Below, one piece after another: positions 1 to 50,651 of a stretch of 50,651 bases of DNA. Where the stretch lies: NCBI GenBank assembly GCA_013003715.1, contig JABDIN010000068.1, positions 1 through 50,651 on the forward strand, given 5' to 3'. This stretch comes from Desulfobacteraceae bacterium (GTDB taxonomy: Bacteria > Desulfobacterota > Desulfobacteria > Desulfobacterales > Desulfosarcinaceae). Both the position numbers and the translations under genes were made by a program. Position 1 is the stretch's first letter, and every line of letters starts with the position of its first letter. The notes beneath the pieces were generated by a model. The model searched no databases and was not told the origin of the DNA. It saw only the letters and a list, made by a program, of their open reading frames with translations.

Positions 1-230
1 CGGAACAGCTCCTCCGCATCGCTGAACTGGGGCATCAGGTACGGATTGCCCAGGTTGGTCACCTCAATGTTCCGGCATCCGGCAAAGATGAGTGCTTCCA
101 GGTAAAAGATCTTGGCCCGGGTGGAGATGAACTTCTCCAGGTGTTGAAACCCGTCGCGGATGGTGATATCACCGAGTTCCACTTTTCTCGGCATTCTGGG
201 GAAGATTTTCCAATAATCATATTCGGTCAT
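1..230 (-). CDS. HMG-CoA-lyase-like (DRE-TIM) enzyme, N-terminal part only
   Basis: Only the first 76 codons are inside the window; the gene runs off the left edge. The translation contains GDITIRDGFQH near residue 20, which matches the start of the HMGL-like/pyruvate-carboxyltransferase TIM barrel. In that family the Arg-Asp of RDG and the following Gln lie at the metal and substrate site. It also has EVTNLGNPYLMPQF, corresponding to the family's E-T/V-T-x-F-x-x-P strand. The start at 230 is preceded by an AGGAG ribosome site. It is the last visible gene of a minus-strand operon with an enoyl-CoA hydratase, an acyl-CoA dehydrogenase and a TetR regulator, which suggests cleavage of a 3-hydroxy-3-methylacyl-CoA in branched-chain acyl-CoA (leucine-type) breakdown. 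The sequence departs from typical HMG-CoA lyase, so the exact substrate is open. A small inverted repeat, TTACC-AAT-GGTAA (255-267), lies just upstream. Confidence 0.72.
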   Translation of the reverse strand, partial: MTEYDYWKIFPRMPRKVELGDITIRDGFQHLEKFISTRAKIFYLEALIFAGCRNIEVTNLGNPYLMPQFSDAEELF

Positions 231-287
231 GTCATATCTCCTTTCTCTCTGGTTTTACCAATGGTAACATCTTTTTTTATTTAAATA

Positions 288-1070
288 TCAGCGTCCCTTG
301 AAAACCGGTTTCCGTTTTTCCCGGAACGCGGCCAGTCCCTCCAGGCGGTCTTCGGTGGGGATGCAGACCCAGTAAGCGTTGGATTCGATGGCCAGGCCGG
401 TGTGAAGATCCGTCTCCATACCGTAATTGATGGCATATTTGGCCTGTTCTACGGCAATGGGACCGGCCTCGCAGATCAGGGCGGCCATAGTCCGGCTCTC
501 TTCGATGAGGTTTTCCAGGGGGCAGACCTTGTTCACCAGACCGATGCGCAGGGCTTTATCCGCGCCGATTCGGGCACCGGTGAAAATCATCTCCTTGGCT
601 TTTCCTTTTCCCACTAGGCGCGGCAGCCGCTGGGTACCGCCGGCACCGGGAATGATGGCCAGACGCGTTTCAGTCAACCCCATGGTGGCATTTTCCGATG
701 CAATCCGGATGTCCGACGCCAGGGCCAGCTCGGTTCCACCGCCGAATGCATGACCGTTGACGGCGGCTATGACCGGTTTATTCAGCTCTTCAACGGTGGT
801 GAACAAATCCCGGATGGTATGGATATATTCTTTCACCTGCAACGGGCTCAATGTGGCGCGTTCTTTCAGGTCCGCACCGGAGCAGAAGGCTTTCCCGCCG
901 CTGCCGGTGATGATCACCACACGCACCTGTGGATCGAATCGGATGGATTCGATTTTATCCCGCATGGCATGCAGCAGCGCGAAGTTCAATGAATTCATCA
1001 CATCCGGGCGATTCAGCGTGATCAACAGAACACCGTCCGATTGTTCGGAGAGTAGGATATCCTTGCTCAT
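288..1070 (-). CDS. enoyl-CoA hydratase/isomerase, AUH-like
   Basis: A 260-residue crotonase-fold protein of the usual family length. The oxyanion-hole segments are clear: KAFCSGADLKER near 60-71 and NGHAFGGGTELALASD near 105-120. Both glutamates used by hydratases are present, E114 in GGTEL and E134 in GLTETRL, followed by IIPGAGGTQRLPRLVG. This last stretch is typical of AUH (methylglutaconyl-CoA hydratase) and its bacterial relatives. The predicted reaction is hydration of a 2-enoyl-CoA, most plausibly 3-methylglutaconyl-CoA to HMG-CoA, which would feed the lyase-like gene 57 bp downstream. The start ATG has a GGAGG site 6 bases upstream. Enzyme class is certain; the substrate is inferred from neighbours, and no methylcrotonyl-CoA carboxylase genes are in view. 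Confidence 0.9.
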   Translation of the reverse strand: MSKDILLSEQSDGVLLITLNRPDVMNSLNFALLHAMRDKIESIRFDPQVRVVIITGSGGKAFCSGADLKERATLSPLQVKEYIHTIRDLFTTVEELNKPVIAAVNGHAFGGGTELALASDIRIASENATMGLTETRLAIIPGAGGTQRLPRLVGKGKAKEMIFTGARIGADKALRIGLVNKVCPLENLIEESRTMAALICEAGPIAVEQAKYAINYGMETDLHTGLAIESNAYWVCIPTEDRLEGLAAFREKRKPVFKGR

Positions 1071-1168
1071 TTAGGCCTCCATTTTGATGTATTCGTAAAA
1101 ATAATATAAAAAATCATTCATTATTATTTTCGTTCAAGCCATCAACCACAATACAATTCAACCAAAAC

Positions 1169-2317
1169 CTAGCATCCGATATGCCGTGAAATGACGATCC
1201 GCTGAACTTCGGATGTCCCTTCACCGATATCCAGCAGTTTCTGGTCCCGGTAAAACCGCTCCACGTTGTATTCTTTCATCAATCCGTAGCCGCCGTGAAT
1301 CTGGACCGCGCGATCCGCCACGCGCCCCATGAGTTCACTGCAGTATAATTTGGCCATGGCGGCCAGTTTCTCGAAGGGGCGTTTTTGGTCGCGCATGGTG
1401 CATGCTTTGTACAACAGGTTTCTGGCGCATTCCAACTCTGTGGCGGCATCAGCCAGTTTAAATGCCACGGCCTGGAATTTTGAAATGGGCTGCCCGAACT
1501 GCTCACGGTTTTTTGCATACTTCAATGCCGCCTCATAGGCGCCCTGTGCACCACCCAATCCCATGGCGCCAATGGACAGGCGTCCGCCGTCCAGGGTTTT
1601 TAACATCTGGTGGAATCCGTCCCCCTGGTTGCCGAGTATATTTTCGTGGGGCACGCGCACATCGTCGAAATACAGCTCGGCAGTGTTGGAAGATCTCCAC
1701 ATCATCTTCTTGTGCATGGGTACCGCCTTGAATCCCGGAGTGCCTTGTTCGATGATAAAACAGGTGTATTCCGGTTTGCCGTTGGGCAGGGTCCCGGTCA
1801 GGGCCTGTACGGTCACGCCCAGCGTCATGTCACAGGCCGCATTGGTGATGAATATTTTGGAACCGTTGATCACCCATTCATTGCCGTCCCGAATGGCCGT
1901 GGTTTTGCTGCCGCCCGCATCGGAACCGGCTGTGGGTTCGGTGAGCCCGAATCCCCACAGCGCCTCCCCCCGGCACAGCGGTGGCAAATACTTCCGCTTC
2001 TGCTCCTCGGTACCGAAATAATAGAGCGGACCGATACCCAGAGAGTTTCCGGCAGCTATCGTGGCGGCCTGGGAACCATCCACCCGGGCGACTTCTTCTA
2101 CGGCGATGATGTAAGAAAGATAGTCCATTTGCTGGCCGTCGTATGGTTCCGAAACAAACATGCCGAACAGACCGATTTCGCCCATTTTACGGGTCAGTTC
2201 AGCAGAGAATTCCTCCTGTTCGTCCAGTTCCATCACCACCGGGGCAATCTCGCTTTCCACGAACTTCCGGACCTCTTTGCGTATCATTTCCTGTTCTTTG
2301 GTTAGATCAAAATCCAC
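1169..2317 (-). CDS. acyl-CoA dehydrogenase
   Basis: A 382-residue flavoprotein of the acyl-CoA dehydrogenase family that oxidises an acyl-CoA to the 2-enoyl-CoA, passing electrons to ETF. N-terminal helical domain about 1-115, beta domain with FGLTEPTAGSDAGG (FAD contact) about 120-230, C-terminal helical domain with REQFGQPISKFQAV and QIHGGYGLMKEY. The catalytic glutamate is in IGEGTSEVQR (E366), the position used by short/medium-chain and glutaryl-type enzymes. Isovaleryl-CoA dehydrogenase has alanine there and a different base, so strict IVD identity is unlikely. I chose the GTG at 2317: the longer reading would begin at a TTG (2332) that lies inside the AAAGGAGG ribosome-binding sequence itself. 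The gene follows tetR (76 bp) and precedes the hydratase (98 bp) on the same strand. Confidence 0.92.
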   Translation of the reverse strand: MDFDLTKEQEMIRKEVRKFVESEIAPVVMELDEQEEFSAELTRKMGEIGLFGMFVSEPYDGQQMDYLSYIIAVEEVARVDGSQAATIAAGNSLGIGPLYYFGTEEQKRKYLPPLCRGEALWGFGLTEPTAGSDAGGSKTTAIRDGNEWVINGSKIFITNAACDMTLGVTVQALTGTLPNGKPEYTCFIIEQGTPGFKAVPMHKKMMWRSSNTAELYFDDVRVPHENILGNQGDGFHQMLKTLDGGRLSIGAMGLGGAQGAYEAALKYAKNREQFGQPISKFQAVAFKLADAATELECARNLLYKACTMRDQKRPFEKLAAMAKLYCSELMGRVADRAVQIHGGYGLMKEYNVERFYRDQKLLDIGEGTSEVQRIVISRHIGC

Positions 2318-2392
2318 TCGGCCTCCTTTCAAAACGTCTCGATCATAAGGCTGAAATTAATAATTAAACTGTGCGCAACAACAAGTTGCCGT

Positions 2393-3007
2393 TTACGGTT
2401 CGGATGCGGGCGTTTGAGAAAAAATTTTTACGCCGCCGCCATCTTTTAATCCTCTGATAACAAACTTTTCATATATGCCGGCGATATCATCCACGGAAAG
2501 TCTGCCGTTGGGTTTAAACCAGATGGCGCCGGAGGTACATAGGGTGAGAATGGCATATGAAAGAATTTTCACATCCTCTTTTGCAAATATGGCCTGCTTG
2601 CAGCCATTGCTGATGATCTGTTGAACCATGCGTTCATACTCATCCCGCTTGGCGACAATGTTCTGATAGTGATCCTCAGTCAATCCCCGAAGTTCGCTGT
2701 TGGCGATGAAGGTCTCCTTCTGACGGGTCAGGTGAAAATGGACATGATTCCGGACGGCGTTGCGCAATTGCGCCTCGACATCATCGGCGGCCGCCACTCC
2801 CTGTTTCAAATAGTCCGTCAGATCATCCAGGGTCGTCTTGTGAATATTGTATAATATGTGTTCCTTACTCGAATAATAGTAATATATGCTGGCTTTTTGA
2901 ATGCCGCAGCGTTTGGCGATTTCACTGACACTGGTGGCAAAATATCCTTTTTCGTAAAACAGATCGATGGAGACGTCGTTAATCGTCTCTTTCATGTTGG
3001 TGCCCAT
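2393..3007 (-). CDS. TetR/AcrR-family transcriptional regulator
   Basis: 204 residues. The N-terminal helix-turn-helix is clear: DLFYEKGYFATSVSEIAKRC, then GIQKASIYYYYSSKEHIL (about 15-52), the standard TetR signature. The rest is an all-helical ligand domain resembling those of regulators of acyl-CoA and lipid catabolism. It is the first gene of the minus-strand acyl-CoA operon, so it probably represses its own transcript and releases it on binding an acyl-CoA or related ligand. A perfect palindrome at 3077-3092, 70 bp upstream of the start, is the obvious operator candidate. A second possible start, Met5, is in frame. LiuQ in proteobacteria is a TetR regulator of leucine degradation, but direct orthology cannot be claimed here. 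Confidence 0.9.
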   Translation of the reverse strand: MGTNMKETINDVSIDLFYEKGYFATSVSEIAKRCGIQKASIYYYYSSKEHILYNIHKTTLDDLTDYLKQGVAAADDVEAQLRNAVRNHVHFHLTRQKETFIANSELRGLTEDHYQNIVAKRDEYERMVQQIISNGCKQAIFAKEDVKILSYAILTLCTSGAIWFKPNGRLSVDDIAGIYEKFVIRGLKDGGGVKIFSQTPASEP

Positions 3008-3076
3008 AATTCCGTGCGCCCTCTACCTTGGTATGGCAGACAGTCGTCGCCCGCCGTTTCTCTGGCCCATCCATTT

Positions 3077-3092
3077 TACCGTCCGGACGGTA
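3077..3092. promoter_or_regulatory. perfect 16-bp palindrome, probable TetR operator
   Basis: TACCGTCC-GGACGGTA is an exact inverted repeat with no spacer, 70 bp upstream of the tetR start. Size and symmetry fit a TetR-family operator. Just beyond it (3099-3134) are 10-bp arms TTGACAAAAA and TTTTTGTCAA separated by 16 bp. These give a TTGACA -35-like hexamer on the minus strand, so the palindrome would lie downstream of a promoter and could block it. Confidence 0.6.
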
Positions 3093-3179
3093 GGTAATTT
3101 GACAAAAAATTCCACTTTTTGAGGTTTTTGTCAAGATGAAACTTTTTCACGGCCGGGGCGACTGCCCCGATTCCCCCTT

Positions 3180-6164
3180 TTACCGCTCCAGAGCCTCCCG
3201 GACTTTGGCCAGCAGGCTTTGTACGGTAAAGGGTTTTTGCAAAAACCGCACCCCCCGGTTCAACACGCCTTGACGGGTGATGACCTCTTCCGTGTATCCG
3301 GACATATACAGCACCCGGGCTTCCGGTTTATGTTTACGGATTTCCGCGTACACCTCGGGCCCATTCATTTTCGGCAACACCACATCGGAAAGCACCAGAT
3401 CAATCGGTCCCTCGTACTTTCCCACCACGTCTTCCAGCTGATCGATATTTTCCAATTCCAGGATTGTATATCCATAGTGGGTCAGAATCCGGCCGGCCAG
3501 ATTCCGCACGGTCGGTTCATCCTCTACGATGAGCACCGTTGACGAGCCGGTGACCGGCTTTGGTTTGTCGGCCGTCCGGCTGTCCGCTTCGATCCGGTCC
3601 GTGGTCAACGGCAGGAATATTTTAAACATCGTGCCCAGCCCCGGCTCGCTGTAGGCCCATATATTTCCGCCATGCTGTTTGATGATGCCATACGATGTGG
3701 CCAGCCCCAGACCCGTTCCCTTGTCCTTTCCCTTGGTCGTAAAAAAAGGCTCGAAAATCCGCTTCACGGTATCGGGCCCCATCCCGTGGCCGGTGTCGCT
3801 CAAACTGAGCAATGCATAGGGGCCGGGTACTGTTCCGGGCCGGGTTTCCGCGTCTTCCCGGGTCTGTTCCACGCAAGTTGTTTCGATGCTGATGACACCC
3901 CCATTTTCCATGGCATCACGCGCATTGACGGCAAGGTTCATCAGCACCTGTTCCAACTGGGCGGTGTCCGCATTGACCAATAGCGGCTCCGGACTAAGGA
4001 ACAGCTTAAGGTCGATGTCTTCACCGATGACCCGCCCCAGCAACTTTTCGAATCCGGTAACCACCGTGTTCAGGTCCACCGTTTTCACCGTGAGCACCTG
4101 TTTGCGACTGAAGGCCAGAAGCTGGCGGGTAAGATCCTTGGCCCGCAGGGCGGCTGCGTGTATCTCGGTCAACGGCTCATTATTCGGATGGGTTTTTGTC
4201 AATTCTTCCAGCACCATCTCGCTATACCCCAGTATGATGGACAGCATGTTGTTAAAATCATGGGCCACGCCCCCGGCAAGGCGTCCGACCGCCTCCATCT
4301 TCTGGGCTTGGGTCAGTTGTTCCTGGAGGGCGCGCCGGTCCGCTTCCACCCGCTTTCGAATTTCCTTTTGCCGCCCCTGGTTCAACCGTGCGTCCAGCAC
4401 CGGCGCGATGGACGACACCATGGTTTCGAGCAGATCGATATCCTCCGGAGTGTAATCCGTGTCTTTATTGGCGACCTGAACCACACCGACAACCCGGTCA
4501 CGGTGAATGATAGGCAGGGAGATATGGCGTTCTATGGGAATGTGGCCGGGGGGGATGATCGTTGACGGTTTATTGAGGCAGATGGTCCTTTTTTCGCGAA
4601 TCGCCTGGGGCCAACTGCTGTGTCCCCATTTGTCTTTTGGGAAAACATAGGTTTTATCCGGCACCTCGCATTGTTTCCATACCATCCGCGACATCGTCGG
4701 TACCACAAGGTCCCCTTTGTCATCAATGTATCCGAAAACACCGTATTTACTTCCGGCGGTCTCCAATATGATCGACAACACCTGGGCATACATATCTTCA
4801 TCGGCAACGGTCAGAAAAACCTCGGCAATACGGTTTCGCAACGAAAGCTCATACGCCGACCGCCGCACCTCTTCCTCGCTTGACCGCAATGCCGACTCGG
4901 TGTTCACCCGTTCCGTTATGTCCAGGTGCGTAATAAAAATGTACTCCGGGTCCTCCCGGTTATTGTATATCGCGTCTGCATGCAGCAGGGCGTATTTGGG
5001 CTCGACCGATGCCGAGCAAATCTGTAGAATCTCATTCTTGATCTTTTGGCCATTTCTACACTGTTCAAACAGCACTCCAGCTTTCAAATGAGAGTTGGTG
5101 TGGTAAACGGTTTCAATCAGGGATTTTCCCACAAGGTCGGACTTGTGGCGGTATCCCAATACTTCTACGGCGACGATGTTGCAATCGGAGATGAGTCCTG
5201 ACGGCTCGACATTGAAAGCCGACAGGGGTAGGTTCTCGAAATAGGCCTTCAATTTGGCCCTTTCCGCTTTCAGGGCATCTTCAGCCCGCCGGCGTTTAGA
5301 AATATCCATGACGCTGGCAACCGCGCCGGCATATTGCTGATGATCATCGAAAATCGGGCTGGTTTCGATAAGCGCATGCATCCGGCTGTTGTCCTTGCGG
5401 ATGAATTCGAAATCATGCTGGGCGCTTTTCCCTTGGCGCCGTTGTTTGAGTTTGACCTGCGCATCCGCCTTGCCGCGCTCATCCATGAAGTCGAACAGGT
5501 GGGCGCCCTCCATTTCCGCCGGGGAGTATCCGAGCATCTCCGCCATTCGCGGATTCACATAGGTGGTGAAGGCGTTTTCATCAATCCCCCAGATGCCTTC
5601 CTGAAGATTTTCGACCAATTGCCGGTATTTCGATTCACTTTGTTTCAGCCGTTCCTCAACCTTTTTTATATTGGAGGTATCCGTGGTGATATGGATGATT
5701 CGCCGGAGCCTGGCGTTTTCATCAAAGACCGGCGTACACGATACAAGAAAAGTGCCGTTGAGCGTTTCGATTTCCATTTCAACCGTTTCCACATTGCCTG
5801 TGGATAACATTTTTTCCATCGGGCATGAGGTGATTGGAGAAGACACATCAGGACTGTGCATCACCTCATAACATTTTTTCCCACGGAGTTCGGACAATGT
5901 GAGGCCGGTTATTTTTTCAGTGGCGCGATTCGCTGATAGGATGGTGTGGTCCGCGTCCAGAATCATGATGGAATGACCGATGGAATGATATACCTGTTCC
6001 AAATCACCATTGACACTGTCCAACTCTTCCCATTCCCGTTTTTTTCTGGTCTCGTCTTCAAAATTACTGGTTTTCACCACTTGACGCTCCTTGCCGGTGT
6101 CGGATACTATCCAATCCGGCCGACTATCCCCCGGAGATTGCCGGGCTTTTAATGCAGGATTCAC
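3180..6164 (-). CDS. hybrid sensor histidine kinase (3 PAS, GAF, HisKA, HATPase, REC)
   Basis: 994 residues with no clear membrane segment, so a cytoplasmic sensor is likely. Order: PAS about 55-165, PAS about 180-295, PAS about 305-420, GAF about 445-605, HisKA with the phospho-acceptor in GGVAHDFNN, HATPase with NLAVNARDAM, DTGHGM and GTGLGLATSYG, then a C-terminal receiver with acidic pocket VEDE, phospho-acceptor Asp927 in LVLSDVVLPKMNG and KPF lysine. The H-box belongs to the HDFNN class usual in deltaproteobacterial PAS kinases. There is no HPt domain and no adjacent response regulator, so it is an orphan whose partner is elsewhere. Translation appears to begin at GTG 6164 after AAAGAGA. 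A CGGGGC-AGTC-GCCCCG hairpin lies just past the stop but lacks a T-run. Confidence 0.92.
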   Translation of the reverse strand: MNPALKARQSPGDSRPDWIVSDTGKERQVVKTSNFEDETRKKREWEELDSVNGDLEQVYHSIGHSIMILDADHTILSANRATEKITGLTLSELRGKKCYEVMHSPDVSSPITSCPMEKMLSTGNVETVEMEIETLNGTFLVSCTPVFDENARLRRIIHITTDTSNIKKVEERLKQSESKYRQLVENLQEGIWGIDENAFTTYVNPRMAEMLGYSPAEMEGAHLFDFMDERGKADAQVKLKQRRQGKSAQHDFEFIRKDNSRMHALIETSPIFDDHQQYAGAVASVMDISKRRRAEDALKAERAKLKAYFENLPLSAFNVEPSGLISDCNIVAVEVLGYRHKSDLVGKSLIETVYHTNSHLKAGVLFEQCRNGQKIKNEILQICSASVEPKYALLHADAIYNNREDPEYIFITHLDITERVNTESALRSSEEEVRRSAYELSLRNRIAEVFLTVADEDMYAQVLSIILETAGSKYGVFGYIDDKGDLVVPTMSRMVWKQCEVPDKTYVFPKDKWGHSSWPQAIREKRTICLNKPSTIIPPGHIPIERHISLPIIHRDRVVGVVQVANKDTDYTPEDIDLLETMVSSIAPVLDARLNQGRQKEIRKRVEADRRALQEQLTQAQKMEAVGRLAGGVAHDFNNMLSIILGYSEMVLEELTKTHPNNEPLTEIHAAALRAKDLTRQLLAFSRKQVLTVKTVDLNTVVTGFEKLLGRVIGEDIDLKLFLSPEPLLVNADTAQLEQVLMNLAVNARDAMENGGVISIETTCVEQTREDAETRPGTVPGPYALLSLSDTGHGMGPDTVKRIFEPFFTTKGKDKGTGLGLATSYGIIKQHGGNIWAYSEPGLGTMFKIFLPLTTDRIEADSRTADKPKPVTGSSTVLIVEDEPTVRNLAGRILTHYGYTILELENIDQLEDVVGKYEGPIDLVLSDVVLPKMNGPEVYAEIRKHKPEARVLYMSGYTEEVITRQGVLNRGVRFLQKPFTVQSLLAKVREALER

Positions 6165-6416
6165 GGCGTGAATCTCTTTTTACGTATAGATAACCCTTAC
6201 TGCGGGTGACGTGAACACGATGAGGAGGCGACCACAGGAGGCGAAAATGAAACCAAGAAACGCAACGGTGTAGCACGCAAAATGAAAAGGTGCTGATATC
6301 CTAGCGGGTTTTGTAATCATAGGAGATACCTTCGGCCAATGCAACTCGTATTATTCATGGATCCCGTATGGTTGCCCGGAAAGGTTCTCCTTGTCAAACA
6401 TGCGAATACCCCGGCT

Positions 6417-6683
6417 CAGGGTGATCATATATATTCGGCATGGCTTCGGACACTTTAAAATATTGGTATGCGTTGATGCAAGGCACGGTTAAATTGTCAA
6501 ATGAGAAAATCCAAACGCCAACTGGCGGAATGGTGTCGTTTCATCCCCAGGTTTTTATCAAAGCGACCCTTAAAAAAGATAGAATACCTTCATTTGAAAT
6601 TCGAGCTTTGTCATTTGACATTACACTCCTTGTTTTCATCGGGCCCTATTTCAACCGTATCATGTTTACAAGCCTGAGCCCTG
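6417..6683 (+). repeat. palindromic MITE-like element, family 1, copy A (full length, diverged)
   Basis: A 267-bp non-coding element between divergent kinase genes. It begins CAGGGTGATC and ends with the inverse CCCTG. Inside are two long inverted arms: one near GTCAAATGAGAAAATCC (about 6495-6512), the other ending TTTGTCATTTGACATT (6607-6622), able to fold into a long hairpin. It aligns along its length with copies at 28502-28749 and 49801-49986. Of the 614-bp gene-free stretch 6165-6778, bases 6165-6416 hold no gene I can support. They include one strong AGGAGG (6236-6241) before an 8-codon open frame, which I do not call. Confidence 0.75.
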
Positions 6684-6778
6684 TAAGCCGGCTGGACCGG
6701 TGCCCAAGCCTTGAGAGTGCGGATAAAGTTTTGGTCTTATTCTCCCGATATCCACTATACACTTAAATTTTCCCGGTT

Positions 6779-9040
6779 ATGCAGATGAATCCTATATTGA
6801 ATAATTTTCTATTCAGACCCTTTTTTGAAAGGTTGAACTTCACCGCTACGGATGCGGAAGAAGACCAAAGGCGCAGGCTTCTGGTGTTGTTCATGCGGCT
6901 GTCCCTGATTCCCTTTCTGATTTTTTCTTTTGCTGATCTGGTCAGTGGTAACTATCTGGAGTTGGCCATTGAATTTTCGGCGGGCCTGTGGGTGTTTTTC
7001 TGTCTGATCAAATCGAATACAAAAGGATCCATTGAATGGATATACATCACCATCACGGCGGCAGTCGGGGCGCTTTTTCTATATTTTGCCGTTGACGGCG
7101 GCATTCAGGGCACTAAAATTTACTTTTCCTTCACCTTTCCGGTTTTCACCTTTTTTTTATTGGGAACAAAAAAAGGGGTGCGGTGGAATATCATTTTCTT
7201 TCTGTGCCTCCTGCTGATCCTTTCAAACCCCGGCGGTCGGTTCAGCCTTTTCGCGTATCCCCGGGAAGGCGCCTTCAGGTTTCTGGTGGTCTATATCCTG
7301 ATTACACTGTTGAACTACATCTACGAAAAGGTCAGAAGCCGTACACAAGCTTTTCTTCGTCATGAGAAGGATAAACTAAAAGCCGCCCACAAGGCGATGG
7401 AATCCACCAACGCGCTGCTGCTGAAATCAACCGCGGAAGCCACAAGCCTGGCCGAAGAGGCCCGACTGGCAAACCAGTCCAAAAGTGAATTTTTGGCCAA
7501 TATGAGCCACGAGATTCGCACCCCCATGAACGGTGTCGTCGGTATGACCAACCTGTTGATGGGTACTGATCTGACCACCGACCAGTTATCATATACCGAA
7601 ACGATTCAAAACAGCAGCGAATCGCTGCTGGAAATCATCAATGACATCCTCGATTATTCTAAAATAGAGGCCGGTAAATTCAATCTCGATTGCATGGCGT
7701 TCGACCTCAGGCTCACCGTCGAAAAGGTGGGCGATCTCCTCTCCTTCAAGGCTCACGAAAAAGGCCTTGAATTTGTCATCGTCATTCACCATGAGGTGCC
7801 CTCGCTGCTACGGGGAGACCCCGGCCGGTTGAGACAGATCCTGATAAATCTGGCCGGCAATGCCATAAAATTCACGAGCACCGGTGAAGTGGCGATTCGC
7901 ATCTCGCTGGAAACCGAAGCCGCGGAACAGGCCGCCTTACGCTTCGGCGTAACGGATACCGGAATAGGTATCCCCGAAAACCGTAAAGACCGGCTTTTCA
8001 AGTCCTTTTCTCAGGTGGATGGCTCCACCACCAGAAAATACGGCGGTACCGGCCTGGGATTAATGATCTCAAAAAAACTGAGCGAGCTGATGGGTGGACG
8101 AATCGGGGTGGAAAGCACCGAAGGCAGAGGATCCGAATTCTGGTTTACGGCGGTTTTCGAAAAACAACAGGTGAGCAGAGAAAAGCCGGTGGCCATTCCC
8201 AGGCATATCCGGGGGAAAAAAATTCTCGTTGTGGATGATAACGACACCAATCGTCTCAGCCTGAAAGAACAACTCGAATCATGGGCTTGCCGATATCATG
8301 GCGCCGCCGATGTGGAACAGGCCATGACGGAACTCACTGCTGCGGCGGCTCACAGGAATGCCTTTGACATTGTTATTCTCGACATGAATTTACCCGACGC
8401 CGAGGGCGATGTGTTCGGGGAAAAGGTGAAACAAAACCCCGACCTGTGCGGGACCATTCTAGTTCACATGTCGGCGGTGGGCGTTCGGGGAAATGCGAAA
8501 CACCTGGAAAAAATAGGCTTTTCAGCCTACCTGACCAAACCGATAAAACAATCCCAGCTGTATGACTGTCTGGTCATGGTGACGGACCGGAAAACGGAAA
8601 CGGCACCCAAAGCACCGGACTCGATTGTCACCAAGCACACGATATCCGAAAATAGAAAACGGGATGTCCGGATACTTTTAGTGGAGGATAACATCGTCAA
8701 TCAAAAGGTCGCGGAAAGCTTCGTCAACAAGTTCGGCTACAATACCGATATTGCGAATAACGGCCGGGAAGCCCTTAAAGCATTGGCGGAACACACCTAT
8801 AACCTGGTATTGATGGATTGCCAGATGCCGGAAATGGACGGTTATGACGCCACCGGTGAAATTAGAAATCCCACATCGAATGTACTCAATCACAATGTGC
8901 CCGTCATCGCCATGACCGCCCATGCCATGAAGGGGGATCGGGAAAAATGCATGAAGGCGGGGATGGATGACTATCTTACCAAACCGGTTGATCCCAAGGC
9001 ATTGTCCGACATGCTCAAAAAATGGCTGTCGCCGTTATAA
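6779..9040 (+). CDS. membrane hybrid histidine kinase with two receivers (BarA/TorS-like layout)
   Basis: 753 residues. About 40-185 is a membrane domain with five or six hydrophobic helices and very short loops, an intramembrane-type sensor. A coiled coil (about 190-235) leads to HisKA with phospho-acceptor His244 in [12 protein letters not shown]. HATPase follows, with [17 protein letters not shown] and [13 protein letters not shown]. Receiver 1 (about 480-600) has VDDND and [10 protein letters not shown]; receiver 2 (about 625-750) has [16 protein letters not shown] and a KPV lysine. There is no HPt domain, so transfer to an output protein needs a partner elsewhere. ATG 6779 and ATG 6785 are both possible starts; neither has a strong ribosome site. 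It is divergent from the cytoplasmic hybrid kinase and has no response-regulator neighbour. Confidence 0.93.
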
Positions 9041-9338
9041 GCAATTGAAAAATATCGATATTCAGACAGACGCGATTGCCGAGTCGATACCGGCGAACAT
9101 AACCGTGACGCCATAACGCCCCGTTTCACCACCGGCCGCCGTGACGATTCCGTTTTGGCCCCCTGATTGAGCCCCTGAGCTTGCATGGCCGGCATCAAAT
9201 GGGCATAATAGGTGATTCCATTTCGATTTACCCCTGAAGCGGCAACCCATTTTAAATTCCGGAACTCAGGTGAGTGGATCCGGACATATGATGTCTGTAT
9301 CCTGAAAAACCGGATTGCTGACATATTACGGATTGAGC

Positions 9339-9366
9339 TTGCGTTATTCTTTTAACTTTGTATATT
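9339..9366 (+). promoter_or_regulatory. sigma-70-type promoter for typA
   Basis: TTGCGT (-35, 9339-9344), a 16-bp spacer and TATATT (-10, 9361-9366, five of six matches) lie about 35-65 bp upstream of the typA ATG. An AAGGA ribosome site is at 9386-9390. The rest of the 362-bp gap 9041-9402 shows no supported gene; an antisense open frame there has no ribosome site or recognisable domain. Confidence 0.5.
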
Positions 9367-9402
9367 GCGCCATCTCTAATCACATAAGGAAACCACCAAC
9401 CA

Positions 9403-11247
9403 ATGACACAACAGATCAGAAACCATAAAATTCGAAATATCGCAATTATCGCTCACGTGGATCATGGAAAAACCACGCTGGTGGATGCCATGTTTTCCCA
9501 GAGCGGTGTGTTCCGGAAGGGCCAGGCCGTGGATGAACGCATCATGGACAATATGGACCTGGAAAGGGAACGCGGTATAACCATCGCCGCTAAAAATTGT
9601 GCGATCTCCTGGAAGGATATAAAAATAAATATCATCGACACCCCCGGCCATGCGGATTTCGGCGGGGAGGTGGAACGCGCGTTGTCCATGGCCGACGGGG
9701 CGATTTTATTGGTGGACGCTTCGGAAGGCCCCCTGCCCCAGACCCGGTTTGTGCTCCAGAAAGCGCTTGCCTCCGGGCTGCAGATTATTGTGGTGATCAA
9801 TAAAATCGACCGCAAGGACGCCCAGATCGAACACACCCTGGATGCCGTGTACGATCTGTTCATCGACCTGGACGCCACCGAAGAACAGCTTGAATTTCCA
9901 ACACTTTATGCTGTCGGCAAATCAGGCATAGCCCAGGAAACCCCGGAAGAGGCCGGCCGTGACCTCCACATTCTCCTGGATACGATCCTCGAACGGATCC
10001 CCGGTCCCACTGCCGATCCGGACACCCCCCTGCAAATGCTGGTATCGGACCTGGGATACTCCGATTATCTCGGACGCCTGGCCATCGGCAAAATTGTCAA
10101 CGGCAGCGCCCGGGCCAACGACCAGCTGGTATGCATCACCGATTCCGGCGAACATTTGCCGCTGAAAGTCTCTAAACTTCAAGTATATGAGGGCATGAAA
10201 TTCTCACCGGTCAGTCATGCCGACACCGGTGATATCATTGTGCTGTCGGGTATCGACGATGTGAAAATCGGCGATACCATTTGCACCGCGCAAGCACCGG
10301 CGGCCCTGCCGCGTATCACCGTAGACGCGCCCACCGTATCAATGAAATTCACCATCAACAACGGGCCATTGAGCGGCAAGGAGGGAAAATATATTCAATC
10401 CGCAAGGATCCGGGAACGACTGAAAAAAGAGACCCTGATGAATGTGGCCATTCAGGTGGAAGAGGGAGGTGACCGGGACAGTGTCCTGGTCAAAGGCCGG
10501 GGGGAATTCCAGTTGGCGATTCTCATTGAAACCATGCGCCGGGAAGGATTTGAATTTTGTGTGGGCCGGCCCGAAGTGTTGATGAAATACGAGGGCACCC
10601 GAAAACTTGAACCCATTGAACATCTATTCGTGGATTGCGATGAGCGATTTATGGGCATTGTCACCGAAAAGCTCTCCTCACGGCGGGGAAAAATGAATAC
10701 GGTGGTCAATCATGGCACCGGACGGGTCCGCATGGAATTTTCCATTCCCAGCCGCGCCCTCATCGGTTTTCGGGATGAATTTCTGACCGACACCAAGGGG
10801 ACCGGTATCATGAACTCTTTTCTCGAAGGATATGGTCCCTTCCGGGGAGAATTTAAAAGCCGGTTCACGGGTTCCATCGTGTCGGACCGCCCTGGCAGTG
10901 CCGTGGCATATGCCATATTCAACCTGGAACCGCGCGGCAGTCTGTTTATCACTCCAGGGGATCCGGTATATGAAGGTATGGTGGTGGGGGAGCATAACCG
11001 TGCCCAGGACATCAATGTGAATCCGTGCAAGGAGAAAAAACTGACGAATATCCGCGCCTCCGGTAAGGACGATGCGGTGGTGCTTTCCCCGATCCGCCCC
11101 ATCACCCTGGAATACGCCATAAACTTCATTCGGGAAGACGAGTTGGTGGAGATTACCCCGAAATCGCTTCGGATGCGAAAAGTCGTGCTATCCGCCCAGA
11201 AACGTCGGCAGCAACGAACCCCAACTGCTGAATCCGCCACACCCTGA
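9403..11247 (+). CDS. typA: ribosome-associated GTPase BipA/TypA
   Basis: 614 residues, the normal length for this translational GTPase, which binds 70S ribosomes and assists 50S assembly under cold or other stress. The G motifs are intact: AHVDHGKTT (G1, about 17-25), RGIT (G2), DTPGHADF (G3), NKIDRKDA (G4). EF-G-like domains II, III and V follow, then the BipA-specific C-terminal region with PIRPITLEYAINFIREDELVEITP and the basic motif SLRMRKVVL. It is monocistronic or first in a short unit; an MFS gene starts 93 bp later. The inverted arms ATCCGCCA and TGGCGGAT lie just after the stop, but with a 24-bp loop and no T-run they are a weak terminator candidate. Confidence 0.97.
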   Translation: MTQQIRNHKIRNIAIIAHVDHGKTTLVDAMFSQSGVFRKGQAVDERIMDNMDLERERGITIAAKNCAISWKDIKINIIDTPGHADFGGEVERALSMADGAILLVDASEGPLPQTRFVLQKALASGLQIIVVINKIDRKDAQIEHTLDAVYDLFIDLDATEEQLEFPTLYAVGKSGIAQETPEEAGRDLHILLDTILERIPGPTADPDTPLQMLVSDLGYSDYLGRLAIGKIVNGSARANDQLVCITDSGEHLPLKVSKLQVYEGMKFSPVSHADTGDIIVLSGIDDVKIGDTICTAQAPAALPRITVDAPTVSMKFTINNGPLSGKEGKYIQSARIRERLKKETLMNVAIQVEEGGDRDSVLVKGRGEFQLAILIETMRREGFEFCVGRPEVLMKYEGTRKLEPIEHLFVDCDERFMGIVTEKLSSRRGKMNTVVNHGTGRVRMEFSIPSRALIGFRDEFLTDTKGTGIMNSFLEGYGPFRGEFKSRFTGSIVSDRPGSAVAYAIFNLEPRGSLFITPGDPVYEGMVVGEHNRAQDINVNPCKEKKLTNIRASGKDDAVVLSPIRPITLEYAINFIREDELVEITPKSLRMRKVVLSAQKRRQQRTPTAESATP

Positions 11248-11319
11248 TACTGCCTGTAATTCATGGCGGATGTCGTTTCGATAACTTTATTCACGGGAAA
11301 TATCAACCCGGCAACTAAA

Positions 11320-11342
11320 TAGTGTCCATCCAGAGATAGCAT
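11320..11342 (+). repeat. solo terminal repeat of MITE family 2
   Basis: The 20-mer TAGTGTCCATCCAGAGATAG (11320-11339) is nearly identical to the left end of the palindromic element at 41622-41768. The similarity continues through GCAT, as in that element's right end. The sequence diverges afterwards, so only one end is present. It runs into the ATG of the next gene and contributes the only purine-rich tract (AGAGATAG) near that start codon. Confidence 0.65.
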
Positions 11343-12495
11343 GAAACATGTAACAAATGATCCGATGTACCGGTTCCTCATCATCATGACCATATGCTCG
11401 ACGGTGGGATTGCAGGTGTGGCGAACCTTGTTCAATAATTTCGCGGTGGAAATCGCCGGACTCGAAGGAAGCCACATCGGTATTATCCAGTCTGTCAGAG
11501 AAATACCGGGATTTTTGGCCTTGCTCGCCGTCTATTGCCTGTTGATCATCAAAGAACACCGGCTGTCGGCCCTGTCCATCCTGATTCTCGGACTCGGGGT
11601 CGGGGCCACGGGGCTGTTTCCGACCTTTGCCGGCCTGACCATCACCACCCTGATCATGAGTTTTGGTTTTCACTACTACGAAACCACCAATCAATCCCTG
11701 ACCCTCCAATATTTTGACCGGAACACCTCCCCCTGGGTATTCGGCAAACAACGCAGTATTGCCGCTGCCACGAATATCGGTGTCGGTATCCTCATCTATC
11801 TGTTCGCGGCCATGGTTTCTTACCAGACGATTTTTCTGGTGGTCGGACTGGTGATTCTCGCAGCCGGCATATGGGGTTTCGCCCAGAGTCCCACGCGGGA
11901 GGATCTGGTGCCCCAGCGCAAACGAATGATATTTCGCCGTAAATACTGGCTCTACTATTTCCTCACCTTTATGGCTGGTGCGAGAAGGCAGATATTCATC
12001 GCATTCGCCGTTTTCCTCATGGTGAAGAAATTCGGCTATTCGATTCAGGAAATTACCATTTTATTTGTGGTCAACAATATCATCAATTACTTTCTGAGTC
12101 CGGCCATCGGCAAGGCGATTATCCGCTTCGGAGAACGAAAGGTTTTGTCGGTCGAGTATTTTAGCCTGATCTTCGTATTCCTCGCATATGCCGTGGTCGA
12201 ATCCAAAGCGGTGGTGGCGGCTTTGTACATTCTGGATCATATCTTTTTCAATCTCGCCATTGCCATCAGAACCTACTTTCAGAAGGTGGGAGACCCCAAG
12301 GACATCGCCCCGAGCATGGCCATGGGATTCACGATCAATCATATAGCAGCGGTGGTATTACCGGCAGTGGGCGGCATTTTATGGATGGTGGATTATCGCA
12401 TCCCCTTTATCGCCGGGGCGGCCATGAGCCTGGTCTCCCTGGCGGCGGTGCAGAAAATACACTATCCGGAGTCCTCCCCGCCCGAAGCCCCATAG
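11341..12495 (+). CDS. MFS-type membrane permease
   Basis: 384 residues with about ten to twelve hydrophobic helices and short basic loops (RRKYW, FGERK), arranged in two halves like a major facilitator. I see no motif that identifies the substrate. The half-way loop SPTREDLVPQRKRMIFRRKYW fits the central MFS loop. The likely start at 11341 overlaps a solo MITE end, and the only ribosome-site-like bases are in that repeat; Met9 is an alternative without a better site. It is downstream of typA and convergent with a kinase gene (65-bp gap, with a GGCGGC-TATTC-GCCGCC hairpin at the kinase stop). Function is limited to transporter. Confidence 0.75.
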   Translation: MKHVTNDPMYRFLIIMTICSTVGLQVWRTLFNNFAVEIAGLEGSHIGIIQSVREIPGFLALLAVYCLLIIKEHRLSALSILILGLGVGATGLFPTFAGLTITTLIMSFGFHYYETTNQSLTLQYFDRNTSPWVFGKQRSIAAATNIGVGILIYLFAAMVSYQTIFLVVGLVILAAGIWGFAQSPTREDLVPQRKRMIFRRKYWLYYFLTFMAGARRQIFIAFAVFLMVKKFGYSIQEITILFVVNNIINYFLSPAIGKAIIRFGERKVLSVEYFSLIFVFLAYAVVESKAVVAALYILDHIFFNLAIAIRTYFQKVGDPKDIAPSMAMGFTINHIAAVVLPAVGGILWMVDYRIPFIAGAAMSLVSLAAVQKIHYPESSPPEAP

Positions 12496-12560
12496 ACCTG
12501 CAATCCCACCCCGGCGGCCCATGCCATTGAGAGCATTCATACCTGGTGCCCGGCCGGCGG

Positions 12561-15500
12561 CTATTCGCCGCCATCCAGAACTTCACGGATAATCCGGGCC
12601 AACACCTTTCTTTTCACCGGTTTTTCCAGGTATGCGGCGGCGCCCAACTCCGCGTAGGAGGTGGATGCCAGGGTCTCGCTGAATCCGGAACACAGTATGA
12701 CGGGAGTCTCCGCCCTGATGGCGAGTATTTTCCGGATAAGGGCATCACCGTTCATTTTCGGCATGGACATGTCCGTCACCACCAGGTTGACCTGGTCCGG
12801 ATCGGATTCAAACCGCCGAAGTGCCTGTTCCGGATCCGTAAAGGCCAGAACCGTATAGCCCAACCTGGTGAGAATCTTCTCTCCGATGGCCACAAGGGGT
12901 GTTTCATCATCCACCAGCAGAATGGTTTCCGCACCGCCGGCTACGTCCGTATCCTCGACCTGAGGCGAAACGGCCGGCTGATCCAGCGCGGGAAGAAAAA
13001 CGCTGAATACCGCACCCTCACCGGCTGCGCTTTCAACCGTAATGGTGCCATTGTAACCACTGACGATGCCATGAACCACGGCGAGCCCCATACCACTGCC
13101 CTTGCCCACTTCCTTCGTCGTATAGTAGGGGTCGAAAATCCTGGTTTTTTCAGCCGGACCGATACCATGCCCGCTATCGATCACGTCCAGCCGGACGTAT
13201 CTTCCGTATGCCAGATCTACATTCATCCCGTGATTATCAGCGTCCACATCGAGGTTGCTCAATCGAACGGTGATGGTGCCCCGACCGTCAATGGCATGGG
13301 TGGCATTGGTGCACAGATTGATCACAATCTGGTGAATTTGTGTGGGATCAGCTGAAATCGTATACACATCACCGGCCACTTCTCTTTCGATCGATACCTG
13401 TTTGGGGATCGATGCCCGTAACAAATTGAGGGATTCGTTCACGATGGTGTCCGGTTTTATCGGCAACCGCTCATGTTCGGACTTCCGACTGAAGTTGAGG
13501 AGTTGCTGGACCACTTCTTTCGCGCGCAGGCTGGCCGTTTGTATCTCGGACAAATTTTCCCGGGCGGGGTGGTCCCGGGTGATATCATCGGCAGCCAGTT
13601 CGGCATTACCTAAGATAATGCTGATGATATTATTGAAATCATGGGCGATCCCACCGGCCAAGGTCCCCACCGCCTCCAATTTGTGGGCCTGCTGCAAACG
13701 CTCCTGGAGATTTTTCTTGTCGGATATATCCCTCAGTATGACCAGCATCCCCGCCGGTTTTCCCATATGATCGTTAAATCTGGAGGCACTTATGCTGACG
13801 TCCAGCAAGTCTCCGTTTTTGGTGAAGCGCCGGGTTTCATAGTTGTGGCAGGGAATACCACGCTCGATTACCGATTTTATCCGTTCCCGGGTAGAGGACT
13901 TTTCGGCATCCGGCAGGAATGAAATGGGCTGATTTTTAATTTCCTCGAAAGCCCAACCGAACATATGGGTGAACGACGGGCTGGCATAGAGTACCTTTCC
14001 ATCCAGATCATACATGATAATGGCATCAGCGGAGGAGTGAATAAGCGACCGGTACCGTTCTTCGGCTTCCCGGGATTTTTTATACAATTTACGATAGCGT
14101 TCCTCGCTGTCACGGAGCGACTCATTGACAAGCTGCCTCTCAATTTCAGATGCGGCCCGCGATGAAATGATGGTGAGGATATCTTTATCTCCCGCATTGA
14201 GGTTCAGCCGCCGCCGGGACATGGCTGCCAGCATACCGATAACATTGCCGTTCTGGCCCAACAACCGAACTCCCGCAAATCCCTTGATCCGATATGCAGC
14301 CAATTGGTCGTGATCATCGAACAGATGCCCCTCATCACTGGCGTATACATATAAACCCTCTTCCAGTATTTTGTCCAAGGGCCGTTCTGTCAGGCTGAAC
14401 GATATGTCGGATACCATTTGACGATCAACGATCATGGACGTCACATCCAGATGCCCGTCATCGCCCATCCTGCCCACGCATGCTATCTCAGCGTCCAGAA
14501 ATGCGGTGGTGGCCGACACAATCAGGCCCATGACCGCTTCACCGCTAACCGCCCCCAGGCTGGTGGCGAGCTCTTTAAGCGTTCGTTCCCTGTGTGAAAT
14601 CGCATCCGTCATATGGTGGAAATCTTTGGCCAGTTCATTTATCTCGCCATAGGACAGTTCCGGCAGGGGCGCCTCATAGTTTCCATTGGCAATGGCGTGT
14701 GTATGATCCCTCAATTGAGACAACGGATCACTCAGCCACTTGGCCAGAGCAATGGCAACGGCCACTGAAATGGCCACTGACACCAGCATACAAATCAGGA
14801 AAAGATTTTTCACACGCCGTGAAGTGGATGACAGTTCGGCTTCTGTTTGTGAGATGATCACTGTCCATCCCGTCTCTTCGATCATATTGACGCAGCCGAC
14901 ATAAGGCACCAGGTCCAATTGGTAGGTGAACCTTCCGGCAGTGCCCAGGCTGCCGGCGGGCATACTTATGATATTCTTTAAATTTCTTTTTTGTTTCGTC
15001 ACCGTCGGATCGCTGTGAAAAATGACGACGCCCTGGTGATCGAGAACCATGGCAAGGGTGGTGTCTTTGAAGCTGAGATGTTCAATGGTTCCCGAAAGAT
15101 GGGTGATATCCAAATCAACCATAAGAATCCCATCCGCATATGGGATACCTTGCGTGATGGTCAACTGGCCGGTTAGCGGCGACAAAAAGGCGTCGGACCA
15201 CATGGGTTTCCGATGCTTCACCGTATCTTGAAACAAGGGGAGTTGAGACAAGTCAAGACCGATGAAATCCTCCCGGGTGGGGCGCTGTTGAGTGGACAAT
15301 CCCACATTTTCAATCCTGCCGTTCTTTTCCAGCAGATAAATGGCTGAGAATTCATCCGTGTGTTGTACAATGCCGTCCAGGATACTGTTGGTCTGTTCAT
15401 CCGAATGGAGGTGATCGCTCAACAGGACAGTAATATTTTTAATGGTTGACTCTGCGTTTGCCAATTGTCCTTTGAGTTCATTGGCCAGCATGTCCACCAG

Positions 15501-15644
15501 CATCAGATTTTTATGCTGAATGTTTGCGGCTATTTGTCTCGTCATATAAGTTTGAGAGATCAAACCGATGAGGAGGATCGGAATCACCGACACCAACAAA
15601 AAACTGATAACAAGCGATTTTCTAAGGGTTTTCGGTGACCTCAT
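12561..15644 (-). CDS. membrane hybrid histidine kinase (Cache, HAMP, GAF, PAS, HisKA, HATPase, REC)
   Basis: 1027 residues. TM1 about 10-30, extracytoplasmic double-Cache-like region about 35-280, TM2 about 283-305, HAMP about 305-360, GAF about 365-510, PAS about 530-655. Then HisKA with GGIAHDFNN, HATPase with NLCTNATHAI, DSGHGIG and GSGMGLAVVHG, and a C-terminal receiver with VDDE, VTDMSMPKMNG and KPV. It starts 3 bp after the stop of a LivK-type binding-protein gene on the same strand, so the two are almost certainly one transcript. The simplest reading is that the binding protein loads ligand and presents it to the Cache domain. No output regulator is adjacent. Confidence 0.93.
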   Translation of the reverse strand: MRSPKTLRKSLVISFLLVSVIPILLIGLISQTYMTRQIAANIQHKNLMLVDMLANELKGQLANAESTIKNITVLLSDHLHSDEQTNSILDGIVQHTDEFSAIYLLEKNGRIENVGLSTQQRPTREDFIGLDLSQLPLFQDTVKHRKPMWSDAFLSPLTGQLTITQGIPYADGILMVDLDITHLSGTIEHLSFKDTTLAMVLDHQGVVIFHSDPTVTKQKRNLKNIISMPAGSLGTAGRFTYQLDLVPYVGCVNMIEETGWTVIISQTEAELSSTSRRVKNLFLICMLVSVAISVAVAIALAKWLSDPLSQLRDHTHAIANGNYEAPLPELSYGEINELAKDFHHMTDAISHRERTLKELATSLGAVSGEAVMGLIVSATTAFLDAEIACVGRMGDDGHLDVTSMIVDRQMVSDISFSLTERPLDKILEEGLYVYASDEGHLFDDHDQLAAYRIKGFAGVRLLGQNGNVIGMLAAMSRRRLNLNAGDKDILTIISSRAASEIERQLVNESLRDSEERYRKLYKKSREAEERYRSLIHSSADAIIMYDLDGKVLYASPSFTHMFGWAFEEIKNQPISFLPDAEKSSTRERIKSVIERGIPCHNYETRRFTKNGDLLDVSISASRFNDHMGKPAGMLVILRDISDKKNLQERLQQAHKLEAVGTLAGGIAHDFNNIISIILGNAELAADDITRDHPARENLSEIQTASLRAKEVVQQLLNFSRKSEHERLPIKPDTIVNESLNLLRASIPKQVSIEREVAGDVYTISADPTQIHQIVINLCTNATHAIDGRGTITVRLSNLDVDADNHGMNVDLAYGRYVRLDVIDSGHGIGPAEKTRIFDPYYTTKEVGKGSGMGLAVVHGIVSGYNGTITVESAAGEGAVFSVFLPALDQPAVSPQVEDTDVAGGAETILLVDDETPLVAIGEKILTRLGYTVLAFTDPEQALRRFESDPDQVNLVVTDMSMPKMNGDALIRKILAIRAETPVILCSGFSETLASTSYAELGAAAYLEKPVKRKVLARIIREVLDGGE

Positions 15645-15647
15645 CGA

Positions 15648-16766
15648 CTATTCCCCACTGATGAACAGACCATTTTTGACCCTGACCGGAAAATGATCAC
15701 GAATGACATCCCCGCTTTCATCAAACCGGATTAACCCCTGCAATCCATTGAAGGTGCCGATGTCATGAATGGTTTCCCTGATAACAGCGGCATCGGGGTC
15801 TTTTTCCAGAGCGGCAAACAGAATTTGCGCCGCATCATACGCGTGGCATGCGGCAAAACCGGGTTTCCGGCCGAACCGGTCATAAAAATTCTGCGAGAAC
15901 GCCAGATATCGAGGAGCTGTGCTGTTCGCATCCAGGGTGTGCATGAAAAACAGTCCCTCTGCGGCACTGCCGCCAAAATGAACGAGTTCGTCGGTGGCGG
16001 ACCAGTCACTGCTGACCACCTGAGTATTCGAACCAAGTTTATGCAATTGTTGGAGAAGCATGGCCGAATCCAATGCATTGGCCAGAATGTAGATGCAGTC
16101 CGCATTCCGGGATACCACCGCCTCTGCCATCTTCATGAAAGATATATCAGGGCCGGAGAGAAAGGTATCCACTGCGGTGATCTTACCGCCGAGTGCTTCA
16201 AACCGGTCACGGAAAGCATCGAAAGCACTTTCGGTGTGCTCCCGGTTGGTGATGTCGATTACCGCCGACACCCGTCGCAGTCCAAACCGGTTGAAAACCT
16301 TGTCGGCCAATAAGGTGGAAGTCTGGGCGCTGTTGGGGAAAACCCGGTAAAAATAATCATCCAATCCGGAAAGCGCGTTGGTGCTGGTGGTCGGACTGAT
16401 GAGCAGGATTTTGTTCTCATTGGCGATGGGAACGCCGGCCACGGACATGGCGCTGGTCATGTGCCCGATGATGGCGCAAACGCCGGCCTCAATGAGCTCT
16501 CGATCAACTTTTACTGCAATATCAGACTGTTGTTCATCATCTTTGATGATCAGTTCTATGGCACTGCCATTGATCCCGCCGTGGGCGTTTTTCTCTTCAA
16601 CCGCCAGAATAACCCCATCCCTGCCGGCAATGCCCAGATCGGCAACACGGCCGGTGATCCCGCCGACGAAGCCAATCCTGACCGGATCCTTTGCGCTGCA
16701 ACCAACACTGATGAACAGAACCCACAGAAAAATTACGATACGGCGTTTTGAACGATTCATGGCCAT
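15648..16766 (-). CDS. LivK-type periplasmic substrate-binding lipoprotein
   Basis: About 372 residues from the chosen ATG at 16766 (AGGG just upstream; ATG 16760 also possible). A longer open frame to 16835 adds a leader-less extension and is unlikely. The N-terminus is basic (NRSKRR) followed by a hydrophobic segment ending FISVGC, a slightly atypical lipobox, so a membrane-anchored periplasmic lipoprotein is expected. The body is a type I periplasmic binding fold as in Leu/Ile/Val and urea receptors: VRIGFVGGITGRVADLG, VCAIIGHMTSAMSVAG, NENKILLISPTTS, and AYDAAQILFAAL. No ABC permease or ATPase gene is in the neighbourhood. Instead a Cache hybrid kinase follows after 3 bp, suggesting a role in sensing rather than uptake. 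Confidence 0.88.
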   Translation of the reverse strand: MAMNRSKRRIVIFLWVLFISVGCSAKDPVRIGFVGGITGRVADLGIAGRDGVILAVEEKNAHGGINGSAIELIIKDDEQQSDIAVKVDRELIEAGVCAIIGHMTSAMSVAGVPIANENKILLISPTTSTNALSGLDDYFYRVFPNSAQTSTLLADKVFNRFGLRRVSAVIDITNREHTESAFDAFRDRFEALGGKITAVDTFLSGPDISFMKMAEAVVSRNADCIYILANALDSAMLLQQLHKLGSNTQVVSSDWSATDELVHFGGSAAEGLFFMHTLDANSTAPRYLAFSQNFYDRFGRKPGFAACHAYDAAQILFAALEKDPDAAVIRETIHDIGTFNGLQGLIRFDESGDVIRDHFPVRVKNGLFISGE

Positions 16767-16969
16767 ATATCCCTGACAGCTTTTTCGGAATGAACGATCA
16801 GGCGGTGGGCCTTGTCGTCGATTGGCCCGATCCATTGCATACCCGGCTATCTATCGATATTTACATGCAAAAATCATGCTACTGGAAGTGACAATCCTGC
16901 TGAAACAGGTTTCAACCGTTCCGGCTGACCTACCGGTTGGTTCGCGTGCAGATCCGATATTCAGGGCTT

Positions 16970-17098
16970 TCAGGGCCTGTTGTTCTCGTCAGTGTCCTGT
17001 TCGGCGCCCAGCATCTCTTCGGCTTCCATCCACATCACATTGATGATCCCAAAGGCGCACGCCAGTAAAACACCCAATATCCAACTGAAATACCACAT
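16970..17098 (-). CDS. cydX: cytochrome bd accessory subunit CydX
   Basis: A 42-residue open frame. It reads MWYFSWILGVLL, then ACAFGIINVMWMEAEE and an acidic tail. This is the CydX/YbgT pattern: W-Y-F-x-W-I-L-G followed by a single membrane helix and a short cytoplasmic acidic end. CydX is a small subunit needed for stable haem incorporation in cytochrome bd. It has an AGGT ribosome site 6 bases upstream and lies 103 bp after cydB on the same strand, completing cydABX. The 203 bp between it and the binding-protein gene show no clear terminator. Confidence 0.9.
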   Translation of the reverse strand: MWYFSWILGVLLACAFGIINVMWMEAEEMLGAEQDTDENNRP

Positions 17099-17201
17099 TG
17101 TTTACCTCATTCCCACTTATTTTAGAAGGCTAAGGCATGGTTCACATGTTCGTCAAACGGTGAGTCCATACCAACACAAATGAATCATTCGAGAGCACGA
17201 A

Positions 17202-18341
17202 TCAATACGCGTGCGTATCCTTTTGTATCTTCTCTTCGGTTATTTTTCCCCGCAATATCCGGTACACCCAACTCGTATAGACCAGCACGATGGGCAGAAA
17301 TACCACCACAGCGATGAACATCAGATTCAGGGTCCGGTGGCTGGAAACAGCGTCGAACGCCGTCAAACTGCTGTTGGGATGGGTGCTGGACGGAAGGATA
17401 AAGGGAAACATGGCGAAACCGGCGGTCAGGATAACGCCGGATACGGATACGGCGCTCGCGATAAAGCCGGCGCCTGAGCGTCCGGCTGCGGCAAAAAAGA
17501 TGGCCAGCAGTGCGCCGGCAACGGCCGCAACCGGTGCTGCGATCATCCACCCATGGATCGTAAAATTCGTCAACCACCCTCCGGACACAATCTCGGCCTG
17601 TTTATCCGTGGGCATGTAAGCCATGGCGGGGTCCGGTGCCGAGACAATACGATAGCCGTCAATACCCACCGCCTGCCAGATGCCGGCCGCACAAAACGCC
17701 ACTATCAAGACAATCCCCATGTACCTGACCATTTTCACGGCACGATGGTGCAATTCACCCTCGGTTCGCAGTTGCAGATAACTGGCACCGTGCATACCCA
17801 GCATGGCAAGGCTCACCACGCCGGCGAGCAGTGCGAAGGGGTTGAGCAGTCCCCAGAAACTGCCGGTATAAAAGGACCGCATATACTCATCGTAGTAAAA
17901 GGGGACGCCCTGCAGCAGGTTGCCGAACGCCACACCGAAGACCAGGGCGGGAATGGCGCCTCCCACGAACAATCCCCAGTCCCAGGCGGAACGCCATACC
18001 GGATTCTCAAGCTTGCCGCGATACTCGAATCCGACGGGTCTGAAAAACAGCGCGAACAACACGAGAAGCAGGGCCCAGTAAAAACCACTGAATGCCGTCG
18101 CGTACACCAGGGGCCAGGCGGCAAACACGGCGCCCCCCGCCGTAATGAACCATACCTGGTTACCTTCCCAGGTCGGCCCGATGGCATTGAGCATGATACG
18201 CCGCTTGGCGTCACTTTTGGCCAGAAACGGCAACAACATGCCGATGCCCAGATCAAATCCGCCCAGAACGGCGAATCCGATCAACAACACACCCACAAAG
18301 CCCCACCAGATTAATTTTAAGGTATCATAATCAAACAACAT
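17202..18341 (-). CDS. cydB: cytochrome bd quinol oxidase subunit II
   Basis: 379 residues, normal for CydB, with about nine membrane helices. Diagnostic stretches are GGFDLGIGMLLPF near 27-39, NAIGPTWEGNQVWFITAGGA near 52-71, ALFFRPVGFEYRGK near 97-110, and FPFILPSSTHPNSSLTAFDA near the C-terminus. CydB pairs with CydA to form the quinol oxidase core that reduces oxygen to water without pumping protons. ATG 18341 has an AGGAGA site 8 bases upstream; cydA ends 46 bp before it. In an apparent anaerobe it would protect against oxygen or allow microaerobic respiration. Confidence 0.97.
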   Translation of the reverse strand: MLFDYDTLKLIWWGFVGVLLIGFAVLGGFDLGIGMLLPFLAKSDAKRRIMLNAIGPTWEGNQVWFITAGGAVFAAWPLVYATAFSGFYWALLLVLFALFFRPVGFEYRGKLENPVWRSAWDWGLFVGGAIPALVFGVAFGNLLQGVPFYYDEYMRSFYTGSFWGLLNPFALLAGVVSLAMLGMHGASYLQLRTEGELHHRAVKMVRYMGIVLIVAFCAAGIWQAVGIDGYRIVSAPDPAMAYMPTDKQAEIVSGGWLTNFTIHGWMIAAPVAAVAGALLAIFFAAAGRSGAGFIASAVSVSGVILTAGFAMFPFILPSSTHPNSSLTAFDAVSSHRTLNLMFIAVVVFLPIVLVYTSWVYRILRGKITEEKIQKDTHAY

Positions 18342-18387
18342 GGCAATTCTCCTATTCGCTTACATGCTGCATGTGAAACCGCCCTTT

Positions 18388-19962
18388 TCAGGCGTTCAAT
18401 TCCACAGGCGGATGCGCCTCGAAATGATAACGGCCGGTTTTCAGACTGCTGGGTCCGCGCCGGATAAATTTGACCATCAGGTAGATTTCAACAATCAGAA
18501 ACAAGGTATACAACAAGGTCAAAGCGACAATACTGCCGACGAGATCCCCCACACTCAGGGATGAGCTGGACAGGGCCGTGGGCAGCACTTCACCGATGGT
18601 CCACGGCTGACGGCCGTACTCCGCGACGAACCACCCCATTTCAATGGCAATCCACGGTATCGGCAGGCTGAACACCAGGGTCTTGAGAAACCATGGTTTC
18701 CGATCAAAAGTTCGGGTGGCACAGAAATAAAAACTCAATCCGATCAACACGAGCAACAAAAAGCCGAGTCCCACCATAATACGAAAGGACCAGAACATCA
18801 GCCCCACATTGGGTATGGTATCCCTGGCTGCGGATTGGATCTGCGCCTCTGTGGCGGCGGCCACATCCCCGGTGTATTGTCTCATCAGCAAGCCATAACC
18901 CAGGTCGGCCTGGTGCTCCTGAAACACAGCAATGGTTGACGGCGACCGGTCACCTGCCCGTATCTTTTCCAATGCCGAATGGGCGGTTATCCCATTGCGG
19001 ATGCGGATTTCGTTTTCGGCGATCAAATCCTTGATGCCGGTGATGGGTGTATTCAGCGACCGGGTGGCGATGATGCCGCCCACCCACGGAATGCGGATCT
19101 CGCCGGCGGTTCGCTGCTCATCTTGATCGGGGAAGCCGAACACCGTGAAATGCCCGGGAGGTGGATCGGTTTCCCATTCCGCCTCCATTGCCGCCAGCTT
19201 GACCTTCTGCACCTGTCCGGTGACATAACCACTTTCATCGCCCAGAACGATGACGGATAAAATGGAGGCCAGGCCGAAACCGGCCGCCACGGCAAATGAT
19301 CGCCGCGCAAACGCCAGGTCCCTTCCCCTCAGAATAAAGTACGAACTCACGCCCAGCACGAAAATGGCGGCAGCGGTGTAGCCGGCGCCAAGGGTATGAA
19401 CAAATTTGACCTGGGCCACCGGGTTGAAAAACAGATCGTAAAAGCTGGTCAGCTCCATCCGCATGGTTTCAAAATTGAATGCGGCGCCGGCGGGATTCTG
19501 CATCCAGGCATTGGCCACCAGAATCCATAGTGCTGAGAGATTCGATCCCAGGGCGACGAAAAAAGTCGCCGTCAAATGAGCCCGCCGGCTCAGCCGGTCC
19601 CATCCGAAAAAAAACAGCCCCACAAAAGTGGATTCCAGGAAGAAGGCCATCAGTCCTTCAATGGCCAGGGGGGCGCCGAAGATATCGCCGACGTAATGGG
19701 AGTAGTAGGCCCAATTGGTCCCGAATTGAAACTCCATGGTTAATCCGGTGGTCACCCCCAGCGCGAAGTTTATGCCGAACAGCTTTCCCCAGAAGCGGGT
19801 CATATCCTTGTAGATCTCTTTTTTCGTCATCACGTATACGGATTCCATGATGAACAGGATCCAGGACAATCCCAGAGTCAGGGGAACAAAAATAAAATGG
19901 TACATGGATGTCAATGCAAACTGCCATCGGGACAGTTCAACCACTCCTTCTGCAGGCACCAT
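18388..19962 (-). CDS. cydA: cytochrome bd quinol oxidase subunit I
   Basis: 524 residues, close to the E. coli length, so it carries a long-type Q-loop (about 250-385). [20 protein letters not shown] places His22 at the haem b595 ligand position. [10 protein letters not shown] carries the second haem histidine, and [11 protein letters not shown] the methionine ligand of haem b558. [12 protein letters not shown] is the invariant quinol-oxidase motif. ATG 19962 is preceded by AAAGGAG at 8 bases. It is first in cydABX and divergent from cydDC across about 165 bp, so both units probably share a control region. No clear FNR or ArcA box could be picked out there. Confidence 0.97.
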
Positions 19963-20127
19963 ATGGATACTCCTTTAATTGTCTCGCCCACAGGATTTCG
20001 GGCGACTGACGTTGGCATTACCGGGCAACCGGGATAGTGAAAAGTGTTTACAATCTTTGCGATTTCGTTTTTTATACAATTATTTTAATTGATTTGGAAC
20101 AGTGAATGGATAGCGGACATCGCTGCC

Positions 20128-21960
20128 ATGAGTCCAAGGCAGCCCGGACGACAAATATTTCGTTCCCTTTTACAGATGGCAAATCAGAAGTCAAGGCGTA
20201 TTACGGCTGAACGATGGCTGATCGGCAGATCACGGTCCGCGCGCTGGTGGATCGCAGCATCGGTGGGTGTGGGCACATGCAATGGCATACTATTGATATT
20301 ACAAGCATACTTGATTTCAAGCGTCATACACGGCACCTATATGGACCACCTGCCACGCGTCAACTTCACACTGCACTTTCTGATACTGGCCGCCGCTATT
20401 ATCGTCCGCGCCATTCTGACCTGGGCACGACAGGTTTCGGGTTTCAACGCCGGTGCAGCGGTAAGACAGGAAGTCCGGCAAACGCTCGCCACCCATATCA
20501 TGTCGCTGGGACCGGTCCGCACCGGGGCTCACCCTTCCGGCGCTCTGGCCGTTGCGGCCATGGAACAGGTTGAAGCTCTCCAGGATTTTTTCTCTTTGTA
20601 TCTCCCTCAATTGCTATTGGTTGCAATGGTTCCGGCTACAATACTGGCCGTTGTTTTCCCCTTCAGCTGGGCGGCGGCCTCTCTTCTGCTATTCACCGCA
20701 CCCCTGATACCGCTCTTCATGGTGCTGGTGGGTATGGGGGCCGAGAGTGTCAGTCAACGTCATTTTCAAGCCCTGTCGAGACTCAGCGGACATTTCCTGG
20801 ATATTCTGCACGGTCTGCCCACTTTGAAGATATTTGGACGAAGCCGGGCTGAAACCGGCAACATCGAAAAAACATCCCGGGAATACCGGCAGCGGACCAT
20901 GGGTGTTCTGCGGATTGCATTTTTGTCATCGGCCGTGCTGGAATTCTTCAGCGCCATGGCCATCGCCCTGGTGGCGGTCTACCTGGGGCTGCGGTTTCTG
21001 GGGTATATCGAATTCGGCAGTTATGGTTTGCCGTTGACCTTATCCGCCGGATTATTCATCCTTTTACTGGCACCTGATTTTTATCAGCCGTTCCGGGATC
21101 TGGGTGCCTATTACCATGCCAGGGCCCATGCCGCCGGCGCGGCCGAAGAGATCATGAACATCCTCAGCATGGAGAAGCCCTCGGGCGAATCCACGGCATC
21201 GAAACCCGCACCGGACCGGTTTTCCCTGATCACATTGAGACGGATCGACCTTGGCTTTGATAACGGAAACCGCCCGGTATTCAACGGGCTGAACCTGGAC
21301 ATCCGCAGAAACGAACACGTGGCCCTGGTGGGTGAAAGCGGTGGCGGCAAAACCACATTGTTGCATCTGCTATTGAAATTCGTTTATCCGCAAAATGGTG
21401 TTGTCCTGCTCGATGACATGAATCTCAACCACATCGACGCCGACAGCTGGCGCCGGGATCTGGGGTGGATGAGCCAATCCCCGTTCCTGTTCCACGGCAC
21501 CATTCGGGAGAATATACAATTGGCCGACCCATCGGCGACAGACCGGCAGATCGAAACAGCCGCCCGGCAGGCCCATGTGATGGATTTCTGTGATCGATGG
21601 CAACACGGGCTGGATACCCACATGGCCGAACGCGGGGTCGGGCTTTCCCGGGGACAGGCCCAACGGGTGGCGCTGGCCCGGGTTTTTCTCAAAAATGCGC
21701 CCATCCTCCTGCTCGATGAACCCACGGCGGCTTTGGATAACGACACGGCGGCTTTGATTCTTGGCGCATTGAAACAATTCGCAAAAGACCGGACAATGAT
21801 CATGGTATCCCACCGGTTATCAAAGATCACCGCCATTGACCGCGTCCTGGTGCTGGCTGAGGGCCGTGTAGCCGAAGAGGGATCCTTCGAACAACTCATG
21901 GCCGTCAACGGGCGTTTTCACCGGTTGTATCATCGCCAACAGGAGCTCGAGCGCTTATGA
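20128..21960 (+). CDS. cydD: cysteine/glutathione ABC exporter subunit CydD
   Basis: About 610 residues from ATG 20128. The open frame extends to a TTG at 20089, and ATG 20176 (MANQKSRRIT) best matches the start of other CydD proteins; none has a strong ribosome site. An N-terminal six-helix exporter domain (to about 330) is followed by a nucleotide-binding domain with Walker A GESGGGKTT, signature LSRGQAQRVALARV and Walker B ILLLDEPTAALD. CydDC exports cysteine and glutathione to the periplasm and is required for assembly of cytochrome bd. The stop overlaps the cydC start (ATGA). It is divergent from cydABX, as expected for an oxidase with its maturation factor. Confidence 0.92.
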   Translation: MSPRQPGRQIFRSLLQMANQKSRRITAERWLIGRSRSARWWIAASVGVGTCNGILLILQAYLISSVIHGTYMDHLPRVNFTLHFLILAAAIIVRAILTWARQVSGFNAGAAVRQEVRQTLATHIMSLGPVRTGAHPSGALAVAAMEQVEALQDFFSLYLPQLLLVAMVPATILAVVFPFSWAAASLLLFTAPLIPLFMVLVGMGAESVSQRHFQALSRLSGHFLDILHGLPTLKIFGRSRAETGNIEKTSREYRQRTMGVLRIAFLSSAVLEFFSAMAIALVAVYLGLRFLGYIEFGSYGLPLTLSAGLFILLLAPDFYQPFRDLGAYYHARAHAAGAAEEIMNILSMEKPSGESTASKPAPDRFSLITLRRIDLGFDNGNRPVFNGLNLDIRRNEHVALVGESGGGKTTLLHLLLKFVYPQNGVVLLDDMNLNHIDADSWRRDLGWMSQSPFLFHGTIRENIQLADPSATDRQIETAARQAHVMDFCDRWQHGLDTHMAERGVGLSRGQAQRVALARVFLKNAPILLLDEPTAALDNDTAALILGALKQFAKDRTMIMVSHRLSKITAIDRVLVLAEGRVAEEGSFEQLMAVNGRFHRLYHRQQELERL

Positions 21961-23645
21961 ATCGACCAGCCGGCGCCATCATCTTGTTCACCCGCCTGTT
22001 CGGCCGGCATTGGCGGGCCATGGGGTTGGGCATATTGCTGGGAACGATCGCCCTTATTTCCGCCGTGGGACTCCTGGCACTGTCCGGATGGTTTATTTCC
22101 GCTTGCGCCGCAGCCGGCCTGTCGGCAGCCACGGCGCATTTGTTCAATTTTTTCTATCCAAGTGTCGGGGTTCGCCTGCTGGCCATGATGCGTACGGCGG
22201 CAAGATACGGCGAACGCATCGTAACCCATGACGCCACTTTCAGGATATTGGAAACCCTGCGGGTATGGTTCTACCGGCAACTGGAACCGCTGACGCCGGG
22301 CCAGATCGCATCTTACCGTCATGCGGACATCCTCAATCGCATGGTCTCGGATATCGATGCGCTGGACAATCTTTACCTGAGACTGCTCTCGCCCGGCATT
22401 ACCGCCCTGGCCATGATCCTTCTGGTGGTGTCCTGCCTCTGGGTGATCGACGGATCCATGGCCCTGACCGTTTTGTGTTACCTGTCCATCGCCGCCATTG
22501 TCGTCCCGGGTATCACGGCCCGAACCAGCTGGGCGATGGGGCCCGGACTGGCGGCAAGCGCCGCTGAACTAAGGATCAGGGTTGTGGAAGGTATTGAAGG
22601 CATGGGGGATCTGATCGCTTTTGGCGGAGACCGCCGCCAGTTGCAGCAGATCAAAACGGATCAGCACCGGTTGGTCGATCATCAGCGAAAAATGAGCCGT
22701 ATCAGCGGAATGAGCAGCGCCGCCATTACCTTGACATCCGGTTTCTGCATGATCACGATCCTGTATATCGGCACGGGGAAAGTGGAACTCAACTTGATCG
22801 GGGGCGAATTTCTGGTGGTCTTCATACTGGGTGCGGCAGCCTCCTTTGAGGCGGTGATGCCGCTGCCGGCGGCCTATCAATACCTCACCCACACCGTCGA
22901 ATCCGCCGGCCGTATCACGGAAATCGCCGGATCCCGGCCACTGGTTGCCTTCCCGTCGCAAACATTTTCCACCCCCGCTCACCACGGCATCCGTTTCGAA
23001 AACCTGAATTTTCGATATCTCTCCGGTGGACCATGGGTGGTCCGGGATGTGAATCTGACAATTGCCGCTGGTAAAAAGATGGCCGTCGTCGGTGAAACCG
23101 GCTCCGGGAAGTCTTCGTTGCTCAACTTGCTGATCCGCTTCCAGGATCCGGTTTCAGGTACCATCCGCATCGGAGATGTCCGCATCGATCGTATACGTGA
23201 ATCCGATTTAAGACAATTAATAACCGTGGTCCCGCAGCAGGCGCACATGTTCCATGCCAGTATCCGTGACAATCTGTTGATCGCCCGCCCTGATGCCACG
23301 GAAGATCAACTGGCCCACGCTCTGACCATGGCCTGCCTGTCCGATTTCGTGAAAACGCTGCCGGATGGCCTCGACACCTGGGTGGGGGAATCCGGCAGCC
23401 GGTTATCCGGTGGCCAAGGCCGGCGGATAGCTGTGGCACGGGCCATTTTGGCCGACGCCCCGATCTGGTTGCTCGATGAACCCACCGAGGGCTTGGATCG
23501 CACCACGGAAAAAAATCTGATCCTAAACATCACCCGTCTCACCCAGGGCCGGACCGTTATGTTCATCACCCACCGGCGGGCATTGCTTGCGGACATGGAT
23601 CAGGTGGTGGAAATGAGCAGGGGTAAAATCGTCAGCATAACCTGA
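21957..23645 (+). CDS. cydC: cysteine/glutathione ABC exporter subunit CydC
   Basis: 562 residues. The membrane domain starts with LFGRHWRAMGLGILLGTIALISAVGLLALSGW (shown here only as a landmark at about 11-42; key residues LALSGW are typical of CydC). It carries ARYGERIVTHDATFRIL (about 81-97), another CydC hallmark. The nucleotide-binding domain has Walker A GETGSGKSS, signature LSGGQGRRIAVARA and Walker B IWLLDEPTEGLD. It forms the heterodimeric exporter with CydD; the ATG overlaps the cydD stop by 4 bases, so translation is coupled. A PRPP-synthetase-like gene begins 13 bp after its stop. Confidence 0.93.
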   Translation: MNRPAGAIILFTRLFGRHWRAMGLGILLGTIALISAVGLLALSGWFISACAAAGLSAATAHLFNFFYPSVGVRLLAMMRTAARYGERIVTHDATFRILETLRVWFYRQLEPLTPGQIASYRHADILNRMVSDIDALDNLYLRLLSPGITALAMILLVVSCLWVIDGSMALTVLCYLSIAAIVVPGITARTSWAMGPGLAASAAELRIRVVEGIEGMGDLIAFGGDRRQLQQIKTDQHRLVDHQRKMSRISGMSSAAITLTSGFCMITILYIGTGKVELNLIGGEFLVVFILGAAASFEAVMPLPAAYQYLTHTVESAGRITEIAGSRPLVAFPSQTFSTPAHHGIRFENLNFRYLSGGPWVVRDVNLTIAAGKKMAVVGETGSGKSSLLNLLIRFQDPVSGTIRIGDVRIDRIRESDLRQLITVVPQQAHMFHASIRDNLLIARPDATEDQLAHALTMACLSDFVKTLPDGLDTWVGESGSRLSGGQGRRIAVARAILADAPIWLLDEPTEGLDRTTEKNLILNITRLTQGRTVMFITHRRALLADMDQVVEMSRGKIVSIT

Positions 23646-23658
23646 AAAAGGAGACCGG

Positions 23659-24573
23659 ATGTCTTACCTGTTTTATTGTCCCCAAATGGCTGAAATCGCC
23701 CGTTCCATCGCCGCAGCGGTTCCGGGCATACGCCTGGGACGCATCGATTGGCGGGATTTCGAGGACGGCTTTCCGAACCTGAAGATCCACGATGCCGAGC
23801 TACTGCGAAATGCCGGTGTTTTTTTTCTCGCCGCCTTTGACTCACCCGGTGAAATCTTCAAGCAACTCTCTGTGATTTATGACCTGCCGCGGTTGTCTAT
23901 CCGGGATCTCACCGTGATCCTGCCGTTCTATCCCACGGGTACCATGGAACGGGTGGAGCAGGAAGGGGAAATCGCCACCGCCGCCACCCTCGCGAGAATG
24001 TTGTCTGCAACCCCGCTCTCAAAATCCGGTCCGCTGCAGGTGATCGTTTATGACATTCATGCCCTTTCGGAACGGTTTTATTTCTCGGATCGGGTGATTC
24101 CAAGACTGGAATCCGCCATGGCAATCCTGAAGGAACGGATCAAAACAATGGATAATATGGCCATTGCGTTCCCGGATGAAGGCGCCTGGAAGCGGTTTCG
24201 GGGCATGCTCGGGGAGTATCCGATCATCATCTGTCATAAAGTCCGTATGGACAAGGACCGGATCATCACCATCAAAGAAGGGGATCCGGCCGGCAAGCAT
24301 GTGATCATCGTGGATGATCTCATCATGACGGGCGGCACCATTCTCCAGTGTAAAAAAGCCTTGAGCGATCACGGTGCCCGGCGGGTCAGCGCCTATGCCA
24401 CCCACGGTGTGTTCCCCGGGGACTCATGGAACAGATTCATCAATGCCGGATTTCACAAACTGTGGATCACCGATTCATGCCCCAGGCAGGCCGCCCGCCT
24501 GTCCGTGGTCGCCCCATTTGAAATCCTCAGCCTTGCCCCGGCAATTTCGGAAATCATCAAAAAAGAAGGATAG
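23659..24573 (+). CDS. PRPP synthetase homologue of the plant class II (PRS3/PRS4-like) type
   Basis: 304 residues with ribose-phosphate pyrophosphokinase architecture. The PRPP-binding loop is present as VIIVDDLIMTGGT (about 215-228). The ATP flexible-loop region is not the bacterial ARQD type but FYPTGTMERVEQEGEIATAA (about 91-110), and RDLH is replaced by YDIHALSERFYF. FPDEGAWKRF, IKEGDPAGKHV, YATHGVFPGDSW and ITDSCP follow. All these match plant class II enzymes (PRS3/4), which are not phosphate-dependent and accept several diphosphate donors. The likely reaction is ribose 5-phosphate to PRPP. AAGGAG lies 6 bases before the ATG. The gene is 13 bp after cydC and probably cotranscribed. A second, canonical prs elsewhere in the genome is expected but cannot be seen. 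Confidence 0.85.
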   Translation: MSYLFYCPQMAEIARSIAAAVPGIRLGRIDWRDFEDGFPNLKIHDAELLRNAGVFFLAAFDSPGEIFKQLSVIYDLPRLSIRDLTVILPFYPTGTMERVEQEGEIATAATLARMLSATPLSKSGPLQVIVYDIHALSERFYFSDRVIPRLESAMAILKERIKTMDNMAIAFPDEGAWKRFRGMLGEYPIIICHKVRMDKDRIITIKEGDPAGKHVIIVDDLIMTGGTILQCKKALSDHGARRVSAYATHGVFPGDSWNRFINAGFHKLWITDSCPRQAARLSVVAPFEILSLAPAISEIIKKEG

Positions 24574-24741
24574 AATATCCGTTTAAATGCTCGAATTATA
24601 GATCACTTTCAAATGATTAAAAATGAAAAATTATTTACTCAAACACCAATTTGATGGCATTGTTGACAAAAACACTATTCTCAAATCAATGTGACGGCTG
24701 CCAATCACATACAAAAATTAACGGCATGGAAAGGACAGTAT

Positions 24742-25314
24742 ATGAAATGGCTCATTATTGTATTGGTTATCGTTCTAACGGTTATCGTTTATAAAACGAT
24801 GCAAAAGCGTTTACCGGATTCAGGCGGAATCGCCATAAATGGGCCGGCAGTGGATGAAACAAGCATTGCGGCTGCGCTTGAAATGGAAAACGCACAAAGT
24901 ACTGTCATCGCCATTGACAATTATCTCGGCGGACGGTTTTACACGGATCCCTCACAAATGACATCCGCGGAACTGAATTTCATGTATGTAGAGGAGGTGG
25001 AGAGAGAGGTGAACAACGGCGGTTTCAAACAATTCTTCTACAACAGCTCGGGGGACCATGCCCATGAGGCATTGAACGCACTCGGGATTATCGGTGCCGG
25101 CCATACCGCGAAGCTTCTGTCCCTCGCCATGGAACTATTTCCGGACAACAGGGTGCCCACGGACAGGGACGACCGGGTAAAAGTGCTCGAGCGGATACAA
25201 GGCGATGCCGAAGCGGTGTGGCATGAACTCGATGACCGCTTTTTTCAATACGAAGATGACATCTCATCACTACTCGTTGACTACGTTAACGCCAACAGAG
25301 ATGAATTCCACTAA
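24742..25314 (+). CDS. membrane-anchored DUF4375 (DMP19-like) protein
   Basis: 190 residues from ATG 24742, chosen because AAGGA lies 7 bases upstream; the open frame begins earlier at 24691 without a site. Residues 2-19 (KWLIIVLVIVLTVIVYKT) form one membrane helix with a short cytoplasmic tip. The remainder carries a DUF4375 core with EVEREVNNGGFKQFFYNSSG, DHAHEALNALGIIGAGHTA and AMELFPD. The domain's function is not established. Family members are usually soluble, so the N-terminal anchor is notable. The gene is 168 bp after the PRPP-synthetase homologue and on the same strand. The gap is AT-rich and contains TTGACA, but no good -10 follows at the right distance. Confidence 0.7.
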   Translation: MKWLIIVLVIVLTVIVYKTMQKRLPDSGGIAINGPAVDETSIAAALEMENAQSTVIAIDNYLGGRFYTDPSQMTSAELNFMYVEEVEREVNNGGFKQFFYNSSGDHAHEALNALGIIGAGHTAKLLSLAMELFPDNRVPTDRDDRVKVLERIQGDAEAVWHELDDRFFQYEDDISSLLVDYVNANRDEFH

Positions 25315-25393
25315 ACTTTTGGAATGACGGACGAACACCGGACGGAATTTCCGTTCCGGCAAAGCATGATTGAACATACGGGGGAACCTTCTC

Positions 25394-25768
25394 ATGTCCT
25401 CAAGCAACGACAACGATTCTAAAAAAAGTGTTTCAGAGGCGCTCCGCATCCGGCGGGAACGTCAAAACACATACCGCGAACGTGCCCTCGCGCTTTTTCC
25501 GAGGATCTGCGGCCGGTGCGGCCGTGAGTTCAGCGGGAAACGTTTGCGCGAGCTGACCGTTCACCATAAAGACCACAACCACGACAACAATCCGCCGGAC
25601 GGCAGCAACTGGGAATTGTTATGCATCTACTGCCACGACAATGAACACGCCCGGAACGAGGTGGCCGATGCTTATGACAACGCACCGGCAGGCGAGTCTC
25701 CGGATCGGGAATTCGGACATCAACCGTTTGCCGGATTGGCGGATTTGTTGAAGAAAAAAACACCCTGA
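25394..25768 (+). CDS. HNH-nuclease-fold protein, YajD-like
   Basis: 124 residues from ATG 25394 (GGGGAA 9 bases upstream; the longer frame starts at an unsupported TTG 25370). A zinc-binding CGRCG (about 39-43) precedes the HNH core LTVHHKDHNHDNNPPDGSNW, with a second knuckle LLCIYCHDNEHAR. This is the pattern of the small YajD-type HNH proteins, whose physiological role is not known. The C-terminal 35 residues are low-complexity. The gene ends inside a strong intrinsic terminator: the stop codon (25766-25768) is in the ascending arm of the hairpin. Confidence 0.85.
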   Translation: MSSSNDNDSKKSVSEALRIRRERQNTYRERALALFPRICGRCGREFSGKRLRELTVHHKDHNHDNNPPDGSNWELLCIYCHDNEHARNEVADAYDNAPAGESPDREFGHQPFAGLADLLKKKTP

Positions 25769-25792
25769 CCGAGAAATCAGGGTGTTATTTTT
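25759..25792 (+). terminator. intrinsic terminator overlapping the yajD-like stop codon
   Basis: AACACCCTGA and TCAGGGTGTT are perfect 10-bp arms around the 8-base loop CCGAGAAA, followed by ATTTTT. The TGA stop of the HNH gene ends the left arm. Confidence 0.9.
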
Positions 25793-25917
25793 CAGTCGCG
25801 ATGCAGGATCCGGTCCCTCTCTGTGATCCGATCACATCCGTTGCCGTCACCGGATGATCCATCATTGATCACAGACCAACAACGCCGTTGCAGCAAGCCC
25901 TTCCAGACCATCGCGAT

Positions 25918-28197
25918 TCAGTCACGCTCATAGGTCAACTTGAGGGACCAGTGATTCAGGATTCCGGTATCCCAGCCCTCAAGGTCTTTAATATTGAGGG
26001 TCCACGCGCCTTGAACCGGCAAGTCCATCAAGGTCTCCAGGCGTGGGTGGTTGACCTGGTCGTAAGTACGGTGGATGTTCCGCGACCCGCCGCCTTCACG
26101 ATCGTGCAAAAAGACGCTGTGGCCCGAAGGCGCCACAAGTTCCACCCGCAGATCGCGTATGAAGGTGTGGGTAACGTCCAACAGGACCTCGATATTCCGC
26201 ACGCGGCCCCGGGCATCGATTTGAATCCGGTCATCTAAACCCACGGGGTTATTGTCCGGTATCTTCAATTCCGGTGTAGACTCCTTTTCGATGGATTGTT
26301 CGGCGGATTGATAATGGATTTCAATTTCCCACGCATTCAGGCGGCCCATGTTATACGCTTCGAGGTCTTTGATGTGCAGCAGCCAGTTTCCGGCAAACGA
26401 TTCACCATGCAGCCGGTATAGCTCTTCGTGGTCGGTCGATACAAACGTTTTCACCAGATCATGACCGGGTTGATTGTGCTGGGCGTAGAGAACGATCCGG
26501 GTACCCCGGGGACTGTATAAATCCAGGCTGAGGTCCCCTTGATAGGTGTGGATGATATCCACACCGACGGTGAGCGATGTAATCGTTCCCTCTCCGGTCA
26601 TGGGGATGGTATCGCGCATACCTTCAGGGGCATTGTCGGGGATCAGCAGATCCGGGGCGCTTTCACCGGTCACGGCACCTTCCGCGGGATGTGTCGGCGC
26701 CAGACCGACACCGAAAAACATTTCGGCCCCCGGCACGGATATTTCCCGGAGGATAAAACCGGAGTCCGAACCGTCCCACTCCCGGGATGACGGCAGGGTG
26801 GTATTGGATAGTGCGATCCCGGGAATCCCGGCAAACAGATCCGTCGCGTCGCCGCGCCGGTCATTTTCAAGATCCCTGCGGCCGTCCGCCTGCAGAAGCG
26901 CGCATTGATAATGCCGGTCGGTTGAACCCTGCTGCCACTCGTTGGAGCCTTCCGTGTCGCAATGGAATACAGCCAACCCGCTGGCAGGTAAATGTGCGTC
27001 GAGCCCCAATCTCGATCGGTTTTCCAACAAAAAATACTCGTTGGGCGTGTCGGTGACGTACTTGTAGACCTTTGCATAATCTCCGTGTGCGATGCCCCGT
27101 TTGCCCGCCTCGTTCAGTGATACAACAAGGTCCGGCCAACCCACCAAATCGCGCAGATAACTGCATATGGGTGCTGGAGTACGGCCGTAATTGTTATGGT
27201 TGCCCGAACTCATCAAACAATAGCTCGCCAGTCCGGCACTCTCGGTGAAATCATCATCCCGCCGGCCGTAGTCGTAAAGGTCCGGGAAGCGGCAAAGCAA
27301 GTGCCCGCTTTCGTGACAGAAAGTGCCGATGGAGAGGTCAAGCGAACTGCGGCCGAGACTGGTGAGCATGTAGTAATTCGTTCGAATACCATTGTGCTGG
27401 AACGACATCTCCGAATTGTGGGGCCACAGATCACTCGGCCGGCTTGTATCGCCATTGATGCCATACACGGTTCGCCCGGCATATAAAAAACTGACGGCAT
27501 CGACGACGCCCTCGTTGCGGCTGTCGAATTCCGCCAGGTTGAGGTTGAATCCGGTGATGGCGGCCTGGAGCGCCTCGCGCTGCAGGGGATGGGTTTCATA
27601 GTAACGGCGATCATGGGAAAGCCGCACCGGTCCCACCACCCTGTTCCGATAATCCAGTTTCCCATTTGATACTTCCCGGAAATACGTGCGCACCGAACAA
27701 TGGTTGCCGTTGGCGATGAAATTGTCGTCGTTCAGCATGGCCTTCACATCATCAATCCGCATATCGATGCGCAGATCCTGAAATTCCACCAGAATCGTCA
27801 TCCCCAGGACATTGCCGTCACTCACCCGCCGTCCGGCCAGCAGCCCATTATTGGGCCCAAGGGTGAAATTGACCCCGCCGGCGCCGGGAACGATCCCTTC
27901 ACCCGGATAAAGCGTTCTGAAACGGTTTTCGAACTTGGCCGAACGCACTTCCGGAGACTCCTGAAGATGGCGGCGGGTGCCAACCGGCGGACGTTTGTGG
28001 GTGGGGATGCCCGAGGATCGAAAGCGGCCGCTGATCAGTTGAGCATAGCAATACAACCCCTTGGTTTCATCATACACGACCGTAAAGCCATCCATTGTTT
28101 CATGGCGGGCATAAAACTCGTCACCGGTTACCACCAGAGCCACCGGTGTGCCATTTGCCTGTTCCAAAACTATTTTTTCCGATTGTATAATACTCAT
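25918..28197 (-). CDS. M6-family metalloprotease with two C-terminal P-domains
   Basis: 759 residues. The zinc site is HESGH with His295, Glu296 and His299, followed by FPDLYDYGRRD, as in M6 (immune inhibitor A-like) proteases. It is preceded by a catalytic-domain region with VRTYFREVSNGKLDYRN about 167-183. Two jelly-roll P/Homo-B domains lie at the end: one starting LLIPDNAPEGMRDTI (about 535-640), the second LKIPDNNPVGLDDRI (about 650-757). Each ends with an HIKDLEAYNMGRLNAWEIEI- or NIKDLEGWDTGILNHWSLKL-type strand. The ATG has a strong AAAGGAGG site, so the start is firm, yet residues 1-40 (SIIQSEKIVLEQANGTPVAL) show no signal peptide. It may leave the cell by a non-Sec route or act inside. 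It is convergent with the HNH gene across 149 bp. Confidence 0.88.
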   Translation of the reverse strand: MSIIQSEKIVLEQANGTPVALVVTGDEFYARHETMDGFTVVYDETKGLYCYAQLISGRFRSSGIPTHKRPPVGTRRHLQESPEVRSAKFENRFRTLYPGEGIVPGAGGVNFTLGPNNGLLAGRRVSDGNVLGMTILVEFQDLRIDMRIDDVKAMLNDDNFIANGNHCSVRTYFREVSNGKLDYRNRVVGPVRLSHDRRYYETHPLQREALQAAITGFNLNLAEFDSRNEGVVDAVSFLYAGRTVYGINGDTSRPSDLWPHNSEMSFQHNGIRTNYYMLTSLGRSSLDLSIGTFCHESGHLLCRFPDLYDYGRRDDDFTESAGLASYCLMSSGNHNNYGRTPAPICSYLRDLVGWPDLVVSLNEAGKRGIAHGDYAKVYKYVTDTPNEYFLLENRSRLGLDAHLPASGLAVFHCDTEGSNEWQQGSTDRHYQCALLQADGRRDLENDRRGDATDLFAGIPGIALSNTTLPSSREWDGSDSGFILREISVPGAEMFFGVGLAPTHPAEGAVTGESAPDLLIPDNAPEGMRDTIPMTGEGTITSLTVGVDIIHTYQGDLSLDLYSPRGTRIVLYAQHNQPGHDLVKTFVSTDHEELYRLHGESFAGNWLLHIKDLEAYNMGRLNAWEIEIHYQSAEQSIEKESTPELKIPDNNPVGLDDRIQIDARGRVRNIEVLLDVTHTFIRDLRVELVAPSGHSVFLHDREGGGSRNIHRTYDQVNHPRLETLMDLPVQGAWTLNIKDLEGWDTGILNHWSLKLTYERD

Positions 28198-28501
28198 GGC
28201 GGGGCCTCCTTTGCTTGGGTTGTCGGTTATGGCGCGGCTTCTTCATGAACGACATGCAAAGTGGATCAGCTCCCATTGGGGTTGATTGTAAAAACAGAAG
28301 GCGTCGGGCTGCAGATAGTGTTCGTGAAACGGATTCCGCTTATCGGTAGAAGCACAATATCGAACCGGATCAATGCGGTCGAGAGATGATTCGACGGGTA
28401 CCCACGAAGATGCAAAGACGGATTGGGAGCTTGTTGTTCTGTAGATACCTAGTGTGTTAGCAAAAGGATCGATACCAGTCAAGGCCTTTGAAAACAGCCC
28501 T

Positions 28502-28749
28502 CAGGGTGATCGCATGCAGATTTGGCGGGGCATCAGATACTTTAAATATGGTTCATGCGTTGATACAAGGTTCGGTTAAAATTTCAAATGGCGGAATGCT
28601 GTCGTTTTATCTTCACTTTATCTTTATAGTGGTCCTGTAAAATGGATAGCCTACCTTCATTTGGAATTTGAGTTTTGTCATTTGACATTATACCATCTGT
28701 TTTCACCGGACACGATTCCAACCGTACCATTTTCACATGCGTTACCCTG
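28502..28749 (+). repeat. palindromic MITE-like element, family 1, copy B
   Basis: A 248-bp non-coding element with inverted ends: CAGGGTGATCGCATG at the left, and CAGGGTAACGCATG when the right end is read on the minus strand. It contains the shared internal arm TTTTGTCATTTGACATT at 28673-28689; the opposite arm is partly deleted. Its right end is 11 bp from the stop of the DUF606 permease gene. Of the gene-free stretch 28198-28759, the part 28198-28501 shows nothing I can support. A 79-codon minus-strand frame there starts at TTG, has no ribosome site and matches nothing I recognise. Confidence 0.78.
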
Positions 28750-28759
28750 GAGCCGCCTT

Positions 28760-29662
28760 TCAAGAGGATCCTGGGGAACATCGCTTTCGTTTCGGCGTTG
28801 CAGCCCGGTCTGCCAGCATATTCATCGCAAGGCCGGACAATACGATGACCGCTCCCAGCAGGCGCCGGGGCGATAATGTCCGGTAAAACAGATAATCGAT
28901 GACCAGTCCCGCGACCACCTGGCCCAGGAAAAACAGAAGCGTCCCATAAATCACCGGGATCCTCGGAAGGATATAATTGATCCCGACCACGGCGGTGACA
29001 CCACAGATGCCGCCGCCGAAGATGTACAGGGGGTGCAGCGAGGCGAGCAGTGTGAATGAGCCGGTTACGTCCACACCGCCGGCAAGGGCGAATAGCGCCA
29101 CGGTGCCCAACCCGGTGATGTAGTTGATCCGGGTGCCGCGAAACACACCGATCCGCAGCGCAAGCTGAGCGTTGACCACCATGGTCACCACCACAAGCAT
29201 ACCCGTCAAAACGGCGATGGCGATATAGAATGCATTTACCCGCCATTGTTCGATCATAAAAAGAATGCCCATCAGAATGATACCGAACCCGACCAGTCGC
29301 CGGTGATGAAAAGGATGCCGCGTCATCCCCAAAAATCCCATGCTGTCGGCAATTACGGATCCCAGGCACTGCCCCATGATACCCAGGGAAAGGGTCAAGG
29401 AGGCACCCAGAACTGCAAAACAGACGTTGTTTGATACAACAATAAAAAATCCGCAAACGCCGCCGACATAAAGGTAAAGCGGCGGTTTCTCATTAATGTG
29501 TTTCTTCTCCAGGACCGGGATGAGCAGAGATGCCGCGGCGAGCCCCACCAGGTGGATCACGATATTCGCAAAAACCTGGCCGGTCTTGACAGCCAGGACG
29601 CTGTTGAACATAATCATCATCGTGATGACGGCACCGATGGCTGTGGCGAGTACAATCTTCAA
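28760..29662 (-). CDS. DUF606 (YdcZ-type) drug/metabolite-superfamily permease, fused double unit
   Basis: 300 residues with about ten hydrophobic helices in two homologous halves (first half begins VLATAIGAVITMMIMFNSVL, second about residue 148). Single-unit relatives such as YdcZ are about 150 residues, so this is the tandem form. GTG/TTG-type start: TTG 29662 preceded by AGGGGTG at 9 bases. Substrate is unknown for the family. It is divergent from a Crp/Fnr regulator of the YeiL type with a palindromic site between them, a pairing I believe recurs in other bacteria, which suggests regulated export. The C-terminus is basic and hydrophilic. Confidence 0.85.
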   Translation of the reverse strand: MKIVLATAIGAVITMMIMFNSVLAVKTGQVFANIVIHLVGLAAASLLIPVLEKKHINEKPPLYLYVGGVCGFFIVVSNNVCFAVLGASLTLSLGIMGQCLGSVIADSMGFLGMTRHPFHHRRLVGFGIILMGILFMIEQWRVNAFYIAIAVLTGMLVVVTMVVNAQLALRIGVFRGTRINYITGLGTVALFALAGGVDVTGSFTLLASLHPLYIFGGGICGVTAVVGINYILPRIPVIYGTLLFFLGQVVAGLVIDYLFYRTLSPRRLLGAVIVLSGLAMNMLADRAATPKRKRCSPGSS

Positions 29663-29742
29663 ATTCGGATCACCCCTATCTCTTAATTGGTAAGCTGGAA
29701 TCGGACGTGCTGATGACTTACCCGATTAAGCGGGCGGACGAA

Positions 29743-29758
29743 TAGGACATACGTCCTA
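29743..29758. promoter_or_regulatory. palindrome TAGGAC-N4-GTCCTA, candidate operator
   Basis: Perfect 6-bp arms (29743-29748 and 29753-29758) around ATAC, with near-symmetric flanks GAA and ATC. It sits midway between the divergent DUF606 permease and Crp/Fnr-type regulator genes. Half-site size and spacing suit a Crp/Fnr-family dimer, though the sequence is not the classical CRP or FNR box. Confidence 0.5.
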
Positions 29759-29803
29759 ATCCCGAACGAATAGCGGCATCCGGAAATATATATAGGGACA
29801 AAA

Positions 29804-30505
29804 ATGGAACGATATATAGATAAGGCGCAACAACGTATCTACCTCGACAAGTTCGGATTCAGCGAATTTCTTGACCAGGCGTTTGTCGGAAAATTGAAAA
29901 CCTATAAATTCAGTCCCGGCGAATTCATGATTCGGCATGGTGAGCCCGCCGATCATCTGTGGTTTTTTGTGGAGGGGCGGTCAAAAGTCTTCATGACACT
30001 CGAGAACGGGAAATCTCTCCTGATCCGATTTTACGCACCGCCAGAAATCGTGGGGGATGTGGAGGTATTCAGCCGGACACCTTACATCTGCAACATGCAG
30101 GCACTGACAACCGTGGCCTGTATCGGCACACCCAGCCATGTGTTTCGGGAACACGCGGAATCGAATCCCAGGCTCCTCGTATTCATGTGCCGCAATCTCA
30201 GCAACAAACTCGCCAATTTCAACCTTCTCAGCGCCGTCAATCAAAAGTATACGCTTGAAAACCGGGTGGCCGCATATCTGGCGGCAGTCTCAACACCACA
30301 TGAATCCAGGCACCGGATATCCGAGGAGATCAATACAAGCAATCTTACCGAACTGGCTGATCTTTTGGGGTCAAGCTACCGGCACCTGACGCGGACGCTT
30401 AAAAAATTGAAAAACGACGGCATCATCGCAAAATCGGGTGATGACTTTGTCATTCTAGATCGAAAAAGGTTGTTGTCCATGGCACGGGACATCTATTCAT
30501 TTTAA
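29804..30505 (+). CDS. Crp/Fnr-family transcriptional regulator, YeiL-like
   Basis: 233 residues. Cyclic-nucleotide-type beta barrel about 25-140 (YKFSPGEFMIRHGEPADHLWFFVEGRSKVF, landmark GEPADHLWFFVEG), dimer helix about 140-165, and winged helix-turn-helix about 178-230 with NLTELADLLGSSYRHLTRTL. The recognition helix SYRHLTRTLKKL resembles E. coli YeiL (SYRHLLYVLAQF). No cysteine cluster for an Fnr-type iron-sulfur centre is visible at the N-terminus, so oxygen sensing by a 4Fe-4S cluster is unlikely. ATG 29804 is preceded by AGGGAC. It is divergent from the DUF606 permease, its probable target. Confidence 0.9.
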   Translation: MERYIDKAQQRIYLDKFGFSEFLDQAFVGKLKTYKFSPGEFMIRHGEPADHLWFFVEGRSKVFMTLENGKSLLIRFYAPPEIVGDVEVFSRTPYICNMQALTTVACIGTPSHVFREHAESNPRLLVFMCRNLSNKLANFNLLSAVNQKYTLENRVAAYLAAVSTPHESRHRISEEINTSNLTELADLLGSSYRHLTRTLKKLKNDGIIAKSGDDFVILDRKRLLSMARDIYSF

Positions 30506-30563
30506 CCCGGAGACGGCCGGAACAGGTGCCGATGGTTTATATACGGGCGTGTTCCGTTTCCGC

Positions 30564-33173
30564 CTATCGCAACAACCGCAAATATCCCTCCAACCGCGCC
30601 TCAATTTGACGGATGGCGGCCATGTCCTCCCGGCCCCGGATTTTCCGCCGGACAAAGAATTCAATGGCGTGGGTATAGTTTATTCTAGAGAGAGCTTCCT
30701 TCCGGCGAATGCCATTGGCCTTGTACAGACGCTGCCCCAGGGACTGAATCTTTTTCAACCTTACGTCGCGGTCGTGTGTATTCCGGTCGAATTGTTTGAA
30801 ATAGCACAGGACGATCCAATAGGATTCAAAAAAAGTGGTGAGAAAAGCCGCCACGAGATGCAGCTTTCTGAAACCCGGTGACGTGAGGGTATAGGTATCC
30901 GGAAGCGTGGGATGGGGAATGAGGACCTGGTCATCTATGTAAGCCTTGATGCTCTTCCGGATATAATATTCCGCAGAACGATCGGTATCGGGCACAAATT
31001 CATTGGTGAAGGTGTCCTGCAGGTACCCATAAGCCTCGGTCAGATCGGCAGCCGAAAACTGAAACGCGTCTTTCTCCAAAATAACAAGGGCCGTGAATGC
31101 GGCGGGAATGAACAGGACAACGCAATTGTTTTTATAGTATTCAAGCACATACCGCTTATGATCCTTTATTTTTATTACATCCTGAAGCGCCCAGTCCTGT
31201 CCATGGGAAGTGATCCGGTCAATGAGATGTTGGCGGGCATAGTACGACAATATATGGCGTATGGCCGCTCCGGGATCGTTTAAAAGCGTACGCGACAAAT
31301 GCGCGTTCTGATATGTCAGACAGGCCAGGTAGGCCCGGATTTCAAACATGAGATACTCGATGGTCACATGTGTCTTTGGACTGTTCAACAATGCGGCGGC
31401 CACAAGGGATTGCGGGGTCACCACACTTTGCCGGTCAATGCCGTTCACCGCCCGATACCCGATGGAACGGCAAACGGCGCTTTGCGCCTTGGTGGTCATC
31501 TCCTCCAGCCGCTGCTTTCCGCTATCCAGGATTTCCGACAATGCAAAGGGCCTGTCAAATCTGACGTATATTTTCCCATAGCGTTTTTTAAGCAACCGGC
31601 CGGCCTTGAGAATCCCCAGTACACTTTCCGTTTTTTTCTCGCTGCCACTGGCTTCATCAACGTATGATGCCTCTTCCGGCACACGGTCATACCCCACAAA
31701 TATCGGCACGAATATCAGATCTTCACAAGCTTTGTTCCGACAGGCATTGAGCAGAATGTTCAGCATGCCCAGTTTCGGTGGCAGTAATTTCCCGCTGCGG
31801 CTCCGGGTGCCCTCGATATATACCTTGATATTGAATCCTTCCTTGAGCAGCATATGAATGTAGGCACCGAAGACCTTGGCATAAAAAACAGCGCCGGCGA
31901 ATGAGCGACGCACAAAGAATGCGCCGACCCGCCTGAAAAAAGGACCCATGGGCCAAAAGGACAGGTTTATACCGGCGAATATGTGCGGCCATGGTATGTT
32001 CTGATTGTATAAAAGATAGGGAACAACGAGATAATCCATATGGCTGCGGTGGCAGGGCATCAGGATAAGCGGCCCCCTGGCGGCCATGCGTTTCACGTCC
32101 GCCAGACCCGCCTGATCGACGCTGATGCCGTCGAACATGTGTCTCAGCAGCCACTGCACCAGTCTCACGCCAAAGGCCACCACGGTCGGATTGTAGTTGG
32201 CGGCAATCTCGTCCACATATGCCATGGCCTCCTTACGGGCATCGAATACGGATATCTGCTTACGCTCTGCATGTTTGGCGATATACGAGGCGACATCACC
32301 GTTGGTCAGAATGGCCTGCTTGAGCTCAGCGGACCGTTTCAATACCGGACCGGTGATACTGCGATAATGCCTGTCGATCTGTTCCATGAGGCTCTTGCGC
32401 AGAATTGTCGGCATCTCATCACTACCGACGCCGGCGCCGGCCATGATCCGGACCGCTGACCTGAGACTCACGGGTTCGCCCCATTCCACAACAATTTTCT
32501 CGGGCTGCATGAGCAACATGAGCAATTTTTTCAGTCCGGATGGGCCGTTGCGAAGACCGGATATGTTCTCCTGCTTCGGTCGGTGTGGTTTCACCGGCCG
32601 CCGTCCGAATAAGAATAGCTGAGGAACGAGATAGACGGCCTCCCCTTTTTTTTCCTGCAATTGCATCAGCAGCTGCAGCGGATCTGCCTGCTCGCCCGTA
32701 TATTGACGGTAAAAATCGTGTTTCTCGAAAAGGGCCAGATAGCCTGCTCGTCTTTTCAACAGCTCATGTTCAACGCTGCCGGTGATAGTATCGGGCTGCA
32801 CCGGATCACCGAACGAAGGGTAGCGAAGGCGGGCAAAAAACAGTGAAAAAAGCGAGAAAATCAGCCGCCGGATGAACGGCACATGGTTCAACCCGATGTC
32901 GGCGGACCGGAATGGAGGGGGTGGGGTGCGGACAAAAGAATAGAGAAATTCCGTCAAACTATAGGATTTCGACACATAAACCACAATGGCGCCGGCCGGC
33001 ATACGATGGGAGAATTGAGCCCAATCCGGTGGTGATGATATTTTTGAAAAACATCCGCTGACAAACGGGGTCGTCAATCCCAGCCGTTCGATCCGGATAC
33101 AATTGATCTTGCCGGCGGTGGCCCGGTATCGTTTTCGGCCGATATGTTTTAATTTTTGCCACACAGTTTCCAA
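30564..33173 (-). CDS. plsB: glycerol-3-phosphate 1-O-acyltransferase
   Basis: 869 residues, slightly longer than the E. coli enzyme (about 807). It acylates sn-glycerol 3-phosphate at position 1, the first step of phospholipid synthesis, at the inner membrane. Block I is CHRSHMDYL with the catalytic HX4D pair His375 and Asp380. Later blocks are GPFFRRVGAFFVRR, IEGTRSRSGKLLPPKLGML and FVPIFVGYDRVPEE, all typical of PlsB. The reading frame begins at a TTG (33173); a GTG nine bases in is also possible, and no strong ribosome site decides between them. It is convergent with the Crp/Fnr gene (58-bp gap). Confidence 0.95.
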   Translation of the reverse strand: METVWQKLKHIGRKRYRATAGKINCIRIERLGLTTPFVSGCFSKISSPPDWAQFSHRMPAGAIVVYVSKSYSLTEFLYSFVRTPPPPFRSADIGLNHVPFIRRLIFSLFSLFFARLRYPSFGDPVQPDTITGSVEHELLKRRAGYLALFEKHDFYRQYTGEQADPLQLLMQLQEKKGEAVYLVPQLFLFGRRPVKPHRPKQENISGLRNGPSGLKKLLMLLMQPEKIVVEWGEPVSLRSAVRIMAGAGVGSDEMPTILRKSLMEQIDRHYRSITGPVLKRSAELKQAILTNGDVASYIAKHAERKQISVFDARKEAMAYVDEIAANYNPTVVAFGVRLVQWLLRHMFDGISVDQAGLADVKRMAARGPLILMPCHRSHMDYLVVPYLLYNQNIPWPHIFAGINLSFWPMGPFFRRVGAFFVRRSFAGAVFYAKVFGAYIHMLLKEGFNIKVYIEGTRSRSGKLLPPKLGMLNILLNACRNKACEDLIFVPIFVGYDRVPEEASYVDEASGSEKKTESVLGILKAGRLLKKRYGKIYVRFDRPFALSEILDSGKQRLEEMTTKAQSAVCRSIGYRAVNGIDRQSVVTPQSLVAAALLNSPKTHVTIEYLMFEIRAYLACLTYQNAHLSRTLLNDPGAAIRHILSYYARQHLIDRITSHGQDWALQDVIKIKDHKRYVLEYYKNNCVVLFIPAAFTALVILEKDAFQFSAADLTEAYGYLQDTFTNEFVPDTDRSAEYYIRKSIKAYIDDQVLIPHPTLPDTYTLTSPGFRKLHLVAAFLTTFFESYWIVLCYFKQFDRNTHDRDVRLKKIQSLGQRLYKANGIRRKEALSRINYTHAIEFFVRRKIRGREDMAAIRQIEARLEGYLRLLR

Positions 33174-33678
33174 CCCGCAATAGTATTTTTAATCCGACAA
33201 CTATATAGGTAAAGTGACGTATCGCTCATTCGCGTAATGAGTTTCCGGCAGAACGTACCGGGACAAGTCTTCTTGCAGCCACCGCCTCCCATAAACCAGA
33301 CATACGCGTTTTGCGTATTAATCCGCCGGAGCAATAACACATTGTTTTCAGTTTATATTCGAACTCCGGGGGGTTTTTCAATGTTTTTCGGGTGGGATTT
33401 ACACAACGGCGGGGGAATGGATAATTATATTTTTATCTTTTGGGGCGCGGTGATGCGATTGATGCCTTACTTGGCCATCTTTTCGTCCAGAATATTCATG
33501 AAAAACCCTTTCACCGTGGTTGCTCGAGTTCGATTTTCTGTGTTCACCGGATTTATCGGCGGGCCGCGATAGAACTTTATGGTGATTTTCTATACCCGGG
33601 AAATCGCGGGAATTACACCCGCTATCATCCGCCTTTTGGGGTAAAGAATGGGCTTCTATTGCCGATATTAAACCGTAT
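33174..33678. other. 505-bp intergenic region, no supported gene
   Basis: Between divergent plsB and the PilZ gene. Several open frames of 60-130 codons overlap here on both strands, but none has a ribosome site with a good start or a recognisable domain. A minus-strand frame ending near 33465 (…NILDEKMAK) is coding-like in composition but is closed by an upstream TAG and lacks an ATG. It may be a gene remnant. Confidence 0.4.
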
Positions 33679-34764
33679 ATGGATACAAAACGTATAAATA
33701 TTTCGTCGCCGTTGGAAGTGTTATCCCACTTCAAGGATCTACTGGTCCTCAAGGCACAAATGACCTTGATCGGACCGGGTAATGCCGGGATTGACGGATG
33801 CAAGCTCTTGTATCACGATTCAAAGATCGGTGCGCTTTTCTTACGGGTGCCCGGTGTGATCCCGGATGGGGCGGAATCGCTGGTTGTTGAATATGCGACG
33901 ATCAACTCACCCTATCAATATGAAAGCCGGATCATTGCGGCAAAAGAACTGGATACCGGGGATTCGCTTGTCAGCATTCGAATGCCCGATATCATTACCC
34001 AATACAATCGGCGAAACCATTTTCGAATCCAGCCGTCTTCGGACCAGCCCATCCACCTCGATCTGGCCGGCACCGGCCACAAAACCAAAGCAATAGAGGT
34101 GGAGGATATCTCCGGCGGGGGTTTGTCCTTTGTCATTCCACCGTCATTTCAAGATGTGCGGATCGGAGATCCCTTCTTTATCAGTCTGTCCATTCCCGGT
34201 TGCGACAGAATCAACGGGCGTATCATATTTAGAAATCTGCAGGCCTTGTACAAATTACTGCGGGTGGGCGCGCAATTTGCCGACATTACGGAGGTTGACC
34301 GCCACCGGATACTTAAATTTATCATCAACCGTAAACTGGAACTCGAAAAAAACCCGCAACCGGAACGAATATCACCCAAACCACTGCTTTGGATTCTGGA
34401 TCATGAATCCAATCGCAAGCATTACACATTTCTCAAAAAAACCTGCAGGATCGGCGGCATATCACTTTATCGCGATATGGCGATGATCGCTGCCCAGAAA
34501 CCGGAATTATTGGTACTGAACATGGATAATGCGGTATCCATAGAAAAAATACGGGATCTGCAACAATGTTCACCACTGAGATATCAACCGCTGGTTCTGG
34601 TGGGCAGTAAAAGACCGAAGGCGGCTTCCAATGAAGCAAACATCATTTTCATGCCATTCCCCTTACGGGAGCGGTTGTTCCGCGACATCGCACAAAAAAT
34701 GGTCATGGAGTTGAGGCGGTACCTCGCGTGGGAAAAGAAACAGGCGGGTCAACACCGCGGTTGA
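33679..34764 (+). CDS. PilZ-domain protein with C-terminal pseudo-receiver
   Basis: 361 residues. About 15-105 is a YcgR-N-like beta domain. About 108-225 is a PilZ domain with both c-di-GMP motifs: NRRNHFRI (RxxxR) and VEDISGGGLSF (D-x-S-x-x-G). About 238-350 looks like a response-regulator receiver fold that has lost key residues: the position equivalent to the phospho-acceptor Asp is Asn in LLVLNMDN, and the K-P-F element is FMPFPL. It is therefore likely a c-di-GMP-binding effector with a non-phosphorylatable partner domain. Weak ribosome site before ATG 33679. It is convergent with a CHASE2 Ser/Thr kinase, 26 bp between stops. Confidence 0.85.
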   Translation: MDTKRINISSPLEVLSHFKDLLVLKAQMTLIGPGNAGIDGCKLLYHDSKIGALFLRVPGVIPDGAESLVVEYATINSPYQYESRIIAAKELDTGDSLVSIRMPDIITQYNRRNHFRIQPSSDQPIHLDLAGTGHKTKAIEVEDISGGGLSFVIPPSFQDVRIGDPFFISLSIPGCDRINGRIIFRNLQALYKLLRVGAQFADITEVDRHRILKFIINRKLELEKNPQPERISPKPLLWILDHESNRKHYTFLKKTCRIGGISLYRDMAMIAAQKPELLVLNMDNAVSIEKIRDLQQCSPLRYQPLVLVGSKRPKAASNEANIIFMPFPLRERLFRDIAQKMVMELRRYLAWEKKQAGQHRG

Positions 34765-34790
34765 AGCCATCCGGCCCCACCGGTAATCCG

Positions 34791-37361
34791 CTATCCGTCC
34801 TGATCACCGTCGAACTGCGCCAGGCATGCATTGATATCATTTTTCAACTTATCCGGCGACTGATACCTTTTGGTCAGCCCTTTTTTCATCAGCTTCTCGA
34901 CAATTTCCACACAACAGGGAGCAAGGCCGGGCAGAACCGCCGACAGCGGTGTGTAGTTTTCTTTGGCGATGGCATACATAAGGGAGGTGATACTGTCACC
35001 TTTGAAGGGCTTCTCCCCGGTGAGCATCTCGTAAAAGACAATGCCCAGGGAAAACAGGTCGGAACGCCCATCGACTTTTTTGCCGTCCACCTGTTCGGGG
35101 GACATATAATTCGGCGTGCCCAGGACGATTCCCGTCCGGGTCTTGGAGTTGTCCATTACCCGGGCGATTCCGAAATCAGTGACCTTCACCTGACCGCTTT
35201 TCAACAGCATGATATTCCCCGGTTTAATATCCCGGTGAACGACACCGCAGCCATGCGCATAATTCAAGGCATCGGCAACCTGGGCGATCATCGTCAGGAC
35301 CTGCCTTTTGGGCAGTAATTTGTCTTTCTGACAATATACGGTCAGGTCATCACCGTCGAGGAGTTCCATGGCGATATAGGCGATATCCCGCTCTTCCCCG
35401 ATATCATAAACGGTCACGATATTGGGGTGGGACAGCTTCCCCGCGGTCTCGGCTTCATGAAAAAACCGGTACTTTACCTCCTCGATTTCATCCGCGGCAA
35501 CCGCGCTGTAATCCAGGGTTTTGATGGCCACCTCGCGTTTAATTTTCGGGTCTTTGCCGAGGTAGACCGTGCCCATGGCCCCCTGGCCCAATTCCTGTAT
35601 GATGGTGTAGCGCCCGAATGTCGGGGCAGCCGTAATGCTGTCGAAAGACAAGGTTCGGGAGGCCTGGTCCGAATTGGGTCCCAATAGCAGGGTCCCGGCG
35701 TTTCTGAGTTTCTTGAGCCGGACGTCCAAATCCTTGAATTTCCCCACCGAGGTGATCCGTTCATAAACGCTGACCGCCTGGTTGAACATGCGCTTGCGTT
35801 CGAACTCCAGCCCCAGATCATAGAAAATCTGACGGGTATTCCCATCCTCGACGGGAGATGCTTTCAAGGCATCAAATGCCATGTCCAGTTGCCCCTGGGA
35901 CAGGTAGATCCTTCCCAGTGTCTGGTTCAGTCCGGCGATCCGGCGATCATATTTGGAGAAATGGTTTTTGACACTGGTATACGCAAAACCCGCCAGCGAC
36001 ATGAGAAGCGCGGGAACAAAGCATAACCAGACCCCCTCCAGCTTGAACGCAAAGGCCACCGTTGCCACCCAGGTCATCAGAAAAAACACGAGAATAAATC
36101 CACCCAAACGCACATTCACCCGGGGAATAATAAACATTAGAAACAATGCGAAATAGATGAGGACGGCCACTTCCACCCAACCGGCCCAGGCCGGCCGGTG
36201 TATGGTACCGCCGGTCAACAGTGCATCCACGGCCGCAGCATGGGCGATTGCGGATGGAATCCCGAGACTGCCGCCCAGATCCCGGGCGTGAAAGCCGGCG
36301 TTGCTTGTCATGCCGATGATGACCACTTTACCGGCAAACAGGTCCCCGGGAATGCTTGCATCCAGCACATCGGCCAGCGACACCACCGGTATACGATCTC
36401 CGGCGGCATGTGCATCAAGCAAAACACTGAAACCGGAATCCGTGGATATGGAGGATCTCCGTAAATTGATGGATGCCATTCCGCTTTTTGTCCGTCGAAT
36501 GGAAATATTGTTCAATTGGGTGTCGAAATATTTTGCCGCCAATTGCAGGGATAGGGAGGGGAAAAAACGGCCGTCATATTCAATCAACAGGGGCAGGTCG
36601 ATCATTCGCCGGTCGGAGGTCATGCTGACGTTCAGATGCCCAAGGGCGCCTGCCTTGCCGGCAAGGTCCCGGAACGTTTCACGGATGGCGCCGATATGTT
36701 CCGATGCATGCCAATAGTCATCGATACGCCGGACCCTTCCCAGCCGGATATCGCTGCCGGGTAATATTTCTTCAGGCACCTTCTGTGAATTGAGAACCAA
36801 TAGCGGGGAAACCTGGGGCGCGGAGCCATCCGGTTCCCGTGCCAGAAACTCAAACGGCAATACAATGTTACGGGCCGACTTAACGGCGGCGATTAACCGC
36901 GAATCCTGATCAAGGCGGCCCGCGGCATCCTTGAAGGACTGCTGCCATTTCCGGGCGGTGGCGGCGCTTTTGAACTTGGATTTATCGTCGAGTTGCTTTT
37001 GCAGTGCTTTGATTTCAACCACTGCATTATCAGACCACTGGTGTTGGTGAATATCACTTATCCCTATGGCGTCGGCACCGGCCTTCGAAATCAGGGAAAT
37101 GGCATCGGCCAGGCGTGAACGCGGGATCGGCCATATGCCATAGCGATCGATGCTTTTATCATCGATTCGCACAACCACGACGGCGGAATCGTTCGCCGGT
37201 TTGCGATTGCCGAGCATCAATTTATAATTCTCAACGCTTGTGAAGCCCAGCGGGGATACCCCGCTCAGCATCCCCAGCAGAATAACCACTGCCATAAAGG
37301 TGATGACGCTTGTATTGGCGGAGAAAATTTTTTTCAGCTTCATCTTTCTCAAATCGCTCAT
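34791..37361 (-). CDS. CHASE2-sensor serine/threonine protein kinase
   Basis: 856 residues. TM1 about 17-37, extracytoplasmic CHASE2 domain about 40-385 (VVVVRIDDKSIDRYGIWPIPRSRL is its typical start; landmark RIDDKSIDRYG), a cluster of three membrane helices about 390-470, and a short TPR-like helical linker about 485-560 (GRIYLSQGQLDMAFDALKAS, then QIFYDLGLEFERKRMFNQAV). The Hanks-type kinase domain is at about 585-840: GQGAMGTV glycine loop, EVAIKTL lysine, VVHRDIKPGNIM catalytic loop, TDFGIARV and YMSPEQ, so it should be active. It probably couples an outside signal to Ser/Thr phosphorylation; substrates are unknown. Met1 and Met7 are both possible starts. Confidence 0.93.
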   Translation of the reverse strand: MSDLRKMKLKKIFSANTSVITFMAVVILLGMLSGVSPLGFTSVENYKLMLGNRKPANDSAVVVVRIDDKSIDRYGIWPIPRSRLADAISLISKAGADAIGISDIHQHQWSDNAVVEIKALQKQLDDKSKFKSAATARKWQQSFKDAAGRLDQDSRLIAAVKSARNIVLPFEFLAREPDGSAPQVSPLLVLNSQKVPEEILPGSDIRLGRVRRIDDYWHASEHIGAIRETFRDLAGKAGALGHLNVSMTSDRRMIDLPLLIEYDGRFFPSLSLQLAAKYFDTQLNNISIRRTKSGMASINLRRSSISTDSGFSVLLDAHAAGDRIPVVSLADVLDASIPGDLFAGKVVIIGMTSNAGFHARDLGGSLGIPSAIAHAAAVDALLTGGTIHRPAWAGWVEVAVLIYFALFLMFIIPRVNVRLGGFILVFFLMTWVATVAFAFKLEGVWLCFVPALLMSLAGFAYTSVKNHFSKYDRRIAGLNQTLGRIYLSQGQLDMAFDALKASPVEDGNTRQIFYDLGLEFERKRMFNQAVSVYERITSVGKFKDLDVRLKKLRNAGTLLLGPNSDQASRTLSFDSITAAPTFGRYTIIQELGQGAMGTVYLGKDPKIKREVAIKTLDYSAVAADEIEEVKYRFFHEAETAGKLSHPNIVTVYDIGEERDIAYIAMELLDGDDLTVYCQKDKLLPKRQVLTMIAQVADALNYAHGCGVVHRDIKPGNIMLLKSGQVKVTDFGIARVMDNSKTRTGIVLGTPNYMSPEQVDGKKVDGRSDLFSLGIVFYEMLTGEKPFKGDSITSLMYAIAKENYTPLSAVLPGLAPCCVEIVEKLMKKGLTKRYQSPDKLKNDINACLAQFDGDQDG

Positions 37362-37579
37362 AAGGAACCGAATTTATGATAAAAATAAATTATATTTTGT
37401 CAAAATAGTGCCCAGGTGTCAAGCCATCAGATGAAAAAACTTATTTATTCTATACGTGATGGGGTGATCAGGACAAGTGTTTTGGACTTGATCTCTCTGA
37501 ATATAGCGTTTAGTCTCATGATGATTTCATCACATAGCTCACCGGTTGTTCGTTCAGCCGCCGCCACTAAGGAAATCCC

Positions 37580-37777
37580 ATGAATCCCAAACAGTCATTT
37601 AAATTTCTCGGATCCGCCTGTGCGATCGCCATCGGAATCCTGATTATCCTTTATGGATTTGAATTGGTCAGCATTCCCGGTCATAGAGAATATCATGAAG
37701 GACTTTATCTGTGGATCGGTCTTTTTCTGGCCGTCGCCGGAATCCTGTTCGCCATATTCTTCAAAATCGAAAAATAA
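37580..37777 (+). CDS. small two-helix membrane protein
   Basis: 65 residues from an ATG with AAGGAAAT about 6 bases upstream. Residues about 9-30 (FLGSACAIAIGILIILYGFE) and 41-62 (LYLWIGLFLAVAGILFAIFF) form two hydrophobic helices joined by a short polar loop with HREYHEG; the ends are basic. I do not recognise a family. The good ribosome site, the helix pattern and its position between two intergenic regions support a real gene, but function cannot be assigned. Confidence 0.55.
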   Translation: MNPKQSFKFLGSACAIAIGILIILYGFELVSIPGHREYHEGLYLWIGLFLAVAGILFAIFFKIEK

Positions 37778-37894
37778 GGCCCTGCGCATATCAGTGGATC
37801 CATGCCCGGTCACATCCCCCTTCGGTGCCACCGTGCACGAAAGTTAACGCCTGTTGATTATAGAATACGAAAAAAATGCCGTGGGACACCCTTT

Positions 37895-38158
37895 TCAGCA
37901 TGTAAACGGGTAGAAGTGATGATAACAGTATCCGCCCGGATCCCCGTACATGACTTCCGTCTCAATCATGCAACGGCTGATCATTTGTTTCGAAACCGAT
38001 TCATAGTCGGGCCGCTGTTCTTCTTTTTTTTTACAGGGCAAACAGATCGCCTCGTGATCGTAGACGGACAGAATACGCAGGGTATCCCGTGTCAACCCGT
38101 CCTCACATCGCGCGCATTTCGTGGCGCAGGATATTTTTTCTTCCCAATTTGATGCCAT
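37895..38158 (-). CDS. small cysteine-rich (zinc-ribbon-like) protein
   Basis: 87 residues from ATG 38158, chosen because AAAGGAG lies about 10 bases upstream; the frame extends to 38212 without a better site, and an ATG at 38167 is too close to the ribosome site. Two cysteine pairs, CATKCARC near 10-17 and ICLPC near 38-42, suggest a single zinc ribbon. The C-terminus GDPGGYCYHHFYPFTC adds two more cysteines and two histidines. I do not recognise the family. It is divergent from the MFS-mntP pair. Confidence 0.55.
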   Translation of the reverse strand: MASNWEEKISCATKCARCEDGLTRDTLRILSVYDHEAICLPCKKKEEQRPDYESVSKQMISRCMIETEVMYGDPGGYCYHHFYPFTC

Positions 38159-38346
38159 AACATTCATTCTCCTTTGGATAGTCCGATGCCAAGCACGGCT
38201 CTCCTTGACCATTAAAGTTTTACATTGGCAATATCAACTAATAAGTAATATAACATACCTCGTCAATATCCGTATCAGCGGATAGAAAAGAGCTGTGGCG
38301 TATATGCAAAAAAATACTTAACATAACAGGATCAGGTAAGTACGAT

Positions 38347-39783
38347 GTGAATCTTCACGAAATACAGGAGGACGCCGCCATCGATACCAATAGTCCCCAC
38401 ATGACGAAAAAATCTCCGCTTTCGATTCCCAATATACGATTGTTTATCATGTTCCGGGTCTTCTTCAATTCCCGTTTTTACTACCCGGTATTCACCATCC
38501 TGTTTCTAGATTTCGGTCTCACCATGTCTCAATTCGCACTGCTCAACGCGGCATGGGCGGCATCCATCGTTTTTGCCGAAGTCCCGTCCGGGGCCTTGGC
38601 CGACATCATCGGCCGCCGCAAACTGCTGGTGGCCACGGGGCTGCTGATGGTCGCGGAAATGCTAATCATATGCTTTGCGCCGCGATCCAATCCCACCATC
38701 CTGTTCATTGCCTTTTTGGCGAACCGTATACTCAGTGGAATGGCTGAAGCGGCGGCCAGTGGAGCTGATGAAGCACTGGCCTACGACAGTTTGAAACGTT
38801 ATGGAAACACCGATGACTGGGGCAGTGTGATCGAGATGCAGATGCGATGGAAATCCATCGCATTCATTGTCGCCATGAGTGTCGGCGCGGCCGTATACGA
38901 CCCTGCCCTCATGCAGGGGCTCAGTAACCGGCTCGGATTCGATCTCGTTATTACCCAGGCCGTGACCTTGAGAATCCCGCTGTTCATGACCCTGGTCATG
39001 GCGGTGCTGACCCTCGCGACCACGTTATCGATGAAAGAGGTTCACGAATCCGAAACGGGGACCCACACGCCGGGTGCCGATAAAGGTGAGAGCGTTACGT
39101 CACCGCCGGCATCCTCGGCTAAACAGGCCTTTGCCATGACCCTCAAGGCCGGCAGATGGATTCTGAGCACGCCCGCCGCCCTGGTACTGATTTTCGCGGG
39201 ATTGACCTTCGACGGGATCAGCAGAATGGTGATCACCCTTTCCAGCCAATATTACCGGTTGGTGAATATCCCTGAAGCCCTGTTCGGGTTGATCGGTGCG
39301 GCCATGGCTCTGTTGGGACTGGTGGTGCCGCGGCTGGCTTACCGAATGTCCGAACGCTTTTCACCCGGCTTCAATTTTATAGTTGTCGCCATACTATCGC
39401 TGGCCGGTCTTTGGGGCATGTCGGTCTTTATGCCGATCTGGGGCCTGCTTCCGGCCCTGGTACTGTTCAGCACCATGTATCTCACCGGATTCTTCATCAG
39501 TGACTATCTGAACAAGATGACATCCTCCGATCAGCGCGCCACCGTTCTGAGCTTCAAAGGGTTGTCCTTCAATCTCTTTTACGGCATTGTGGGAATCTTA
39601 TACTCAGTACTCCTGGCCCACACCCGTACCTCCGTCACTGGGGCTGATGGGATGTTGACGGAGCAGGCCACCGAGAACATCGTGTTTATAAAATCCTTCA
39701 CCTGGTTTCCATGGTCGCTGATAATAATGATCGTCGTCGTGGTTGTCTTTTCAAAAGTATATCCAACGCGGCAGGAGAGGTGA
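38347..39783 (+). CDS. MFS permease
   Basis: 478 residues starting at GTG 38347; Met19 (38401) is an alternative. An AGGAGG lies at codons 8-9, between the two, too far from Met19. Twelve hydrophobic helices, with MFS motif A in the loop between helices 2 and 3 (SGALADIIGRRKLLVATG) and a long central cytoplasmic loop about 230-265. This is the drug/metabolite antiporter-like branch, substrate not predictable. mntP starts 2 bp after its stop and shares the ribosome site GGAGAGG, so the two are cotranscribed. Confidence 0.85.
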   Translation: MNLHEIQEDAAIDTNSPHMTKKSPLSIPNIRLFIMFRVFFNSRFYYPVFTILFLDFGLTMSQFALLNAAWAASIVFAEVPSGALADIIGRRKLLVATGLLMVAEMLIICFAPRSNPTILFIAFLANRILSGMAEAAASGADEALAYDSLKRYGNTDDWGSVIEMQMRWKSIAFIVAMSVGAAVYDPALMQGLSNRLGFDLVITQAVTLRIPLFMTLVMAVLTLATTLSMKEVHESETGTHTPGADKGESVTSPPASSAKQAFAMTLKAGRWILSTPAALVLIFAGLTFDGISRMVITLSSQYYRLVNIPEALFGLIGAAMALLGLVVPRLAYRMSERFSPGFNFIVVAILSLAGLWGMSVFMPIWGLLPALVLFSTMYLTGFFISDYLNKMTSSDQRATVLSFKGLSFNLFYGIVGILYSVLLAHTRTSVTGADGMLTEQATENIVFIKSFTWFPWSLIIMIVVVVVFSKVYPTRQER

Positions 39784-39784
39784 G

Positions 39785-40372
39785 ATGCACCTGCTGAACC
39801 TTTACGCCATCGCAGTGGCCCTGGCAATGGATGCATTTGCCGTAGCCATTGCCACAGGGGTTACGCTCAAGTCCGTCAGTATGCGCCAGACGTTCCGGTT
39901 GGCCTGGCATTTCGGCCTCTTCCAGGCATTGATGCCGGTCATTGGATGGAGTGCCGGTCTGAGTATCCGGGACGCCATTGCTCAATTCGACCATTGGATA
40001 GCGTTTGTCTTGCTGGCATATGTGGGCGGGGGCATGATCCGGTCGGCGTTTAAAATGGAAAAAGATGAAAATGAGCAGAAAGACCCCACCAAAGGCATGA
40101 CCATGGTCATGCTGTCCATCGCCACCAGTATTGATGCCCTGGCCGTGGGTTTCAGTCTGTCGATTATCCATGTGTCGATTTGGACGCCGGCCGTCATCAT
40201 CGGTGTAGTGGCGGGCGTGTTCACCACCGCCGGCATTCATCTGGGAAAGGCCATTTCGACAACACCGCGGTTCAGCAAGTATGCCGAGGGATTCGGTGGC
40301 GTGGTGCTATTACTGATCGGCTTGAAAATTCTTGTGGAGCATGGCGTATTCAACAGTTGGGGCATTTTTTAG
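39785..40372 (+). CDS. mntP: manganese efflux pump MntP
   Basis: 195 residues from ATG 39785, 2 bp after the MFS stop; an in-frame extension to 39743 overlaps that gene and is unlikely. Six membrane helices with the family's paired acidic motifs: ALAMDAFAVAIATG near 11-24 and IATSIDALAVGFSLS near 112-126. MntP exports Mn2+ and prevents manganese toxicity. It is often controlled by a yybP-ykoY riboswitch, but here its tight coupling to the MFS gene leaves no room for a private leader, so any metal control must act upstream of 38347. Confidence 0.93.
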   Translation: MHLLNLYAIAVALAMDAFAVAIATGVTLKSVSMRQTFRLAWHFGLFQALMPVIGWSAGLSIRDAIAQFDHWIAFVLLAYVGGGMIRSAFKMEKDENEQKDPTKGMTMVMLSIATSIDALAVGFSLSIIHVSIWTPAVIIGVVAGVFTTAGIHLGKAISTTPRFSKYAEGFGGVVLLLIGLKILVEHGVFNSWGIF

Positions 40373-40454
40373 TTTCAAACCCTCGAGCATGAGTTTACAC
40401 AATGGAATGAAAAATTATCCAGCTCGCGGCTCAATTGGGAAAACGCCCCGCCCC

Positions 40455-41579
40455 TCATTCAATCAGGGATCTCACATAACGGGCGATGGCAAGACAGGAT
40501 GTCAGGCCCGGCGATTCAATTCCCAGCAGATTAACGACGCCCGGCAACCCCTTGCCGGATTCCTCTTGAATGAGAAAATCCCTCACACCATCGCCGGGTT
40601 TTTGCAATTTCGGACGTATACCGGCCATCTCCGGCTGCAACTGATCGGCGGTGATTCCCGGCAGATACCGTTGAGCGGCTTTCAGGAAACTCTCTTTCGC
40701 ACCGGGATCAACCGTGTAATCCATTGTTCGATCCGACAGGAACACGGCATTGGGGCCCAGCTTTGCGCGGCCTTTCACATCGATGGTGGCATGGATACCC
40801 AACCCCACGTTATCCGGCAGGGGAACGGGATAAACCAGGTGCCTGAGCGTGCCCCGGGACATATCGAGGCTGAAATATTCACCTTTCCAGAAGTGCTGGC
40901 GATAACCGTGGGCATCGATATCTATCCCCATTGATCGGGCAACGGCGTCGGCTTCAAGACCGGCACAATTGATGACATGGCCGGTGGAAAACGAATCCTG
41001 CTCACCGTCCGGATAACGAACCATCACCTGGTACCCCGCTTCCCGATCTTTTTTCTCAAGGCCGATCATTGTCGCCTGATAAATGATGTGAACCTGTTTT
41101 TTCTGCAGGCGGGAAACAAAAAACCGCATCAACCGGTGTGAATCGATGACACCGGTGGCCGGAGAGAATAGGGCGGCCACCGCCTTGACACCCGGCTCAA
41201 GTGAATTCACCTGGTTTTTGGATAAAAGGTCCAGTGTTTCAACTCCGTTGGCTTCGGCCTTGTCTCTCAATCGGTGCAGGTACTTTTCCTCTTGTTCCGT
41301 GGTGGCGACGATGAGCTTGCCGCACCTGTTGTGGGGAATTCGGTGTGTCCGGCACAGGTGGTATAATAACCGGTTGCCGTCAACACAGAACCTCGCTTTA
41401 AGTGAATTCTGCGGATAGTAGATGCCGGCGTGTATCACCTCGCTATTTCGGCTGCTGGTCTCTCGCCCGAAAGATGTATTTTTTTCAACGACAAAAACCG
41501 TTTTTCCCTGGGCGGAAAGCTCCACCGCCACGGCCAGGCCGATTACGCCGGCACCGATGATGGTCGCATCGACTTTCAT
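40455..41579 (-). CDS. L-2-hydroxyglutarate oxidase/dehydrogenase-like FAD protein
   Basis: 374 residues of the DAO flavoprotein family. The FAD dinucleotide fold starts at residue 6 with IIGAGVIGLAVAVELSAQGK. SSRNSEVIHAGIYYP (about 43-57) is the signature of L-2-hydroxyglutarate oxidoreductases (LhgO/L2HGDH). The C-terminus has MAGIRPKL and FLIQEESGKGLPGVVNLLGI, then ESPGLTSCLAIA, again typical. Predicted reaction: L-2-hydroxyglutarate to 2-oxoglutarate with electrons to quinone, a metabolite-repair or lysine/glutarate catabolic role. AAGGA lies just before the ATG. A palindromic MITE starts 43 bp upstream. Confidence 0.85.
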   Translation of the reverse strand: MKVDATIIGAGVIGLAVAVELSAQGKTVFVVEKNTSFGRETSSRNSEVIHAGIYYPQNSLKARFCVDGNRLLYHLCRTHRIPHNRCGKLIVATTEQEEKYLHRLRDKAEANGVETLDLLSKNQVNSLEPGVKAVAALFSPATGVIDSHRLMRFFVSRLQKKQVHIIYQATMIGLEKKDREAGYQVMVRYPDGEQDSFSTGHVINCAGLEADAVARSMGIDIDAHGYRQHFWKGEYFSLDMSRGTLRHLVYPVPLPDNVGLGIHATIDVKGRAKLGPNAVFLSDRTMDYTVDPGAKESFLKAAQRYLPGITADQLQPEMAGIRPKLQKPGDGVRDFLIQEESGKGLPGVVNLLGIESPGLTSCLAIARYVRSLIE

Positions 41580-41621
41580 ATTCCTTCCCGTATCATCCTA
41601 AAGGCACACTTTTAGCATAGT

Positions 41622-41768
41622 TAGTGTCCATCCAGAGATAATAGCTTGTGGTCCAGATCAAGGCCGCAGCGTTTTAGAAAACGCAGTCGTAATGGGCTTA
41701 CGTCGAGTATTTCTAAAACGCGAGAACGCAGATATGGGCCGCAAGATGCTATTTATAGATGGACACTA
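41622..41768. mobile_element. 147-bp palindromic MITE, family 2
   Basis: The left end TAGTGTCCATCCAGAGATA and the right end (minus strand) TAGTGTCCATCTATAAATA form terminal inverted repeats that continue imperfectly (AGC-TTGTGG against GCATCTTGCGG). In the centre, GCGTTTTAGAAA and TTTCTAAAACGC are perfect 12-bp arms, so the whole element can fold on itself. It has no coding capacity and no clear target duplication. It lies between the divergent LhgO-like and GHL-like genes and explains most of that 327-bp gap. A solo end is at 11320-11342. Confidence 0.8.
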
Positions 41769-41906
41769 GTTAAGGGTCAAGTATCCGCCAACAAGCGCCG
41801 ATATAAGGAATTACATTCGACGCGGCGGTAATTGGATGAACCTTGGCAATCCATATGCAATTCATACCGTATCTACCAGGATCGGTTTAAAGAGGAAATA
41901 AAAATC

Positions 41907-43466
41907 TTGGAAGCGACACATACCCTCCGACGGAAGCCACGATTAAACGACATTTTGCTGATGACAATGACCTTCTGCCTTTTTCTTATCATACCCTTAT
42001 GGGGGTTGCCTCTGGATCAGGTCAGGTCCATCTATGTCCCCGCGGATCGTATCTCGCAACGTATTGTGACTGAAATCATACACTACGCCGAAGAGATTCC
42101 CATCAACGCCGCGGTCCTGCATGTTAAGGATCCGTATGGCCGCCTGGCATGGAATGCCGGCCACCCTATTGCACAGAGCATCAAACAGCGGAATTACCGT
42201 GGCTCACTGCCCGCCATCGTCGACAAGTTGAAAGCCAACAATATCTGGACCATCGCCAAAATCGACGTGTTTGCCGACCATCTGCTGGTGGAAACGTATC
42301 CGGACCTGGGTATCGGAGATGCTTCCACCAATGGATCCTGGGCAGATCAAAACGGATTGCACTGGTCAAACCCATATGATCCCGTGGTTTGGGATTATAT
42401 TATTTCACTGGCAAAGGAAGTTGCCCAAATGGGGTTTGATGAAATCCAGTTCGACTATATCCGCTTTCCCAGCGACGGAAAGCTGTCGGCCATCGTCTAT
42501 CCCCGAAAGCTCAGCGGCATCACCCGGGCGCAGACCATCGGCCGGTTCCTAGAAAAGGCCTGTTCGGCACTCCATGAATCGGACGCGGTGATATCCGTGG
42601 ACCTATTCGGACTGGTGGCATGGAAAACCGATGATTTCGGTGTGGGCCAGGTCATCGAAGAGATTGCGCCCCACGTGGATGTCATCAGCCCCATGCTGTA
42701 CCCGTCCCATTTCCCAACGGGTTTTTTAGGTAAAAAGGAGCCTGGTAAATATCCCCATGAAATAATGGAAAAAAGTACCCGTCGGCTCCTGGCCCGCACG
42801 GACAGGCAGATCCGCCCCTGGATACAGGGTTTCTGGTACACACCGGAACAAATCACCGCCCAACTCAACGGCATAGAAGCGGCAGGTGTTAACAGCTGGT
42901 CTGTCTGGAGCCCGTCCGGGAACTATCGCCCCACCTATGCGGCACTCGCCTCCCGGTCGGATAAATCCCTAACGGAACCGGAGTTCTACGCGTCCATGGA
43001 CAAATTGCGGCACCATTTCGAACGTATCACCAAAGGGAACGAACGAATTGTGAATTTGACCAACTTTCACCATGGTTACACCATACTGGCCCTGGAAAGA
43101 TACCGGAAAGGGCAAACCGGTGAATATCATTACCCGGCTTCAATTGTCAGGACCCTGGATGAAGGCCTGATGGACCATATTATGAACCGCCGATCCATGC
43201 CCTTCGGGAAGATGACCCCCAAACATGTCAAGACGGCCAATTTGTCAACGCTTATGCTGAAAGATCTGGGGATGGATGCACGTCGAATGCGGCCCGGTCC
43301 CATCTACCTCGACTGGGAAAACGACTGCCGTTTTTCCCGGACTGTTCCCAACCAACGGCTGGATTACTACAAGTGGGCGGCCAAAATGGCCTTCTCCCCG
43401 CCTGAGCATATGTATATGAGTTCCCGGAAGCTGTTTGACGGTCAACGGCGGATCATGGTGGATTGA
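41907..43466 (+). CDS. putative glycoside-hydrolase-like (GHL, DUF4015-type) secreted or anchored protein
   Basis: 519 residues from TTG 41907, chosen because AGAGGA lies about 10 bases upstream and it leaves a basic tip (RRKPR) directly before a hydrophobic segment (ILLMTMTFCLFLIIPLWGLP), a signal peptide or anchor. The open frame extends to TTG 41832 without a ribosome site. The core (about 35-370) is a TIM-barrel-like GHL domain: INAAVLHVKDPYGRLAWN, MGFDEIQFDYIRFPSDGK (acidic FDYIRFP motif), VSVDLFGLVAW-type strand, DVISPMLYPSHF and WIQGFWYT. DUF4015 proteins are predicted glycosidases without a tested activity. The last about 140 residues, rich in His, Lys and Tyr, are an extension I cannot assign. 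Confidence 0.78.
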   Translation: MEATHTLRRKPRLNDILLMTMTFCLFLIIPLWGLPLDQVRSIYVPADRISQRIVTEIIHYAEEIPINAAVLHVKDPYGRLAWNAGHPIAQSIKQRNYRGSLPAIVDKLKANNIWTIAKIDVFADHLLVETYPDLGIGDASTNGSWADQNGLHWSNPYDPVVWDYIISLAKEVAQMGFDEIQFDYIRFPSDGKLSAIVYPRKLSGITRAQTIGRFLEKACSALHESDAVISVDLFGLVAWKTDDFGVGQVIEEIAPHVDVISPMLYPSHFPTGFLGKKEPGKYPHEIMEKSTRRLLARTDRQIRPWIQGFWYTPEQITAQLNGIEAAGVNSWSVWSPSGNYRPTYAALASRSDKSLTEPEFYASMDKLRHHFERITKGNERIVNLTNFHHGYTILALERYRKGQTGEYHYPASIVRTLDEGLMDHIMNRRSMPFGKMTPKHVKTANLSTLMLKDLGMDARRMRPGPIYLDWENDCRFSRTVPNQRLDYYKWAAKMAFSPPEHMYMSSRKLFDGQRRIMVD

Positions 43467-43546
43467 TCCTGATGTGATTAAACACACGGCATCGTTAGCA
43501 TATACGCATGGGATTCTGATCCCCTTCCGCTTCCCGCCATATGTCG

Positions 43547-43924
43547 CTATGCCGGATCCGGATTCACCCATGGCGGTGGTGATGTGACCACCGCAAAACG
43601 CAGTGTCTGCCCGCCCACCGGTTTTACACCGTGTTCGGCGCCGGGCGGTATCCACAGGCAGTCGCCCGGATTGAGTGTAAAGCTTTCCCCGTCGACCACT
43701 GCGTGCCCGATCCCCGAGAGCACGAAATAACAATGCTCCCGGTCCGGATGTAGGTCCGGTTCGGCCTCCCCCCCGGGATGAATTTCCACATTGAACAACA
43801 CGAAATTCTTCGCACCGGTCTCCTCACCCACCATGGTAAAGGCATTTGTAAGCGTATGCTTGGGGGGGCATACGGAATCCATTTCGGCAAGCCGGGACAC
43901 TCTGGCTTTTGAATACGATGTCAT
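43547..43924 (-). CDS. single-domain cupin protein
   Basis: 125 residues with one cupin barrel. Motif 1: GGEAEPDLHPDREHCYFVLSG (landmark HPDREHCYFVLSG, about 58-70); motif 2: LNPGDCLWIPPGAEHGV (about 84-100). Histidines and glutamate in motif 1 and the final histidine in motif 2 can bind a metal ion. GGGAGAA lies 6 bases before ATG 43924. It follows the DUF1786 gene on neither a shared nor an obvious operon; the 26-bp gap and the same strand suggest cotranscription from the DUF1786 promoter. Specific activity unknown. Confidence 0.85.
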   Translation of the reverse strand: MTSYSKARVSRLAEMDSVCPPKHTLTNAFTMVGEETGAKNFVLFNVEIHPGGEAEPDLHPDREHCYFVLSGIGHAVVDGESFTLNPGDCLWIPPGAEHGVKPVGGQTLRFAVVTSPPPWVNPDPA

Positions 43925-43950
43925 CGGAGTTCTCCCTTATATATAATCCA

Positions 43951-45027
43951 TTATAGATAAACCATGGGATCAAGATCCAGCCGTCGCCGCAGGGCCTCCA
44001 TCAAACCGACGGTACCGGTCATCATATTGTCCCCCCATGGGGCGCCCCAGGTGACAGGCAGCGGGATATCCTCCAGCAATCGACGCCGGGGGCCGGTGAT
44101 CACAAAGGCTTCGATCCGGTCAAAGCCGGGGGCACGCCTCAAGTAGGCACCATGTCCGCCTTGTTCGAGAATGGCCTGGTGGGACAAGGTTCCATCGGCC
44201 AGGGCGTGAATGGCTTTGTATATTCCATCCACGGTGATGTCCCGGGTATGGTATTCAAAAAAACCGCATAGCGCGCCGCGGTGCAAAACCGCTCCCACAG
44301 TATGGGAGGTGGCCACATCGAAAACGGCAATGGTTTCTTTATGCCGGACGGAAATATCCATGCTGGCACCGAGAATAGCGGCCATACCGCTGTCCATCAC
44401 ATAAATGTTCGTTGCGGGCAGACGACGTGCTGCAGCATCGATGGAAGATAACCGGTTCAATGTACCGGGAAGACTTTCGGCGTCAAACAGCAAGGATTCC
44501 GGGTAAGGTGACAACTCCAGGATACCGGTGAAGATGTTATGGCGGAAATCCAGATGTGACACACCGGCCGGCGCCACCCCGTGATCCTGGGCGCAGACCG
44601 CCACGGCGTCGAACTCAAAGGGCACGCCGAATCCCCGGACAAGCCGCTCGATACGGCCGGGTTGTATATCACCGATGGACAAACGGGTGAATCCACTGTT
44701 TATTTGATGTTCTGCGGCAGGGCCGTCACCAAGGATTCTTATCCCGTGCCCCTTCACCCGCTCCACCTCGTGATGAATGGTATTTGCGGCCGACGCCGAC
44801 ATGATGACAACGCTGGTGTTGGCCCGCTCGATCAAGGCCGCCGATACCGGGCCGCCCCCCATTTCGACGCCGTCCACCATAAGATTACCCGGCGTGCGTT
44901 CAATCAGGCCCGCCACATCCCGAACCGGTGAGATGACCACGGCCTTGTAATGCAGTTGTCCGGTGGTATCCACATAAAGGACATCCATGGTGCCGGCGCC
45001 GATATCAATCAGCAGAAATCGACTCAT
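43951..45027 (-). CDS. DUF1786 family protein (actin-like ATPase-fold candidate)
   Basis: 358 residues from ATG 45027 (AAGGGAAA upstream); the open frame to 45096 adds an unsupported extension. It begins FLLIDIGAGTMDVLYVD, a phosphate-1-like loop of the actin/hexokinase/Hsp70 superfamily, and later has FDVATSHTVGAVLHRG, a second phosphate-loop-like strand, and QGGHGAYLR. DUF1786 proteins occur in methanogens and deltaproteobacteria, sometimes annotated next to pyruvate-formate-lyase-activating genes; their function is not established. The gene is divergent from the ACT-domain sigma-54 activator across 198 bp and is followed by the cupin gene. Confidence 0.8.
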   Translation of the reverse strand: MSRFLLIDIGAGTMDVLYVDTTGQLHYKAVVISPVRDVAGLIERTPGNLMVDGVEMGGGPVSAALIERANTSVVIMSASAANTIHHEVERVKGHGIRILGDGPAAEHQINSGFTRLSIGDIQPGRIERLVRGFGVPFEFDAVAVCAQDHGVAPAGVSHLDFRHNIFTGILELSPYPESLLFDAESLPGTLNRLSSIDAAARRLPATNIYVMDSGMAAILGASMDISVRHKETIAVFDVATSHTVGAVLHRGALCGFFEYHTRDITVDGIYKAIHALADGTLSHQAILEQGGHGAYLRRAPGFDRIEAFVITGPRRRLLEDIPLPVTWGAPWGDNMMTGTVGLMEALRRRLDLDPMVYL

Positions 45028-45225
45028 TCGGTTTTCCCTTGTCTGGTGTGAATTTGACATTCTTTGACAGGCCAATCGCTTTGACCCGCATACCATACAA
45101 AATACTATTGGATTTTCAACTAAAATTCGTTAAGCTGAATTTCAGACGCACTTCGATGTCCGGGCTACCTTCTCCGCACTTTCCGTACCCAAAGGACCAT
45201 TTCCGATCATGACAGCGACGGCAAT

Positions 45226-46815
45226 ATGGACAAACTGAAACTTCAATTACTATTCGGAGACCGGCTGGGCATTGTTTTGGATCTGGCCACCATCATTGCT
45301 GAAAAGGGGTTGAACATCATCAGTATGGAGGTCATCAACCATGGAGACTTCACCGATGTTTTTCTGGAAATGGTTCACAACGATACCGATATTGATGAAA
45401 CCGAGCTTTTCAAAAGCCTGAAACTGATTCCCGACCTGCTGAAAATAAAAAAGATTTTAACCCTGCCGCAGGAAAAACGGGAGGAAGGGTACAAGGTGGT
45501 CCTGGACAGTGTCAGCGACGGGATCATCAGTGTCGACGAAAAAGGCCGTCTGACCACCATCAACAAGGTGGCACGAAAGTTCCTCAATTGCCAGGATACG
45601 GACGTGGTTGGCAAGGATATCACGACGCTGCCGCTGAAGGACAATGATCTCCTGGTCTGTTTGACGGATAAATCCCTTCGCCGCGTCAAAAAAAATGTGA
45701 TCACCGATAAGGGACGGTTCCGGTTCTTTTCTTCGTGCAAACCCATAAAAGACTCGTCCGACAGGGTGGTCGGCGCAGTTGAAATAATGAAAGATGTCAA
45801 GGAGATAAAAGCCCTTGCCCATGCCGTGTCAGAACCCGCGCAAATCACATTTACGGATATTATCGGTAAAAGCCCGGCCATCAACGCCGCCATCTCACTG
45901 GCCCAAAAAATAGCCGATACAGACGCGATCGTCTCCATCCGGGGAGAAAGCGGCACCGGCAAGGAGCTGTTCGCCCGTTCGATCCACGCCGAAAGTGACC
46001 GCACCGGCCCCTTTGTGCCCATCAATTGTGCAGCACTGCCGGAATCCCTTCTGGAAAGTGAGCTCTTCGGTTATGAAGGTGGCGCGTTCACCGGCGCTAA
46101 AAAACAGGGCAAACCCGGATTATTCGAAACCGCCACGGGTGGCACCGTGTTTCTGGACGAGATCGCGGAAACCCCGCTGCGCATGCAGGCGAAAATATTA
46201 CGGGTCATCCAGGAAAGACGGGTTCGGCGAATCAGCGGCACCACGGAAAAAGAGGTGGACACCCGTATTATCACCGCCACCAATAAAAACCTGGAGAAAA
46301 TGGTTGAGGAGCGGTTATTCCGCGAAGACCTGTACTACCGCATCAATGTGCTGCCCATCCATATCCCCCCATTGCGCCGGCGCATCGATGATCTGGTGAT
46401 CCTTACGGAACATTTTCTGTTCGGGCTCAGTTCGAAATTAAATAAAACCTTTCAGCAGGTCACGCCGGAAGCCATGCAAAAGCTGGCCTCTCATGACTGG
46501 CCGGGAAATGTCAGGGAACTTAAAAATGTGATAGAAAGAGCCGCCATTCTCACCGACAACGACCGGCTTACGGGTAATTCCATCCTGTTCAGTTTTGAGA
46601 TCGGAAAAACCATCAGGGGAAAGGACGGTCTTTCACACCTGGACGACAATCCATCGTCGCTTCGGGACCGATTGGCAGTGTACGAAAAAAAATTAATCGA
46701 GGAAGCGCTTTCCAAATCCCTCAGCATCCGGAAGACGGCAACACTATTGAAAATTTCACATACGGCACTTCTGAACAAGATCCGGCGGCACAACCTCAAC
46801 CTGGAAAGTAATTGA
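45226..46815 (+). CDS. ACT-PAS sigma-54-dependent activator (TyrR-like architecture), probable regulator of ald
   Basis: 529 residues. ACT domain 1-75 (LQLLFGDRLGIVLDLATIIA), an amino-acid-binding module; PAS about 85-190; AAA+ ATPase about 212-440 with Walker A GESGTGKE (from residue 240) and an intact GAFTGA loop (286-291), so it should contact sigma-54, unlike E. coli TyrR, which lost that function; C-terminal Fis/TyrR-type helix-turn-helix about 485-525 (IRKTATLLKISHTALLNKIR). It lies immediately upstream of ald, whose promoter region carries a good -24/-12 element and an inverted repeat. The likely ligand is an amino acid, plausibly alanine. No strong ribosome site precedes ATG 45226. 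Confidence 0.92.
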   Translation: MDKLKLQLLFGDRLGIVLDLATIIAEKGLNIISMEVINHGDFTDVFLEMVHNDTDIDETELFKSLKLIPDLLKIKKILTLPQEKREEGYKVVLDSVSDGIISVDEKGRLTTINKVARKFLNCQDTDVVGKDITTLPLKDNDLLVCLTDKSLRRVKKNVITDKGRFRFFSSCKPIKDSSDRVVGAVEIMKDVKEIKALAHAVSEPAQITFTDIIGKSPAINAAISLAQKIADTDAIVSIRGESGTGKELFARSIHAESDRTGPFVPINCAALPESLLESELFGYEGGAFTGAKKQGKPGLFETATGGTVFLDEIAETPLRMQAKILRVIQERRVRRISGTTEKEVDTRIITATNKNLEKMVEERLFREDLYYRINVLPIHIPPLRRRIDDLVILTEHFLFGLSSKLNKTFQQVTPEAMQKLASHDWPGNVRELKNVIERAAILTDNDRLTGNSILFSFEIGKTIRGKDGLSHLDDNPSSLRDRLAVYEKKLIEEALSKSLSIRKTATLLKISHTALLNKIRRHNLNLESN

Positions 46816-46886
46816 ACCATTGGCAACTTTTTGGACCACACCATCAAATCATTATAAACACGGGATCCCATCCAAATCTAAATAAT

Positions 46887-46908
46887 TTTGGTAATAAAAA
46901 TTGCCAAA
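46887..46908. promoter_or_regulatory. candidate upstream activating site for the sigma-54 activator
   Basis: TTTGGTAA-N6-TTGCCAAA, arms of 8 bp with a single mismatch, centred about 170 bp upstream of the -24/-12 element. An additional half-site TTGGCAA is at 46820-46826, and GGTTTG-N7-CAAACC lies nearer ald (about 47113-47131). Size and N6 spacing resemble TyrR boxes, though the bases differ. Confidence 0.45.
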
Positions 46909-46942
46909 CCATATCCGGGGGCAATGGGCATTCCCGATAAAA

Positions 46943-46971
46943 AAAGGTCGGTCCCAATGGGGACGCCCTTT
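46943..46971. terminator. possible hairpin terminator or structured element
   Basis: AAAGG-TCG-GTCCC-AATG-GGGAC-GC-CCTTT can fold with a small internal loop. A T-run follows only on the minus strand, so as a terminator of the activator gene it would be weak. Confidence 0.3.
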
Positions 46972-47067
46972 CCACTCAAACCGGCACAATAGTAACTATC
47001 TAATATTATTGCATTAGTCGTCAATTTAAAAAATCAATCGGTCAGAATCGCTGATAACCATGCAATC

Positions 47068-47083
47068 TGGCAGATTATTTGCT
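47068..47083 (+). promoter_or_regulatory. sigma-54 (-24/-12) promoter of ald
   Basis: TGGCAG-ATTAT-TTGCT matches the TGGCAC-N5-TTGCW consensus with one change and keeps the invariant GG-N10-GC spacing. Transcription would begin near 47094, about 90 bases before the ald ATG. Confidence 0.7.
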
Positions 47084-47184
47084 ATAAACCCTGAGAGCAG
47101 ATAACCCTATTTGGTTTGATTACGGCAAACCGGTAAATTTAGGAAAATATGGAAAAATAATGAGATAACCAAGGAGGTTACACA

Positions 47185-48297
47185 ATGTTAGTCGGCATAC
47201 TCAAGGAGATCAAGTCAGAGGAAAATCGCGTATCCATGACCCCGGCGGGTGTGGAAGTGATGGTTCAAAACGGACATTCAGTGATGGTGGAAAAAAACGC
47301 CGGAATCGGAAGCGGATTCGACAACGAGCAATATATGGCTGCCGGCGCACAAATTATTGCCACGCCCAGGGAAATATTCGACAGTTGCGATATGGTCATG
47401 CACGTGAAAGAGCCTTTACCCGCCGAATACGACCTTATCAGAGAAGGCCAGATCGTCTTTACCTACCTTCATCTGGCAGCGGCGGAGGAACTCACGAACA
47501 AACTCATCGAACGCAAGTCCGTCAATATCGCCTACGAAACCGTTCAATGCGCGGACGGCAGCCTGCCGCTGCTGACCCCCATGAGCGAGGTTGCCGGTAG
47601 AATGGCGACACAACAGGGCGCCAAATACCTTGAAATGGCCCAAGGCGGCCAGGGTGTCCTGCTCGGTGGTGTACCCGGTGTGGATCCCGGTACGGTTATC
47701 GTCATCGGCGGCGGTGTCGTGGGAACCCATGCGGCCAAAATGGCCTGTGGCCTGGGTGCCAAGGTCTACCTGCTGGATATGAGCCTCGAGCGGCTGCGCT
47801 ATTTGTCGGATGTCATGCCCAGCAATTGCTTTCCGCTGATGTCCAGCCCGGCGCTGGTTCGCAAACTGGTTAAAGAAGCGGATGTGGTTATCGGTGCGGT
47901 GTTGATTCCGGGTGCGAAAGCCCCGAAACTGGTCAGCCGCGATATGCTGAAAACCATGAAACAGGGTTCTGTGCTGGTTGACGTGGCCATCGACCAGGGC
48001 GGCTGTTTTGAAACGTCCAAGGCCACCACACACGGCGACCCCATCTATGTCATTGACGGTGTCGTTCATTATTGCGTGGCGAATATGCCCGGTGCCGTGG
48101 CCAAAACCTCCACCATCGCCCTGACCAATGCCACCCTGCCCTATGCGGTGGAGATTGCCAACAAGGGGTGGAAAAAAGCCATGCAGGAAAACAAGGAAAT
48201 CAAACTGGGCGCTAATGTGATAGACGGAAAGGTAACTTATAAGGGTGTTTCCGATGCCTTTGGCCTGGAATACATCTCAATCGACAGCCTGCTGTAA
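47185..48297 (+). CDS. ald: alanine dehydrogenase
   Basis: 370 residues, the normal length. It interconverts L-alanine and pyruvate plus ammonia with NAD. Substrate-site residues are at the canonical positions: Lys75 in [11 protein letters not shown] and His96 in TYLHLAA. The NAD fold has [21 protein letters not shown] (landmark [10 protein letters not shown]). Later motifs are [14 protein letters not shown] and [11 protein letters not shown] strong AAGGAGG site lies 9 bases before the ATG. It is preceded by its own sigma-54 promoter and a sigma-54 activator gene, followed by a strong terminator and then alr. Context points to alanine catabolism or alanine-coupled redox balance. Confidence 0.97.
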
Positions 48298-48320
48298 GGC
48301 AGAAGCGTTTCATTTCAAAA

Positions 48321-48344
48321 TAAATTGATCCGGGAATCAATTTA
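48321..48344. repeat. perfect 9-bp inverted repeat after ald
   Basis: TAAATTGAT-CCGGGA-ATCAATTTA, 24 bp downstream of the ald stop and 6 bp before the intrinsic terminator. It may help fold the 3' end of the ald mRNA, or be an operator for alr. Confidence 0.5.
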
Positions 48345-48349
48345 CCATT

Positions 48350-48402
48350 GACCGGAGCACGGTGATCCACAAAAATACGGATCACCCTCCGGTCTTTTTA
48401 TT
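48350..48402 (+). terminator. intrinsic terminator of ald
   Basis: GACCGGAG…GTGATCC and GGATCAC…TCCGGTC pair into a long stem around a 10-base A-rich loop, followed by TTTTTATT. It separates ald from alr, so alr probably has its own promoter or depends on read-through. Confidence 0.88.
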
Positions 48403-48468
48403 GGACGGGCCGGATCATCCCCCCTTTCAACCGGTAACCGGAGCACGGCTGTAAAAAGGAGTTATCCA

Positions 48469-49599
48469 TTGAACCCGACACCATTGATTCGAGCTGAAAT
48501 CGATCTTTCCGCAGTGGCGCATAATGTCCGGCAACTTCGTGGCATGGTGGATCCCGGCACGGTCCTGTTGGCGGCGGTCAAGGCCAATGCCTACGGCCAT
48601 GGCGCAATACCGGTGGCCGATACCGCCATTAAAAACGGTGCAGGCTACCTGGGGGTTGCCCGTCTTGAAGAGGCGATGCATCTTCGGGACAACGGCATCA
48701 CCGCCCCTGTCCTGATTTTTGGTTACACCCCACCGGCATGCGGGCAATATCTTGCGGAACACAATCTCACCCAGGCTGTCTATTCCCTGGAAACCGCGGC
48801 GGCGATGAATGCATCAATGGCTAACAACGGCCGGCAGATTAAAATCCACCTCAAAGTCGATACCGGCATGGGACGTCTGGGGTTGGATGCACGCGACCCC
48901 AAAACAGTGGATGAGGTGTCCCGGCTCAACAGACTCGAAAACCTGTTCCTTGAAGGTATTTTCACCCATTTCGCCACCTCGGACAGTGCCGACAAATCAT
49001 ATGCTCACCAACAATTCAGCACCTTCACCGATTTCCTGGACCACCTGAAGTCCGTGGGAATCACCCCTGAAATCCGCCATGCCGCCAACAGCGGCGCCAT
49101 CATCGATCTGCCGGCCGCCCAATTGGATATGGTTCGGGCGGGTATATCCGTCTACGGACTCTACCCGTCGGATGAAGTGCGGAAACAACGGATCGCTCTC
49201 AGGCCCGTGATGCGCCTGATCTCAAAAATTATCCATCTCAAGACGGTTCCGGCCGGTTTTAAAGTCAGCTATGGCGCCACATGGGAGGCGCCACGCCAAA
49301 CCACCATCGCCACTGTGGCCGCCGGGTATGCCGACGGATACAGCCGGTTGCTGTCCAACCGCGGCAGCATGCTGGTCGACGGACAACACGCACCGGTGGT
49401 GGGACGGGTCTGTATGGACCTGACCATGCTGGATGTCGGCCACATACCCGATGTCCATGTGGAAGACGAAGTGGTGATGATCGGTGCACAGAAAGATGGG
49501 TGTATTACAGCCGATGAGATCGCGGAACAGACCGGCACCATCAATTACGAAGTGGTGTCTTCCATCACCGCCCGGGTACCGCGCATCATGGTGACGTGA
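48469..49599 (+). CDS. alr: alanine racemase
   Basis: 376 residues starting at TTG 48469 (AAGGAG 8 bases upstream). PLP enzyme interconverting L- and D-alanine. Lys38 in VKANAYGHG forms the Schiff base. HLKVDTGMGRLG and IFTHFATSDSAD line the barrel. The second catalytic base is Tyr in KVSYGATWEAP. VGRVCMDLTMLDV is the C-terminal domain signature. Adjacent to ald, it would feed D-alanine into alanine catabolism or supply D-alanine for the cell wall. The 200 bp after its stop are open in one plus frame (to 49803) and one minus frame, but no family is recognisable. Confidence 0.97.
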   Translation: MNPTPLIRAEIDLSAVAHNVRQLRGMVDPGTVLLAAVKANAYGHGAIPVADTAIKNGAGYLGVARLEEAMHLRDNGITAPVLIFGYTPPACGQYLAEHNLTQAVYSLETAAAMNASMANNGRQIKIHLKVDTGMGRLGLDARDPKTVDEVSRLNRLENLFLEGIFTHFATSDSADKSYAHQQFSTFTDFLDHLKSVGITPEIRHAANSGAIIDLPAAQLDMVRAGISVYGLYPSDEVRKQRIALRPVMRLISKIIHLKTVPAGFKVSYGATWEAPRQTTIATVAAGYADGYSRLLSNRGSMLVDGQHAPVVGRVCMDLTMLDVGHIPDVHVEDEVVMIGAQKDGCITADEIAEQTGTINYEVVSSITARVPRIMVT

Positions 49600-49800
49600 T
49601 ATCACCGGCCGGACCCGAACGAGGGTTACCGGCGCCTCCGGGCACCCCTGAAAGATATCACGGGTCTGAAACACCTGCCGCCAGGCGACGGAACCGTCAG
49701 CTTTTATCATCAGGACGGTATCATGAAGGACCACGTCAAAGTGTCGGTCAACGGATGTATAAATGATACGGTTGGAACAGCGCCATCGGAAGGCAGGTAA

Positions 49801-49986
49801 TGCCAAATGAAGGTATACTATCCATTTTAAGGCTCGCTTTGACGATAAAGTGAAGACAAAAACGACAGCATTCCTTCATTTGACATTTGGATTTTGTCAT
49901 TTGACATTATAACCGCACCTTGTATCAACGCACACCAATATTAAAAAGTATCCGCTGCCATGCCGAATCTACATGCGATCACCCTG
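49801..49986 (-). repeat. palindromic MITE-like element, family 1, copy C (truncated)
   Basis: Read on the minus strand it starts CAGGGTGATCGCATGTAG (from 49986), carries the full first arm AATGTCAAATGACAAAATCC (49889-49908) plus AAATGTCAAATGAAGG, then the loop, and stops just inside the second arm at ACCTTCATTTGGCA (49801). The terminal part seen in copies A and B is missing. Its first 18 bases overlap the 3' end of the thiamine-binding gene and encode its last five residues and stop. With 49600-49800 it makes up the gene-free stretch 49600-49968. Confidence 0.75.
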
Positions 49987-50280
49987 TAGTTTCTCATGGA
50001 CGCTTTTAATTTTTTCCGTCATTGTCTGGTCCCGGTCCACCCGCGTCCCCACCTTCAGGGTCGTTGTGATGCGGGGCGCCCCCATGCCGTGAACGGTCTC
50101 ATGGCATTTTTTCACGGCAGCGAACACCGCATCCCAGTCTCCCTCAATATTGGTGCCGTATGCATGCATTTGATGCTCGAGCCCGCTTTCCGCTAAAATC
50201 CGCTGGCAGGCCGCCACGTATCCGGACACGGATATCCCCACCCCGATGGGCACGACACACAGATCTACGATTGCTTTCAT
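49969..50280 (-). CDS. MTH1187-family thiamine-binding protein
   Basis: 103 residues, the usual size. AIVDLCVVPIGVGISVSGYV is the family start, then HAYGTNIEGDWDAVFAAVKKCHETVHGMG and PRITTTLKVGTRVD (landmarks YGTNIEGDWD and RITTTLKVGTR). These small ferredoxin-like proteins bind thiamine or related pyrimidines; their exact role is uncertain. AAGGGAT precedes ATG 50280. The last residues QGDRM and the stop are encoded by the end of repeat copy C, so the natural C-terminus was probably near HEKL. The HAD phosphatase lies 72 bp upstream on the same strand. Confidence 0.85.
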   Translation of the reverse strand: MKAIVDLCVVPIGVGISVSGYVAACQRILAESGLEHQMHAYGTNIEGDWDAVFAAVKKCHETVHGMGAPRITTTLKVGTRVDRDQTMTEKIKSVHEKLQGDRM

Positions 50281-50352
50281 AATTTATCCCTTTCATGTGA
50301 TTCGTGGATTCAGCGTTCATTTCAGTTACTCCTGTGGACGACCGGGTGGCGG

Positions 50353-50651
50353 TTATCGGGAGTTGAAGATCTCCAATGCGGACAGCTCATCATAGTCCGC
50401 CACCACCCAATCCGGCTGAATCCCCTCCGGAAATTCGGATTTTGTCATCACCCCGGTGAGGATCAGGACCGTCGCCAATCCGCCGTTGATACCGGCGCTG
50501 ATGTCGGTATACGGATTGTCTCCGATGAATACGACTTCCGCCTTCCGCAGTCCAAGCGGTGCCAGGGCCATCTCCAGGATCGGCTGATGCGGCTTTCCGA
50601 TCACCAAGGGATCCACGCCGGTGGCGGTACGCACCGCTTCCACAATGGTAC
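50353..50651 (-). CDS. HAD-IIA (NagD-like) phosphatase, C-terminal part only
   Basis: The reading frame runs open off the right edge; about 99 codons are visible. PLVIGKPHQPILEMAL carries the third HAD motif lysine, and VVFIGDNPYTDISAG the fourth motif with its two aspartates, then GINGGLATVLILTGV. This matches the C-terminal half of NagD/PGP-type HAD-IIA sugar- or nucleotide-phosphate phosphatases. The N-terminal half with the catalytic DxD and the cap is outside the window. The TIVEAVRTATGVD segment is internal, so the GTG inside it is not a start. Confidence 0.85.
   Translation of the reverse strand, partial: TIVEAVRTATGVDPLVIGKPHQPILEMALAPLGLRKAEVVFIGDNPYTDISAGINGGLATVLILTGVMTKSEFPEGIQPDWVVADYDELSALEIFNSR

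Follow-up and report, generated by a model that had tools for sequence, protein, structure and literature searches.

Three copies of a hairpin-bearing repeat and their family in the genome

The window, by which we mean the whole 50,651-nucleotide stretch of DNA analysed here, belongs to a 5.5-Mb Desulfobacterales assembly (97% complete, 115 contigs) and carries three copies of one repeat with a strong foldback (Table 1). Local alignment gives scores of 156 (A–B), 183 (A–C) and 146 (B–C), compared with best scores of 27, 29 and 31, respectively, from 500 shuffles per pair, and BLAST places the copies at 71–80% identity over 183–283 bp, so the three aligned copies reported in the initial annotation are real. 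Copies A and B start with CAGGGTGATC and end with CCCTG, the shared start and inverse end described there, and copy C lies on the opposite strand, a point that had gone unmentioned. The proposal that each copy has lost a different part stands for copy B, which lacks part of the 5′ hairpin arm, and for copy C, whose 3′ hairpin arm is short by about 26 bp. It does not stand for the 3′ end of copy C, which is present and reaches about position 49743 rather than 49801, although its tip has decayed, with GTCGG replacing CAGGG when read on the + strand. The graded likeness of the flanks from A to C would be in line with copies of differing age. The spacing of 21–22 kb, flagged earlier as perhaps due to chance, was given no weight and is uninformative because far more than three copies exist.

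Table 1. Coordinates of the repeat copies and associated features in the window.
Feature	Position	Strand	Basis and remarks
MITE copy A, full length, 267 bp	6417..6683	+	Flanks TACCCCGGCT / TAAGCCGGCT, alike at 8/10
Left 10-bp target duplication, copy A (TACCCCGGCT)	6407..6416		Flank comparison and class statistics
Right 10-bp target duplication, copy A (TAAGCCGGCT)	6684..6693		Flank comparison
Central hairpin, copy A (ATTGTCAAATGAG...TTGTCATTTGACATT)	6493..6622	+	Model positions 79–209; left limit ± a few bases
MITE copy B, 248 bp, 5′ hairpin arm partly lost	28502..28749	+	BLAST; flanks alike at 6/10
MITE copy C, 244 bp, inverted	49743..49986	-	Model positions 1–267 align; flanks alike at 2/10

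Searches of the complete assembly revealed a large family. The end motif (≤2 mismatches) has 130 matches in the genome and 2 for a reversed control, and the arm motif has 144 matches and none in its control, a count to which a single full element can contribute twice. The genome-wide search with the 267-bp copy A that the initial annotation had proposed returned at least 40 distinct places (our count of 59 listed matches). In this search 40 of 154 first-look candidates were scored, and the match list is incomplete because copy B is missing from it. Among the best 30 end-motif matches obtained as loci, L048 and L055 have no family match, L054 and L056 begin in other sequence, and L031 has just its first 27 bases in common with the family. 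We estimate the family at about 60 to 130 copies.

A profile built from the copies yielded a consensus of 270 bp, as had also been proposed, and the 24 copies in the alignment, whether full or partial, are all laid out alike over 270 bp, spacers and hairpin included. The layout comprises an ISAs1-type end (CAGGGTGATCGCATGTAGA...), some 60 bp of spacer, a hairpin of roughly 130 bp whose arms are built from CAAATG words, some 45 bp of further spacer and a second end (...ACATGCGTTAGCCCTG); the terminal inverted repeats CAGGGTGATCGCATGT / ACATGCGTTAGCCCTG are imperfect. With its short consensus, many copies and absence of a transposase gene, the element has the features expected of a MITE. The tested open reading frame (ORF) overlapping copy A has no Pfam or NCBIfam match, and, judged by eye, no transposase is present among the ORFs listed for two lone end matches (L071 and L074) and one partial copy (L052). 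The GTDB contigs, which may not include the window's genome or its near relatives, contain no match to a 28-nt end pattern.

Target duplications and ISAs1-type ends

Identity between the two flanks of 21 near-full copies rises to 0.54 at a length of 10, compared with 0.25 in the control, and remains near background (0.24–0.34) at lengths of 2–9 and 11–15. When the ends are anchored on CAGGG/CCCTG, 7 of these 21 copies have 10-bp flanks alike at 7 or more of 10 positions, two of them perfectly, whereas none of 420 mismatched control pairs reaches this level and 0 of 20,000 permutations attain the observed sum. This excess of 10-bp flank repeats argues for a non-autonomous transposon; the flanks below 7/10 in the other 14 copies we read as decay. 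A first test of ORF overlap, in which none of 46 elements and 602 of 860 random segments fell inside open frames, was biased because the element itself carries stops, and it was replaced by an analysis of joined flanks. Of the near-full copies, 19 have enough flank, and an open frame of at least 120 codons spans the join in 2 of these, so most of these sites look intergenic, the available baseline of 602 of 860 random segments inside such frames being a different measure.

ISAs1 elements are listed in ISfinder with CAGGG ends and repeats of 8–10 bp. Among 62 of 80 returned ISAs1 loci that we examined (the 18 omitted lie partly near contig ends), 54 have a candidate end pair, about nine of which are plainly spurious, and 42 of 62 have CAGGG at both ends by our count, in a search that permitted the starts CAGG, CAAG, TAGG, CGGG and CATG only. 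Duplications (at least d−1 of d bases) occur in 29 loci and measure 10 bp in 28 of these, several of these coming from copies of one IS in one genome, which are tallied separately. The element resembles this IS family (NF033564; PF13808 and PF01609) in its ends CAGGGYRATCGCATG and in its 10-bp target duplication; it differs in being about 270 bp long without a transposase gene and in residing in an assembly without an ISAs1 match.

The search of that assembly for an ISAs1 transposase (NF033564) found none, which extends to the whole assembly, for this family, the earlier remark that no transposase is nearby. An ISAs1 match at E ≤ 0.001 is present in 22 of the 97 genomes searched, with the window's own genome counted in the 97. 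Desulfatitalea sp. SH-MAG143 (G018), a member of the Desulfosarcinaceae, the bacterial family that also includes the window's genome, encodes an intact 369-amino-acid (aa) ISAs1 transposase on a contig of 3,648 bases (NF033564, 427 bits; PF13808 and PF01609). The ends of this IS, CAGGGCAATCGCATGTAGA and CAGGGCAATCGCAAGTAAC, are 1,345 bp apart, and the MITE left end CAGGGTGATCGCATGTAGA agrees at 17 of 19 bases with CAGGGCAATCGCATGTAGA, the end on the C-terminal side of the transposase; no duplication surrounds the IS on its contig (L287). A transposase gene with matching ends, which the initial annotation had suggested seeking, was therefore found outside the own genome.

Elements of the same class occur in a second genus, in the congeners G019 and G025, with many copies in the former and one full copy in the latter. 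They measure 227 bp and combine the ends CAGGGCAATCGCAAGTAAAATC / CAGGGCAATCGCATRTAGATTTC with different spacers and a central CAAATG hairpin. The 15 full copies in G019 are 88–98% identical, and 12 of them have 10-bp flanks alike at 8 or more positions, compared with none of 210 mismatched pairs. G019 also contains a C-terminal ISAs1 fragment with a similar end, CAGGGCAATCGTAAGTAAAATTT, as well as an ISAs1 element with a 388-codon frame, a perfect 10-bp repeat and ends (CAGGGTAACCGCATTTATAA) that are less alike. In G025 the interval that corresponds by synteny to one G019 copy is free of a MITE, a weak comparison in which the intergenic bases are unalignable. G025 also holds at least one more family of this type with different spacers, of which three copies were read. 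Among 20 further hairpin matches from the two genomes, 11 are flanked by ISAs1-type ends on both sides, 6 on one side and 3 on neither, with ends sought within 150 bp at ≤3 mismatches, which is permissive where a single end is concerned. Several MITE families of this bacterial family thus share the arrangement end, spacer, hairpin, spacer, end.

Other repeats accompany these copies in G019. Locus L076 (1438-1761) has a second foldback of about 97 bp inserted in the MITE loop, and its flanks keep the perfect 10-bp repeat ACGGTCGCTC. In L210 (3410-3564), another short element with CAGGGTAACCGCATTTGG at both ends and flanks alike at 8/10 by eye lies near the 388-codon ISAs1. The first 125 bp of L380 (G019:C1:5145349-5145473), an unrelated repeat beside a MITE copy, recur at 97–100% identity in at least 14 other places in G019.

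We put at roughly 90% the probability that the three repeats in the window are worn copies of a non-autonomous, hairpin-carrying MITE with ISAs1-type ends that was moved in trans by an ISAs1-family transposase. Movement in trans of a MITE-like family, as suspected from the outset, gains support from the 10-bp duplications, from ISAs1 ends in the same bacterial family, from fresh copies in G019 and, weakly, from the MITE-free interval in G025; the partner transposase is deduced from other genera because the own assembly has none of the ISAs1 type. An ISAs1-family DDE transposase would bind both MITE ends in trans and insert the element through a 10-bp staggered cut, and may since have been lost from the lineage, or been left unassembled, while the copies decay. 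An autonomous element with such ends was found outside the window's genome, as the IS in G018, with a fragment in G019, and a partner in the same genome is not indispensable for a decayed family. If the copies were instead internal-deletion remnants of a full ISAs1 IS, rather than a MITE amplified as such, the same ends and duplication length would be expected, but we consider this very improbable: the 24 aligned copies share a single 270-bp layout, spacers and hairpin, and neither the ORF over copy A nor the genome at large has a match that would betray such an IS.

The central hairpin and an order-wide 22-nt core

Conservation is highest in the two hairpin arms (0.92 and 0.90), compared with 0.84 in the 5′ spacer and loop and 0.88 in the 3′ spacer, and a two-sided change has been kept in 2 of 32 predicted pairs. 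Conversion between the arms, or selection on sequence, fits this pattern better than selection on pairing, and pure post-insertion decay does not explain the higher conservation of the arms. A structured regulatory RNA or terminator held in place by selection, without any transposon, would account for the strong foldback, the intergenic sites and arms better conserved than spacers, but we give it very little credence: the kept two-sided changes are few and the target duplications denote insertion. No Rfam family reaches the gathering threshold in the window, 20 core loci (see below) give four matches, all to miRNA families and far below gathering, and a terminator scan of three copies (L003, A and C) found no terminator-like site. 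A promoter scan found three promoter-like sites in L003, where 1.2 are expected, and none in copies A or C, and an outward match to TTGACA-N16-TATCAA is common among 39 copies, which is only a hint because the copies are related.

The hairpin also varies in orientation and in the pairing of its stem. In L038 (G000:C71:137672-137938) and L049 (G000:C9:19269-19508) the ends and spacers of the MITE enclose a central hairpin in reversed orientation, which is what recombination between its inverted arms would be expected to produce. Alignment columns 116–120 and 184–188, which face each other in the stem, mostly combine GAAGG with CCGCC or GGCGG with CCTTC; the perfectly paired GAAGG/CCTTC is rare there, and the same variant occurs on opposite arms.

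The upper hairpin stem holds a 22-nt core, TAAAATCGATAGMATDCCTTCA, whose spread beyond the MITE hairpin had gone unnoticed. A search with the consensus matched 16 of 97 genomes (own included), elsewhere mostly through the hairpin. At ≤2 mismatches, 72 of the 291 genomes searched in the order, among them the window's own, contain the core, one of them as many as 38 times, and the reversed core pattern has 2 matches overall by our count. At ≤1 mismatch it is found in none of 378 same-phylum genomes outside the order (395 searched, from which 17 of the own genome or the same order were removed), a contrast between order and phylum that is indicative only, because the mismatch thresholds differ. 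ISAs1-type ends stand on both sides of the core in none of 53 loci from other taxonomic families, none of 22 in genus g3, 1 of 4 in g5 and 3 of 11 in the own genome. The end pattern used around the core (≤3 mismatches) is loose, with 138 matches in 112 kb, and one-sided end matches are consequently meaningless.

The sequences beside the core differ by lineage, and among the loci listed they comprise the words TTTAGGAATT/AATTCCTAAA, GATTGATGATTGA, TTGAATATTGAA, AACTTAAAACTT and TAAAGTGTCTAAAG or the module TGTGGAATCGCTTCGCTCTGTC. Arm pairing in 90 core loci averages 21.5 within a locus and 15.4 across genomes, and 18 of the 90 exceed the 95th percentile of the cross-genome control, which includes genomes with the same words. 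Foldback around the core is not universal, since the left arm is absent or distant in G009 and G012. In G149 the element fills the gap between genes read as rpsE and rpmD, where its congener G113 has no element, and at a second ribosomal-protein site, read as rplN–rplX, it is present in three congeners with varying numbers of arm words (these gene names are our reading of the gene ends). The two comparisons indicate that core plus words is gained or lost and that arm length changes.

Some of the loci matched by the core or by the consensus have further features. In one taxonomic family of the order (G282, G176, G277, G196 and G254; for example, L138, L144, L188 and L193) a second conserved module, TTTGTGGAATCGCTTCGCTCTGTCTTTTT, often lies just before the core, and in L069 (G035:C579:5660-5807) a tandem array of words like CAAATCTCAAATGACAAATTCCAAATCCCAAATAAATCC, at about 39 bp per unit, runs up to the contig end. 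Core-adjacent ORFs were compared for 30 loci, and ORF matches link eight pairs of loci. The idea of a neighbour gene that recurs with the core was rejected: three of the eight pairs are stretches of 21–26 aa within the repeat, three are one ribosomal-protein region in congeners and one is weak (22% over 147 aa). The products of the eighth pair, L134 (G021) and L137 (G176), which come from different taxonomic families, match at 42% over 405 aa, by chance or through a common neighbourhood.

Least probable of all, and for the MITE largely refuted, is a REP/BIME-type origin with a REP-associated tyrosine transposase (RAYT, Y1_Tnp) as the mover, for although the palindromes are intergenic and high in copy number and Y1_Tnp genes are present in 20 of 20 genomes searched, the element has long ends and exact 10-bp duplications of a kind that Y1 transposition is not known to produce, and the core (≤4 mismatches) is found in 0 of 30 RAYT loci (≤1.5 kb per side, 88 kb in total). 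At the same threshold, the ISAs1 loci contain 1 core match in 81 kb.

Returning to the ISAs1-type MITE, its hairpin is probably an older dispersed stem-loop that was acquired by the ISAs1-type MITEs of this bacterial family. From its wider spread we infer that the core is older than the MITE hairpin, and it may constitute a dispersed element in its own right that has so far gone undescribed. An ancestral ISAs1 MITE could have acquired the order-wide stem-loop, its descendants then retaining the ends and the hairpin as their spacers changed; alternatively, MITEs could have acquired the stem-loop more than once. A fuller proposal, which we offer tentatively and at less than even odds, takes the MITE hairpin as one form of a distinct stem-loop dispersed throughout the order. 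In this proposal an asymmetric 22-nt core (TAAAATYRATAGAATNCCTTCA) sits between inverted arms of lineage-specific words (CAAATG, TTTAGGAATT, GATTGATGATTGA, TTAAAACTTAAAA), and the stem-loop comes and goes between congeners, even within the ribosomal-protein operon, has arms whose length can differ at one and the same site, and has become part of several ISAs1-type MITE families. If this is true, the stem-loop would represent an undescribed class of mobile or templated structure that keeps core and foldback and leaves arm sequence free. A core kept across the order while arm words are replaced by lineage is hard to accommodate by ordinary transposition or by one RNA family, and this pattern opens to testing the question of which kind of element changes the sequence of its own stem.

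Comparison with known repeat systems

MITEs, and MITEs that ride on an IS transposase, are already known. Searches of the open-licence PMC literature, made without the letters of the core, turned up neither an ISAs1-derived MITE from this order nor a description of the 22-nt core. Our preferred reading would name the transposase family that mobilized an abundant bacterial MITE, although the partner itself seems to be missing from the host. In a sister genus copies of this MITE class still appear fresh, and there the partnership would be open to testing.

Correia, RUP, ERIC and similar bacterial MITEs (reviewed by Delihas, PMC2229807) are likewise short, non-autonomous, multi-copy and hairpin-forming. 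The element described here differs from these MITEs in that its parent family is ISAs1 and in that the core of its hairpin is found in the order independently of the element as well. The hupL MITE of Thiomargarita nelsonii is reported to have 10-bp direct repeats, 19-bp inverted repeats and hits on 260 of 439 contigs; its authors found no parent IS in ISfinder and suggest a PD-(D/E)XK origin (PMC4853749). In its repeats, its many hits and the missing parent IS it resembles our element in description, and the origin suggested by its authors sets it apart.

REP/BIME repeats, with their TnpA-REP proteins, are likewise dispersed extragenic palindromes (PMC2817692, PMC3733652 and PMC8266576), and REP elements are given as palindromes of 20–40 bp with a GTAG or CGTC tag (PMC3733652). 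At about 270 bp, with a hairpin of about 130 bp, the element lies outside this size range; unlike REP/BIME repeats, it has exact 10-bp duplications and its core is associated with none of the 30 RAYT loci examined. The arms of the core recall the TAACTGA repeats of Beggiatoaceae, which are short intergenic words found in ribosomal-protein operons among other sites (PMC4679880). Those repeats are mostly direct and made of one word (PMC4679880), whereas here many words stand beside a conserved 22-nt core, often in inverted orientation.
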